A program made the position numbers and the translations under genes. From Prochlorococcus sp. AG-418-G23 (GTDB taxonomy: Bacteria > Cyanobacteriota > Cyanobacteriia > PCC-6307 > Cyanobiaceae), in NCBI GenBank assembly GCA_003214195.1, contig QCLY01000009.1:1-42943 (forward strand): DNA of 42,943 nucleotides. Reading direction: 5' to 3'. Below the pieces are notes generated by a model. The model saw only the letters and a list, made by a program, of their open reading frames with translations. It did no database searches and had not been told where the DNA came from. This document shows positions 1-42,943 of the stretch, one piece after another. Each line of letters opens with the position of its first letter. The stretch's first letter is position 1.

Positions 1-231
1 AATTTTCTCTTTTGCAGCAGGCCCAATAATGGCAGCCTCTGCACCATTTTCAATTGCCTCAATACAATATTTTCCTCCATCAACATTTAAACCAGGCATA
101 CCTAAAAATAAAGTTCCTTTTTGTACTTCTTTAGAGTTAAAAGAAATATTATTTATTTCATGATCGATTAAACCTAATGAAGGAATTATTCCTACCAAAT
201 CTAAAAGTTTATGTAATTTTATAGATCTCAT
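1..231 (-). CDS. murE: UDP-N-acetylmuramoyl-tripeptide synthetase MurE, N-terminal part (runs off window)
   Basis: Only the first 77 codons are in the window; the rest lies beyond base 1. MurE adds the third residue (meso-diaminopimelate in cyanobacteria) to UDP-MurNAc-L-Ala-D-Glu in the cytoplasm during peptidoglycan synthesis. The fragment has the MurE N-terminal substrate-binding layout: an NSKEV segment at about residue 30 (the family's D/N-S-R/K motif), then GTLFLGMPG and NVDGG, and an EAIENGAEAAI helix. The ATG at 231 is followed by MRSIKLHKLL. The next gene on the same strand starts downstream of a different promoter region, so co-transcription cannot be judged. Assignment to MurE rather than MurF rests on the N-terminal motif only. 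Confidence 0.8.
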   Translation of the reverse strand, partial: MRSIKLHKLLDLVGIIPSLGLIDHEINNISFNSKEVQKGTLFLGMPGLNVDGGKYCIEAIENGAEAAIIGPAAKEKI

Positions 232-239
232 ATGAAAAA

Positions 240-542
240 TTATTTCTCCAGAATGGTACTAATATTTTTTTGAAACCAATTCTTTAATTGATCATCTTTT
301 AATCTTGGAGAAATTCGAGGCAATTCTAAAATCTCCTCAGACCTAATTCCTTCAACAGCAATAACAGGTACTTCATAATCATATTTTTTATATTTATCTT
401 TATATAAATCGACCCTATCAATATCAATTTCTTTAAGCTCTTCCAGATTAGGGAATAACTCATTAAGATTTATTTTTGCCAGTTTATTTTTTAATGAATC
501 ACAAAGGCAACATCCCTGCCTAACAAAAATAAATATTTTCAT
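240..542 (-). CDS. Glutaredoxin/thioredoxin-like small protein (DUF836-type)
   Basis: A 100-residue protein with a thioredoxin fold signature. The redox motif C-C-L-C at residues 11-14 follows the first beta strand, and V-P-V at 58-60 supplies the usual cis-proline. The sequence fits the glutaredoxin-like DUF836 family, whose members are presumed thiol-disulfide oxidoreductases of unknown substrate. It lies 8 bp before murE on the same strand and 4 bp after yidD, so yidD, this gene and murE probably form one transcription unit. The physiological partner is unknown. Confidence 0.75.
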   Translation of the reverse strand: MKIFIFVRQGCCLCDSLKNKLAKINLNELFPNLEELKEIDIDRVDLYKDKYKKYDYEVPVIAVEGIRSEEILELPRISPRLKDDQLKNWFQKNISTILEK

Positions 543-546
543 TCAT

Positions 547-783
547 TTAGTCAGGCACAGGGTCACATCCACAGGGAGTTAAAGGATGACATCTGCTTAA
601 TCTTCTTAAAGTTAACCACCCTCCCTTCCAAGGACCATGTCTAGTAATTGCCTCATATCCATAAGAGCTGCAACTTGGAATAAATCTACATTTTGGTCCG
701 AAAAAAGGAGAAAACCACTTTTGATAGAACGAAATCATAAAAAGAAGTATAGAAGTAATTGATTTATTAATAGTTTTGAACAC
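547..783 (-). CDS. yidD: Membrane protein insertion efficiency factor YidD
   Basis: A 78-residue YidD-family protein. It is a small amphipathic, membrane-associated protein thought to assist YidC-dependent insertion of inner-membrane proteins. The hallmark block is present: FxPSCSSYGYEAI, then RHG..KGGW, RRLSRCHP and a C-terminal GCDPVPD. The first helix (residues 4-25) is hydrophobic. The start codon is GTG at 783, and the length is normal for the family. In many bacteria yidD sits by rnpA and rpmH. Here it precedes the thioredoxin-like gene and murE, and is divergent from rpsD. Confidence 0.92.
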   Translation of the reverse strand: MFKTINKSITSILLFMISFYQKWFSPFFGPKCRFIPSCSSYGYEAITRHGPWKGGWLTLRRLSRCHPLTPCGCDPVPD

Positions 784-877
784 TTTTATGATGTAAAATA
801 ATATTTTAGTAGTAATTAGTTTAATTGAATCTAATCAATTATCCATTTTATTGCAAATTTCTATTTAATTTTAAATT

Positions 878-1486
878 ATGTCAAGATACCGCGGCCCCAG
901 ATTAAGGGTTACGCGTCGCTTGGGAGAACTACCAGGTCTCACCAGGAAAGCTTCAAAGAAGTCTAATCCTCCAGGTCAGCACGGCCAAGCCCGTCGCAAG
1001 CGATCAGAATATGCTATTCGTCTAGAAGAAAAGCAGAAACTTAGGTTTAATTATGGAGTTTCTGAAAAACAACTAGTACGTTATGTAAAAAAAGCTAGAG
1101 CTCAAGAAGGATCTACAGGGACTAACCTACTAAGACTTTTAGAAAACAGACTTGATAATGTTTGTTTCAGACTAGGTTTTGGAGGTACCATTCCAGGCTC
1201 AAGACAATTAGTAAATCATGGCCATGTAACCGTTAATGGAAAGGTTCTTGATATTGCTGGTTATCAATGCAAATCAGGCGATGTAATTGGAATTAAAGAA
1301 AACAAAGCAAGCAAAAAACTTGTAGAAGGTAATATAGAATTCCCTGGTTTAGCAAATGTCCCACCTCATCTTGATTTAGACAAACCTAAATTAACGGGGA
1401 AAATAAATGGGAAATGCGATAGAGAGTGGGTGGCTCTTGAAATAAACGAACTACTAGTTGTTGAATATTATTCAAGAAAAGTTTAA
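878..1486 (+). CDS. rpsD: 30S ribosomal protein S4
   Basis: A 202-residue ribosomal protein S4, a primary 16S rRNA binder that nucleates assembly of the small-subunit body. The N-terminus [21 protein letters not shown] and the downstream [11 protein letters not shown] stretch are typical of cyanobacterial and plastid S4. The S4 RNA-binding domain spans about residues 92-155 ([11 protein letters not shown], then [14 protein letters not shown]). The C-terminus [11 protein letters not shown] is complete. GC content is clearly higher than in the neighbours, as expected of a strongly expressed gene. It stands alone, with a hairpin terminator downstream. Confidence 0.98.
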
Positions 1487-1506
1487 TACTACTTTTCTTT
1501 GGATTA

Positions 1507-1541
1507 TTAAATCTCTCATTAATTAAAAAGGAGAGATTTAA
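1507..1541 (+). terminator. Hairpin downstream of rpsD
   Basis: A perfect 11-bp inverted repeat (TTAAATCTCTC at 1507-1517 and GAGAGATTTAA at 1531-1541) with a 13-nt loop lies 20 bp after the rpsD stop. It is followed by a T-rich but interrupted tract. It is probably the rpsD terminator and lies just before the next start at 1565. Confidence 0.6.
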
Positions 1542-1564
1542 TTTAATTCTTATTTTTAAAAATA

Positions 1565-2728
1565 ATGGGAAATAAGGAAAATAATATAAAAAAACCAGGT
1601 TTTAAGACCTTATCTATTCACCATGGGGAAACATTCGCAGAAAAAACCGGATGCGTTATGCCTCCTATTTTTTCTACATCTACTTTCAAACATGGAAATA
1701 AAGATAATTTCGACTACACAAGATCAGGTAATCCAAACTTTAGAATTCTGGAAAGCGTCCTTAAATCAATAGAAGATTCAAAATACTGTACAGTTTTTGG
1801 ATCTGGAATTAGCGCGGTAACTGCAATTTCATCAACACTAAAATCAGGTGACAAGATACTCTGCGAGTCAAATCTCTATGGTTGTACAGTGAGGATGTTC
1901 GAAAAAGTTTTCAAGAAATTTGGACTAGAAGTTTTATACACAGATTTTACAAACGAAAATAATATCCAAAAGATTTCACACTTCAAGCCAACCTTGATAT
2001 GGCTAGAAAGTCCAACTAATCCACTTTTGAAGGTACTTGATATTAAGGCGATTTGTGATGAAGCGAATAAACTACAAATCCCAGTAGTTGTGGACAACAC
2101 CTTTTCAACAGCACTTATTCAAAAACCATTAGACCTTGGTGCAACACTATCACTCGTAAGCACAACAAAATTCATTAATGGACATAGTGATGCACTTGGA
2201 GGAGCAGTACTGACAAATAATGAGGTATGGAATAGTAAGATGCTTTTCTCTCAAAAAGCTCTAGGGCTTCAACCATCTCCTTTTGATAGTTGGCTCATTA
2301 CGAGAGGAGTAAAAACTCTTCCTTTAAGAATCGAACAACAAACGCAAAGTGCAAAATTCATTTCTGAAGAATTAGACAATCATAAAATAATTAGTAAAGT
2401 AATTTATCCTTTTAATCAAAAACATCCGCAATTTAATTTAGCAAAATCGCAAATGAGATCTGGAGGTTCGATGATCACCATAAAATTAAATTTAAATAAA
2501 GAGAATACTTTTAAATTTTGCAAATCTCTCAAATATTTCTCGCTAGCAGAAAGCCTTGGAGGAGTTGAAAGTTTAATTTGTCACCCAACAACAATGACTC
2601 ATGCTTCTGTTGATGATGAAACAAAAAATCTTTTAGGGATAGATGATGCTCTTGTCAGATTATCGATTGGATGTGAAGAAACAAACGATTTAATCTCAGA
2701 CATATTATTTGCTTTAAATAAATTCTGA
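1565..2728 (+). CDS. Trans-sulfuration PLP enzyme (cystathionine gamma-synthase/beta-lyase family)
   Basis: A 387-residue Cys/Met-metabolism PLP-dependent enzyme of fold type I. Members form or cleave cystathionine between cysteine and homocysteine in the cytoplasm. Visible marks are SIHHGE near the N-terminus, a Y-T-R-S-G-NP motif near residue 55, the VVDNTFST segment near residue 178, and the PLP Schiff-base lysine K202 in STTKFINGHSD. The C-terminal SLGGVESLICHP and VRLSIGCE are standard. The length is normal. The next gene, a longer relative, starts 3 bp after the stop. One of the pair probably makes cystathionine and the other cleaves it; sequence alone does not tell me which. Confidence 0.85.
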   Translation: MGNKENNIKKPGFKTLSIHHGETFAEKTGCVMPPIFSTSTFKHGNKDNFDYTRSGNPNFRILESVLKSIEDSKYCTVFGSGISAVTAISSTLKSGDKILCESNLYGCTVRMFEKVFKKFGLEVLYTDFTNENNIQKISHFKPTLIWLESPTNPLLKVLDIKAICDEANKLQIPVVVDNTFSTALIQKPLDLGATLSLVSTTKFINGHSDALGGAVLTNNEVWNSKMLFSQKALGLQPSPFDSWLITRGVKTLPLRIEQQTQSAKFISEELDNHKIISKVIYPFNQKHPQFNLAKSQMRSGGSMITIKLNLNKENTFKFCKSLKYFSLAESLGGVESLICHPTTMTHASVDDETKNLLGIDDALVRLSIGCEETNDLISDILFALNKF

Positions 2729-2731
2729 AAA

Positions 2732-4201
2732 TTGAGAGATTTACTTAAAAACCCTATATGGAAAAATTTAGAGTTGGGATATTCTATTCCTGATAGTATT
2801 CATGCTGTTTCTGTAGCATTACCAACTTGGAATGCTGTAATAAATTACGAGGAAAAAAATCAAGAATGCATGAATTTATTGAAGTCCATTTACCCAAGAT
2901 TCGGGCTAAACCCCATAGTGAAAAAATTATGTGAAAAAGTAAAAAAGGAAAATTACTATAACAATAAAAGTATCTGGCCATATCCAAATGAAAGCATAGC
3001 TTTTAAAGCAAAAAAATACATTGATAGAAATACTTCTGAACAATTATCATTCATAGAAAAAAGAGATAATTTAGCTTTCTTAATAACTGAAAAAGAAGGA
3101 AGTATTTATGCGAAATCTTTTTGGCAACATACTGGTCTTGGCGTATCTTCAAGGACGGCTGCTATAGAACTAGGTCTCGAAGATTGCCCTCCAAAATCTT
3201 ACGTAAATGAATGTTCTCAAAGAATAAAAAATAGAATTTCTAAATCTACAAAAATTAACTCTAATGATATTCACTTAACTTCATCTGGAATGTCTGCATT
3301 GCATACATCATTAGAAATCATATATAAATTATTTCCAGCCAAACCAACACTCCAAATTGGTTTTCCATATGTAGATGTACTTAAATTACCAATGAATATC
3401 TTTCATGGAGCCAAGTTAATTACAGAAGAAAATTGCGAGGATATTGAATTTGAAATCAAAAGCATAAATCCATCAGCATTAATTATTGAACTACCCAGTA
3501 ATCCTATGCTCAAATGTGTAAACATTAAAAAAATTTCAAAAATAGCAAAAAAGTTAAATATTCCCTTAATTGTTGACGATACAATTGGTTCAAATTTAAA
3601 TATAAATTCCCTAGAACATGCAGATATAGTTTTTACATCACTTACAAAAATTTTTTCAGGTAGTGGTGATATTCTTGCCGGATCATTAATACTAAATCCA
3701 AAAAGCAAATGGATTGATCAATTTAGAAATGCATTAAACAAGATTAATCTTCCAACACTTTCTGATGGAGATACAGTTTATCTAGAGAAAGTTAGTAGAG
3801 ATGTAAATCAAAGAGTTTTTGAACAAAATAAAGCATGTTTAGAATTAAAAAAAAGATTAGAGACCCATAGCGAGATTAAAAATATTTTCCATCCTGAAAA
3901 TTGTCCAAATTTTAATTCTTTACTTACTTCTGATGGAGGATACGGCTGCTTATTATCATTTGAATTAAATGGAGGGTTAAACAAAGCTAAGAAATTTTAT
4001 GATTCTCTACAAGTATCTAAAGGACCTAGTTTAGGTACAAAATTTACTCTAGTTTGTCCTTATGTTTTACTAGCTCATTATGACGAGTTGGATTGGGCTG
4101 AGAGTTTTGGTATACCCTCGCACCTTATTAGAGTATCAGTTGGATTAGAAGACCAAGATCAATTATGGAAAAGCTTTTCTGAAGCACTAAATAATTTCTA
4201 A
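2732..4201 (+). CDS. metB: Cystathionine gamma-synthase-like PLP enzyme, long N-terminal form
   Basis: A 489-residue relative of the preceding gene. It has an extra N-terminal segment of roughly 130-150 residues and a divergent catalytic domain. The PLP lysine is K306 in TSLTKIFSGSGD, preceded by LIVDDTIGSN at about 280. The C-terminus ends with LIRVSVGLEDQ. The extended N-terminus recalls the long cystathionine gamma-synthases of plants and fungi, so metB is the likelier name, with moderate certainty. The start is TTG at 2732, 3 bp after the previous stop. No in-frame ATG lies nearby, so translation is probably coupled. With cysK downstream, this makes a sulfur amino-acid gene group. Confidence 0.75.
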   Translation: MRDLLKNPIWKNLELGYSIPDSIHAVSVALPTWNAVINYEEKNQECMNLLKSIYPRFGLNPIVKKLCEKVKKENYYNNKSIWPYPNESIAFKAKKYIDRNTSEQLSFIEKRDNLAFLITEKEGSIYAKSFWQHTGLGVSSRTAAIELGLEDCPPKSYVNECSQRIKNRISKSTKINSNDIHLTSSGMSALHTSLEIIYKLFPAKPTLQIGFPYVDVLKLPMNIFHGAKLITEENCEDIEFEIKSINPSALIIELPSNPMLKCVNIKKISKIAKKLNIPLIVDDTIGSNLNINSLEHADIVFTSLTKIFSGSGDILAGSLILNPKSKWIDQFRNALNKINLPTLSDGDTVYLEKVSRDVNQRVFEQNKACLELKKRLETHSEIKNIFHPENCPNFNSLLTSDGGYGCLLSFELNGGLNKAKKFYDSLQVSKGPSLGTKFTLVCPYVLLAHYDELDWAESFGIPSHLIRVSVGLEDQDQLWKSFSEALNNF

Positions 4202-4286
4202 ATTCCTAGTATTTACCGTATACAAACTTATATACTCTTTTTCTGAATAATAGTTAATATTAAAGTATATTTTCTCAATAATATAA

Positions 4287-5273
4287 ATGGCAAAAATCTA
4301 TGAGGACAATAGTTTTGCTATTGGAAACACTCCATTAGTAAAATTAAAATCAGTTACTAAAAACGCGAAAGCTACAGTACTTGCAAAAATTGAAGGCAGA
4401 AACCCTGCTTACAGTGTCAAATGTAGGATTGGCGCAAACATGATCTGGGATGCAGAGAAAAGTGGGAAGCTTACAAAAGACAAAACTATTGTTGAGCCAA
4501 CTTCCGGCAATACAGGTATTGCTCTAGCTTTTACTGCTTCAGCAAGAGGTTATAAACTCATCCTTACAATGCCAGAATCCATGTCAATTGAAAGAAGAAG
4601 GGTTATGGCAGTGTTGGGGGCTGAAATTGTTTTAACAGAAGCATCTAAAGGTATGCCTGGAGCAATAGCTAAGGCTAAAGAAATTGCTCAAAGTAATCCT
4701 TCTCAATATTTCATGCCAGGTCAATTTGATAATCCAGCAAACCCTGAAATTCATTTCAAAACTACTGGACCAGAAATCTGGGATGATTGCGATGGTGAAA
4801 TTGATGTCTTAGTTGCAGGGGTTGGAACTGGCGGCACAATTACAGGAGTTTCAAGATATATTAAGCAAGAAAAGGGCAAAAATATTACTTCTGTAGCTGT
4901 AGAACCATCACACAGTCCTGTTATTACACAGACAATGAATGGAGAAGAAGTTAAATCTGGACCACATAAAATTCAAGGAATTGGAGCAGGATTTATTCCT
5001 AAGAACCTTGATTTATCAATTGTTGATAAGGTTGAACAGGTGACAAATGACGAGTCAATCGAGATGGCTCTTAGATTAGCAAAAGAAGAAGGTTTATTAG
5101 TCGGAATATCTTGTGGAGCTGCTGCTGCTGCTGCTGTTAGATTAGCTGAACAAGCTGAATATGCGGGGAAAACTATTGTAGTTGTTCTACCTGATTTAGC
5201 AGAGAGATATTTATCATCAATTATGTTTACTGAAGTTCCAAGCGGAATCATTCAAGAACCAGTCAAAGCCTAA
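4287..5273 (+). CDS. cysK: Cysteine synthase (O-acetylserine sulfhydrylase)
   Basis: A 328-residue fold-type-II PLP enzyme that makes L-cysteine from O-acetylserine and sulfide. The PLP lysine is K45 in NPAYSVK, and the substrate-binding PTSGNTG loop starts near residue 71. The [10 protein letters not shown] phosphate-binding loop lies near 176 and [10 protein letters not shown] near 272. The family motif usually reads N-P-S-x-S-V-K, so A41 and Y42 vary slightly from it. The length is normal. A run of six GCT codons (5118-5135) encodes consecutive alanines in the second conserved loop. The gene has its own 85-bp upstream region and converges on queA with a 2-bp gap. Confidence 0.95.
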
Positions 5274-5275
5274 AT

Positions 5276-6400
5276 CTATTTTTTCTCCAGTAATGCATCT
5301 GGTGAAATATACATAGCATCGCCATAAGAGAAAAATCTGTATTTTTCTTTTATGGCTTTTTTATACAAATCCAATAATCTCTCTCTACCAATCATTGCAC
5401 TTACTAATAGTAATAATGAACTTTTAGGAAGATGAAAATTAGTTAATAATCCATCAACTACCTTAAATTTATAACCTGGCTTAATTACTAAATCCACATA
5501 TTTCGCTATGGGAATGTAGTCATTAATTTCGGAAGAATAACAACTTTCAAGAGCTCTCACGCTAGTTGTCCCAATAGCAATTATTCTTCTATCTGTTTTC
5601 TTTATTTTTTTTATTTCCTCTACCACTTCCTTATTAACACTTACCCATTCTTTATGAAGTTTTAAGTCACTTAGATCTTCTTGATCAATTGGTTTGAATG
5701 TTCCATAGCCCACATGCAAAGTTATCGGTAAAATTATTACTCCTTTTTTTTTTAGATTGGAAATAAGATTTTTGCTTAAGTGTAAACCAGCAGTTGGTGC
5801 AGCAACTGCCCCCGGATTCGTTGCATACTCAGTTTGATAACTTTTCTCATGAAAAGATTCTTCTTCGGTATTTTTTATATAAGGCGGGAGAGGGATTTCC
5901 CCGTATTTATCAAGAAGCTCATTCATTGAATTGAGATCAGTTATATTTTCAGGAAATTTAATAAATCTCCCTCCAGTTTCTTCATCAACCCCATCAACCA
6001 TCAAATTTATATCTTGTGCAGAAGGAGATTTTAATATTATTTTTCTATTTATTTTTAACTTTTTCGCTGGCTTTGCCAAACATAACCAAACACATTCATG
6101 GGATCTTTCTAAGACTAATAATTCGACTAATGTCCCTTTTTCTAATTCAACCTTTAACCTAGCTTTCATTACCTTAGTATTGTTAACAACTACAAGATCG
6201 CCTTCTCTAAATTCATCTAAAAGATTCTTGGTAAATTTATTGGTTAAGCAGTTTTCTTCTAAAATACTATTTCTAACTATCATCAATCTTGATTCATGCC
6301 TAATTGCAGAAGGTTTACTAGCAATTAATGAAGGATCAAGTAAATAATCATAAGATTCAAGCTTATAATCTCTTTCGTCTTTATTAATTTGAGAGATCAA
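5276..6400 (-). CDS. queA: S-adenosylmethionine:tRNA ribosyltransferase-isomerase
   Basis: A 374-residue QueA. It transfers and isomerises the ribosyl part of SAM onto 7-aminomethyl-7-deazaguanine in tRNA, making epoxyqueuosine at the wobble position of GUN-anticodon tRNAs. Family marks are YDYLLDPSLIA near the N-terminus, DLVVVNNTKV, PTAGLHL (about residue 204), HVGYGTF (about 228), GTTSVRALES and the C-terminal LLTNFHLPKSSLLLLVSA. The length is normal. It starts 6 bp after the pdhC stop, so it is probably co-transcribed with pdhC. tRNA-Tyr, one of its natural substrates, is also in the window. Confidence 0.96.
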   Translation of the reverse strand: MISQINKDERDYKLESYDYLLDPSLIASKPSAIRHESRLMIVRNSILEENCLTNKFTKNLLDEFREGDLVVVNNTKVMKARLKVELEKGTLVELLVLERSHECVWLCLAKPAKKLKINRKIILKSPSAQDINLMVDGVDEETGGRFIKFPENITDLNSMNELLDKYGEIPLPPYIKNTEEESFHEKSYQTEYATNPGAVAAPTAGLHLSKNLISNLKKKGVIILPITLHVGYGTFKPIDQEDLSDLKLHKEWVSVNKEVVEEIKKIKKTDRRIIAIGTTSVRALESCYSSEINDYIPIAKYVDLVIKPGYKFKVVDGLLTNFHLPKSSLLLLVSAMIGRERLLDLYKKAIKEKYRFFSYGDAMYISPDALLEKK

Positions 6401-6406
6401 TGAAAT

Positions 6407-7774
6407 TTAAGATACAAGTGTCTCTGGCTCATTTTCAATCAGGTTAGCCAAGTCTTTCAAGAATGAAGCACCATCAGCTCCATAGATCACTCTGTGATCA
6501 GCTGTAAGATTTACTTGCATTATTTTTTTAACAGATATTGAACCATCACTATTAGCTACAACAGTTGGTTTCGATGATGCTATCGCTAAGATTGCACCGG
6601 TCCCTGGGGGTAGTATTGCATCAAATCTATCAACACCAAACATTCCAAGGTTAGATAAGGTAAATGTTCCCGTTGAGTATTCATCTGGTTCTAATTGTTT
6701 TGATCTCGATCTTTTTACGAGATCTTTCCATTCCCTAGATAATTCAAATAAATCAGTATTGCATGGTTCTTTTAATACTGGAGTTATTAGTCCCCCATCT
6801 TCCATCGCTACAGCTACAGCAATATTTATATTTTCTGGATAAGAAATTCCATTTTCTGAAAAGCTTGAGTTGACTTGAGGATGTTTCTTTAGTGTCTTTG
6901 AAACTGCCTTTACAAGCAAAGCAGTCATAGTCACTCCGTTCTGTTTTACCTTTTTGTAGAAATTATCTAATTTATCTGTATTGATAGAGTAACCCACCCT
7001 AAAACATGGAACATCCAAACTAGATTCCATATTTTTATTTACCGCTTTTTGAAGAGTATTAAATTGAACTGTTTCTCCAGGATTACCAAAACTATTTCCT
7101 GAAGTTTCTGGTTTACTTTCAACTCCCAAATTTGGACCAGGAATACCTGCAGGAGAACCACCTTCTCCTACCCATGGTATAGAAACAGGTTGGCCATTAG
7201 CTTTTAAAACATCATCGGCTTGAATTCTTCCGTGAGGGCCAGATCCATGAACCTTTGCTAAATCAACACCCATTTGAGAGGCTAGTTTTTTAGCTCTTGG
7301 AGATGCAATTATCCTCGAAGAAACATTACTTGTTGCGGCATTAATTTGATCTACATTAAGAGATGGGACAGGCTTTTCACTCTTTGAGACAACTTCTTCA
7401 GCTTCTTTCTTGATATTTTGAGTCTGGACTACTGGTTTTTCTTCAGTTTTATTGCTTACCAATTCAAGTTGGTCTGAAGTTGAGACTTCGGGTTGATTTC
7501 CCTTCTTTTGTTCTTGGACAGAAGCTATCTCATCCTCATTTTCTACAATGAGACCGATAGTTTCTCCAACAGGTGCAGTGCTGCCGGCAGGCATTAAAAC
7601 TGCTGCAAGATATCCATCTTGAAAAGATTCAACATCCATATCTGCCTTATCAGATTCAACAACCAAGACAGATTCTCCTCTTTCAACCTTATCTCCCGGA
7701 TTTTTCAACCATTCCACAATCTTGCCCTCCGTCATAGTAGAACTCAAGGCAGGCATAAATATTTCGTGAGACAT
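6407..7774 (-). CDS. pdhC: Dihydrolipoamide acetyltransferase, E2 of pyruvate dehydrogenase
   Basis: A 455-residue E2 core protein that passes acetyl groups from E1-bound lipoate to CoA. One lipoyl domain (residues 1-78) carries the lipoylation site K43 in VESDKADMD. A Glu/Lys/Pro-rich linker (about 80-150) leads to the peripheral-subunit-binding domain (about 155-190: ASPRAKKLA, then GSGPHGRIQADDV). A second flexible linker precedes the catalytic acyltransferase domain (about 230-455), with ADHRVIYGADGA near the end. It probably heads an operon with queA. lipB, which supplies octanoyl groups for E2 lipoylation, lies 3.8 kb away. The first six codons recur about 1.1 kb upstream as part of a diverged direct repeat. 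Confidence 0.96.
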   Translation of the reverse strand: MSHEIFMPALSSTMTEGKIVEWLKNPGDKVERGESVLVVESDKADMDVESFQDGYLAAVLMPAGSTAPVGETIGLIVENEDEIASVQEQKKGNQPEVSTSDQLELVSNKTEEKPVVQTQNIKKEAEEVVSKSEKPVPSLNVDQINAATSNVSSRIIASPRAKKLASQMGVDLAKVHGSGPHGRIQADDVLKANGQPVSIPWVGEGGSPAGIPGPNLGVESKPETSGNSFGNPGETVQFNTLQKAVNKNMESSLDVPCFRVGYSINTDKLDNFYKKVKQNGVTMTALLVKAVSKTLKKHPQVNSSFSENGISYPENINIAVAVAMEDGGLITPVLKEPCNTDLFELSREWKDLVKRSRSKQLEPDEYSTGTFTLSNLGMFGVDRFDAILPPGTGAILAIASSKPTVVANSDGSISVKKIMQVNLTADHRVIYGADGASFLKDLANLIENEPETLVS

Positions 7775-7828
7775 AGCAGGTTAGTATTTGCAATGGTTTT
7801 GGACGAGGTGTCTACAAAAGTGTCTACA
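7759..7828. repeat. Direct repeat copy A: pdhC start plus about 50 bp upstream
   Basis: The segment starts with aatatttcgtgagacatag (7759-7777), the complement of the pdhC start codons, and runs upstream to a paired GTGTCTAC motif. It matches 8855-8923 over its whole length, by eye at roughly three of four positions, with the first 19 nt identical. Weaker similarity, ending in a shared taagaaagtaataa, may extend the repeat by another 90 bp. The spacing between copies is 1,096 bp. Confidence 0.85.
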
Positions 7829-8052
7829 CTCTTTGACGTTTACCACTCTTGCCCTTTCTAATTTGATTATACAAAAGTATGTAACCTACGGAAACTGTGG
7901 AAGATTAAGAAAGTAATAAATAGGATATAGAGTTACAGGTGGATTAGAGCATGTACTTAAAGTATTAATTACTAATTATTTTTAATTGACAGGGGATATA
8001 AAATTAATTGAAAGATAATTGAATTAATTTAGAAAATTCTGATATTAGATTT

Positions 8053-8670
8053 ATGGAAGGGAGTGTTTACGTTCTAACTAATCCAGCAATGCCAAATATG
8101 GTAAAGATTGGGAAGACTACAAGAAATGTAGAACTTAGACTTGCTGATCTCTATTCAACTGGAGTACCTTTACCTTTTGAATGCGAATATGCTGCAAAAG
8201 TGAAAGATGTAGATAAGACAGAAAAAGCATTCCATACCGCATTTTCACCGAATAGAGTTAATCCCAAAAGAGAGTTTTTTAATATTGATCCAGAGCAAGC
8301 AATAGCAGTCTTAGAATTAATGGCAATAGAAGATGTTACTCCAACAATTCAAAAAGAAGCAGAAAGTGTAGATGTGGAAGCAAATATATCCTCTGAGAAA
8401 TTCAAACAAAAAAATAGACCGAATATGAATTTTATTGAGATGGGTTTGGAAATAGGAGAAATATTAACCTTCGAAAGAGATCAAATTGAATGTTCAATTT
8501 ATTCTCAAAACAAAGTGAAATACCTCGATGAGATTTACTCACTTACTGGTTTAACCAAAAAATTACTTGGAGAAGTTGGAAATCGTAGAACAAGAAGAGG
8601 AACTAAATGGTGGTTTTATAAAGGTAAAAATCTTGTGGATATTTATAACGAAACTTACTCGTTTGAGTAG
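8053..8670 (+). CDS. T5orf172/MUG113 (GIY-YIG-like) domain protein
   Basis: A 205-residue protein. Residues 4-95 match the T5orf172 domain, a GIY-YIG-superfamily branch common in phages and mobile elements: GSVYVLTNPAMP, MVKIGKT, R...L, STGVPLPFE, and an EKAFHTAF motif followed by REFFNI. A hydrophilic linker (about 98-130) leads to a C-terminal domain (about 135-205) with LTGLTKKLLG and WWFYKGKNL. That domain looks like the RAMA/DUF4357-type modules often joined to GIY-YIG nucleases; this is an inference from pattern only. The true role is unknown. The gene lies alone between the two copies of the pdhC-start repeat, which suggests it is cargo of an inserted element. Confidence 0.75.
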   Translation: MEGSVYVLTNPAMPNMVKIGKTTRNVELRLADLYSTGVPLPFECEYAAKVKDVDKTEKAFHTAFSPNRVNPKREFFNIDPEQAIAVLELMAIEDVTPTIQKEAESVDVEANISSEKFKQKNRPNMNFIEMGLEIGEILTFERDQIECSIYSQNKVKYLDEIYSLTGLTKKLLGEVGNRRTRRGTKWWFYKGKNLVDIYNETYSFE

Positions 8671-8854
8671 ATCAGAAATTTAATTATATGAGCAAGTGGT
8701 TATGGTTGATTACTCGTAATTACACATGAGAAATATCTACTTCTCTGTCTATTTGAGAAAACAAGACTTTAGATTATAACTGGAATTATGATTGTTATTC
8801 TTTAGTGTCTAAATGGTGTCTAAAGACCAGATATCTTAATTTAAGTAAATTCTC
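8671..8854. other. Non-coding stretch with paired GTGTCTA motif
   Basis: Together with the following repeat copy, more than 400 bp here lack a convincing gene. At 8805-8822 the heptamer GTGTCTA occurs twice at an 11-bp period, echoing the GTGTCTAC pairs at 7808-7827 and 8905-8923 (12-bp period). Such arrays resemble recombinase arm or core binding sites. A 13-codon ORF at 8688 is too short to support. Confidence 0.5.
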
Positions 8855-8923
8855 AATATTTCGTGAGACATAGAAAATTAGTTATAGCAATAGTTTTCAA
8901 GGACTGTCTACCAAAGTGTCTAC
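8855..8923. repeat. Direct repeat copy B: displaced pdhC start and upstream region
   Basis: The segment begins with the same 19 nt as copy A. Read on the minus strand it encodes MSHEI and then diverges to a stop within 12 codons, so it is a dead fragment of the pdhC start. The similarity continues through the TGTCTAC/GTGTCTAC pair. It probably marks the far boundary of the insertion carrying the T5orf172 gene. Confidence 0.8.
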
Positions 8924-9087
8924 TATTTATGGGGTTAGACGCCATTTAAACACTTGTCATTATTAAATGAAATCATGTTCTCAGTGGAAACTTTTAAAAC
9001 TTAAGAAAGTAATAATTTAGATCGATTAGAATTTAAACTTTTGCAATTAAGATCTACTTATTTTCATCAAAAAAACTAAACTTTTCT

Positions 9088-9531
9088 CTAATTATTATCT
9101 ATAGATTGAATAACTCCGTCTTTAACAGTAATAGAGACTTGCATTTTTTCAATAAGATTGTCGCCCACAGTGACATCGCAGAAACTATCCACTTGCCCTT
9201 GATCAACAATTTCATCCATCTTCAATTCCCGCACTTGACTCTGTTGTTGAAGTAGATTTCTTTTTTGCTCTTCAATTTCATTTCGTTTTGCTGCCACTTG
9301 TTGTTGCACCTGACTAATCTGTTCTTGAACTCTTGGATCTAGGGGATTAACCGATTGGGATCTAATATTATTTACTATTTGCTGCCCCTCCTGCTCAAGT
9401 TGAGATAATTGCTGGTCAATGTTAGAAATTGCTTTACTTAATTCTTTTTCAGCATCTTCCTTCCAAGTTGGTGTAACTATAGCTTTAATAGCTATTGAGC
9501 GCTTTATAGATATTGAGTTTTTTGTTTCCAT
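9088..9531 (-). CDS. YlqD-family coiled-coil protein
   Basis: A 147-residue protein with the YlqD layout. It has a short beta-rich N-terminus (SISIKRSIAIKAIVTPTW), then a long Gln/Glu-rich coiled coil (about residues 25-102, including LSQLEQEGQQ and VQEQISQVQQQ). A beta-rich C-terminus follows (VTVGDNLIEKM, then ITVKDGVIQ). Family members are widespread in cyanobacteria and Firmicutes and have no established function. The gene is 38 bp downstream of the acyl-ACP synthetase gene on the same strand and may be co-transcribed. Before the insertion at 7.8-8.9 kb it was presumably much closer to pdhC. Confidence 0.8.
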   Translation of the reverse strand: METKNSISIKRSIAIKAIVTPTWKEDAEKELSKAISNIDQQLSQLEQEGQQIVNNIRSQSVNPLDPRVQEQISQVQQQVAAKRNEIEEQKRNLLQQQSQVRELKMDEIVDQGQVDSFCDVTVGDNLIEKMQVSITVKDGVIQSIDNN

Positions 9532-9569
9532 AAAAATTTAAATTACCTTTTAAATATAGATAGAACAAA

Positions 9570-11513
9570 TCAAATTTTCTTACTAAATTTGTTTTCATAC
9601 ATATTTTCTATTTGTAATGAATACTTTTTTTCTACTTCTTTTCTTTTTTGTTTAAGAGTTTGTGTTAATAAACCATTTTCTAAAGTAAAGGCTTCAACAA
9701 AGTAACAATCTAATATTTGTTCTTCTAATCTTGCTCCTAATCGACTTTTAAGCAAATTATTAATTTGTGATTTAAAAAATATACCAATATTCTTATTGAG
9801 GTTTAATTTTGAAAGATCTTCTTCCAAAAACTTGTTTTTAACTAATTCGAAATTTGGAACTACGAGGGCTGTTAAACATTTCTTATCTTGACCTACTAGT
9901 TGAATCTGATTAATAAATTCAGAACTAAGGATTTCTGTTTCTAGCGGATTCGGTTCTATATTTTCACCACTTGATAGCACTATTGTATCCTTGGCTCTTC
10001 CTGTTATAAAAAGAGAACCATTCGGTATTAGAAAACCTAAATCACCAGTATCAAACCAACCATCCTTGGATAAAACATCTTTTGTAGCTAATTCATTATT
10101 AAGATAACCTTTCATGACTTGTGGTCCCTTAACTAGAATTTTTCCGACCTCTCTAAACTTCAGAATCTTTTTTTTATCGTCATTCACGATTTTAATTTCA
10201 GTAAATGCTAGAGGCTGACCGGATGATCCTCTAACATTTAATTCTCTTCTCCTACAAGTTAATACTGGACTAGTTTCTGTGAGTCCATATCCAACCAAAA
10301 CATCTACACCTAAAGATTCAAAAAAAAGATCAACATGTTCTGGCAATGCACCCCCGCCATTAATAGGAAATTTAAGTTTTTCTCCGCATAATTGTCTAAG
10401 AATATTAGGCCATAAAAAAATAGTAGACAATTTATGTAAAGGATATCGGCCAATAATAGAACCAAGTAAGGGGACTTTTGATTTAAAAGTTATTTGATTG
10501 ATATCTAAATTTCTTATCTTTCTTAGACTTTTTTTGAAAACTGAACTATTACTTATAAGAAACTTAATAAGTGTTTGCTTTTTGGTAGGCATTTTTTTCA
10601 ACGCCTGAAAAAAACCATCATGTATTGCCTCCCATAGTCTTGGTACAGTTGCCATAACAACAGGTTTTATTTGTGTAATATCATCTTTCAGAAATTTTGG
10701 TACTGTATAGTATTGAGAACAACCACATGAAAAAAAGAAGTATTCAGCACTCCTCTCATAAGAATGCCAGATAGGTAACACGCTTAATACAGAAGTCCCA
10801 GGTACTGGATCAGCGATATAGGCTAAATTGATTATTTGATGTAAAAAATTTGCATGAGTCAAGGGGACACCTTTAGGTTTTCCTGTTGTCCCAGAAGTGT
10901 AAAGAATAGTAGCGACGTCATCAATTTCTGGATTATCTTTTTCAAGATTATTTTTTTGTGAATTTTCTTTTTCTCCTGAACTTATAAATTTACTCCAACC
11001 TATTAAACTTTCAAATTGTTCATCTTCTAAATTGACTATAAATTTCAGTCTTTTTTTTAATTCTTCTTTGTTGTTTAACTTTTGCCAAATCTCCTTAGAT
11101 TGAACTATTAGACCTACTGAATTAGAATGCTCAATAATATAGTCTAATTCTACTGATGGAGAATTAATTCCTCTCACTGCATTTATAGCTCCTAAACGCA
11201 TTAAGCCTTGATCAACTGCTAGCCATCTTGGAGAATTTTCAGATATTACAGTAACTACATCCCCCTTTACTAAACCATAATTTTTAAAAGAAAAAGAGAC
11301 TTTTGTTATTAAATCTGCTAGCTCAGAATAAGAAAATTTTTCTTTGTATTTCCCTCTTAAATCGCAAACAGCTAAAGTATCACCACATTTAAATTTTAAT
11401 TTTTCCCAAATTTGATCTATGTGATGAAGGTTCTTAATAAAATCTCTATTTTTGGCAAATTTATCTTTTTTTGAAAGAGGTTTGGCTGAAGGCCAATACG
11501 CTAAATCATCCAT
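9570..11513 (-). CDS. aas: AMP-binding acyl-ACP/acyl-CoA synthetase
   Basis: A 647-residue adenylate-forming enzyme that activates free fatty acids with ATP. Cyanobacterial members of this length act as acyl-ACP synthetases that recycle fatty acids released from membrane lipids; that role is from family knowledge. Visible motifs are the P-loop YTSGTTGKPKGVP (about residues 205-217), VLPIWHSYERS, VGYGLTETSP (about 417), DTGDLGFL (about 490) and GRAKDTIVLSSGENIEP. A C-terminal TQTLKQKR supplies the catalytic-lysine region. It lies 27 bp after lipB on the same strand, giving a likely lipB-aas-ylqD unit. Confidence 0.88.
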   Translation of the reverse strand: MDDLAYWPSAKPLSKKDKFAKNRDFIKNLHHIDQIWEKLKFKCGDTLAVCDLRGKYKEKFSYSELADLITKVSFSFKNYGLVKGDVVTVISENSPRWLAVDQGLMRLGAINAVRGINSPSVELDYIIEHSNSVGLIVQSKEIWQKLNNKEELKKRLKFIVNLEDEQFESLIGWSKFISSGEKENSQKNNLEKDNPEIDDVATILYTSGTTGKPKGVPLTHANFLHQIINLAYIADPVPGTSVLSVLPIWHSYERSAEYFFFSCGCSQYYTVPKFLKDDITQIKPVVMATVPRLWEAIHDGFFQALKKMPTKKQTLIKFLISNSSVFKKSLRKIRNLDINQITFKSKVPLLGSIIGRYPLHKLSTIFLWPNILRQLCGEKLKFPINGGGALPEHVDLFFESLGVDVLVGYGLTETSPVLTCRRRELNVRGSSGQPLAFTEIKIVNDDKKKILKFREVGKILVKGPQVMKGYLNNELATKDVLSKDGWFDTGDLGFLIPNGSLFITGRAKDTIVLSSGENIEPNPLETEILSSEFINQIQLVGQDKKCLTALVVPNFELVKNKFLEEDLSKLNLNKNIGIFFKSQINNLLKSRLGARLEEQILDCYFVEAFTLENGLLTQTLKQKRKEVEKKYSLQIENMYENKFSKKI

Positions 11514-11540
11514 ATTAAATTGATTTTGAAATTTTTATTT

Positions 11541-12191
11541 CTATTTTGATACAAAATCAAAATTAAATTCTTCCTGAATGATTTTTTTAACAATTCTCTT
11601 GACTTCTTGAATATTTAAATGTTTGTTGTAATCAATCATATTTGCCATAAGACAATTTTCTATTCCGCAAGGAACAATTTTATTAAAGTTTTCTAATTCG
11701 CAGTCAAAATTGATTGAAAATCCATTTATCGTAATCCATCTTTTACACCCAATTCCAATTGAAGCAATTTTCTTATTTCCTATCCAAACACCAGTAAACC
11801 CTTTTCTAGAATGACAATTTATATTAAAAGTTCCAAGGATTTTTATAATAATTTCTTCAATTTTTCTTAAATACCAATTTAAATCTTTATTAAAATTTTT
11901 CAAGTCTAAAACCAAGTACGTTACTAATTGTCCAGGCATATGACAAGTAACCTCTCCGCCTCTATCAATCTTATAAACATCATATTTATCATCATTCAGA
12001 GAAAATAGTAAATTATCATAATTAGATCCTCTACCCAACGTATAACAGAGATGATGCTCCCCTATCCAAATAAAATCAGGGTTAGATTTATCTAAAATTA
12101 ACGCCTTCTGATATTCTTTTTGTAATTTATAAACATCATTGAAAAAAGAAATTTTATCAGGTTGTTTAATTATTGCTGTTCTATTAACCAT
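11541..12191 (-). CDS. lipB: Lipoyl(octanoyl) transferase
   Basis: A 216-residue LipB that moves octanoate from acyl carrier protein to the lipoyl lysine of E2 enzymes and GcvH. LipA then inserts the sulfurs. Hallmarks are YTLGRGS (about residue 50), [22 protein letters not shown] (about 76-97), the catalytic-lysine region KIASIGIG (about 146) and the acyl-cysteine region VPCGIEN (about 183). The length is normal. It is divergent from hpf across 44 bp. The PDH E2 gene pdhC, its probable target, is nearby on the same strand. Confidence 0.95.
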
Positions 12192-12235
12192 ATTTAAGTA
12201 GATTTAGAAAGTAAGTAAATATTTTTAGATTTGTT

Positions 12236-12820
12236 ATGAGAATTTTAATCCATGGAAAGAATCTTGAACTCACTGGAGCATTAAAGGAATATACTGAGGC
12301 AAAGATAGAAAAAGCTACTCACCACTATAAGGATATCGTCAAAGAAGCCGACATCCACCTTTCAATAGAAAAGAACCCAAGAGTTTCTTTTCAAACAGCA
12401 GAAGTTACTATTTTTGCTAATGGTACTGTAATCAGGGCTGAAGAAAAAACTGAAAATCTATACTCAAGCATTGATTTAGTTTCAAATAAACTTTGTAGAA
12501 AATTACGCAAATACAAAGAAAGAAATAATAAAACAATTCATAATAATCTATTTAAAAATAAAGAGTCTTTGCCCATTGAAAGTATGGAATCAAGATTTTT
12601 AGATAAAGCTGTAATTAAAGAAGGAATGGAAGCAAGTCTGCCTGAGCCATCTATAAAAAATAAATACTTTGAAATGAATCCTATTTCATCAGAAGAAGCA
12701 AGAAAACAATTAGATCTAATTGATCATGATTTTTATGTTTTTCGAAATAAGAAAAATAATGAACTTCAAGTTATATATAAGAGGAATCATGGAGGTTATG
12801 GACTAATTCAATCTAAATAA
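12236..12820 (+). CDS. hpf: Long-form ribosome hibernation promoting factor (light-repressed LrtA type)
   Basis: A 194-residue long HPF. The N-terminal domain (about residues 1-100: MRILIHGKNLELTGALKEY, HYKDIVKEADIHLSIEK) binds the 30S decoding region. The C-terminal domain (about 135-194: NPISSEEARKQLDLIDHDF..FRN, VIYKRNHGGYGLI) pairs two ribosomes into 100S dimers. A charged linker joins them. The cyanobacterial counterpart is LrtA, a transcript repressed by light; I see no regulatory motif proving that here. deoC follows 6 bp after the stop, so hpf, deoC and recO are probably one operon. Confidence 0.94.
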   Translation: MRILIHGKNLELTGALKEYTEAKIEKATHHYKDIVKEADIHLSIEKNPRVSFQTAEVTIFANGTVIRAEEKTENLYSSIDLVSNKLCRKLRKYKERNNKTIHNNLFKNKESLPIESMESRFLDKAVIKEGMEASLPEPSIKNKYFEMNPISSEEARKQLDLIDHDFYVFRNKKNNELQVIYKRNHGGYGLIQSK

Positions 12821-12826
12821 TTTTAA

Positions 12827-13486
12827 ATGCACAATATTGAATATGAATTAAACGAGAAAATTCATGCCATCATTATTAACCCCTATCTAACCTGGGAAGA
12901 GTTCTGCACGAATTGCGATTTAATAAAAAATTATAACATCAAGAATATTTCTACTTCACTAAACTATTTAGATGATTTTAAAAACCGTTTGGGCAATTAC
13001 AGCGCAAAGATAAACGCTCTAATTTCTTACCCTTTAGCAGATTTACCAGTTACATTTATTGAAGAATTTATTAATTTTGCAAAAGACAAAGGTGCAAACG
13101 GAATTGAATATATACCAAACTTTATTAATTTATCCAAAAAAAACTTAGAAACTTTCGCTGCTGAAATTGAGCAAGTGAAGTTATCTGGATTACCAGTTTC
13201 AATAATCATAAATAAATCAAGACTAAGTAAAGAAGTTTTGTACAATGCGATAGAAATATCTTTGGAATTAGGAATAAAAAATTTTCAATTCGGGGACGGG
13301 TTTGGACCTCCTATTACATCAAATGATGTAGCGGAAATATTAAAAATAATGGGCTCCCAAAATCAAATCAAAGTTGTAGGTGGTATAAAAAAACTGACTC
13401 AAGTTATTGATTTGTTTGATAATGGAATTAGTTGCGTGGGAACTTCTAATTTTTGTGAGATTTTTCAAGAAGTAAAAGTTATTTAA
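12827..13486 (+). CDS. deoC: Divergent deoxyribose-phosphate aldolase-like protein
   Basis: A 219-residue TIM-barrel protein of the DeoC family, which normally cleaves 2-deoxyribose-5-phosphate through a lysine Schiff base. The overall order matches: an N-terminal ITSLNYL-like strand, the central KGANGIEYI, IEISLELGIKNFQFGDGFG, and IKVVGGIKKL near the end. At the classical Schiff-base position (F-I-K-T-S-T-G in E. coli DERA) the sequence reads N-F-Q-F-G-D-G, so the lysine is replaced by Q154. The second lysine, in K-x-x-G-G (K182), is kept. The E-I-D catalytic aspartate position reads G-I-E. Canonical aldolase activity is therefore doubtful. recO starts at the base after its stop. Confidence 0.7.
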   Translation: MHNIEYELNEKIHAIIINPYLTWEEFCTNCDLIKNYNIKNISTSLNYLDDFKNRLGNYSAKINALISYPLADLPVTFIEEFINFAKDKGANGIEYIPNFINLSKKNLETFAAEIEQVKLSGLPVSIIINKSRLSKEVLYNAIEISLELGIKNFQFGDGFGPPITSNDVAEILKIMGSQNQIKVVGGIKKLTQVIDLFDNGISCVGTSNFCEIFQEVKVI

Positions 13487-14272
13487 ATGTCTGGATCAGG
13501 TGAGTGCAGACTAGAAGGTCTCTGTATTAAAGCTTCTCCATTAGGCGAGAATGATAGATTAATAACTATCCTTACTGATGAGCAAGGGATTGTTCGATTA
13601 GCGGTACCTGGTGCTAGGCGTCCTAAAAGTAGTCTTGCTGCAGCTACTCCATTAACATATTTAAGTCTGCAGATTTTTGGTAAAAGAAATCTTAAATCTG
13701 TTCGTCAAATTAAAATATTAAAAAGCTATTCTGGTCTAGGGAAAAATATTGAATGTCTTGCAGCCGCTCAAGCAATAACTGAGTTAACTTTTTTATTAGT
13801 AGGTAATAATGACAAGCAACAAAACTATTTATCTTGTGTTCTTGCACATCTAAATAGGATTTATCTTTATGAGGAATCTAAAAAAGAAGATATTAAAATG
13901 CTCTCAATGAGTATTCAATCTTTAATACATCTCTTAGCCATTGGGGGTATTAATTTACCAATCCATCATTGCTGTAAAACGGGAGAACCTATTATTTCGC
14001 CTTTAGGAAATTGGGAATGGAGTTGTCATTTTTTGCCAAATGAGGGATTTTCATTAATAGAAGATCCTCAAAGCAATCTAAAAATAAATGCATCTGAAGT
14101 TGCATTATTACAGAGGCTTCTTTTCCCAGATTTACCAATAAAATCTAATGGAGAGTTATTGGGCCCTAAAAAAGTATGGCTTAAAATATTATTTATTATT
14201 GAGACTTGGATCGCTACTCAACTAGAGAAAGATCTATCTTCTCTAAAAATGTTGCGAGAAATTTATAGTTAG
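13487..14272 (+). CDS. recO: DNA repair protein RecO
   Basis: A 261-residue RecO, which anneals SSB-coated DNA and helps load RecA in gap repair. The N-terminal OB fold is visible: EGLCIKASPLGENDRLITILTDE, then VRLAVPGARRPKSSL. An all-helical middle follows. A metal-site-like segment with HHCC (about residue 165) and a later Cys (SCHFLPNEG, about 190) then follows; the four-cysteine site of some RecOs is not complete. The length is normal. The ATG abuts the deoC stop, which indicates coupled translation. Confidence 0.9.
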   Translation: MSGSGECRLEGLCIKASPLGENDRLITILTDEQGIVRLAVPGARRPKSSLAAATPLTYLSLQIFGKRNLKSVRQIKILKSYSGLGKNIECLAAAQAITELTFLLVGNNDKQQNYLSCVLAHLNRIYLYEESKKEDIKMLSMSIQSLIHLLAIGGINLPIHHCCKTGEPIISPLGNWEWSCHFLPNEGFSLIEDPQSNLKINASEVALLQRLLFPDLPIKSNGELLGPKKVWLKILFIIETWIATQLEKDLSSLKMLREIYS

Positions 14273-14357
14273 CATTTTCATGAACTATGAATAAATTTTA
14301 AAATTATGATCTTGGGTGCTCTGACTGTTAACTTTATAAATAGTTAATTCAATAAAT

Positions 14358-15524
14358 GTGGTTCATATTGCCTGGTTGGGTAAAAAATCCCCTTTTTGTG
14401 GAAATGTAACTTACGGTAATTCAACTACTGAGGAACTGAAGGCTAGAGGCCATAAAATTAGCTTTATTCATTTCGACAATCCCTCTAGTTCAAATTCATC
14501 TAAACCATTATTTTTGGCAAATGATCCTGATGTAAGTCTCCCATATTTAATCAAGTCACAAGTTTATACAATACCCTCACCAAGAGCAGAAAAAGAACTA
14601 AGGCATTCATTGGAAAGATTAAAACCTGATGTAGTACATGCAAGTCTAACGTTATCTCCTTTAGACTTTAGACTCCCAGAGCTTTGTAATGAAATCAATG
14701 TTCCACTTATAGGGACATTTCACCCACCATTTGATGCAAAAAATAGAAATTTAACTGCAAGCACTCAACAATTAACATATCAACTTTATGCTCCCTCTCT
14801 TGCAAAATTCGATAAAATAATTATTTTTTCTGAACTTCAAAAAAATGTTCTTGAGAAATTAGGAGTGCCTAAAGAAAAACAAATAATTATTCCAAACGGC
14901 GTTGATGAGAATATTTGGAAACCTTTTTGTGAAAAAAATAAAAAGTATGATCAGGTAAAAAACAAACTTGGAAATGAGAGAATCTTTTTATATATGGGAA
15001 GGATTGCTAATGAAAAAAATATCGAGGCACTTTTACGTTCTTGGCGTAAAACGAAAAACAATGATTGTAAATTAGTTATTGTTGGAGATGGACCAATGAA
15101 GCCAACTCTTGAAAATAGTTTTTCTAACCTTGTTAATGAAAAATTAATTTGGTGGGGTGCTGAATTAGATTTAGAAACTAGGGTAGCGATAATGCAAATA
15201 GCAGAAGTATTTTTCTTACCAAGCTTAGTAGAGGGTTTGTCTTTATCACTTTTAGAGGCAATGTCTACTGGTACTGCATGTGTAGCCACAGATGCTGGAG
15301 CTGATGGTGAAGTTTTAGATAATGGAGCAGGAATAGTGATTTCAACTGAAAATGTGGCATCACAATTGAAAACTATAATCCCAATTTTGATAGAACATCG
15401 CTCATTTACTAGAGATCTCGGGGTAAAAGCGAGAGAACGAGTACTTGAAAGATATACAATTACTAAAAATATAAATTCACTTGAGAAAGTTTATATGAAC
15501 TTAATAAGTAATTTCGCAAACTAA
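14358..15524 (+). CDS. GT4 glycosyltransferase, probable galactolipid synthase (DgdA-like)
   Basis: A 388-residue retaining glycosyltransferase with GT-B fold. The N-terminal domain starts HIAWLGKKSPFCGNVTYGN, an opening I associate with the cyanobacterial digalactosyldiacylglycerol synthase DgdA; that link is from memory and is moderately sure. The C-terminal donor domain has PNGVDENIW (about 178), YMGRIANEKN (about 213), a DGPMKP segment and the E-x7-E motif in EGLSLSLLEAMSTG (about 293). No membrane segment is apparent, consistent with a peripheral enzyme at thylakoid or plasma membrane. The start is GTG at 14358, since the overlapping ATG at 14356 is out of frame. The end overlaps proC by 4 bp, tail to tail. 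Confidence 0.7.
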   Translation: MVHIAWLGKKSPFCGNVTYGNSTTEELKARGHKISFIHFDNPSSSNSSKPLFLANDPDVSLPYLIKSQVYTIPSPRAEKELRHSLERLKPDVVHASLTLSPLDFRLPELCNEINVPLIGTFHPPFDAKNRNLTASTQQLTYQLYAPSLAKFDKIIIFSELQKNVLEKLGVPKEKQIIIPNGVDENIWKPFCEKNKKYDQVKNKLGNERIFLYMGRIANEKNIEALLRSWRKTKNNDCKLVIVGDGPMKPTLENSFSNLVNEKLIWWGAELDLETRVAIMQIAEVFFLPSLVEGLSLSLLEAMSTGTACVATDAGADGEVLDNGAGIVISTENVASQLKTIIPILIEHRSFTRDLGVKARERVLERYTITKNINSLEKVYMNLISNFAN

Positions 15525-16333
15525 CGAAACTCTTTACTTCTATTACTAGCTGAAACAATTGATTCAATTAAAGCTGATCTTACACTCTTTTTTTCTAAAA
15601 CCCTTAAAGCTGCAATGGTGGTTCCACCTGGAGAGGTTACTAAATTTTTAAGCTCAGAAGTAGTAAGTTTATTTTCCTTTATTAGACTTGTAGTCCCTAG
15701 TATCATTTCCATAACAAGTTCCTCCGAAAGTATTTTTGGTAATCCTCCGCTCAATCCTCCATCACTTAATGCTTCTATTATTAAAGCAATAATTGCGGGA
15801 CCTGATGAAGTTAAGGCTAAAAATATATCAAGGTAATCTTCAGTAAATTCATATATCTTACTAGTATTTTCAAATAATTTTTTTGTAAATTTTTTCTGAT
15901 CTTCTGTAAGATCTTCTCCCCAAGCAATTCCAGTTAAACCTTTTCCAATAGTTATAGGAATATTTGTAACCACCCTCACACACTTATGATTAGGAAACTT
16001 TTGAGTAAGTCTATTTATTGAAACTCCTGCGAGAATTGAAACTATTAAATTGTCCTTGATTTTTATATCGTCGACTTCAATTACATCTTTTAGATGTTGT
16101 GGTTTTACGGAGAGAAGTTTAACTTTACAATCCCAAATTATTTTCGATTCTTCAGAACCAGATTGATAGACGTTTATATTATATTTATAATTTTTTTTTA
16201 TATTTTCGAAACTTCTTTCCGTTTTTACAACACAATAAACATCATCTGGCTTAATTAATTTTTCATCTAATAGTGGAGTTATTATAGCTTTTGCAATATT
16301 TCCAAACCCAATAATCGCAATTTTATCGGTCAC
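15521..16333 (-). CDS. proC: Pyrroline-5-carboxylate reductase
   Basis: A 270-residue ProC that reduces pyrroline-5-carboxylate to proline with NAD(P)H. The N-terminal Rossmann motif IGFGNIAKAI (about residues 8-17) and LLSVKPQ (about 73) bind the cofactor. The C-terminal dimer and active-site helices carry TSSGPAIIALIIEALSDGG (about 170) and NLVTSPGGTTIAALRVLE (about 235). The start codon is GTG at 16333. It lies 7 bp downstream of sepF on the same strand. sepF-proC and pipY-sepF adjacency is a recurrent arrangement in cyanobacteria. Confidence 0.95.
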   Translation of the reverse strand: MTDKIAIIGFGNIAKAIITPLLDEKLIKPDDVYCVVKTERSFENIKKNYKYNINVYQSGSEESKIIWDCKVKLLSVKPQHLKDVIEVDDIKIKDNLIVSILAGVSINRLTQKFPNHKCVRVVTNIPITIGKGLTGIAWGEDLTEDQKKFTKKLFENTSKIYEFTEDYLDIFLALTSSGPAIIALIIEALSDGGLSGGLPKILSEELVMEMILGTTSLIKENKLTTSELKNLVTSPGGTTIAALRVLEKKSVRSALIESIVSASNRSKEFR

Positions 16334-16340
16334 AGATTAA

Positions 16341-16916
16341 TCATGAATAAGCACTTAATTTAGAATTACCCCAGGCTGGTTCAGGTGCAGTGTTTTTACC
16401 AAAACTATATTGTGGAGTATTTTCTGGAGGCATAGAGGAAGGAGATGCTTCTTCTGGAGAAGAACTAGTTACACTTACACAACTTGGAGCAAAAAGGAAA
16501 ATACTTTCACCTACTCTCTCTTGATGTCCATCAATTGCATAAGTCCCCCCAGCAATAAAATCAACGGCTCTTTGAGCTTGGTCAGGGTCCATCATAGTTA
16601 AATTTAGAATTACAGTTTTTCTCTCTCTTAATGCTTGTATAGCTTGAGGCATCTCATCAAAACTTCTTGGTTCCATTAAGCTTACTTCTGAGGTTGAATT
16701 CGAGATCCCTGGCATTCCAACTACTTTTGATGATCTGTTGCTATTCATAAAATCGAATGGATTTGAATTTGCGAGGGAATTTGAATTTCTTGAGTTTTGC
16801 TTAAAATCATTAATATCATTTAATTCATCCTCAGAGGCATAATCCAACTCATCAAAATCATCATCGAGATACTCATCTCCTGCGACAACTGCCTTTAATC
16901 TAGAAATAAGTGACAC
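16341..16916 (-). CDS. sepF: Cell division protein SepF
   Basis: A 191-residue SepF, which anchors FtsZ filaments to the membrane and bundles them; cyanobacteria lack FtsA. A short N-terminal amphipathic segment ([12 protein letters not shown]) suits membrane binding. An acidic, low-complexity linker (about residues 15-75) follows. The conserved SepF core spans about 78-160: [53 protein letters not shown]. The start is GTG at 16916. A hairpin sits just upstream at 16940-16966. Confidence 0.94.
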
Positions 16917-16939
16917 CTTTTAAATCCTCTTGAAATTGA

Positions 16940-16966
16940 TTACTAAGGTTTAAGAACCTTAAGTAA
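16940..16966. promoter_or_regulatory. Inverted repeat upstream of sepF
   Basis: TTACTAAGGTT (16940-16950) and AACCTTAAGTAA (16955-16966) pair with one bulged base around a 4-nt loop. The structure sits about 24 bp before the sepF start, between pipY and sepF, with no T tract on the minus-strand side. It may be a 5' UTR structure, a processing site or an operator. No function is shown. Confidence 0.3.
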
Positions 16967-17066
16967 TAGATCCATTTTTTAAATGAATAAACTACCTATA
17001 CTTAAATAACGTTACTTATACTTTATCGCAAGTTAATATGTATGAATTTTATAAAAAAATAACTAA

Positions 17067-17702
17067 TTAGGATCTATCTCCAAAAATCAATGATCCTAGC
17101 CTTAACCAAGTTGCACCAGCTTCAACAGCTTCCCGCCAATCCCCTGACATACCCATTGAGCAATCTGGAAGTTGGAAAGAATCAGCAAGAGAACGACATT
17201 TTTTAAATAATTCTAAATTTTCTTTGGAGCTAAGTCCTCTGGGATTAATAGTCATTAAACCGGATAATCTGATATTTTTTAATTCCTGTATTTCTCCCCA
17301 TTTCAATCTTAAAAGATCAGGATTGAAACCTCCTTTATTAGGGTCATCCCCTAACTTGACCTGCAACATTATGAATGGATTTTTATTCTCTTCAAAAGAA
17401 ACGTGAGAAATCTTTTGCAACTTTTCAAATGAATCTACAGAATGAATAAATTCAAAATTTTGCACTATCTTTCTCAATTTATTACTCTGCAGTTTTCCAA
17501 TAAAGTGCCAATTTATTTGATTAAAATCTTTTAAAATTAACTGTTTTGCAAAAGCTTCTTGAAACTTACTCTCGCCAAAATCATTCTGACCTATATTTTG
17601 TATGGTTTTGATTTCATGGCTAGAAAAACCTTTGCTTACTGCAAGGATTTTAACGTTTGATGGGATTTTATCTTTTATTTTTAAATAATTTGAAGGGTTC
17701 AC
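17067..17702 (-). CDS. pipY: PLP homeostasis protein PipY (YggS/PROSC family)
   Basis: A 211-residue single-domain TIM-barrel PLP-binding protein that keeps vitamin B6 pools and amino-acid balance rather than acting as an enzyme. The PLP lysine is K24 in ILAVSKGFSS. Other marks are DFGESKFQEA (about 42), WHFIGKLQSNK (about 66), SVD near 88, LMTINPRG and the phosphate site SMGMSGDWREAVEAGATWLRLGSLIFG. The start is GTG at 17702. It begins 3 bp after pipX, the classical cyanobacterial pipX-pipY pair. Confidence 0.94.
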   Translation of the reverse strand: MNPSNYLKIKDKIPSNVKILAVSKGFSSHEIKTIQNIGQNDFGESKFQEAFAKQLILKDFNQINWHFIGKLQSNKLRKIVQNFEFIHSVDSFEKLQKISHVSFEENKNPFIMLQVKLGDDPNKGGFNPDLLRLKWGEIQELKNIRLSGLMTINPRGLSSKENLELFKKCRSLADSFQLPDCSMGMSGDWREAVEAGATWLRLGSLIFGDRS

Positions 17703-17705
17703 CTT

Positions 17706-17972
17706 TTACAAGAAAGTTTGCGTGAATAAATTCTCCCATTTAGATAGATCTTCAGATCCTTTTCTTCTGGCTTTTTGAATGTTTAATTCAGCCTGATTAC
17801 GAGCGTCTAGATAAGGTATGACTTCAAAAAAAACTTCTCTCTGTTTAATTTCAACCAAAAAAAACATTTTTTGGGCATATAAAGTCGCATAAATATCTCT
17901 CCCATCATTTCCAAGAGAGACTTGGTACAACATACCAAATGTTGGATGATTTAAATAATGCTCGGAACTCAA
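17706..17972 (-). CDS. pipX: PII-interacting protein PipX, NtcA co-activator
   Basis: An 88-residue PipX. It binds either the PII signal protein or the nitrogen regulator NtcA, depending on 2-oxoglutarate and ADP/ATP, and so links nitrogen status to transcription. The Tudor-like N-terminal domain opens EHYLNHPTFGMLYQV and includes ATLYAQKMFFLV (about residues 29-40). The C-terminal helices (about 55-88) carry RNQAELNIQKARRKGS. The length is normal. It lies 18 bp after ecfT and 3 bp before pipY, so it is probably transcribed with der and ecfT as well as pipY. Confidence 0.95.
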   Translation of the reverse strand: MSSEHYLNHPTFGMLYQVSLGNDGRDIYATLYAQKMFFLVEIKQREVFFEVIPYLDARNQAELNIQKARRKGSEDLSKWENLFTQTFL

Positions 17973-17990
17973 AATATAATAATGTGTTAT

Positions 17991-18905
17991 TTATAATGCA
18001 CCATACAGTTTTCTAAGGAAAATTGCTATGCATATAAAACATATCGACAATGTATTAACAATTAAATACTCAGGTCTTTCAGGATAAAGAGTTCTAAATC
18101 TGTTCGTTTTAATGATAATTTCTTTCTTTGAGAGCAATGATTCAGCTCCTTGATCAACTCTAAGAAAAATATTTTGAAATAACCTTTCTACTAGAATCAA
18201 TAAAACATTAAAGGATTTCTTAAATCCTAATTTTCGAAAATTTATTGATCTTACTGACAATGATTTGATTATATTTTGAAATTCTTCTTGTACTAAAGGA
18301 ATAAAACGCAATGAAATTAATAACTGAAAAAGCCACTTACTTACTGGCAATCCAATTTTCCTTAATGGATGTAGAAACCAACTTAATCCCCATACAATAT
18401 CTTCTTGTAATGTAGTTAAAAGCATCAAATTAACACTATGGATAACGGTAAAAATCAGAGTCGAAGTTTTTATCCCTAATTCAAATGCTTTTCTTGATAA
18501 GTTATAAGGAGCAAAATTTATAAACCACACCTTCAGTGAGGGGATTTGCAAAATATACCAATTTTTATTGTTCTCTACTACAACTTGCAACTCCTCAGGG
18601 TTTCTTATAAAGCTATCTAGAGATTGAATATCAGAAGAAGCTAGTATTGATATAAATCCAATTAATATTGATAGGCTTGAGAGTAAACATAATGAACGCC
18701 ACCATACTCTTGATGGCAACAAACTTAAAAAAGTAATTAATATTAAACAGCCAACCAAACTCAATCTCCAAATAGGACCTGCCCAAATTGGAGTGATTAG
18801 AAATATCATTACTATAATTATTTTTATTCTACTGTCTATAATTCTTAGCCAACTTCTATTTCCATATACGTATTGACCAACAGAAAATTTGGTAAGAATA
18901 TTCAT
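17991..18905 (-). CDS. Energy-coupling-factor type transporter transmembrane protein (CbiQ/EcfT family)
   Basis: A 304-residue polytopic membrane protein. It opens GQYVYGNRSWLRIIDSRIKI, like the CbiQ/EcfT N-terminus, and has clusters of hydrophobic segments (about 30-50, 55-85, 140-165, 280-300). The coupling-helix motifs with A-R-G are weak. SLRFIPLVQEEFQNIIKSLSVRSI (about 195-218) sits at the first coupling-helix position. EcfT proteins join two ATPases to a substrate-binding S subunit for vitamin or metal uptake. No ATPase or S subunit is nearby, so the substrate is unknown. The start overlaps the der stop by one base (TAATG). Confidence 0.75.
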   Translation of the reverse strand: MNILTKFSVGQYVYGNRSWLRIIDSRIKIIIVMIFLITPIWAGPIWRLSLVGCLILITFLSLLPSRVWWRSLCLLSSLSILIGFISILASSDIQSLDSFIRNPEELQVVVENNKNWYILQIPSLKVWFINFAPYNLSRKAFELGIKTSTLIFTVIHSVNLMLLTTLQEDIVWGLSWFLHPLRKIGLPVSKWLFQLLISLRFIPLVQEEFQNIIKSLSVRSINFRKLGFKKSFNVLLILVERLFQNIFLRVDQGAESLLSKKEIIIKTNRFRTLYPERPEYLIVNTLSICFICIAIFLRKLYGAL

Positions 18906-20278
18906 TAATCTTTTTGAATTAACTCAATATTTTCCTTCTCTACTTCTTTATTTAAAGCTCTTTGTTGTTTTCCTCTCCAAAGTAAAATAAGAGGAGTTCC
19001 TTCAAAACCTAAATTCAATCTAATTTGTTTTTCAATATATCTTCTGTACGTTATTCCAAATAATTTAGGGTCGTTCACAAAAAGAGTAAAAGTAGGAGGT
19101 TTATTCTTTACTTGTGTACCATAGTAAAGTCTACCTTGCTTGCCGCTTCTTTTCGTGGGAGGGCTTTTCCAACTAATAGACTCCTTCAGAACTTCATTAA
19201 CCACTGATGTTGTAACTCTTCTTCTATGTTGATTAACAGCATTAAGAGCATGTTCAAAAATATTCTCAACTCTTTGTCCACTAATGGCCGATACGAAAAT
19301 CATTTTTGACCAGTGTAAAAAATAAAGTTTAGACCTCAGTTCTTTCTCTACTTGGTAAATTGTTGAACTATTTTTCTGAACAAGATCCCATTTATTTACA
19401 ACAATAATACAAGCTCTACCTTGTTCTTCTATTCGCCCCGCCAACTTCTGGTCTTGTTCAGTTACTCCATCAATAGCATCTATAACCAAAACACAAACAT
19501 CACTTCTATCAATTGATTTAAAAGCCCTATTAATTCCAAAAAATTCAGTCCCATACTTGACATTTTTCTTTTTTCTAATCCCCGCTGTATCAACAATTTT
19601 CCAATAATTATCACCTTTCTTAATAAGCGTATCTATTGAATCAGTCGTTGTTCCACTAATATCACTAACTATTGCTCTTTTTTCTCCTGCAATTGAATTT
19701 AGCAGACTTGATTTACCAACATTTGGCCTACCAATAATTGACATCATTATCTTTTCCTCTTCATCTTGTATATTATTTTCAGGAAGTTCTTCAATCACGA
19801 GATCTAAAAGATCACCAGTTCCTGAACCATGAATAGCAGAAACGGGATAAGGCTCACCTAAACCTAATTTCCAGAATTCAGAAGCTAAAGATATTCCAAG
19901 AGTAGTCGATTCACATTTATTAACAGCAACAAGTGTTTTACAGCTTGAGTTCCTTAACCATTTAGCAATTGATAAATCGCCATCAGTTACACCCTGGTTT
20001 CCATCTACAACAAGTAAAGCTAGTGAAGCCTCTTCTAGAGCCAAGTAAACTTGAGTTCTTATCTCTGGAAGGAATTCACTATCATCATCAAAAACCAATC
20101 CCCCAGTATCAACTATTTGAAATTCCTTGCCTCCCCATGAAGCATTTTGATAGGTTCTGTCTCTCGTAACGCCTGGTTTATCAAATACTATTGCATCATT
20201 ACTTTGGCAAAGACGATTTACCAAGGTAGACTTCCCAACATTAGGTCTTCCGATGATAGCTATTGTTGGAAGAATCAA
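18905..20278 (-). CDS. der: Ribosome biogenesis GTPase Der (EngA)
   Basis: A 457-residue GTPase needed for late 50S assembly. It has tandem G domains. G1 has [14 protein letters not shown] (about 8), DTGG (about 58) and NKCE (about 120). G2 has [13 protein letters not shown] (about 183), DTAGIRKK (about 231) and NKWDL (about 296). The C-terminal KH-like domain (about 350-445) has [12 protein letters not shown]-like [11 protein letters not shown] and an [17 protein letters not shown] tail. The length is normal. It leads the der-ecfT-pipX-pipY run on the minus strand. Confidence 0.97.
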
Positions 20279-20352
20279 TTCTTCTCTCCAAAGAAAGTAA
20301 TAACTATTACAACTATACCTTTAATAGAATCATTTACCTTATTCAAAAAAAC

Positions 20353-20838
20353 TTATTTAATTTCTGGATCACCAAAATGTCCTTTAACAGGGTTAACAGG
20401 TGGTGAACTAGGACTTGGAATTAATCGATTATCTTTTGAAAAACAATCATTTTCAATCGACCAATAAATCAACCAATTTACTGCCGTCGCTCTTCTAGTT
20501 CTTCTTGGATAGAGTTCATTAATCTTATAGCCTTTAAAATTAAGAAAATTTTTCAATCCCTGTTTATACTCTTTTGGGATTGATCGAGTCAAATGTACTG
20601 AGGCGGGTCTCTCTGAAATGATTTGAGGAGCTTTTTTAAATTTTCCTAACCAATAAGAAGGAGTTAATGGGCTAAAGACCCAATCATTTGCAGATAATTC
20701 TTTAGTATAAAAAAGTCTTTCCCAAACTAATTCACAAACAAATACATCACTAACCTTATCTTCAAGAATAAGAAATAATAGTTTTTTACATATTGGCCAT
20801 GTAAATTGATTTTTAAGAAACTTTTCTTTTTTATGCAT
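20353..20838 (-). CDS. Conserved cyanobacterial protein, DUF1823 family
   Basis: A protein of about 161 residues with the DUF1823 pattern: FTWPICKKLLFLILEDKVSDVFVCELVWERLFY near the N-terminus, then WVFSPLTPSYW, and a terminal ATAVNWLIYWSI. A Pro-rich tail follows. The family is found mostly in cyanobacteria and plastid-bearing eukaryotes and has no known function. I place the start at the ATG at 20838, which overlaps the cobI stop as TGATG; a TTG one codon earlier is also possible. No membrane segment or signal peptide is seen. Confidence 0.7.
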   Translation of the reverse strand: MHKKEKFLKNQFTWPICKKLLFLILEDKVSDVFVCELVWERLFYTKELSANDWVFSPLTPSYWLGKFKKAPQIISERPASVHLTRSIPKEYKQGLKNFLNFKGYKINELYPRRTRRATAVNWLIYWSIENDCFSKDNRLIPSPSSPPVNPVKGHFGDPEIK

Positions 20839-21593
20839 CAATCGAACCTTATCAAAATCAAAGAAAAATAAGGCATAACATCCTTATTATATTGGGATGC
20901 ATATTGAATAATTTGATCCGGCGTACCAACACTTAAAGCAATTAATGATTTTTTGATAATATCCTCTTTTTTTAAAGTTTCCCTAACTAAATTCCATCGT
21001 TTGCCAATTTTCATAATGGCCAAGACCGTTTTATTTTCTCTACTTTCCTTAATTAGGGATGTTAATTCTGAATTGGAAGAAGGGCACTCTTTGATTATTA
21101 AAGTCTCACCTTTTTTAACTAAATCAAAATCATTCAGAGCGGCTGTTGCTGATAAAGAGGAAATACCAGGTATGGTTTTAGTAATGATTTCTGGATAATT
21201 ATGCTTTAATATCCTCAAAATATTAGAAGAACTCGCAAATATTGATGTATCTCCTAGGCAAAGTAAAACAACTGATTCACCATTTTTTATAAATTTCACA
21301 ATTTTTTCTACTGCGTTAGACCATATTTCATCAGGATCAAAATCCTTCCTAGCCATTGGAAAGATAATAGGTATATTCTTTTTAAACTTGGTGTATTTCT
21401 TGACTATTTGTGCCGCAAAACTCTTTTTATTATCATCTGATATTGGAAAAACTATAACTTTCGCTTTTTTAATTGCACCCACAGCAGCAATTGTTAAAAG
21501 AGATGGATCCCCAGGGCCTACACCAACAATGGTGAATGTTGGTAAATCAGTTTTAAATCCATTAAGTAAACTTAAAAACTTTTTTTTTATCAT
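20838..21593 (-). CDS. cobI: Precorrin-2 C20-methyltransferase
   Basis: A 251-residue class III SAM-dependent methyltransferase that methylates C20 of precorrin-2 (or its cobalt form) in corrin ring synthesis. The N-terminal glycine-rich motif VGVGPGDPSLLTIAA (about residue 22), VVLLCLGDTSIFASS (about 110) and IPGISSLSATAA (about 140) are typical of CobI/CbiL. Prochlorococcus makes (pseudo)cobalamin, so the gene fits. It lies between miaE and the DUF1823 gene on the same strand, with short gaps. Confidence 0.9.
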   Translation of the reverse strand: MIKKKFLSLLNGFKTDLPTFTIVGVGPGDPSLLTIAAVGAIKKAKVIVFPISDDNKKSFAAQIVKKYTKFKKNIPIIFPMARKDFDPDEIWSNAVEKIVKFIKNGESVVLLCLGDTSIFASSSNILRILKHNYPEIITKTIPGISSLSATAALNDFDLVKKGETLIIKECPSSNSELTSLIKESRENKTVLAIMKIGKRWNLVRETLKKEDIIKKSLIALSVGTPDQIIQYASQYNKDVMPYFSLILIRFD

Positions 21594-21606
21594 ATTTTTA
21601 TTATCT

Positions 21607-22215
21607 TTAGCTATGTACCCTTGGCATCATAAAAGTTTCAGACAGTATTTCAGACTCAATTTCAGATAATTCCTCTAGCCTTTTGAAAGTTTGATTTTTA
21701 GAGAATTTAGTTTGCGCTAGTTTCCAGTAAACTCCAAAATGCCTTGCCTCACTCTCAAGCAGAGATTCATAAAGGCATTTAAACGATTTATCTTCAGAAT
21801 TCAGCGCAAGCAAGCTTAATCTTTCATGACTTCTTGCTTCAATAAGTCCTGCTATTAAGAAACTATCAAGCATTCTATTGGGCTCTTCCTTTCTTATATT
21901 CTTGGACAATTCAGCTCCATATGGAGGCGGTTTTAAGGACTCAAGAGAATGTCCAAGATCCTTTAAAAAATAAAGTATTTTTTCAAAATGCTCTAATTCC
22001 TCCCTCGCTATTGGACTTAAAACTTCTGCAAGATTTGGTTCTGATGGATATCTGAACATCAGTTGAATAGCTACTCCTGCTGCTTTTCTTTCACAATGAG
22101 CATGGTCAATAAGAATATCTATTGGATTAGATAATGCAAGTTTGATCCACTTATCTGAGGTTAATGAAGATAAATATTTAATATTAGAAGTTGGCCTTTT
22201 AAAATCGACTAGCAT
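21607..22215 (-). CDS. miaE: tRNA-(ms2io6A)-hydroxylase MiaE
   Basis: A 202-residue ferritin-like di-iron monooxygenase that hydroxylates the isopentenyl group of ms2i6A37 in tRNA. The iron ligands are visible as repeated E/H motifs: DHAHCERKA (about 40), EELEHFEKIL (about 72), EARSHERL (about 128) and ESEARHFGVY (about 155). The length is normal. Its ATG is adjacent to the aroQ stop on the same strand, which suggests coupled expression. Confidence 0.93.
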   Translation of the reverse strand: MLVDFKRPTSNIKYLSSLTSDKWIKLALSNPIDILIDHAHCERKAAGVAIQLMFRYPSEPNLAEVLSPIAREELEHFEKILYFLKDLGHSLESLKPPPYGAELSKNIRKEEPNRMLDSFLIAGLIEARSHERLSLLALNSEDKSFKCLYESLLESEARHFGVYWKLAQTKFSKNQTFKRLEELSEIESEILSETFMMPRVHS

Positions 22216-22656
22216 TTAATCTTTACTACTTAAATATCCAATAATCCCTTCAAGAGCTAGAGAATAACTTGATATGCCGAAGCCACTAATTATTCCTATT
22301 GCTTTATCTGTAAGAAAGGATTCTTTACGAAAATCTTCTCTACTAAAAATATTTGAAATATGTAACTCTACAAATGGAATTTTTGATCCAATCAAAGCAT
22401 CTCTTATAGCAATAGAGGTATGAGTAAAAGCACCGGCATTTATTAAAATTCCTTGGATGCTTTTTACAGAATCCTGAATTTTATCAACTATTTCACCTTC
22501 ATGATTACTTTGAAAACATTCAAGATTAATACTTTTATCTTTAGCCGCTTTGGTTAAATCATTTTCAATATCACTCAATGTTTTATTTCCGTATATTTCA
22601 GGTTCTCTTGAACCTAAAAGATTTAGATTTGGTCCATTTATCAATAAGATATTCAT
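22216..22656 (-). CDS. aroQ: 3-dehydroquinate dehydratase, type II
   Basis: A 146-residue class II dehydroquinase, the third step of the shikimate pathway, active as a dodecamer in the cytoplasm. The sequence begins [22 protein letters not shown], with the catalytic tyrosine in IYG. It continues with [15 protein letters not shown] (about 49), [17 protein letters not shown] (about 74) with the catalytic histidine region, and [22 protein letters not shown] prefer the ATG at 22656; an in-frame TTG two codons earlier (22662) is possible and sits closer to an AAGG. Confidence 0.95.
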
Positions 22657-22758
22657 CGTCAATTAAACCTTTTCATTACAAATGCTATCTAGAAAGAAAC
22701 AAAAAAACCAAAACATTTTCACAAAAAGTGTCCATTAACTGATAAGTTCAAATAGTGG

Positions 22759-22840
22759 GGGTCGGTGCCCGAGTGGTTAAAGGGGGCGGACTGTAAATCC
22801 GCTGGCTCTGCCTACGTTGGTTCAAATCCAACCCGGCCCA
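22759..22840 (+). tRNA. tRNA-Tyr (GTA)
   Basis: An 82-nt class II tRNA. The acceptor stem GGGTCGG pairs with CCGGCCC with one G-U, followed by discriminator A at 22840. The anticodon stem-loop reads GCGGACTGTAAATCCGC with anticodon GTA. A long variable arm and the T arm GTTGG-TTCAAAT-CCAAC are complete. CCA is not encoded. Confidence 0.97.
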
Positions 22841-22850
22841 CTTTTAAATT

Positions 22851-22921
<71 letters not shown>

Positions 22922-22922
<1 letters not shown>

Positions 22923-23044
22923 TGGCCAAAAGCATTGCTACAACACATGCTAATAAATTAGCAGTAAAAGATAAGGAGCAGATTTCTAGAGGTCAGCATT
23001 TAGACTTAGCTTCAGGTATATTTAACAGAAATTTTCTTAAGTAA
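22922..23044 (+). CDS. Small hypothetical protein following tRNA-Thr
   Basis: A 40-residue ORF (starts MAKSIATTHANK, ends IFNRNFLK) whose ATG uses the discriminator base of tRNA-Thr. Its TAA overlaps the next ATG as TAATG. The product is hydrophilic and basic-acidic mixed, with no signal or membrane segment. The stop/start overlap with the next gene is the main reason to believe it. I do not recognise the family. If real, it is translated from the tRNA read-through transcript or from a processed leaderless end. Confidence 0.5.
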
Positions 23045-23235
23045 TGCCACTATCGTCATACCGAATTCACAGAATTTATCTTGCAGCGACCATGAATTAC
23101 GGGCTGGGTTCTGAAGATCCTGAAGAGTTGGCCTACTACAACAAAATTAGAAAAGAGATGGATGATATGAAAAAGCACTCATTAAAAAAAGGGATACCCC
23201 TTAATTGGGATACCCCAAATGAAATGGATAAATGA
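23044..23235 (+). CDS. Small hypothetical protein
   Basis: A 63-residue hydrophilic protein (starts MPLSSYRIHRIYLAATMNYG; central Glu/Asp/Lys-rich helix with EDPEELAYYNKI; ends PNEMDK). It has no cysteine pair, signal peptide or membrane helix. It overlaps the upstream small ORF by 1 bp (TAATG) and the downstream one by 4 bp (ATGA), a pattern of coupled translation. The family is not recognised; the composition looks like a normal Prochlorococcus protein. Confidence 0.6.
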   Translation: MPLSSYRIHRIYLAATMNYGLGSEDPEELAYYNKIRKEMDDMKKHSLKKGIPLNWDTPNEMDK

Positions 23236-23327
23236 ATCTGAATACTTTTTTATTGATTGATGGGAGTCTAATGCTTATTGGTCTGCCTTTAATTATGATT
23301 CTTAAAGGCAAAAAGGAGACTCCTTGA
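23232..23327 (+). CDS. 31-residue single-span membrane microprotein
   Basis: Its ATG lies inside the previous gene's end (ATGA overlap). The product has one hydrophobic helix (about residues 5-24, with LLIDGSLMLIGLPLIMI) followed by a Lys-rich end (KGKKETP), so it is predicted to be membrane-anchored with a cytoplasmic C-terminus. It is the third member of a three-ORF overlapping cascade downstream of tRNA-Thr. It converges on the SIMPL-domain gene with a 4-bp gap. Function unknown. Confidence 0.5.
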   Translation: MNLNTFLLIDGSLMLIGLPLIMILKGKKETP

Positions 23328-23331
23328 GTCA

Positions 23332-24114
23332 TCATTTAACAGCGAAAGTCACTCCCATAACAGCAGTGATATCCTTCTTGATAGTGGTGGTATCATAAGA
23401 ACCCCAGCTACTTACTCTCGTTGAATTTGGAACTGTGATTTGGAAAACACCGGTGTTCACTTTCTTTAGGCCTCCAACTTTAGAACCTGCCTGAAGCGCA
23501 ATAGCCTCTGCTCTAATTCGTGCGTCCTTCGCCGCCTTGGCTAGCATATCAACTCTTTTATCTGCAAGCTTTGAATATGTAAATTCAGGAGAGCTTGGTC
23601 TTACTAAAACACCATCACCAAGAAGTTGAGTTATCTTGCTGTGGGTCTTTTGAATTCGATAAACATCATTGGTCTGAATTTCAATACTCTGGTATGTAAT
23701 CCATTCAGTTCTTATGATTTCATTGGTCTTAGGATGCTTGGTTTCATATTCTTTTATACTGGCAGGTCCAAGATAAACTTCGTGTTCGATACCATCTTCG
23801 ATGCCATTAGCTTTAAGGAAATTCATTGTCTTTTTCATTGACTCCTTATGCTTGTTAAATGATTCAATCTGAGTATTTCCTCTAGCCCTTACCTGCACGG
23901 ACCATTTAGCAATATCACTCTCAAAACTTTCAGTACTTGCACCCGTAACAGTAATGGTATTTTCAACCATTCTGAACCCTCTCACAAGGACTGTAGAGGC
24001 GCCTATAAATCCTCCGAAAGACAAGACAGCCATTGCGAAAACAAGTGGCGGGGTGCGGCGTATAACGCCTAGAGAATCGCCTGGCAGCGACCTAAGTCTC
24101 TTGATAATTTTCAT
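23332..24114 (-). CDS. SIMPL (DUF541) domain protein, membrane-anchored
   Basis: A 260-residue protein. An N-terminal cytoplasmic basic stretch is followed by one membrane segment (about residues 25-48: VFAMAVLSFGGFIGASTVL), acting as a signal anchor. The extracytoplasmic SIMPL domain (about 52-258) starts ENTITVTGASTESFESDIAKWSVQVRA. Later marks are YLGPASIKEYE, TNDVYRIQKT, and AAKDARIRAEAIALQAGSKVG, with TAVMGVTFAVK at the end. SIMPL proteins are beta-barrel-like or ring-forming periplasmic proteins of unclear role. The length is typical. Confidence 0.88.
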   Translation of the reverse strand: MKIIKRLRSLPGDSLGVIRRTPPLVFAMAVLSFGGFIGASTVLVRGFRMVENTITVTGASTESFESDIAKWSVQVRARGNTQIESFNKHKESMKKTMNFLKANGIEDGIEHEVYLGPASIKEYETKHPKTNEIIRTEWITYQSIEIQTNDVYRIQKTHSKITQLLGDGVLVRPSSPEFTYSKLADKRVDMLAKAAKDARIRAEAIALQAGSKVGGLKKVNTGVFQITVPNSTRVSSWGSYDTTTIKKDITAVMGVTFAVK

Positions 24115-24336
24115 TTGTTTATCAGTATGTTTGTAGGAGCTTTTTAATAGCTGAACTGAAAGAAAAATATTGGAAAAATCCCTGACTTTTATTTCCTCAG
24201 TTCTATCTGGCCATTAAGGGAAACATCTTATAATGATGTGCCAATTTTGGAGTCGGTTACTAATATTGCCAAATGAAATAAATTTCGGCAAGAAGTATTT
24301 TTGTATTATTAAATTCGACTGAAGTCCAGGATAAAT

Positions 24337-24438
24337 TCAACTACGCTCAGCCGAGTCAGGAGTGTGGATCATTCTCGCATAGATACTCAAAGCTTCCTCT
24401 TCTGTAAGTTGATAAGTTTTTTCTTCCAAGGAGCTCAT
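24337..24438 (-). CDS. 33-residue hypothetical protein
   Basis: A short ORF (starts MSSLEEKTYQLTEEEA, ends PDSAERS) whose ATG overlaps the stop of the upstream secreted-protein gene as ATGA. It is acidic, probably helical, with no membrane segment. The overlap and the ordinary codon choice support it; no family is recognised. The 220 bp between it and the SIMPL gene hold nothing else I can support. Confidence 0.45.
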   Translation of the reverse strand: MSSLEEKTYQLTEEEALSIYARMIHTPDSAERS

Positions 24439-24938
24439 TTTTTATACTTACTCATCTGCTCGAACATACTTAAATATTGTAGAGGAAATACACTGGTTAA
24501 ATTCTCTATTCTCTCTTCATCCAATACAACACCCTCCGGCAATTTCTTTATTAACTTTGGAATAGCTTTTTTTGTCTCTTCTCTACAGAAGTTAATTCTA
24601 TAAGTGGCTTCTTTTTTAATATTATTTTTAATTAATCCATCTTTTTCAAGCATTGATTTTAAATCAAGACTATTTCCTTTAAGAAGAGCAACTAAAACTG
24701 TGTCTGCAATTCTTAAAGCTTCACCGGTTTCTTTATCTTTATTTATCTCAAATATCCAAGTACAGGCACCTACTCCTAGTGCTCTTGCAATACAATCATC
24801 ATTTCCAATTTCATCACAGGGTAATCTAAAAGACTCTTCAATTTTTTTCAGATCATATCCCTTCTTACCTTCTGGGAAGCCTGCTTGCGCATTTAAAGGA
24901 AATAAAAATAATATTGTGGCTAGAAATAAGCGTTTCAT
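24435..24938 (-). CDS. Secreted hypothetical protein
   Basis: A 167-residue protein with a clear signal peptide (MKRLFLATILFLFPLNAQAG, cleavage after A-Q-A at about residue 19). The mature part has four cysteines in DCIARALGVGACTW-type spacing and elsewhere, consistent with periplasmic disulfides. A Lys/Glu-rich helical second half ends in QMSKYKK. I recognise no family. It starts at the base after the stop of the preceding secreted-protein gene and overlaps the next 33-residue ORF by 4 bp, so it belongs to a tight cluster that begins with DUF3764. Confidence 0.75.
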   Translation of the reverse strand: MKRLFLATILFLFPLNAQAGFPEGKKGYDLKKIEESFRLPCDEIGNDDCIARALGVGACTWIFEINKDKETGEALRIADTVLVALLKGNSLDLKSMLEKDGLIKNNIKKEATYRINFCREETKKAIPKLIKKLPEGVVLDEERIENLTSVFPLQYLSMFEQMSKYKK

Positions 24939-25241
24939 TTATCTTTTTTTTACTTCAGGGAAACAATCTGGAAAGATATCCAGGACTTTCCCAACAGCAT
25001 TCATTTGTTCTTCTTGTATGGCTTGTTTATTTCCATGCGCACGTTCATGGTAGTTTAAAGCAAATCCCAACATATCTATTTTTTGTTTCATCGTTATGTG
25101 CCTTCGATCTACCGCGTAGCAAACAGAAAGAACTTGACCAAGCAATATTTTATTAGCTTCAATATCACTCATTTCAAATAAAACTTTTTCATTAGCATTA
25201 AGAGCATTAGGTAGTGCCAAAGCAGCTAGCAGTGGGAGCAA
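24939..25241 (-). CDS. Secreted hypothetical protein, non-ATG start
   Basis: About 100 residues from a TTG at 25241. The open frame continues five codons further to an ATT at 25254-25256. That would add the residues M-F-K-H-L and give a proper signal peptide: a basic n-region, LLLPLLAALALP as the core, and N-A-L-N-A cleavage. The ATT overlaps the DUF3764 stop as TAATT, echoing the TAATG overlaps elsewhere. The mature part has two cysteines and a helical body (AVDRRHITMKQKIDMLGFAL). The family is not recognised. The true start is either TTG 25241 or ATT 25256. Confidence 0.7.
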   Translation of the reverse strand: MLPLLAALALPNALNANEKVLFEMSDIEANKILLGQVLSVCYAVDRRHITMKQKIDMLGFALNYHERAHGNKQAIQEEQMNAVGKVLDIFPDCFPEVKKR

Positions 25242-25255
25242 TAGGTGTTTAAAAA

Positions 25256-25540
25256 TTATTCAGAAATCCAACGGTTAATTATTGTTCCTTCATAAATATG
25301 GCCAGATGCTTCAACTATTGTTTTAGTTTCTGGATTAACAAAGATATCGTAACAAGTATTTACTGGTCCTTGAAACATAACGGTTGCTCTTTGGGGGTCC
25401 TCTAGTGATTTACCAATATAAAAAGTTTTTACTCCCATCTCTTTAAACATGGCTTGTTGTTCGGGAGCATTCATATAAGCCTCATATTCTTCAAAAGTAT
25501 TCCTTAATTTAAAATCTAAAACAGTTGTTTCAATTGACAT
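25256..25540 (-). CDS. DUF3764 family protein (intact copy)
   Basis: A 94-residue protein of the DUF3764 family, a small ferredoxin-like (dimeric alpha/beta barrel) type seen in marine picocyanobacteria. It starts SIETTVLDFKLRNTFEEY and has FKEMGVKTFYIGK and SGHIYEGTIINRW near the end. A second copy at 29953-30230 shares ETTVFTFK, GVK and ESAGHIYD-type segments but is frameshifted. Upstream on the same strand lies only the last few codons of a DUF3303 gene, the usual partner, as in the other copy. Function unknown. Confidence 0.8.
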   Translation of the reverse strand: MSIETTVLDFKLRNTFEEYEAYMNAPEQQAMFKEMGVKTFYIGKSLEDPQRATVMFQGPVNTCYDIFVNPETKTIVEASGHIYEGTIINRWISE

Positions 25541-25566
25541 AAAAAAGATCTAATTGCTCCTTATTG

Positions 25567-25586
25567 TAGATCGACTGTCAATCAAT
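25567..25586. repeat. 20-nt repeat between DUF3303 remnant and DUF3764, left copy
   Basis: The sequence tagatcgactgtcaatcaat is identical at 30260-30279, in both places just upstream of a DUF3764 gene and downstream of DUF3303 sequence. The surrounding 50 bp are also similar. It marks the left copy of a duplicated module. Confidence 0.85.
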
Positions 25587-25617
25587 AAAATTTACCCATA
25601 GCAGTAATGGCATCGAC
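25582..25617 (-). pseudogene. 3' remnant of a DUF3303 gene
   Basis: Read on the minus strand, the segment encodes V-D-A-I-T-A-M-G-K-F-Y and a stop. The intact DUF3303 gene at 30284-30604 ends A-D-A-V-A-A-M-G and is followed by the same 20-nt repeat and a DUF3764 gene. The homology stops abruptly before the nuclease gene (25628), so the rest of this DUF3303 copy has been replaced by other sequence. Confidence 0.6.
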
Positions 25618-25627
25618 AAAAAGTAGA

Positions 25628-26479
25628 CTAAAAAAGATTTCCCTGAATCACTTTATTATCATTTACAGGTTTACAAACCAACTTTGCATATTGCTCGGAA
25701 TAAGCACAATTTTTACAGGATAAATTTGGTTCCGGGATCTGGTCATTATTCATCAAAGAAACCATGGCATCAATTTCTTCTTCAATCCAACCAATATTCC
25801 AATCATATGGAACTAAATATTCGTCAAAATTCATTATTTTATTAAATTCCTCTTCATCTCTTTTTGCATTACAAACTAAAAAATAGGATGTTTTATGAAC
25901 ATCAAATCCCATCCCTTTTAAAAGATACGCATAGAAATCCATTTGAATTTTATAGCCTTGATGATAAGGATCATCAAGATAGTCTTGTTTATCTACTCTC
26001 CCAAGTTTTGCCTGTGACTTGTAATCAACAACTATTAATTGCTTTGTAATCTTATGCTGCCAAATATCATCAACCCCTCCAGTCAAGATGATTTTTGTAT
26101 CCTTATGACGAAGCATCAATCCTTTATGGAGTGAATTACGCCAATCATCCATCTTAGGATGATCAAAAGGGACTAGATGACTCAAATCATTATCGATGAA
26201 TAATCTATGAGGAATTTGTCTTTCTCGGCAGTAATCAAATTCTTTTTTTAAGAGCAAATCAGTTGTCTCGTTTAAAGTCCATCCAGGTGTTCCTGGCGGG
26301 TCAAGTCCTTTTACTCTATCCAGGTAAAAACATCTCTTGCATGTTAAAAAATTGGAAAACCTACCTCTACTTATTTTAAAATCCTCTTTCTGATTTGGGG
26401 AGTAAGACGAAGATGCTCTCGATCTTAATCCAGTAGCTTTTACAGGTTCCTTTTTACTATTTCTTTTTATATCTATCAT
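25628..26479 (-). CDS. PD-(D/E)XK nuclease with Fe-S cysteines (RecB/Cas4-like)
   Basis: A 283-residue protein with the RecB-family nuclease order: a basic N-terminus, RGRFSNFLTC (about 39-47), GGVDDIW (about 136, motif II aspartate), VVDYKSQ (about 150, the D-x-K core) and KIQMDFYAYLL (about 177, the Q..Y motif). Cysteines C47 and C50 near the N-terminus and C-x2-C-x9-C near the C-terminus (SCKNCAYS, then LVCKP) suggest an iron-sulfur cluster as in Cas4, AddB and Dna2. No cas genes or CRISPR array are present. It may process DNA ends in repair or belong to a mobile defence block. It is divergent from two cytosine methyltransferases across 440 bp. Confidence 0.82.
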   Translation of the reverse strand: MIDIKRNSKKEPVKATGLRSRASSSYSPNQKEDFKISRGRFSNFLTCKRCFYLDRVKGLDPPGTPGWTLNETTDLLLKKEFDYCRERQIPHRLFIDNDLSHLVPFDHPKMDDWRNSLHKGLMLRHKDTKIILTGGVDDIWQHKITKQLIVVDYKSQAKLGRVDKQDYLDDPYHQGYKIQMDFYAYLLKGMGFDVHKTSYFLVCNAKRDEEEFNKIMNFDEYLVPYDWNIGWIEEEIDAMVSLMNNDQIPEPNLSCKNCAYSEQYAKLVCKPVNDNKVIQGNLF

Positions 26480-26920
26480 GACTTTTTAATTCATAAAGCA
26501 TCTTTCTTATCTATAGATTATCCATAGAAGAAACTAATAACAAAATTATTTTTATCATGAATAAAGTAAATACTAGTTTTGAAAAATTTTTATTTTTCAA
26601 AAATTGACCTCATATAAACCATTACCCAAATAGTTAATTTATATCAGTAAGGCTTCTTAATCTAGAAACCAGAAGTGGCAAGGCATGACCACACTGAACT
26701 AGTAATTCATCAGCGCTGTTATTCTTTTCTATCAAAAAAACTATCTCCTATTAATTATAAAAGTAAAACAAAAGGAAAAAGAATTTTTTTGATTATGTAA
26801 TTTTTTTAGAAGACTAATTATAAATTTTTAATTTAAAAAACTTGAATATATATATTTACACCACTAATCTTTATCTGTAGTTTTATTAAAAATATTTAGA
26901 GAAATAACTCTTTACTAAAT
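26480..26920. other. Divergent intergenic region between nuclease and methyltransferases
   Basis: The region is very AT-rich. It contains an 11-bp perfect inverted repeat (TTTTGAAAAAT at 26577-26587, ATTTTTCAAAA at 26592-26602) and one possible small ORF on the minus strand (26634-26735). Promoters for both divergent units presumably lie here, but no -35/-10 pair stands out. Confidence 0.5.
26634..26735 (-). CDS. Possible 33-residue protein with TTG start
   Basis: The ORF starts at TTG with an AGGAG about 10 nt upstream, unusually strong for this genome. The product (starts MIEKNNSADELLVQCGHALP, ends RSLTDIN) has an amphipathic helical middle. GC content is higher than in the surrounding sequence. 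There is no recognised family and no overlap with neighbours, so support is only moderate. Confidence 0.35.
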   Translation of the reverse strand: MIEKNNSADELLVQCGHALPLLVSRLRSLTDIN

Positions 26921-28015
26921 ATGACCGATGAAATTTTAAAGAGAGTTTTTCAAAAAGGACATACAAAATCTTTGAAAGTAGTTGATCTTTTTTCTGGCTG
27001 TGGTGGCATATCTCTAGGATTTAAATTAGCAGGATTTGAAATCAAAGGTATGGTAGATTTTGACCAAGATTCTTTGCTCACAGCCCAAAAAAATAATATC
27101 TCAAAAAATACATTAAATATTGATTTGTATAAGAAAGATTGGATGGATGAACTATTTCATCATATTCCACCAAATGAAATTGATGTTGTTGTTGGAGGGC
27201 CGCCTTGTCAAGGATTTTCACTGACTGGACCAAGAAATTTTGATGACAAAAGAAACATGTTATACAAAGCTTTATTTGATCTAGTCAAAGAAACCAAACC
27301 TAAAGCATTCTTAATTGAGAATGTAAAAGGAATGGCTACTTTATATAAAGGCCTAATAAAAAAAGAAATAATAGAAAAGTTTTCAGATATAGGCTATTTA
27401 GTAAATGCCAAGATTCTGAATTCAAAAGATTTTGGAGTCCCTCAATCTAGAGAAAGACTTTTTTACGTTGGGCTTCAAAATCGCATCTTTGAGTTTCCAG
27501 AACCTTTATTTAATTCTTCTAATTACATTAATTGCAAAGATGCGATTGATGACTTGCCTTCACTTTCAGATTTAACAGAAAAAAATGTTTACATCAAAAA
27601 TGAAAATAGCTTGTATCAAACGCTCATAAAAGATGGATCAAAAACTTTAACAAATCATCAACCCACAAGGCATACTCAAGAAGTCATTAATGTAATTAGT
27701 CAAGTTCCAGAAGGTGGAAACTATAAAGATCTACCACCAGGAGTTGGAAAGAGTCGGAAATTTAATGAGGCATGGTCTAGATATCACAGTTTAAAACCTT
27801 CAAAAACTATTGATACAGGCCATAGAAATCATTTTCATTATCTTTACAATAGGGTTCCTACAGTTAGAGAAAACTGCAGATTTCAATCTTTCCCTGATAG
27901 CTTTACTGTCCATGGATCAAAAACATCCCAAAATAAACAAATTGGCAATGCTGTCCCAGTTTTGTTAGCTAAAGTCCTTGCAGAGAAAATTTATGAACAA
28001 ATTGAATGTAATTGA
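26921..28015 (+). CDS. DNA (cytosine-5-)-methyltransferase, first of a pair
   Basis: A 364-residue C5-methyltransferase that transfers the SAM methyl group to cytosine C5 in DNA. Motif I is DLFSGCGG (22-29). Motif IV is GGPPCQGFS with the catalytic C96. Motif VI is IENVKG (about 132), motif VIII is PQSRERLFYVG (about 170), and a short target-recognition region follows. RFQSFPDSF lies near 325 and motif X GNAVPVLLA near 345. All core motifs are intact. The second methyltransferase overlaps its end by 23 bp. No restriction endonuclease is recognisable nearby. Confidence 0.93.
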   Translation: MTDEILKRVFQKGHTKSLKVVDLFSGCGGISLGFKLAGFEIKGMVDFDQDSLLTAQKNNISKNTLNIDLYKKDWMDELFHHIPPNEIDVVVGGPPCQGFSLTGPRNFDDKRNMLYKALFDLVKETKPKAFLIENVKGMATLYKGLIKKEIIEKFSDIGYLVNAKILNSKDFGVPQSRERLFYVGLQNRIFEFPEPLFNSSNYINCKDAIDDLPSLSDLTEKNVYIKNENSLYQTLIKDGSKTLTNHQPTRHTQEVINVISQVPEGGNYKDLPPGVGKSRKFNEAWSRYHSLKPSKTIDTGHRNHFHYLYNRVPTVRENCRFQSFPDSFTVHGSKTSQNKQIGNAVPVLLAKVLAEKIYEQIECN

Positions 28016-29120
28016 TCTTTTTGCAGGTTGTGGGGGGCTTTCTTTAGGTTTTAGAAAAGCAGGATTTAAAGTACCTATTCATTTAGAAATAAACGAAAAC
28101 TTTTGCAAAACTTTAGAAGAAAACTCATTAAGTGAGGAAATTGTTATTAATGAAGACATTACTAAATATGAAAATTATTTAAATAATGTCATTTTAAAAA
28201 AACCTACAAAAATAAATGGCATTATTGGTGGCCCTCCTTGCCAAGCATATTCAATAGCAGGAAGGAATAAACAAGAAAATAATATGAGCGAAGATCCAAG
28301 AAATTTTCTTTTTGAATCTTTTAATTTTTTACTTAAGAAAATTCAGCCAGATTTTTTTATATTCGAGAATGTTTTAGGAATGCTCTCCGCAAAACCATAC
28401 GGTATCGATTTAATTGCTGAACTTTCTAAAAGTTTTAATGAATCAGGATATGTAATAAATGAAAATCTAAAGGATTGTGTTTTTGATATGTCTGAATATG
28501 GAGTCCCTCAAAAAAGAAAAAGGGTTATTATTTTCGGCGTTAATAAAAATAATTACAGAAATTCAAAAAATAAAATAGATTCTTTTTATAAAGAAATGAG
28601 AAACAATAAAAAACAAATCAAAACTGTTTGGGATGCAATTGGAGACTTGCCAAAAATAAATCCCATTAAATCAATCAATAGAATTTCTCACAAAGTAGAA
28701 AGTTCGTTTAGTGAGCATGAGCCAAGATTTCATAACGAAAGAGATATTAAAATTTTTCAAATACTCGCTGAAGATATTGAGAGTGGTAGAAATGAATTTA
28801 AATCTACTGATTCTCTAAAAAAAATATACGAAAAATATACTGCCAAATCATCTTCAGTTCACAAATATAATGTTTTAAACTGGGATAAGCCAAGCAATAC
28901 AATCCCAGCACATCTTCATAAAGATGGACTAAGACATATTCATCCAGATCCCATTCAGGCCAGGTCTATAACTGTAAGGGAAGCAGCCAGATTGATGACA
29001 TTTCCTGATGACTATGTTTTCAAGGGTAGCAGAACTGATAAATTCAAAATGCTTGGAAATGCTGTACCACCTGATTTTTCTACTATTTTGGGAGAAGTAA
29101 TAAAAAAAGTTTTATATTAA
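27993..29120 (+). CDS. DNA (cytosine-5-)-methyltransferase, second of a pair
   Basis: A C5-methyltransferase of 375 residues from the ATG at 27993; an in-frame ATG at 27978 would add five residues before the conserved start. Motif I is DLFAGCGG (8-15). Motif IV is GGPPCQAYS with C83. Motif VI is FENVLG, motif VIII is PQKRKRVIIFG, RLMTFPDDY lies near the end, and motif X is MLGNAVPPDF. It is only distantly similar to the first enzyme, especially in the target-recognition part, so it probably recognises a different sequence or the other strand of an asymmetric site. The overlapping reading frames imply coupled translation. Confidence 0.92.
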   Translation: MNKLNVIDLFAGCGGLSLGFRKAGFKVPIHLEINENFCKTLEENSLSEEIVINEDITKYENYLNNVILKKPTKINGIIGGPPCQAYSIAGRNKQENNMSEDPRNFLFESFNFLLKKIQPDFFIFENVLGMLSAKPYGIDLIAELSKSFNESGYVINENLKDCVFDMSEYGVPQKRKRVIIFGVNKNNYRNSKNKIDSFYKEMRNNKKQIKTVWDAIGDLPKINPIKSINRISHKVESSFSEHEPRFHNERDIKIFQILAEDIESGRNEFKSTDSLKKIYEKYTAKSSSVHKYNVLNWDKPSNTIPAHLHKDGLRHIHPDPIQARSITVREAARLMTFPDDYVFKGSRTDKFKMLGNAVPPDFSTILGEVIKKVLY

Positions 29121-29318
29121 TTTATACCAAACAGAAATTTTCTATAGTAATGTCTATGTCGCCACACCAGATTCATAAAATATATAATGAGAATTGAAAT
29201 ATTTAAGCATCAATTAAGTTTTTAGATTCCTTTTATTAAGTCAATAAAAATTTTTAATCATTTCTTGATTCGTAAATCAATAATCTTGCTATTAATTATA
29301 TAGAGACTTTTTTACTTA

Positions 29319-29408
29319 ATGCCATTAGACGTATTTCTAATGAACATGTGTATTGTTGTTATTGCTTTGCTTATCAGAAGAGAAATCAAACTTAAGAAAA
29401 CTAAATAA
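29319..29408 (+). CDS. 29-residue membrane microprotein
   Basis: A short ORF (starts MPLDVFLMNMCIVVIALLI, ends in a Lys/Arg-rich tail with KLKKTK). It has one hydrophobic helix followed by positive charges, so it is predicted to be membrane-inserted with the C-terminus in the cytoplasm. A second membrane microprotein starts 3 bp after its stop. There is no family and no other support beyond the tandem arrangement. Confidence 0.4.
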   Translation: MPLDVFLMNMCIVVIALLIRREIKLKKTK

Positions 29409-29411
29409 ATT

Positions 29412-29531
29412 ATGAAGACGGAAATTTTTAAAGAGCAATACATTCCAAATGTACATGCTATTACTCTTTTACTAATGCTCCTACTATGTTTGTGGTTACC
29501 ATTAGCACTAAGATTCTTATTGATAATTTAG
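29412..29531 (+). CDS. 39-residue membrane microprotein
   Basis: The ORF begins MKTEIFKEQYIPNVHA and then has a strongly hydrophobic C-terminal helix (about residues 17-39, LLLMLLLCLWLPLAL within it). It follows the 29-residue ORF with a 3-bp gap. The soluble N-terminus and hydrophobic tail suggest a tail-anchored or single-span protein. Function is unknown; toxin-like microproteins share this look but nothing here proves it. Confidence 0.4.
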   Translation: MKTEIFKEQYIPNVHAITLLLMLLLCLWLPLALRFLLII

Positions 29532-29660
29532 TCAAACGATTTAGATTAATTTCATTCCCAATCAGCAAAACAACAACACAAAGAATGTCTACTGAAGATA
29601 AATTAAGGCACTACCTGAATAACTAGTTAACTGAAAAAGATTTCTTAAATAGATAACTAA

Positions 29661-29915
29661 CTATCTTTTTTTTATCCAAACCTCCTCAGTTTTCCTCCAA
29701 CCTTGAGAGATTAACCTTTCATAAATTTCTCTAGCTAAATCAATATCTACAGAAACTGTAGTTGTAATTAAAGGTGGTTCTTTACCAAACACACCAACTA
29801 TTCTTCCAGTATCTACAAACATATACTCAAAAACTCCATCTATACTCTTATCGTTTTTTACAAACCTTTTAACTTCTGTTCTTTTTGAGTTAATCAACCA
29901 ATGAGATTTAGCCAT
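29661..29915 (-). CDS. DUF1651-like small protein
   Basis: An 84-residue protein with the pattern of DUF1651 proteins of marine picocyanobacteria: an N-terminal W-L-x-N-S-K-R segment, a central VDTGRIVGVFGKEPP, and ARE...YERLISQGWRKTEEVW at the end. The family is small, often multi-copy, and of unknown function. No membrane segment is seen. It lies just downstream of the frameshifted DUF3764 copy on the same strand. Confidence 0.65.
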   Translation of the reverse strand: MAKSHWLINSKRTEVKRFVKNDKSIDGVFEYMFVDTGRIVGVFGKEPPLITTTVSVDIDLAREIYERLISQGWRKTEEVWIKKR

Positions 29916-29952
29916 TAATTAAAAAGTAAAACTCTCTTTTAGAACTTCTAAT

Positions 29953-30230
29953 TTAAAAGTAACTTGATATGATATTCGAATCATAAATATGGCCTGCACT
30001 CTCAATTAGTGTTTCAATATTGGATCTGTAAACATAGCAATTGATTTGCCTTCTTCATGCTGCCCAATAAGAATTACACTAGTTGGATCATCTATCTTTA
30101 CACCTTGATTTAAGCAAACAATTCCACGTTCTTTATTAATTTGTATATTTTCTTCGCTGTCATAAACTACAGCCCATTCTTTAAAAATTACTTTTATTTT
30201 GAATGTAAAAACAGTAGTTTCTAAAGACAT
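29953..30230 (-). pseudogene. DUF3764 family gene with frameshift (right copy)
   Basis: The start ATG at 30230 gives MSLETTVFTFKIKVIFKEW, matching the intact DUF3764 at 25256-25540. The frame ends early at 30006 after T-D-P-I-L-K-H. In the next frame, immediately downstream, the sequence continues I-E-T-L-I-E-S-A-G-H-I-Y-D-S-N-I-I, matching the intact copy's TIVEASGHIYEGTII, to a stop at 29953. A single missing base after GATCCA explains both. The options are a genuine pseudogene, a sequencing error, or frameshifting. Confidence 0.75.
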
Positions 30231-30259
30231 AAAAAAAGGAGCTAATTTGCCCCTTATTC

Positions 30260-30279
30260 TAGATCGACTGTCAATCAAT
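30260..30279. repeat. 20-nt repeat between DUF3303 and DUF3764, right copy
   Basis: The 20 nt are identical to 25567-25586, with similar flanks. Here the sequence follows an intact DUF3303 gene, which shows the ancestral module order. Confidence 0.85.
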
Positions 30280-30283
30280 CTAA

Positions 30284-30604
30284 TTATCCCATTGCGGCAA
30301 CAGCATCTGCAACTTGTTTGTTTCTCTGAATAACCTCATCATCATTTAAAACAGCAGTTATATTCCAATCAAGTCCAAATTTTGCTCTCCATACTCCAAA
30401 ATGTTGAGATATTGCTAAATGATTATCAGCCTTGAAAGTAACAAAAACCTCTCCTGTTTCAGGTGCATGGAATCTACTTACCAATTCAAATCCATCAAAA
30501 TTATCCATTGGAGCACCAGAAGCAATATACTGCTCAAACATCTTGTAACCTTCTGACTGAGAAATTCCGTCTGGAATAAGTCCATGTACGTGATAATAGG
30601 CCAT
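30284..30604 (-). CDS. DUF3303 family protein
   Basis: A 106-residue protein of the DUF3303 family, small dimeric alpha/beta-barrel-like proteins common in marine cyanobacteria. Marks are FEQYIASGAPMDNFDGFELVS, then HAPETGEVFVTFKADN, and ISQHFGVWRAKFGLDWNITAVL. The C-terminus ADAVAAMG recurs as a remnant 4.7 kb to the left. The function is unknown. It forms a two-gene unit with the frameshifted DUF3764. Confidence 0.8.
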   Translation of the reverse strand: MAYYHVHGLIPDGISQSEGYKMFEQYIASGAPMDNFDGFELVSRFHAPETGEVFVTFKADNHLAISQHFGVWRAKFGLDWNITAVLNDDEVIQRNKQVADAVAAMG

Positions 30605-30774
30605 AAATAAAAATCATATAATGTACTTTAAATCTAAAAACATATTTTAAAAAGCATTTAGATTATCTTTAAATTTAGATTTTTTAAGCCTTTTATAAAA
30701 TTAATTCGCAAAAGGAATCTCTATTTGGTATCGCATGTACCATTTATAAATTTTTTGTTAGCTATTAATTGGTT

Positions 30775-30957
30775 ATGAGTTATTTTGCTGAACCTAACCA
30801 TATTGAATATGATGCATGGTTCGATGAAAATATCGACCCTATAGATCTAGTGAATTATTTAGATGAAAAGGAGTTCAGTAATTCCGTACATGATAAGTTT
30901 CATAAGATTTCAACTAGAAATTTAACAATAGGCTCCTCTGATAATTTTCAATGGTAA
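30775..30957 (+). CDS. Small acidic hypothetical protein
   Basis: A 60-residue acidic protein from the ATG at 30775; a TTG two codons earlier is also open. It starts MSYFAEPNHIEYDAWFDENI and ends SSDNFQW, with no membrane helix or cysteine. The family is unknown. It stands alone between the DUF3303 gene and a convergent hypothetical gene. Confidence 0.5.
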   Translation: MSYFAEPNHIEYDAWFDENIDPIDLVNYLDEKEFSNSVHDKFHKISTRNLTIGSSDNFQW

Positions 30958-30993
30958 TTAAAAGATTTTTCATTCCATAGATATTTAAAAATC

Positions 30994-31371
30994 TTATGCA
31001 GAATATGTTCCATCACTATCTCTTCTTGCCTTAGCTAATACAATTTCCTCTACAACTTTTTTGATCATGAAAGCACTTTTTTTCCCATAACATTTTTCTT
31101 TTTTAATGCTCTCAAAATCATTTGGGATTAAATCATTATGTTCACAACAATCACATTTAATATCAATTTTCATACCTTTATAAACCTCCAAAGCCCTAGA
31201 AAAAATCCATTGTTGAACTGAAATACTTTCCCAACTATCAAAATTAGACCACTCATCAAAATTCCTATTAAAAACGTCTTTTAATCCATCAACCTGATTA
31301 ACATAAACTAAGTACGAATCTTTCCTTGATTGATCATTAATACCAATAGTTTTGACAGAATTTTGATTCAT
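30994..31371 (-). CDS. Hypothetical protein with CxCC motif
   Basis: A 125-residue protein. The middle contains IKCDCCEHNDLIP, and there is a further Cys in KEKCYGKKS. This could be a small metal or redox site, but the four-ligand pattern of a zinc finger is not complete. The C-terminal part is a Lys-rich helix (SAFMIKKVVEEIVLAKARR). No signal peptide or membrane helix is seen. No family is recognised. It follows the cupin gene on the same strand, 70 bp apart. Confidence 0.6.
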   Translation of the reverse strand: MNQNSVKTIGINDQSRKDSYLVYVNQVDGLKDVFNRNFDEWSNFDSWESISVQQWIFSRALEVYKGMKIDIKCDCCEHNDLIPNDFESIKKEKCYGKKSAFMIKKVVEEIVLAKARRDSDGTYSA

Positions 31372-31441
31372 TTCATATTCATTTATTAAATAGCTTTATA
31401 AATCTAAAGGATAATTTCAAAAATATAAATAAAAAAATGTC

Positions 31442-31909
31442 TTAAATTAGATCATTTATTGCTTTATCCAATCTAGAGATGTGATTTGTATTTCTGAGTA
31501 ATTCAAAATCTTTAAAATCAAAGCCAGGACCAACACAACAACTAACCAATGTAAAATCTCCCTTACTTTTTGCGGCTTGCCAATATCCAGAAGGAATCAT
31601 TTCTAATGGATTATTGGAATCTAGAATTAAATTTCTTATTAAATTATTATCATTATCTAGGCACCATAAATTTAGAGGATCACCCCTAAGATAAATCCAG
31701 ATTTCATCTGCATTTTTTACTCTATGCCACGCACTTTTTGCATCTCTCTCTAAAAGATAATAAATTCCCGTAATGAAATTTCTTCTTTGGCCATCTTCTC
31801 TCGTTACAGAACTATGACTCCTTACGATCTCGTTAAACCATCCTCCTTCAGGATGAGGAGATAAATTAAATTGTTTAATTATTTCTAAACTTTTTTGATT
31901 AGGGTTCAC
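31442..31909 (-). CDS. DUF985 cupin-superfamily protein
   Basis: A 155-residue cupin of the DUF985 family. Marks are FNLSPHPEGGWFNEIVRS, then FITGIYYLLE, SAWHRVKNADEIWIYLRGDPL (the metal-site histidine region) and VSCCVGPGFDFKDFEL at the end. Family members are single-domain beta-barrel proteins of uncertain role, sometimes annotated as sugar-binding or epimerase-like. The start is GTG at 31909. The length is normal. Confidence 0.85.
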   Translation of the reverse strand: MNPNQKSLEIIKQFNLSPHPEGGWFNEIVRSHSSVTREDGQRRNFITGIYYLLERDAKSAWHRVKNADEIWIYLRGDPLNLWCLDNDNNLIRNLILDSNNPLEMIPSGYWQAAKSKGDFTLVSCCVGPGFDFKDFELLRNTNHISRLDKAINDLI

Positions 31910-31990
31910 TTTTCAAAAATATTTTAAAATCACTATTACTAGCAGTAGTAAAATGAAAATTACTTAAATTTAAATTAAGTTTTTTAAAAC

Positions 31991-32134
31991 TTAAGCGCAA
32001 ATAACTGATAAATCTACAAAATTTTTATTTTCATCTGCTAGTTCAGTAATGATTCTATTGAGCCATTCAGAGGTCGTTTCACAATAGCCTACATTTAAAA
32101 TAGTTTTTTGCTTTGTTTTTTCTTCTTTATTCAT
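31991..32134 (-). CDS. 47-residue hypothetical protein
   Basis: The ORF starts MNKEEKTKQKTILNVGYCET and ends FVDLSVICA. It is acidic-basic mixed, with a helical centre (SEWLNRIITELADEN) and two cysteines. It lies alone upstream of the cupin gene on the same strand. Codon choice looks native, but no family is recognised. The following 180 bp to 32317 hold nothing I can support. Confidence 0.4.
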   Translation of the reverse strand: MNKEEKTKQKTILNVGYCETTSEWLNRIITELADENKNFVDLSVICA

Positions 32135-32317
32135 AGTTAGAGTATTTTTATGTAAATTTAGTATTTGATTAAATCTATGTGAATAAGTCTTAATTACTAT
32201 CTATTTCAAAAAGTTGTATTTAATACATATTTAAGAACTTCTAGTAAACAAATAAAATTAAATCGTTGACAAGAAAATCTATACAAGTAACAGTAGAAAA
32301 AATTTATTATTTAACCT

Positions 32318-32503
32318 ATGAATAACATCAAGATTGAGGAATTGATGAAAGTAAGGTTCGATGGTATTGCTAATAGAATTGGGAAATTAAACAAAAGGGA
32401 AAGTGAGTCTTTATTGCTTGAGCATCTTGAATGGTTGGAGGGAGGATGGGAATCTGAAGAAATCTTATTCTTAAAAAAACCCTACAGAAAATGGTGGTTC
32501 TAA
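32318..32503 (+). CDS. Small hypothetical protein
   Basis: A 61-residue charged helical protein. It starts MNNIKIEELMKVRFDGIANR, has KRESESLLLEHLEWLEGGWE, and ends YRKWWF. No membrane helix is seen. No family is recognised with certainty. It converges on thiD with an 18-bp gap. Confidence 0.5.
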   Translation: MNNIKIEELMKVRFDGIANRIGKLNKRESESLLLEHLEWLEGGWESEEILFLKKPYRKWWF

Positions 32504-32521
32504 CTCTACTTCTATAAATAA

Positions 32522-33301
32522 TTAATGATGGCCCAATGGACCTGGGCCAGATCCTATTTTGTAAGAATTTTTTAAAGATTTCTCAACAAATAGTTTCGCT
32601 TTATGTATGGAATCAAGCAGCTCAAAACCTAAAGCTTTGTAACCACAAATAGCAGCACTCAAAGTACAACCGCTACCGTGGGTATTTTTTGTATTTATAA
32701 AATTATTAAAGAGCCACTCTTTTCTACCATTTGAGTCAAGAAAAAAATCCTTGCCTTTCATATCTTCTAAACCGCCACCTTTTATAAGTACCGCTTTAGC
32801 TCCAAGACCAATAATATTTATTGCGCAATTTTCGATATCCTCTTTACTCCTTATTTCTAAACCAGAAAGTAGATTCGCTTCATAAATATTCGGAGTTAAC
32901 AAATCCGCAATTGGTAATAAAAGTTTTTTATAAGCATTAATCGCAGAATCTTTCAGTAATTTGGAACCAGTTCTTGTAACCATTACTGGGTCAATAATTT
33001 TCGTTATTTTATATGTATTTAATTTTGAAGCAGTATCATTAATTATTCTTTCATTTAATAACATTCCAGTTTTTAAGGCGTCAATATCAAAATCAGCAAA
33101 TAAAGTATCTAACTGACTTAATAAAGTATGCTTTTCTACTGGTTCAACGCTTGTAACCTCCATACTATTTTGTGCAGTAACACATGTAATAACAGAACAT
33201 CCATGGGCTTTAAGGGCCATGAAAGTTCTCAAGTCAGCCTGAATACCAGCCCCACCTCCGGAGTCACTACCACCTATTGTAAGTGCAATTTTAGAATACA
33301 T
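32522..33301 (-). CDS. thiD: Hydroxymethylpyrimidine/phosphomethylpyrimidine kinase
   Basis: A 259-residue ribokinase-fold enzyme that phosphorylates HMP and HMP-P to HMP-PP for thiamin synthesis. Marks are IGGSDSGGGAGIQADL (about residues 9-24), HGCSVITCVTAQN, LLTPNIYEA (about 134), VLIKGGG and the anion hole NTHGSGCTLSAAI (about 205). The length is normal. It lies 50 bp downstream of tenA on the same strand, so the pair probably makes a thiamin salvage or synthesis unit. Confidence 0.96.
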   Translation of the reverse strand: MYSKIALTIGGSDSGGGAGIQADLRTFMALKAHGCSVITCVTAQNSMEVTSVEPVEKHTLLSQLDTLFADFDIDALKTGMLLNERIINDTASKLNTYKITKIIDPVMVTRTGSKLLKDSAINAYKKLLLPIADLLTPNIYEANLLSGLEIRSKEDIENCAINIIGLGAKAVLIKGGGLEDMKGKDFFLDSNGRKEWLFNNFINTKNTHGSGCTLSAAICGYKALGFELLDSIHKAKLFVEKSLKNSYKIGSGPGPLGHH

Positions 33302-33351
33302 AATTTGATTAACTCGTCATTTTAAGTACTTTAAGTAAATTTTAATTTAAA

Positions 33352-33975
33352 TCAGAAATCTGAATAAGCATTAAAAAAATCCAATTCTAATTCAATTGCT
33401 CTTTTGTATAAATATTTTGCTTGATTGATATCATATGATTCTTTACTAGTCTCAATAAGATTTTCTAATGAATTTGCTAAATTCTCAAAGCTCTCATCAG
33501 AATAAGTAATTATCCATTTTTTATATTTATTATCAAAATCCTCTTTATAAAGACTTTTTCCTATCCAAGAATAAAGTCGCATACATGGAGTCATTGCAAA
33601 CATTATTTCGATAGAGCTAAGTTTTTTAGAAGTATCATCAAGGAAATCTGTATAATTTTTAGTAGTTTTTTTTATATAGTTTTTAGATAAATCAATATCC
33701 CATTCTTTTGCATAAGTTTCATGAAGTATTAACTCCTCAGAAACGCCCATTAAAAGTTCACTCAACTTCCTTATTGAGTACTTATCATTTGATTTAGAAA
33801 CTGCAAGACCATATGCTCTAGCAAAAGTTTCTAAAAAGAAATAATCTTGAGCTAAATATTCTTGAAATATATTTTTAGGGAGACTTCCATTCTTTAAACC
33901 TTGAACAAATTTTGTATTTAAACTTAGTAAAGCAATCTCATAATTATCCTTCCAAAGTTTTCTTGTTATTTTCAT
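33352..33975 (-). CDS. tenA: TenA-family aminopyrimidine aminohydrolase
   Basis: A 207-residue all-helical protein of the TenA/thiaminase II family. It hydrolyses degraded or amino-HMP thiamin derivatives so that the pyrimidine can be reused. Marks are FVQGLKNGSLPKNIFQEYLAQDYFFLE-type N-terminus, the nucleophile region MTPCMRLYSWIG (Cys near 135), and YKRAIELELDFFNAYSDF at the C-terminus with the catalytic glutamate. It sits upstream of thiD, which supports a pyrimidine-salvage role. Confidence 0.92.
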   Translation of the reverse strand: MKITRKLWKDNYEIALLSLNTKFVQGLKNGSLPKNIFQEYLAQDYFFLETFARAYGLAVSKSNDKYSIRKLSELLMGVSEELILHETYAKEWDIDLSKNYIKKTTKNYTDFLDDTSKKLSSIEIMFAMTPCMRLYSWIGKSLYKEDFDNKYKKWIITYSDESFENLANSLENLIETSKESYDINQAKYLYKRAIELELDFFNAYSDF

Positions 33976-34060
33976 TTTTTTGATTTTCAGTTTTTCTAAA
34001 TTTTTTAATATTCTTTACCTACAAACTTAATATTATTTTTCTAGTATTGAAGGAAAAATC

Positions 34061-35557
34061 ATGAAAGAAATAAATATCTTATGGTTTAAGAAAGATTTAA
34101 GGATATATGATAACGAAGCTCTTTGCGCGGCTATAGAAGATAATGATATTTTACCTATTTACATTATTGAGTTAGATATTTGGAGCCAAAATACTCATTC
34201 CAATAGGCAGTGGCAATTTTGCAAAGAAAGTCTAATAGACTTAAGAAATGCACTTGCTGAGATTGGACAACCATTAATTATTAGGACTGGTAATGTTCTT
34301 AATATTTTTAATGAAATTAGTTCAAAATTTAATATCAAGAAGATATATAGCCATCAAGAAACTGGGGATTGGCTTACTTATAAAAGGGATGAAAAAGTAA
34401 GACAATGGGCTTTAAGCAGAAATATTATTTGGAAAGAATTTCTGCAATTTTCAGTTTTCAGAGGAAAATTTGATAGGAATAATTGGTCTAAAAAGTGGCA
34501 AAAAAATTCAGAAAAAAACTTACTTAAAGCTCCATTAAAAATTAATTCTATCAACTTTGATATTGGCGAAATACCCTCAGAAGAAATTTTTAACTTTAAA
34601 CAAGAAACTTGTCCAGGAAGAATGCAAGGTGGGAGAAAGAAAGGTTTAGAGAGAATGCAATATTTCTTTAATAATAAATTAGATTCTTATTCAAAAGATA
34701 TTGCTAGCCCAGAAAAATCATTTGATAGTTGCACAAGACTATCACCCTATATTTGTTGGGGATGCATTTCATTAAAAGAAATTTTTAATAAGGCAAACAT
34801 ATTAAAAAATAATAATTCCAAGATGCTAAAAAGTAGATTAACTTGGCATTGTCATTTTATTCAGAAACTTGAAAGTGAACCAGAACTAGAGTTTAGAGAA
34901 TACCATCCTTTTTTTAAAAATATTAGAGAAAAAAATAATGAATTACTCTATTTATGGAGTTCAGGCAATACGGGCTTTCCATTTATAGATGCATGTATGC
35001 GCTCATTAAATTTCAATGGATGGATTAACTTCAGGATGAGAGCTATGTTAATGTCTTTTGCTAGCTATAATTTATGGCTACCATGGCAAGATTCAGGTTC
35101 TGAATTAGCAAATAAATTTGTAGATTATGAGCCTGGAATACATTGGAATCAATGCCAAATGCAATCTGGAACTACATCTATAAATACAAATAGAATTTAT
35201 AATCCTATTAAGCAGGGGAAAGATCATGATCCTCAAGGAAAATTTATAAAAAAATGGATACCAGAATTAAAGGGTATATCACTTAATTTCATTCATGAAC
35301 CGTGGCTATTATCTAGATTTAATAAAGAAGAATATGAAAAAATTAATTATATAAGACCAATAATTGATATCCCAAATAGTACTAAAACTGCCAGGAAGAA
35401 AATTCAGGAAATAACGAGAAAAGATGGATACTGGAATATTTCAAAAGAAATTTATTTAAAACATGGCTCTAGAAAAAGGGTTAGAAAAAATATAAATAAT
35501 AAAAAAAATATTTCAAAGAAAAAGGAAATACAATATGAACTAAAATTAGATATTTGA
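34061..35557 (+). CDS. Cryptochrome/DNA photolyase family flavoprotein
   Basis: A 498-residue photolyase-superfamily protein. The N-terminal antenna-type Rossmann domain begins NILWFKKDLRIYDNEAL. The C-terminal FAD domain (about 200-470) has TRLSPYICWG (about 225), TWHCHFIQKLESEPE (about 262), TGFPFIDACMRSL (about 303), NFRMRAMLMSF and WNQCQMQSGTTSINTNRIYNP (about 363-383). A lysine-rich tail follows. The family includes light-driven DNA repair enzymes and photoreceptors. The N-rich WNQCQMQSG form points to one of the cyanobacterial cryptochrome-like branches rather than classical PhrB. The subclass is not certain. Confidence 0.88.
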   Translation: MKEINILWFKKDLRIYDNEALCAAIEDNDILPIYIIELDIWSQNTHSNRQWQFCKESLIDLRNALAEIGQPLIIRTGNVLNIFNEISSKFNIKKIYSHQETGDWLTYKRDEKVRQWALSRNIIWKEFLQFSVFRGKFDRNNWSKKWQKNSEKNLLKAPLKINSINFDIGEIPSEEIFNFKQETCPGRMQGGRKKGLERMQYFFNNKLDSYSKDIASPEKSFDSCTRLSPYICWGCISLKEIFNKANILKNNNSKMLKSRLTWHCHFIQKLESEPELEFREYHPFFKNIREKNNELLYLWSSGNTGFPFIDACMRSLNFNGWINFRMRAMLMSFASYNLWLPWQDSGSELANKFVDYEPGIHWNQCQMQSGTTSINTNRIYNPIKQGKDHDPQGKFIKKWIPELKGISLNFIHEPWLLSRFNKEEYEKINYIRPIIDIPNSTKTARKKIQEITRKDGYWNISKEIYLKHGSRKRVRKNINNKKNISKKKEIQYELKLDI

Positions 35558-35684
35558 ATTTAATTATAAAAACTTCTATTTTCTTTGTTATTTATTAGGA
35601 AAATTTTTTAATTTTGAAATTTACTTTATAAATCCACGATGCAGTAATGCAAAGCTTTAATGTATCAAATAGATTTTATAAATT

Positions 35685-35858
35685 ATGTCTGAGAGATTTG
35701 AATGGGATGACACCAATAGTTCAGGTATATGGTGGAGTACTAATGTAAGTATTAGAGACGAGTGCATTTTGCTTAAAGAAGATACTCAATGCAAAGATTC
35801 CGATATCGTCGAACTTCTTAGGAGTATTGCAAAAAATATTGAAGATAATGGCCTTTAA
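35685..35858 (+). CDS. 57-residue acidic hypothetical protein
   Basis: The ORF starts MSERFEWDDTNSSGIWW, includes IRDECILLKEDTQ, and ends AKNIEDNGL. It is acidic, with no membrane helix. The strong codon fit and clean ORF suggest a real gene; the family is not recognised. It converges on the prolyl aminopeptidase gene. Confidence 0.5.
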   Translation: MSERFEWDDTNSSGIWWSTNVSIRDECILLKEDTQCKDSDIVELLRSIAKNIEDNGL

Positions 35859-35881
35859 TTTTTAATGCAATATTCTCTCTA

Positions 35882-36832
35882 TTAGAGATTTTCAATTCCT
35901 TTTACAGCTTTTATTAATTCAATACTGATACCTTTTTCACTCATTGAATGACCCGCATCATTAACAATAATTAATTCAGAATTCTTTAATTTCTTATTTA
36001 GATCCCAAGCACTCCTAACAGGACATACGACGTCATACCTCCCTTGAATTATTTTTATTGGAATCGATTCTATTATTTTTATATTTTTCAAAATAAAATC
36101 ATCTTCTAAGAAAATATTATTAATAAAATAATGACATTCGATCCTAGCAAAGGCATCTGAAAAAGAATTAACTTGAGACTTATCAAAATCGAATTTTTTA
36201 TTTATTAAATGACTAGTTGAGAGTTCCCATTTCGTCCAAGCTGCTGCTGCTTTTGATCTCAGATTAGCGTCTGAAGATGTTAGATATTTATAAAAAGAAC
36301 TTATCAAATCATTTCTTTCTTCTTTTGGTATTACAGAAATATATTCTTCAAATTCCTCAGGGAATATCTCACTTGCACCATATTGATAGAACCATAGTAA
36401 TTCAAACTTTCTACATAAAAATATCCCTCGCAAAGTTAAGCTCATAACTCTTGAGGGATTTTTAATTGCATATATAAGTGAAAGTGTTGATCCCCAAGAT
36501 CCACCAAACAAATGCCAACTATCTATTTTTAATAGCATCCTTAATTTCTCGATATCATCAACTAAATGATTAGTCGTATTTTCTTTTAATTCAGAGAAAG
36601 GAGTTGAAGAACCGCAGCCTCTTTGATCAAATTGAATAATATCGAATTTATTTGGATCAAAATATCTTCTATATCTTGGTTGACTTCCTCCTCCTGGGCC
36701 TCCATGAACAACAAGTATTTTTTTGCCATTTGGATTACCAGATCTTTCCCAATAAATAGTATGAATTTCACTAACTTGTAAAAAACCCTTTTCCCGCACT
36801 TCAATTTTAGGAAACAACACTTGATCTTTCAT
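35882..36832 (-). CDS. pip: Prolyl aminopeptidase (proline iminopeptidase)
   Basis: A 316-residue alpha/beta hydrolase that removes N-terminal proline from peptides. Marks are IYWERSGNPNGK, the oxyanion segment VHGGPGGGSQPRYRRYFDP (about residue 41), DQRGCGSSTP (about 69), the nucleophile elbow FGGSWGSTLSL (Ser near 112), LRGIFLCRK, then GRYDVVCPV with the Asp near 268 and the histidine in DAGHSMSE (about 295). All triad residues are visible. The length is normal for family S33. Confidence 0.95.
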   Translation of the reverse strand: MKDQVLFPKIEVREKGFLQVSEIHTIYWERSGNPNGKKILVVHGGPGGGSQPRYRRYFDPNKFDIIQFDQRGCGSSTPFSELKENTTNHLVDDIEKLRMLLKIDSWHLFGGSWGSTLSLIYAIKNPSRVMSLTLRGIFLCRKFELLWFYQYGASEIFPEEFEEYISVIPKEERNDLISSFYKYLTSSDANLRSKAAAAWTKWELSTSHLINKKFDFDKSQVNSFSDAFARIECHYFINNIFLEDDFILKNIKIIESIPIKIIQGRYDVVCPVRSAWDLNKKLKNSELIIVNDAGHSMSEKGISIELIKAVKGIENL

Positions 36833-36911
36833 TTAGAAATATTTTTAATCATTTTATAGATCTATATTATCCAAAAAGACTGAATAGTTTAGAAGAAATT
36901 TCTTAAACAAT

Positions 36912-36941
36912 AAAAAAGGACTGTTTGAACAGTCCTTTTTT
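36912..36941. terminator. Bidirectional rho-independent terminator
   Basis: AAAAAAGGACTGT (36912-36924) pairs with ACAGTCCTTTTTT (36929-36941) around TTGA, giving A and T tracts on both sides. It lies 80 bp upstream of the pip start. It would end a minus-strand transcript arriving from the gene-poor region to the right, or a plus-strand one from the left. Confidence 0.8.
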
Positions 36942-37445
36942 AATATCTCATTTCCTTCTTTCAGGATATAAAATTACATATTTTAAGTCTATTTACTCAT
37001 AAACCTTGAATACGTGAATTCGGGGATTTCTCTCGATAATTTTTGTTCCTATTGTCGCTAGTAATTATAAAGCGAAGTCTTATCAGACTAATTGATTGAA
37101 CTTTAATTTTCGAATAATCCCATGCTCAGGAATACGCTTCCTATATTTTGGAATTTGCTAAATTTCAGGCGGACTATCAATCATTTAGATTGCCTCCGAA
37201 CTCAACATTTTTAAATTACTCCTTTTTCTATATTCAGTAAATCCGTAAAAATGCTGATTTACTTTTTTCTTGATTTATAAGATGATTTTAATGACCCTTT
37301 GTTTTTTAGATAAATAAATACAAATATATTATTAACCTCTTAGTTTAGTTAAAGCAAATATATAAATTTGTTGCCTCTATATTGTTATAGTATTCTTAAT
37401 TATTTTTTATATAGAAATTTAACCAATAAATTTTTAATAATAATT
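36942..37445. other. Gene-poor stretch ahead of a membrane microprotein
   Basis: About 500 bp without a convincing ORF on either strand; ORFs there are under 12 codons. The part from 37000 to 37200 is visibly less AT-rich than ordinary spacers here. Because the strong terminator at 36912-36941 can end minus-strand transcription, a non-coding RNA on the minus strand is possible. I see no known RNA motif. Confidence 0.4.
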
Positions 37446-37541
37446 ATGGATTTTATAAGAAAAAACAAGATTCTCACAGTTATGGCAATAATCGCAATTT
37501 TATCTTTCGCATTAGAAAAAGCAGGAATTATAAATCCCTAA
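37446..37541 (+). CDS. 31-residue membrane microprotein
   Basis: The ORF starts MDFIRKNKILTVMAIIAILS and ends KAGIINP. A positively charged N-terminus precedes one hydrophobic helix (about 9-23), so it is predicted to be a single-span inner-membrane peptide. No partner gene or overlap exists. It resembles the many tiny membrane proteins of Prochlorococcus in layout only. Confidence 0.45.
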   Translation: MDFIRKNKILTVMAIIAILSFALEKAGIINP

Positions 37542-37611
37542 ATCAAACAAAGGCAATATATCCATATTTAACTAATTCAGTAAGAAAATAAAAACTATTG
37601 CTCAGAATTAA

Positions 37612-38379
37612 TTAAGTAAATTCCATCCTCTTATATCTACTTTTTTCTCTTATTTCTTTAGCAGCTAATACTTGTTCTTTTCTTCTGATTTTATGATCAC
37701 TTATAGGATTTTCATCATTATAAACATATAGTAGATCTTTGATAAACTCTTGCCGATTTCCTGCCATCTCTAACATTGGGAACATTAATGCCAAATCTGA
37801 TGCGACAGAAAAATATTGACCATTTTTGTCTATTAAATCATTTTGATCAATTGAAAGCCATAAATCATGTCTGAAAGTTTTTAGATGAGATGCATACCAA
37901 AAATATTTTCTATATAGATTAAATTTTCTCACAAAACTAGGATATTTTTTTCCTTGAACACCTTTTGATGATAAGTGAGAGCCGTAGGTAATTAAGCAAT
38001 TAGTAGTTAAATACTTTTCATGAAGAATATTAAGAACATCTCCGCTGTATAAGTAGTCATCTCCATCAACTAATATATCAATTGTCCTAGTAGGCTCTTC
38101 TACATCTAAACTGAGTAATTCAGTAATGTTATTTAATGCTCCTAGTCTTCTTGGATTCTTACTTACTTGAAAATTTTCATTCCTAGCACATATCTCTAAC
38201 GCTAATTCATAAGAGTAATCAGTAGAACAATCATCAATTACTTTTACTCGAAAATTCTTATATGACTGCTTAATAATAGAATTAAGACATTTTTCTATAA
38301 ATTTTTCTGAATTAAAAACTGGAACAATAATATTAAAAAGAAAATATTGATTTTCTTTATAGAAAGTTTCTGATTCCAA
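37612..38379 (-). CDS. Family 2 glycosyltransferase
   Basis: A 255-residue inverting GT-A glycosyltransferase. Marks are FNIIVPVFNSEKFIEKCLNSI (about residue 14), VKVIDDCSTDYSYELA (the first Asp motif, about 45) and the metal-binding DVDGDDYLYSG-type segment, here ILVDGDDYLYSG (about 100). It lacks membrane helices. Such enzymes build lipopolysaccharide or surface sugars. It is divergent from the GT11 gene across 97 bp, forming a small surface-polysaccharide patch. Acceptor and donor are unknown. Confidence 0.85.
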   Translation of the reverse strand: MESETFYKENQYFLFNIIVPVFNSEKFIEKCLNSIIKQSYKNFRVKVIDDCSTDYSYELALEICARNENFQVSKNPRRLGALNNITELLSLDVEEPTRTIDILVDGDDYLYSGDVLNILHEKYLTTNCLITYGSHLSSKGVQGKKYPSFVRKFNLYRKYFWYASHLKTFRHDLWLSIDQNDLIDKNGQYFSVASDLALMFPMLEMAGNRQEFIKDLLYVYNDENPISDHKIRRKEQVLAAKEIREKSRYKRMEFT

Positions 38380-38476
38380 TTTTATAGATACTTAAACAGA
38401 TAAAATTATATAATTTTTTAAAAGAAAAAAGATTTTATGATTTTTTTTCTTAATTATAATTATTCGGTTTTGAGAA

Positions 38477-39310
38477 ATGCTTTTTTCTAGAATGGTAGGC
38501 GGATTGGGTAATCAATTATTTCAGACTGCAGCAATACTTAAATATAGACGGGAGAAAGAAAGAGTTATTATTTCTTTTTTAGGAGATATTCATATACCAA
38601 AAAGAGTAAATTGTTTAAGATCTATTTTTGAAATCCCTGATTGGCTTTATTTCGATAATTCGGAAAAACTAAACTTTTTAACAAAGTCTTTTGCTAGAGT
38701 TTCTGCGGGATTAAGATTTGGAAGTTTTTTGCCTAAAATAGGAATAAATGATCGGAAATTTATTTATAATGAATCATATTATAAAAACCGGAAATTATTA
38801 TTTTTAGACGGTTATTTTAATCAAAATTGGACCTATAGTCAGCTTCAGTCCTTATTCTTTAACTTAAAATTAAAGCCAATAAAATTAAATAATAAACAGC
38901 TAAAGTTATGTAATCAAAATGTAGTAATGCATATCAGGGGTGGAGACTTTCTTTCAATAGAACACTTAAATATATGCAAATTTGATTATTACAAAAACTC
39001 TATAAAATACTTTCTTTCTAAAGGATTAGGCAATTTTATTGTAATTTGCGAAGATCGAAAATATGGTAAAGAGTTAATCAAGAAACTTAAAAATTATTTT
39101 ACTAATTTGCAAATATCAATTATAAAATCAGACTCTATTAAAAATGATTTTAATATTATAAGATCCGCAAAATTTGCGATTCTAGGCAATAGTACTTTCT
39201 CCTGGTGGGCATCTTTCTTATCAAATTCAAAAAAAGAATTTTTAGTTCCTTCTAATTTCTCGACTAAAGAAAAACGTATACTTCTCCCTAACGAAACTAT
39301 AATATATTAG
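38477..39310 (+). CDS. GT11-family (alpha-1,2-fucosyltransferase-like) glycosyltransferase
   Basis: A 277-residue protein with GT11 signatures: MVGGLGNQLFQTAA at the N-terminus, VVMHIRGGDFLS (about residue 152, the H-x-R-R-G-D-type donor motif, here H-I-R-G-G-D), and LGNSTFSWWASFLS (about 236). GT11 enzymes transfer fucose or a related deoxy-sugar to galactose in an alpha-1,2 link, for example in O-antigens. The usual second arginine of R-R-G-D is glycine here. Very low GC and a basic composition suggest a variable surface gene. Confidence 0.82.
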   Translation: MLFSRMVGGLGNQLFQTAAILKYRREKERVIISFLGDIHIPKRVNCLRSIFEIPDWLYFDNSEKLNFLTKSFARVSAGLRFGSFLPKIGINDRKFIYNESYYKNRKLLFLDGYFNQNWTYSQLQSLFFNLKLKPIKLNNKQLKLCNQNVVMHIRGGDFLSIEHLNICKFDYYKNSIKYFLSKGLGNFIVICEDRKYGKELIKKLKNYFTNLQISIIKSDSIKNDFNIIRSAKFAILGNSTFSWWASFLSNSKKEFLVPSNFSTKEKRILLPNETIIY

Positions 39311-39382
39311 GTCAATCATGAAATTACACTTATTTTTAAATTTATTTTTTTTGAATTTCCAGGAAAATATTAATTTTTTAAT

Positions 39383-40249
39383 ATGATCATAATAGATAAG
39401 ATAAAAAAGATTTATATCAAATTATTTTTTTTGAGTCCAAAATTATTATCTACACTTATTTTTATACCATTTTTGTATATATTTGGATGGGTCTTAGCAA
39501 CTCCTATCCTTTTATTAGGTGTGGAAAAAGAAAGCCTTTCATTAATAGGAACACTATTTACATTCTTAATATTTGTTTTTTCACTCCCAAAATGGTTTTA
39601 TTTACGTTGGGGGTTGAATAATGCTTGGAAATTACTTGGAATTAATAACTCAGAGAGCAATGAAAAGTTATTTTTATATTTTTTAAGAGGTTTTTTATTA
39701 TCAATAATTTTATTATCTTTAATTTTAGTTCCAATTATTGCAATGCAAAGTGGTTATTGGATAGGGAAAATATCCCTCGACATAATTCTAAATTCAATAT
39801 TTCTCATTGTAGGAATTGGATTCGCTGAAGAACTTATCTTTAGAGGCTGGCTACTAGAAGAATTTAAAAATCAATTTGGATTAAAAAAAGCAATAATTAT
39901 ACAAGCTTCAATATTCAGTATTGTCCATATTGGATTTGATTTGCCCTTATGGCAAATGATAAGCATACTTATTGGATTATTTTTGCTTGGTATTTTATTA
40001 TCTCTAATAAGATTAAAAGATAATAATTCTTTATGGGGTTGCATCGGTTTACATGGTGGAATTGTCGGATTATGGTTCATAACAAACAATGGTTTATTAT
40101 TTATCTCAAAAGACTCACCTACATGGTTGGTTGGTCCAGGGACAATAAACACAAATCCTCTTGGCGGATTTTATGGAATATCTCTAATGATTATTTTTTG
40201 TTTTTTATTCTTACCAAGCTTTAAGAAAAAGATTAAAAATTTTAAGTAA
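39383..40249 (+). CDS. CPBP-family intramembrane metalloprotease
   Basis: A 288-residue polytopic membrane protein with about eight hydrophobic segments. It carries the three CPBP (Abi/Rce1-like) motifs: EELIFRGWLLEEF (about residue 153), FSIVHIGFDLPLW (about 178) and GCIGLHGGIVGLW (about 218), whose Glu and His residues form the active site. Members act in prenyl-protein processing, stress or bacteriocin self-protection; the substrate here is unknown. It follows the GT11 gene by 72 bp on the same strand. Confidence 0.88.
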   Translation: MIIIDKIKKIYIKLFFLSPKLLSTLIFIPFLYIFGWVLATPILLLGVEKESLSLIGTLFTFLIFVFSLPKWFYLRWGLNNAWKLLGINNSESNEKLFLYFLRGFLLSIILLSLILVPIIAMQSGYWIGKISLDIILNSIFLIVGIGFAEELIFRGWLLEEFKNQFGLKKAIIIQASIFSIVHIGFDLPLWQMISILIGLFLLGILLSLIRLKDNNSLWGCIGLHGGIVGLWFITNNGLLFISKDSPTWLVGPGTINTNPLGGFYGISLMIIFCFLFLPSFKKKIKNFK

Positions 40250-40318
40250 ACTTTTTATAAATTTTCAATTAAATAGATATTTTTCACCATCTTGCATTTG
40301 TTTGCTGCCAAACTTCAT

Positions 40319-40432
40319 TTAACAATTTTTACCATAATAATCTTGCTTATTCGAAACAATTTTTTTTCTAGTTTTAATTAATAGAGGATTTTTCCCATTA
40401 ATTACCATAATAATCCTTTCTTCAACAAACAT
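40319..40432 (-). CDS. Possible 37-residue basic protein
   Basis: The ORF starts MFVEERIIMVINGKNPLLI and ends DYYGKNC. It is basic, with no membrane helix. A 14-nt direct repeat (ttaccataataatc at 40329-40342 and 40402-40415) falls within it. The remaining bases of the 364-bp gap between CPBP and arfB hold only a weak 6-bp hairpin (40483-40500). Confidence 0.25.
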   Translation of the reverse strand: MFVEERIIMVINGKNPLLIKTRKKIVSNKQDYYGKNC

Positions 40433-40613
40433 TTAAGAAATGGATTTCTCTTAAAACTCTTTACCTTTGTAAAAACGCATTAACTCCACAAAATTGGAGT
40501 CAATTAACGAAAAATCATTATTTGAATTCAATAAAACTAAATGGAGTTAAATTAATCATATGCTTATATTACAATTTACGAGGGGAATACTTAATTATAT
40601 CTTTTTCTTATAA

Positions 40614-41036
40614 TTAGTATAATTTTTCTTTTTGTCTACTTTTTTTCAACTCTCCACGTTTTCTCTTAAACTCAACTCTTTTCTTTTGTGATGCTTTAGT
40701 AGGTTTTGTAGATTTTCTAAATTTAAATGGTTTATTTAAGCCATCTTTTATGATTGAACTAAATTTCATTAAGGCTAGCTGCCTATTTAGTAATTGATTT
40801 CTATGTTCTTGAACCACTAAACATATAGTATTTTTTACTAATTTTTTTTTCAAATTATTCTTAAGAATTGCTTTTTGATAATCATTTAGGACTTTTGAAT
40901 CTTCTAAATTAAAAATAATCTCTACTCTACTTTCAATTTTATTTACATTCTGCCCTCCAGGACCTGAGGATCTGGAAAACCGCCACTTAATTTCGTTGGA
41001 TGGTATTACTAATTTTTTAGTAATTTTTAAATCCAT
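40614..41036 (-). CDS. arfB: Alternative ribosome-rescue factor ArfB (GGQ peptidyl-tRNA hydrolase)
   Basis: A 140-residue RF-1-domain protein without a codon-recognition domain. It enters the empty mRNA channel of stalled ribosomes and hydrolyses peptidyl-tRNA. The catalytic GGQ lies in RSSGPGGQNVNKIESRVEI (about residues 22-40). The C-terminus is long and Lys/Arg-rich (about 105-140: KPTKASQKKRVEFKRKRGELKKS), the tail that binds the mRNA tunnel. The length is normal. Confidence 0.95.
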   Translation of the reverse strand: MDLKITKKLVIPSNEIKWRFSRSSGPGGQNVNKIESRVEIIFNLEDSKVLNDYQKAILKNNLKKKLVKNTICLVVQEHRNQLLNRQLALMKFSSIIKDGLNKPFKFRKSTKPTKASQKKRVEFKRKRGELKKSRQKEKLY

Positions 41037-41108
41037 TTTTAGTTATTCTTAATTTAGAATTTTTTAATTATCACTCTAATACTTTAAAACATACCTGAAA
41101 ATAAGGTC

Positions 41109-41183
41109 GGTAAATACTGGGCGGTTATGTTAGGCAAACCGAAATTCGGTGTAGTTGCCGTATCAAAATCTTCGGTATTTATC
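41109..41183 (+). ncRNA. Putative structured RNA / 5' regulatory element
   Basis: An outer stem pairs 41109-41119 (GGTAAATACTG) with 41173-41183 (CGGTATTTATC), 11 pairs including two wobbles. Inside, GGCAA (41133-41137) pairs with TTGCC (41155-41159), and ACCG (41138-41141) pairs with CGGT (41147-41150) around an AAATT loop. CGGTT (41122-41126) could instead pair with AACCG (41137-41141), which excludes the ACCG/CGGT hairpin. The core is GC-rich in a very AT-rich spacer. It lies 57 nt before the 78-residue gene. I recognise no known riboswitch or Yfr RNA motif. Confidence 0.5.
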
Positions 41184-41240
41184 CTTTCATATTAAAAAAA
41201 ATTATTAGATATTGGATTTGTACTAATTCAAAGGTCAGTT

Positions 41241-41477
41241 ATGTATTCAATGTTTGATCTTCTTTTTGAAACACCTTCATATCGCCCAGTATATGTAATT
41301 TCTGATAGTGAAATGAAGGAGCTAAAGAAAACCCAACATCAAGAAGAACTTGATGAAATTACAACACAAAAAGTAAGACTTGAAGATGCGTTTAAAGCTC
41401 AACTAAAACATCTTGAAGAGAGAGAAAAAGAAGTAAAGAAAGAACTTAAAGCACTATCAGCCTCAAAAAATAAATAA
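41241..41477 (+). CDS. Small coiled-coil protein
   Basis: A 78-residue protein. Residues 1-22 form a conserved-looking head (MYSMFDLLFETPSYRPVYVI). The rest is a highly charged coiled coil (about 24-75, with KKTQHQEELDEITTQKV and HLEEREKEVKKELKAL). No membrane helix is seen. I do not recognise the family. It has a private transcription-unit look, with a structured element 57 nt upstream and a strong terminator 28 bp downstream. GC content and codon choice are higher than the local average, which suggests good expression. Confidence 0.75.
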   Translation: MYSMFDLLFETPSYRPVYVISDSEMKELKKTQHQEELDEITTQKVRLEDAFKAQLKHLEEREKEVKKELKALSASKNK

Positions 41478-41504
41478 TTTATTTTTAGAGAAATGACTTT
41501 TTTG

Positions 41505-41530
41505 AAAGACGGTTTTATACCGTCTTTTTT
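41505..41530 (+). terminator. Rho-independent terminator of the coiled-coil gene
   Basis: AAAGACGGT (41505-41513) pairs with ACCGTCTTT (41519-41527) around TTTAT and is followed by a T run. It lies 28 bp after the stop at 41477. Confidence 0.88.
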
Positions 41531-41596
41531 AATTCTTATAGTTTTAAGGTATCTATTAAATCCACAGATTTTAAAAATATTTTCCATAATTAATTA

Positions 41597-41701
41597 ATGA
41601 ACAATAATAAAGAAAAAATAAGAATGTTTTTACCCTTTAGTTGGGTAATTTGTGCAGCAATATCCTTTGCTTATATAAATTCACATTTAATAAACACCTA
41701 A
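41597..41701 (+). CDS. 34-residue membrane microprotein
   Basis: The ORF starts MNNNKEKIRMFLPFSWVICA and ends NSHLINT. A charged N-terminus precedes one hydrophobic segment (about 11-28), so a single membrane span is predicted. It ends 5 bp before the next membrane-protein gene on the same strand, with which it is probably co-transcribed. The family is unknown. Confidence 0.5.
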   Translation: MNNNKEKIRMFLPFSWVICAAISFAYINSHLINT

Positions 41702-41706
41702 CATAA

Positions 41707-42051
41707 ATGTCTTATCCCTCAAGAGACGAAATACTTGTATCTTCAAGAGGTTGGGTAGCATCTTTTTTAAATTTTCTTCCTGGTTTAGGATCGGGTTACT
41801 TATATCAAAGAAGATGGAAACCCTATTTTTTTACCATCACTGCTAGTACTGCATGGTTCGTTTTAGGTATTTTTTTACAAGGTGATTCAGAACCTTCTCA
41901 AAATGAACAAATAATTGGAATTTCTGGTCTTTTTTTCATATCAATAGTTACAGTTATAGAAGCCAACTTAGCTTTCAAAAAAGCAAGTAATAAAATAAAA
42001 GCTGAAAAAGAGAAAATAATATCCTCTAACAAAAAAGGATGGTTTAATTAA
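41707..42051 (+). CDS. Small membrane protein, two to three helices
   Basis: A 114-residue protein. An N-terminal soluble start (MSYPSRDEILVSSRGW) is followed by a short hydrophobic stretch with NFLPGLGSGYLYQRRWKPYF (about 22-41), reminiscent of TM2-type GxGxxYL motifs. Two helices follow (about 42-60 and 70-88) and then a Lys/Glu-rich C-terminal coil. It is likely an inner-membrane protein with a cytoplasmic tail. The family assignment is not certain, and the function is unknown. Confidence 0.65.
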   Translation: MSYPSRDEILVSSRGWVASFLNFLPGLGSGYLYQRRWKPYFFTITASTAWFVLGIFLQGDSEPSQNEQIIGISGLFFISIVTVIEANLAFKKASNKIKAEKEKIISSNKKGWFN

Positions 42052-42120
42052 TTCAAAAAATTAGATCTAAAAAAATATTTATTAGTTTTGAGTTTTTTAC
42101 TTAAGTAAAATTACCATATA

Positions 42121-42150
42121 TAAATTCTAAGAGAATTTAAAATTTTTTTT
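42121..42150 (+). terminator. Possible terminator after the small membrane protein
   Basis: TAAATTCT (42121-42128) and AGAATTTA (42132-42139) form an 8-bp stem with a 3-nt loop, followed by AAA and eight T. The AT-rich stem makes it weak. It sits 70 bp after the stop at 42051 and at the 3' end of the convergent 90-residue gene. Confidence 0.4.
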
Positions 42151-42421
42151 AGTTATAAAAAAATAAAATTTCCTTTTCTTTGAGACCTTCCCATCCCGAG
42201 TCTATTAATAATTGATTCAATGTTTCTTTATCAAAATGCTTAGAACCCGTTTTGACGCATCTATTTCTCATTGATTTTTTAACACCACTCCTTTGTCTTT
42301 TATTCTCCTCATCCATAATTCTATGGTATAGATCTAGCATTTTTGGAGGGATTGGAGTACCGTCAAGATCCACTCCATTTTGAATAGCAAGATCAACAGC
42401 CTGCATTCCCAGTTTCTTCAT
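42149..42421 (-). CDS. Hypothetical protein
   Basis: A 90-residue protein, helical and basic in the middle. It starts MKKLGMQAVDLAIQNG, has TPIPPKMLDLYHRIMDEE (about 22-39) and KKSMRNRCVKTGSKHFDKETL, and ends EKEILFFYN. No membrane helix or signal peptide is seen. I recognise no family. It lies 66 bp after the peroxiredoxin gene on the same strand. Confidence 0.6.
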   Translation of the reverse strand: MKKLGMQAVDLAIQNGVDLDGTPIPPKMLDLYHRIMDEENKRQRSGVKKSMRNRCVKTGSKHFDKETLNQLLIDSGWEGLKEKEILFFYN

Positions 42422-42487
42422 ATATTAAAAAAAGCTGAATCTATGATAAAACAAAACTTATAAATCTATAATTCTATGTTTAATAAT

Positions 42488-42943
42488 TTATTGATTTTGA
42501 ATTTCTTTAAGTACTCTAATAGCCTCTTTGATATGTTCAGGGCCATTTAATAAATCTCTAAAAATATGCCTAACTGTACCTTTTCTATCAATAACATAAG
42601 TGACTCTACCATCCATAAAACCTAAAACTTTAGGAACTTTAAAAGTTTTCCTGAGAGAGTCATTCGTATCGCAAAGTAGTGGATATTGTAATTTATTTTT
42701 ATTGGCAAATGCCAAATGACTTGAGGTACTTCCATTACTTACCCCCCAAACTTGCGCACCTAATACTTTAAATAAGTCGTATTTATCTCTAAATCCACAG
42801 ACTTCTATAGTACAGCCTGGTGTATCATCTCTAGGATAAAAAAATAAAACAAGTGGAGATTTTAAACCCTTATTTGATCTTTTAATTCCATTTTGGTCCA
42901 GTAAAGAGAATTCTGGAATTTTATCTCCGATCTGCAAAACAAT
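42488..42943 (-). CDS. bcp: Peroxiredoxin Q (BCP-type thiol peroxidase), start at or beyond window edge
   Basis: At least 149 residues of an atypical 2-Cys peroxiredoxin that reduces hydrogen peroxide and lipid peroxides with thioredoxin. Counting from the TTG at 42937, the peroxidatic cysteine is C42 in FFYPRDDTPGCTIEVC and the resolving cysteine is C47, the PrxQ spacing. WGVSNGSTSSHLAFANK and GRVTYVIDRKGTVRHIF follow. The frame stays open to the window edge (I-V-L-Q-I-G-D-K), so the true start, probably an ATG, may lie just outside. The length otherwise fits BCP. Confidence 0.93.
   Translation of the reverse strand: MVLQIGDKIPEFSLLDQNGIKRSNKGLKSPLVLFFYPRDDTPGCTIEVCGFRDKYDLFKVLGAQVWGVSNGSTSSHLAFANKNKLQYPLLCDTNDSLRKTFKVPKVLGFMDGRVTYVIDRKGTVRHIFRDLLNGPEHIKEAIRVLKEIQNQ

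Follow-up and report, generated by a model that had tools for sequence, protein, structure and literature searches.

The conserved intergenic element that precedes the gene of a 78-residue coiled-coil protein in Prochlorococcus sp. AG-418-G23 is probably a DNA operator and not an RNA switch, most likely read by Rre1 and driving the coiled-coil gene. It was found in a stretch of 42,943 nt of contig QCLY01000009.1, which was analysed as a whole and is hereafter called the window. By comparing sequences, we infer the binding of Rre1, the identity of the regulator, the stress signal, the position of the promoter and the function of the protein, and the following mechanism can be proposed. Four CGGT half-sites (A and D on the plus strand, B and C on the minus strand; Table 1) would sit just upstream of the promoter of the 78-residue gene. 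Under heat or redox stress a response regulator of the LuxR/NarL type, most likely Rre1 (its kinases in other cyanobacteria being Hik2/Hik34), would become phosphorylated, and its dimers would occupy the four half-sites, recruit the polymerase and activate transcription, the coiled-coil protein building up together with GroES/EL. The same array would drive hspA, encoding an Hsp20 protein, in the Synechococcus-type relatives and, in Prochlorococcus, where hspA is missing, small coiled-coil proteins present in 1-3 copies per genome.

Table 1. Features at the four-box element and around it, in window positions.
Feature	Position	Strand	Basis or remark
Four-box element, proposed DNA operator (feature core)	41108..41176	+	near-gapless in 57 promoters; model R1; fixed spacing
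Box A, CGGT	41108..41111	+	sequence, alignment
Extra CGGT copy	41122..41125	+	main Prochlorococcus (window-genus) type and some others; missing in many
Box B, ACCG (CGGT on the minus strand)	41138..41141	-	GTNCGGK exact at B in 20/30 hspA loci
Extra CGGT opposite box B, forming the palindrome ACCGAAATTCGGT	41147..41150	+	sequence, alignment
Box C, GCCG in the window (ACCG in most copies)	41157..41160	-	alignment
Box D, CGGT	41173..41176	+	sequence, alignment
TTTGTACTAATTCAAAGG block 5' of the start codon, conserved among window-genus copies	41217..41234	+	ribosome-binding site, possibly putative -10 region
78-residue coiled-coil protein gene, proposed regulated gene	41241..41477	+	ORF; AlphaFold2 model
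Terminator-like hairpin with T tail, 3' of the 78-residue gene	41504..41528	+	
Divergent neighbour gene, RF-1 domain (PF00472)	40614..41036	-	starts 71 nt from box A

The element is housed in the 204-nt gap between the RF-1-domain gene and the 78-residue ORF. An initial annotation, based on the letters of the window, had described at 41109-41183 a GC-richer island standing 57 nt before a short gene with its own terminator, and these observations were all confirmed: the GC content is 41%, compared to 31% for the window, the distance to the ORF is 57 nt, and a terminator-like hairpin follows the gene. The neighbouring RF-1-domain gene, of the ribosome-rescue type, could share the operator at the window locus; no RF-1-domain neighbour was noted beside the paralogs inspected. 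A sigma-70 scan revealed no promoter near the 78-residue gene, the number of sites being not above that of shuffles.

To describe the element across relatives, the stretches upstream of the family genes were collected. DNA of the element was present in 76 of 149 relatives, all of the window's genus; the ORF was found in 191 relatives in the scanned contigs, 80 loci being kept, and its nearest named relatives are named Prochlorococcus (records L031-L110). Within the order, 195 of 399 genomes (21 of 44 genera) encode a member of the protein family, with 1-3 matches per genome in 35/35 re-searched relatives; the matches in G153, G173 and G234 were weak and had no like element alongside. Within the window's genus the gene is not universal, three genomes (G168, G216 and G243; 99% completeness) being without it, and in some of its genomes a diverged additional copy (L159-L166) comes with an element of its own. 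A usable upstream stretch was available for 239 of the 244 loci with a family match; these gave 179 distinct sequences and 62 clusters at 92%. Alignment A1 comprises 57 of the 62 representatives, since L155, L156, L157, L240 and L242 had no recognisable element, and in all 57 the box architecture is near-gapless. The box columns are (nearly) invariant, reading CGGT at A, ACCG at B, ACCG or GCCG at C and CGGT at D, with centre-to-centre spacings of 19 bp for B-C, 15 bp for C-D and 28-31 bp for A-B. Eight rows (L119, L120, L167, L218, L219, L236, L237 and L239) did not fit a relaxed spacing pattern, and the box statistics given below were computed on the remaining 49 of the 57.

The element is closely tied to the gene family. 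A sequence-only model without base pairs, R1, was built solely from Prochlorococcus promoters, with no hspA in the training, and was searched in genomes that we labelled Prochlorococcus-type or Synechococcus-type according to genome size, genus grouping and gene content. In 21 Prochlorococcus-type genomes R1 gave 39 hits at E ≤ 1e-15, and all 39 lay upstream of a match to the family gene, which in one case (L235) contained internal stop codons. Two weaker hits (L282 and L284) corresponded to decayed gene copies with decayed boxes. In G022, the gene at the usual locus (L284, at 353 kb) has decayed together with its element and a diverged copy stands elsewhere (L119, at 1.09 Mb); this pattern is one of turnover by replacement. 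In the larger genome G234 one R1 hit preceded a different gene, coding for an Hsp20.

The association with Hsp20 was general in the Synechococcus-type relatives. Among the 271 genomes of the taxonomic family with at least 90% completeness, 162 had an R1 hit (111 Prochlorococcus-type and 51 Synechococcus-type); 32 of the 51 Synechococcus-type hits were located, and each of them (32/32) was on the same strand as an Hsp20 domain match and 153-198 nt 5' of it. Hsp20 was found in 51/51 of the Synechococcus-type genomes bearing the element and in 1/111 of the Prochlorococcus-type ones, the remaining 110 having no Hsp20. The exception, G329, probably reflects a cyanophage contig or a provirus in a single-cell assembly, as its Hsp20 (L366, on G329:C3) has a T4-like DNA polymerase gene as its neighbour and bears the cyanophage signature described in the accessible part of PMC3827213, and was thus regarded as a phage gene. 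The same source, in that part, had called the lack of a small heat-shock protein in 13 Prochlorococcus genomes surprising in 2013. In the hspA loci that were fetched, four boxes with the same B-C and C-D spacing were present in 30/30, and each locus (30/30) had the strict four-box pattern once, at the element, with no further occurrence in 184,418 bases, both strands counted. With stricter filters, R1 matched nothing at E ≤ 0.01 in 92 of the 144 genomes having Hsp20, and 17 of the 271 genomes had neither Hsp20 nor an R1 match. The Synechococcus-type hspA/Hsp20 promoters are thus like the element of the window in having the same four boxes at spacings of 19 (B-C) and 15 (C-D), but they drive an alpha-crystallin protein, whereas the Prochlorococcus element precedes a coiled coil. 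Since the array stands before hspA in the relatives and before the coiled-coil gene in Prochlorococcus devoid of hspA, the 78-residue gene probably belongs to the proteostasis regulon, and the multicopy coiled-coil protein may stand in for HspA.

As for the regulator, Rre1 is presented in the accessible text of a review (PMC13421787) as a chaperone-gene activator of the LuxR/NarL type, with 5'-GTNCGGK-3' as the proposed motif; that of PMC13232611 gives GTnCGG as the minimal motif, with hsp20 among the genes having sites, and groES, groEL, dnaK2 and htpG are assigned to the regulon in these texts. Rre1 is also reported to be conserved in all sequenced cyanobacteria, its phosphorylation accompanying the accumulation of the hspA transcript (PMC9321951, in the portion available). 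Exact GTNCGGK was found in 41 of 120 boxes of the hspA promoters (9 at A, 20 at B, 11 at C and 1 at D, of 30 each) and in 4 of 196 boxes of the Prochlorococcus family promoters, where NTNCGGT accounts for 141/196. In the groES promoters, the block GTTCGG[TC]CA[AC]CCGCAC was present in 12/12 genomes, the window's own among them, and at least one exact GTNCGGK was found in each of the 12. In the genome of the window (G000, incomplete), one GerE protein was found, a 242-residue receiver + GerE regulator with 74% identity over 231 residues to its Synechococcus-type counterpart; the orthologues in the other Prochlorococcus-type genomes searched are 76-95% identical to it, and it was called Rre1-like by architecture and literature. 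Taken together, these data make Rre1 the favoured candidate. Like the Rre1 sites of the Hik34/Hik2-Rre1 heat-stress regulon (Kobayashi 2017 as cited in the accessible parts of PMC13421787 and PMC13232611), the array has boxes with a CGG core, stands upstream of hspA-type genes, the core being found before groES as well, and occurs in a genome encoding an Rre1-like regulator. Unlike them, the window-type element combines four boxes at set distances, the gene behind it codes for an uncharacterised coiled coil, and most Prochlorococcus boxes have lost the flanking G of the GTNCGGK motif.

The rarity of the exact motif in Prochlorococcus speaks for an operator recognised not by Rre1 but by PedR or some other DNA-binding protein whose half-site is CGGT. 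The Prochlorococcus-type genomes searched carry a second GerE protein (two GerE matches in 6 of 8, three in G212, one in G000), which in G015, a genome that we take to be MED4, is PedR (136.8 bits compared to an NCBIfam cut-off of 120). However, the array precedes hspA in the relatives and its core precedes groES, and both are Rre1 targets according to the partial texts cited above; we therefore regard another regulator as unlikely.

In the initial annotation the element had been read as switch-like, either a new cis-regulator or a free small RNA, and a structured RNA leader of the 78-residue gene (riboswitch, thermometer or attenuator) had to be weighed against the operator, small heat-shock genes being classic sites of RNA thermometers. 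The proposed stem and hairpin are real: the MFE fold of 41109-41183 is made of a closing stem, with 13 pairs in a row, G-U pairs among them, where the annotation had counted 11 bp, and of the inner hairpin GGCAA-ACCG/CGGT-TTGCC. Its energy was -26.8 kcal/mol (z -5.3) and none of 200 dinucleotide shuffles was as good, so that the stem-loop is more than chance; z was -4.0 with flanks and -2.5 on the other strand. The competing pairing of CGGTT (41122-41126) with AACCG (41137-41141) is also present in the sequence; however, these mutually exclusive pairings, which had been taken as the mark of riboswitches and regulatory leaders, arise because one short box recurs in both orientations. In line with the annotation, which had matched the element to no class, no Rfam family reached its threshold at the element, with either gathering or relaxed settings (up to E = 10).

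Across the family, pairing did not exceed the level of shuffles. Over the 57 promoters, the 29 pairs of the annotated fold form in 46.6% of the cells versus 46.1% with partners shuffled, and the pairing of A with B plus C with D in 86.9% versus 87.3%, with a covariation score of 0.065, below the shuffled 0.069; the high percentage of the latter is due to the conservation of the boxes, as the shuffles equal it. The pairing of B with D was likewise at shuffle level, and the RNAalifold consensus over the family promoters retained 4 pairs at -2.8 kcal/mol. A phylogeny-aware covariation test on 169 distinct sequences found no pair at E < 1 (lowest E 1.2). As its global alignment misplaced part of the A-B loop, the test was repeated on 148 distinct anchored gapless sequences, including 30 hspA loci, and again gave no pair at E < 1 (lowest E 6.7). 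Compensatory stem changes across strains, the lack of which had been named in the annotation as refuting its own reading, were not found, save for one copy: L237 has changed at two matching positions of boxes C and D (ACCAAA/TTTGGT in place of ACCGAA/TTCGGT), as RNA pairing would give. With regard to stability, 28 of the 57 family elements have z < -2 and 7 have z < -3 (mean -1.8); the window is an outlier, with the second-lowest z of the 57, and the 30 hspA elements fold weakly (mean -1.3; 2/30 below -3). On the grounds of Rfam, consensus folding, the pair counts of three structures, the two covariation tests and the family-wide z, a riboswitch or leader RNA was rejected as the main reading, and we consider it improbable, slightly more so than an operator bound by a different regulator. 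Of the first description, the guess of a cis-regulator is supported, in the form of a conserved element ahead of the 78-residue gene; the RNA switch is not, the structure not being conserved.

That the element gives rise to a free small RNA is very improbable: the known Prochlorococcus RNA pair Yfr8/9 does lie in the neighbourhood (Rfam RF02360, matched full-length with 252 bits at 36981-37206 of the window), and the element resembles the Yfr ncRNAs in being intergenic, in its AT-rich hosts and in a stable predicted fold, but its fold is not conserved, it goes one-to-one with the downstream gene in the genomes checked and with Hsp20 in the relatives, and the 14 ncRNAs listed in Table 1 of PMC2518516, the part of that paper available for comparison, do not include it, their locations excluding 333.9-334.1 kb of G015.

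For the gene product, AlphaFold2, run with 20 sequences, predicted a short helix (residues 4-9) and a long one (22-77), with a mean pLDDT of 84 and a pTM of 0.46. The window protein had no above-threshold match in Pfam or NCBIfam, and none to the alpha-crystallin domain of Hsp20 (PF00011); a profile search of the PDB gave weak coiled-coil matches (best E 0.17) and Foldseek against the PDB no match at E ≤ 0.001. It did match PHROG 22044, a family without assigned function, at E 3.3e-8, its residues 1-76 aligning to positions 1-75 of the 84 in the profile. Relatives are carried by the podoviruses 9515-10a, P-SSP6 and NATL2A-133 (5 records), with 38% identity over 79 residues to the family member L198 and, for the 9515-10a homolog, 32% over 76 residues to the window protein. 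The podovirus genes (L367 and L368, 2501-2755) stand directly after hli, psbA and gp222. They belong to the same protein family as the 78-residue protein, but in 9515-10a the gene starts 2 nt after gp222, in the psbA cluster, leaving no room for the element. The family gene was also found at four loci on three IMG/VR viral contigs; two nearly identical copies (L156 and L158) lie about 81 kb apart on one 106-kb contig, a duplication due to end redundancy or to an assembly artefact. A viral origin of the element was discarded, as the exact core pattern is missing from the viral contigs and the 3 IMG/VR records tested had no R1 match.

The comparison with Hsp20 small heat-shock proteins (PF00011) has two sides. 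Both are small proteins behind the same array with relatives carried by cyanophages, but no sequence relation was found, and the 78-residue protein is modelled as one long helix and not as a beta-sandwich. T4-like cyanophages carry Hsp20 genes, as reported in the accessible part of PMC3827213, and the carriage of the 78-residue family by podoviruses, by analogy, would support a role in stress. We can only tentatively suggest, as a rather doubtful scenario, that Prochlorococcus lost hspA and placed an unrelated coiled-coil protein, in 1-3 copies, behind the same Rre1 operator, giving the most abundant of phototrophs an alpha-crystallin-free small heat-shock protein (holdase or membrane-stress protein) that Prochlorococcus podoviruses also carry next to psbA and hli, as T4-like cyanophages do Hsp20.

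If the operator reading is true, it provides a concrete candidate for the replacement of the missing Prochlorococcus small heat-shock protein, together with a candidate regulator, and a stress-inducible promoter with which heat or redox stress could be tracked in ocean populations. The reading would also account for a conserved intergenic element that resembles a riboswitch without being one. The operator itself is a variation on known sites; the true novelty would lie in the coiled-coil protein, should it prove to be a substitute for HspA. Among the papers listed for Prochlorococcus with Rre1, heat shock or hspA/hsp20, no title or abstract opening describes the operator or the gene. Of the MED4 locus tags near the gene, PMM0345-PMM0350 gave no paper and PMED4_036/037 one, the Steglich paper.

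Some further sequence features were observed around the boxes. L240 and L242, from G153 and G173, encode a distant relative of the protein in genomes without Hsp20 and without an R1 element; upstream there are two exact GTNCGGK boxes (-121 and -54), and one reading frame is also open across this stretch. Several hspA loci, among them L305, have an extra inverted repeat between boxes A and B (e.g. CACGAC-N6-GTCGTG), in varying register, which may represent further half-sites. Finally, in L087, L100 and their relatives a perfect inverted repeat, CTTACAA...TTTGTAAG, directly follows box D; it is confined to one clade and does not occur in the window's type.
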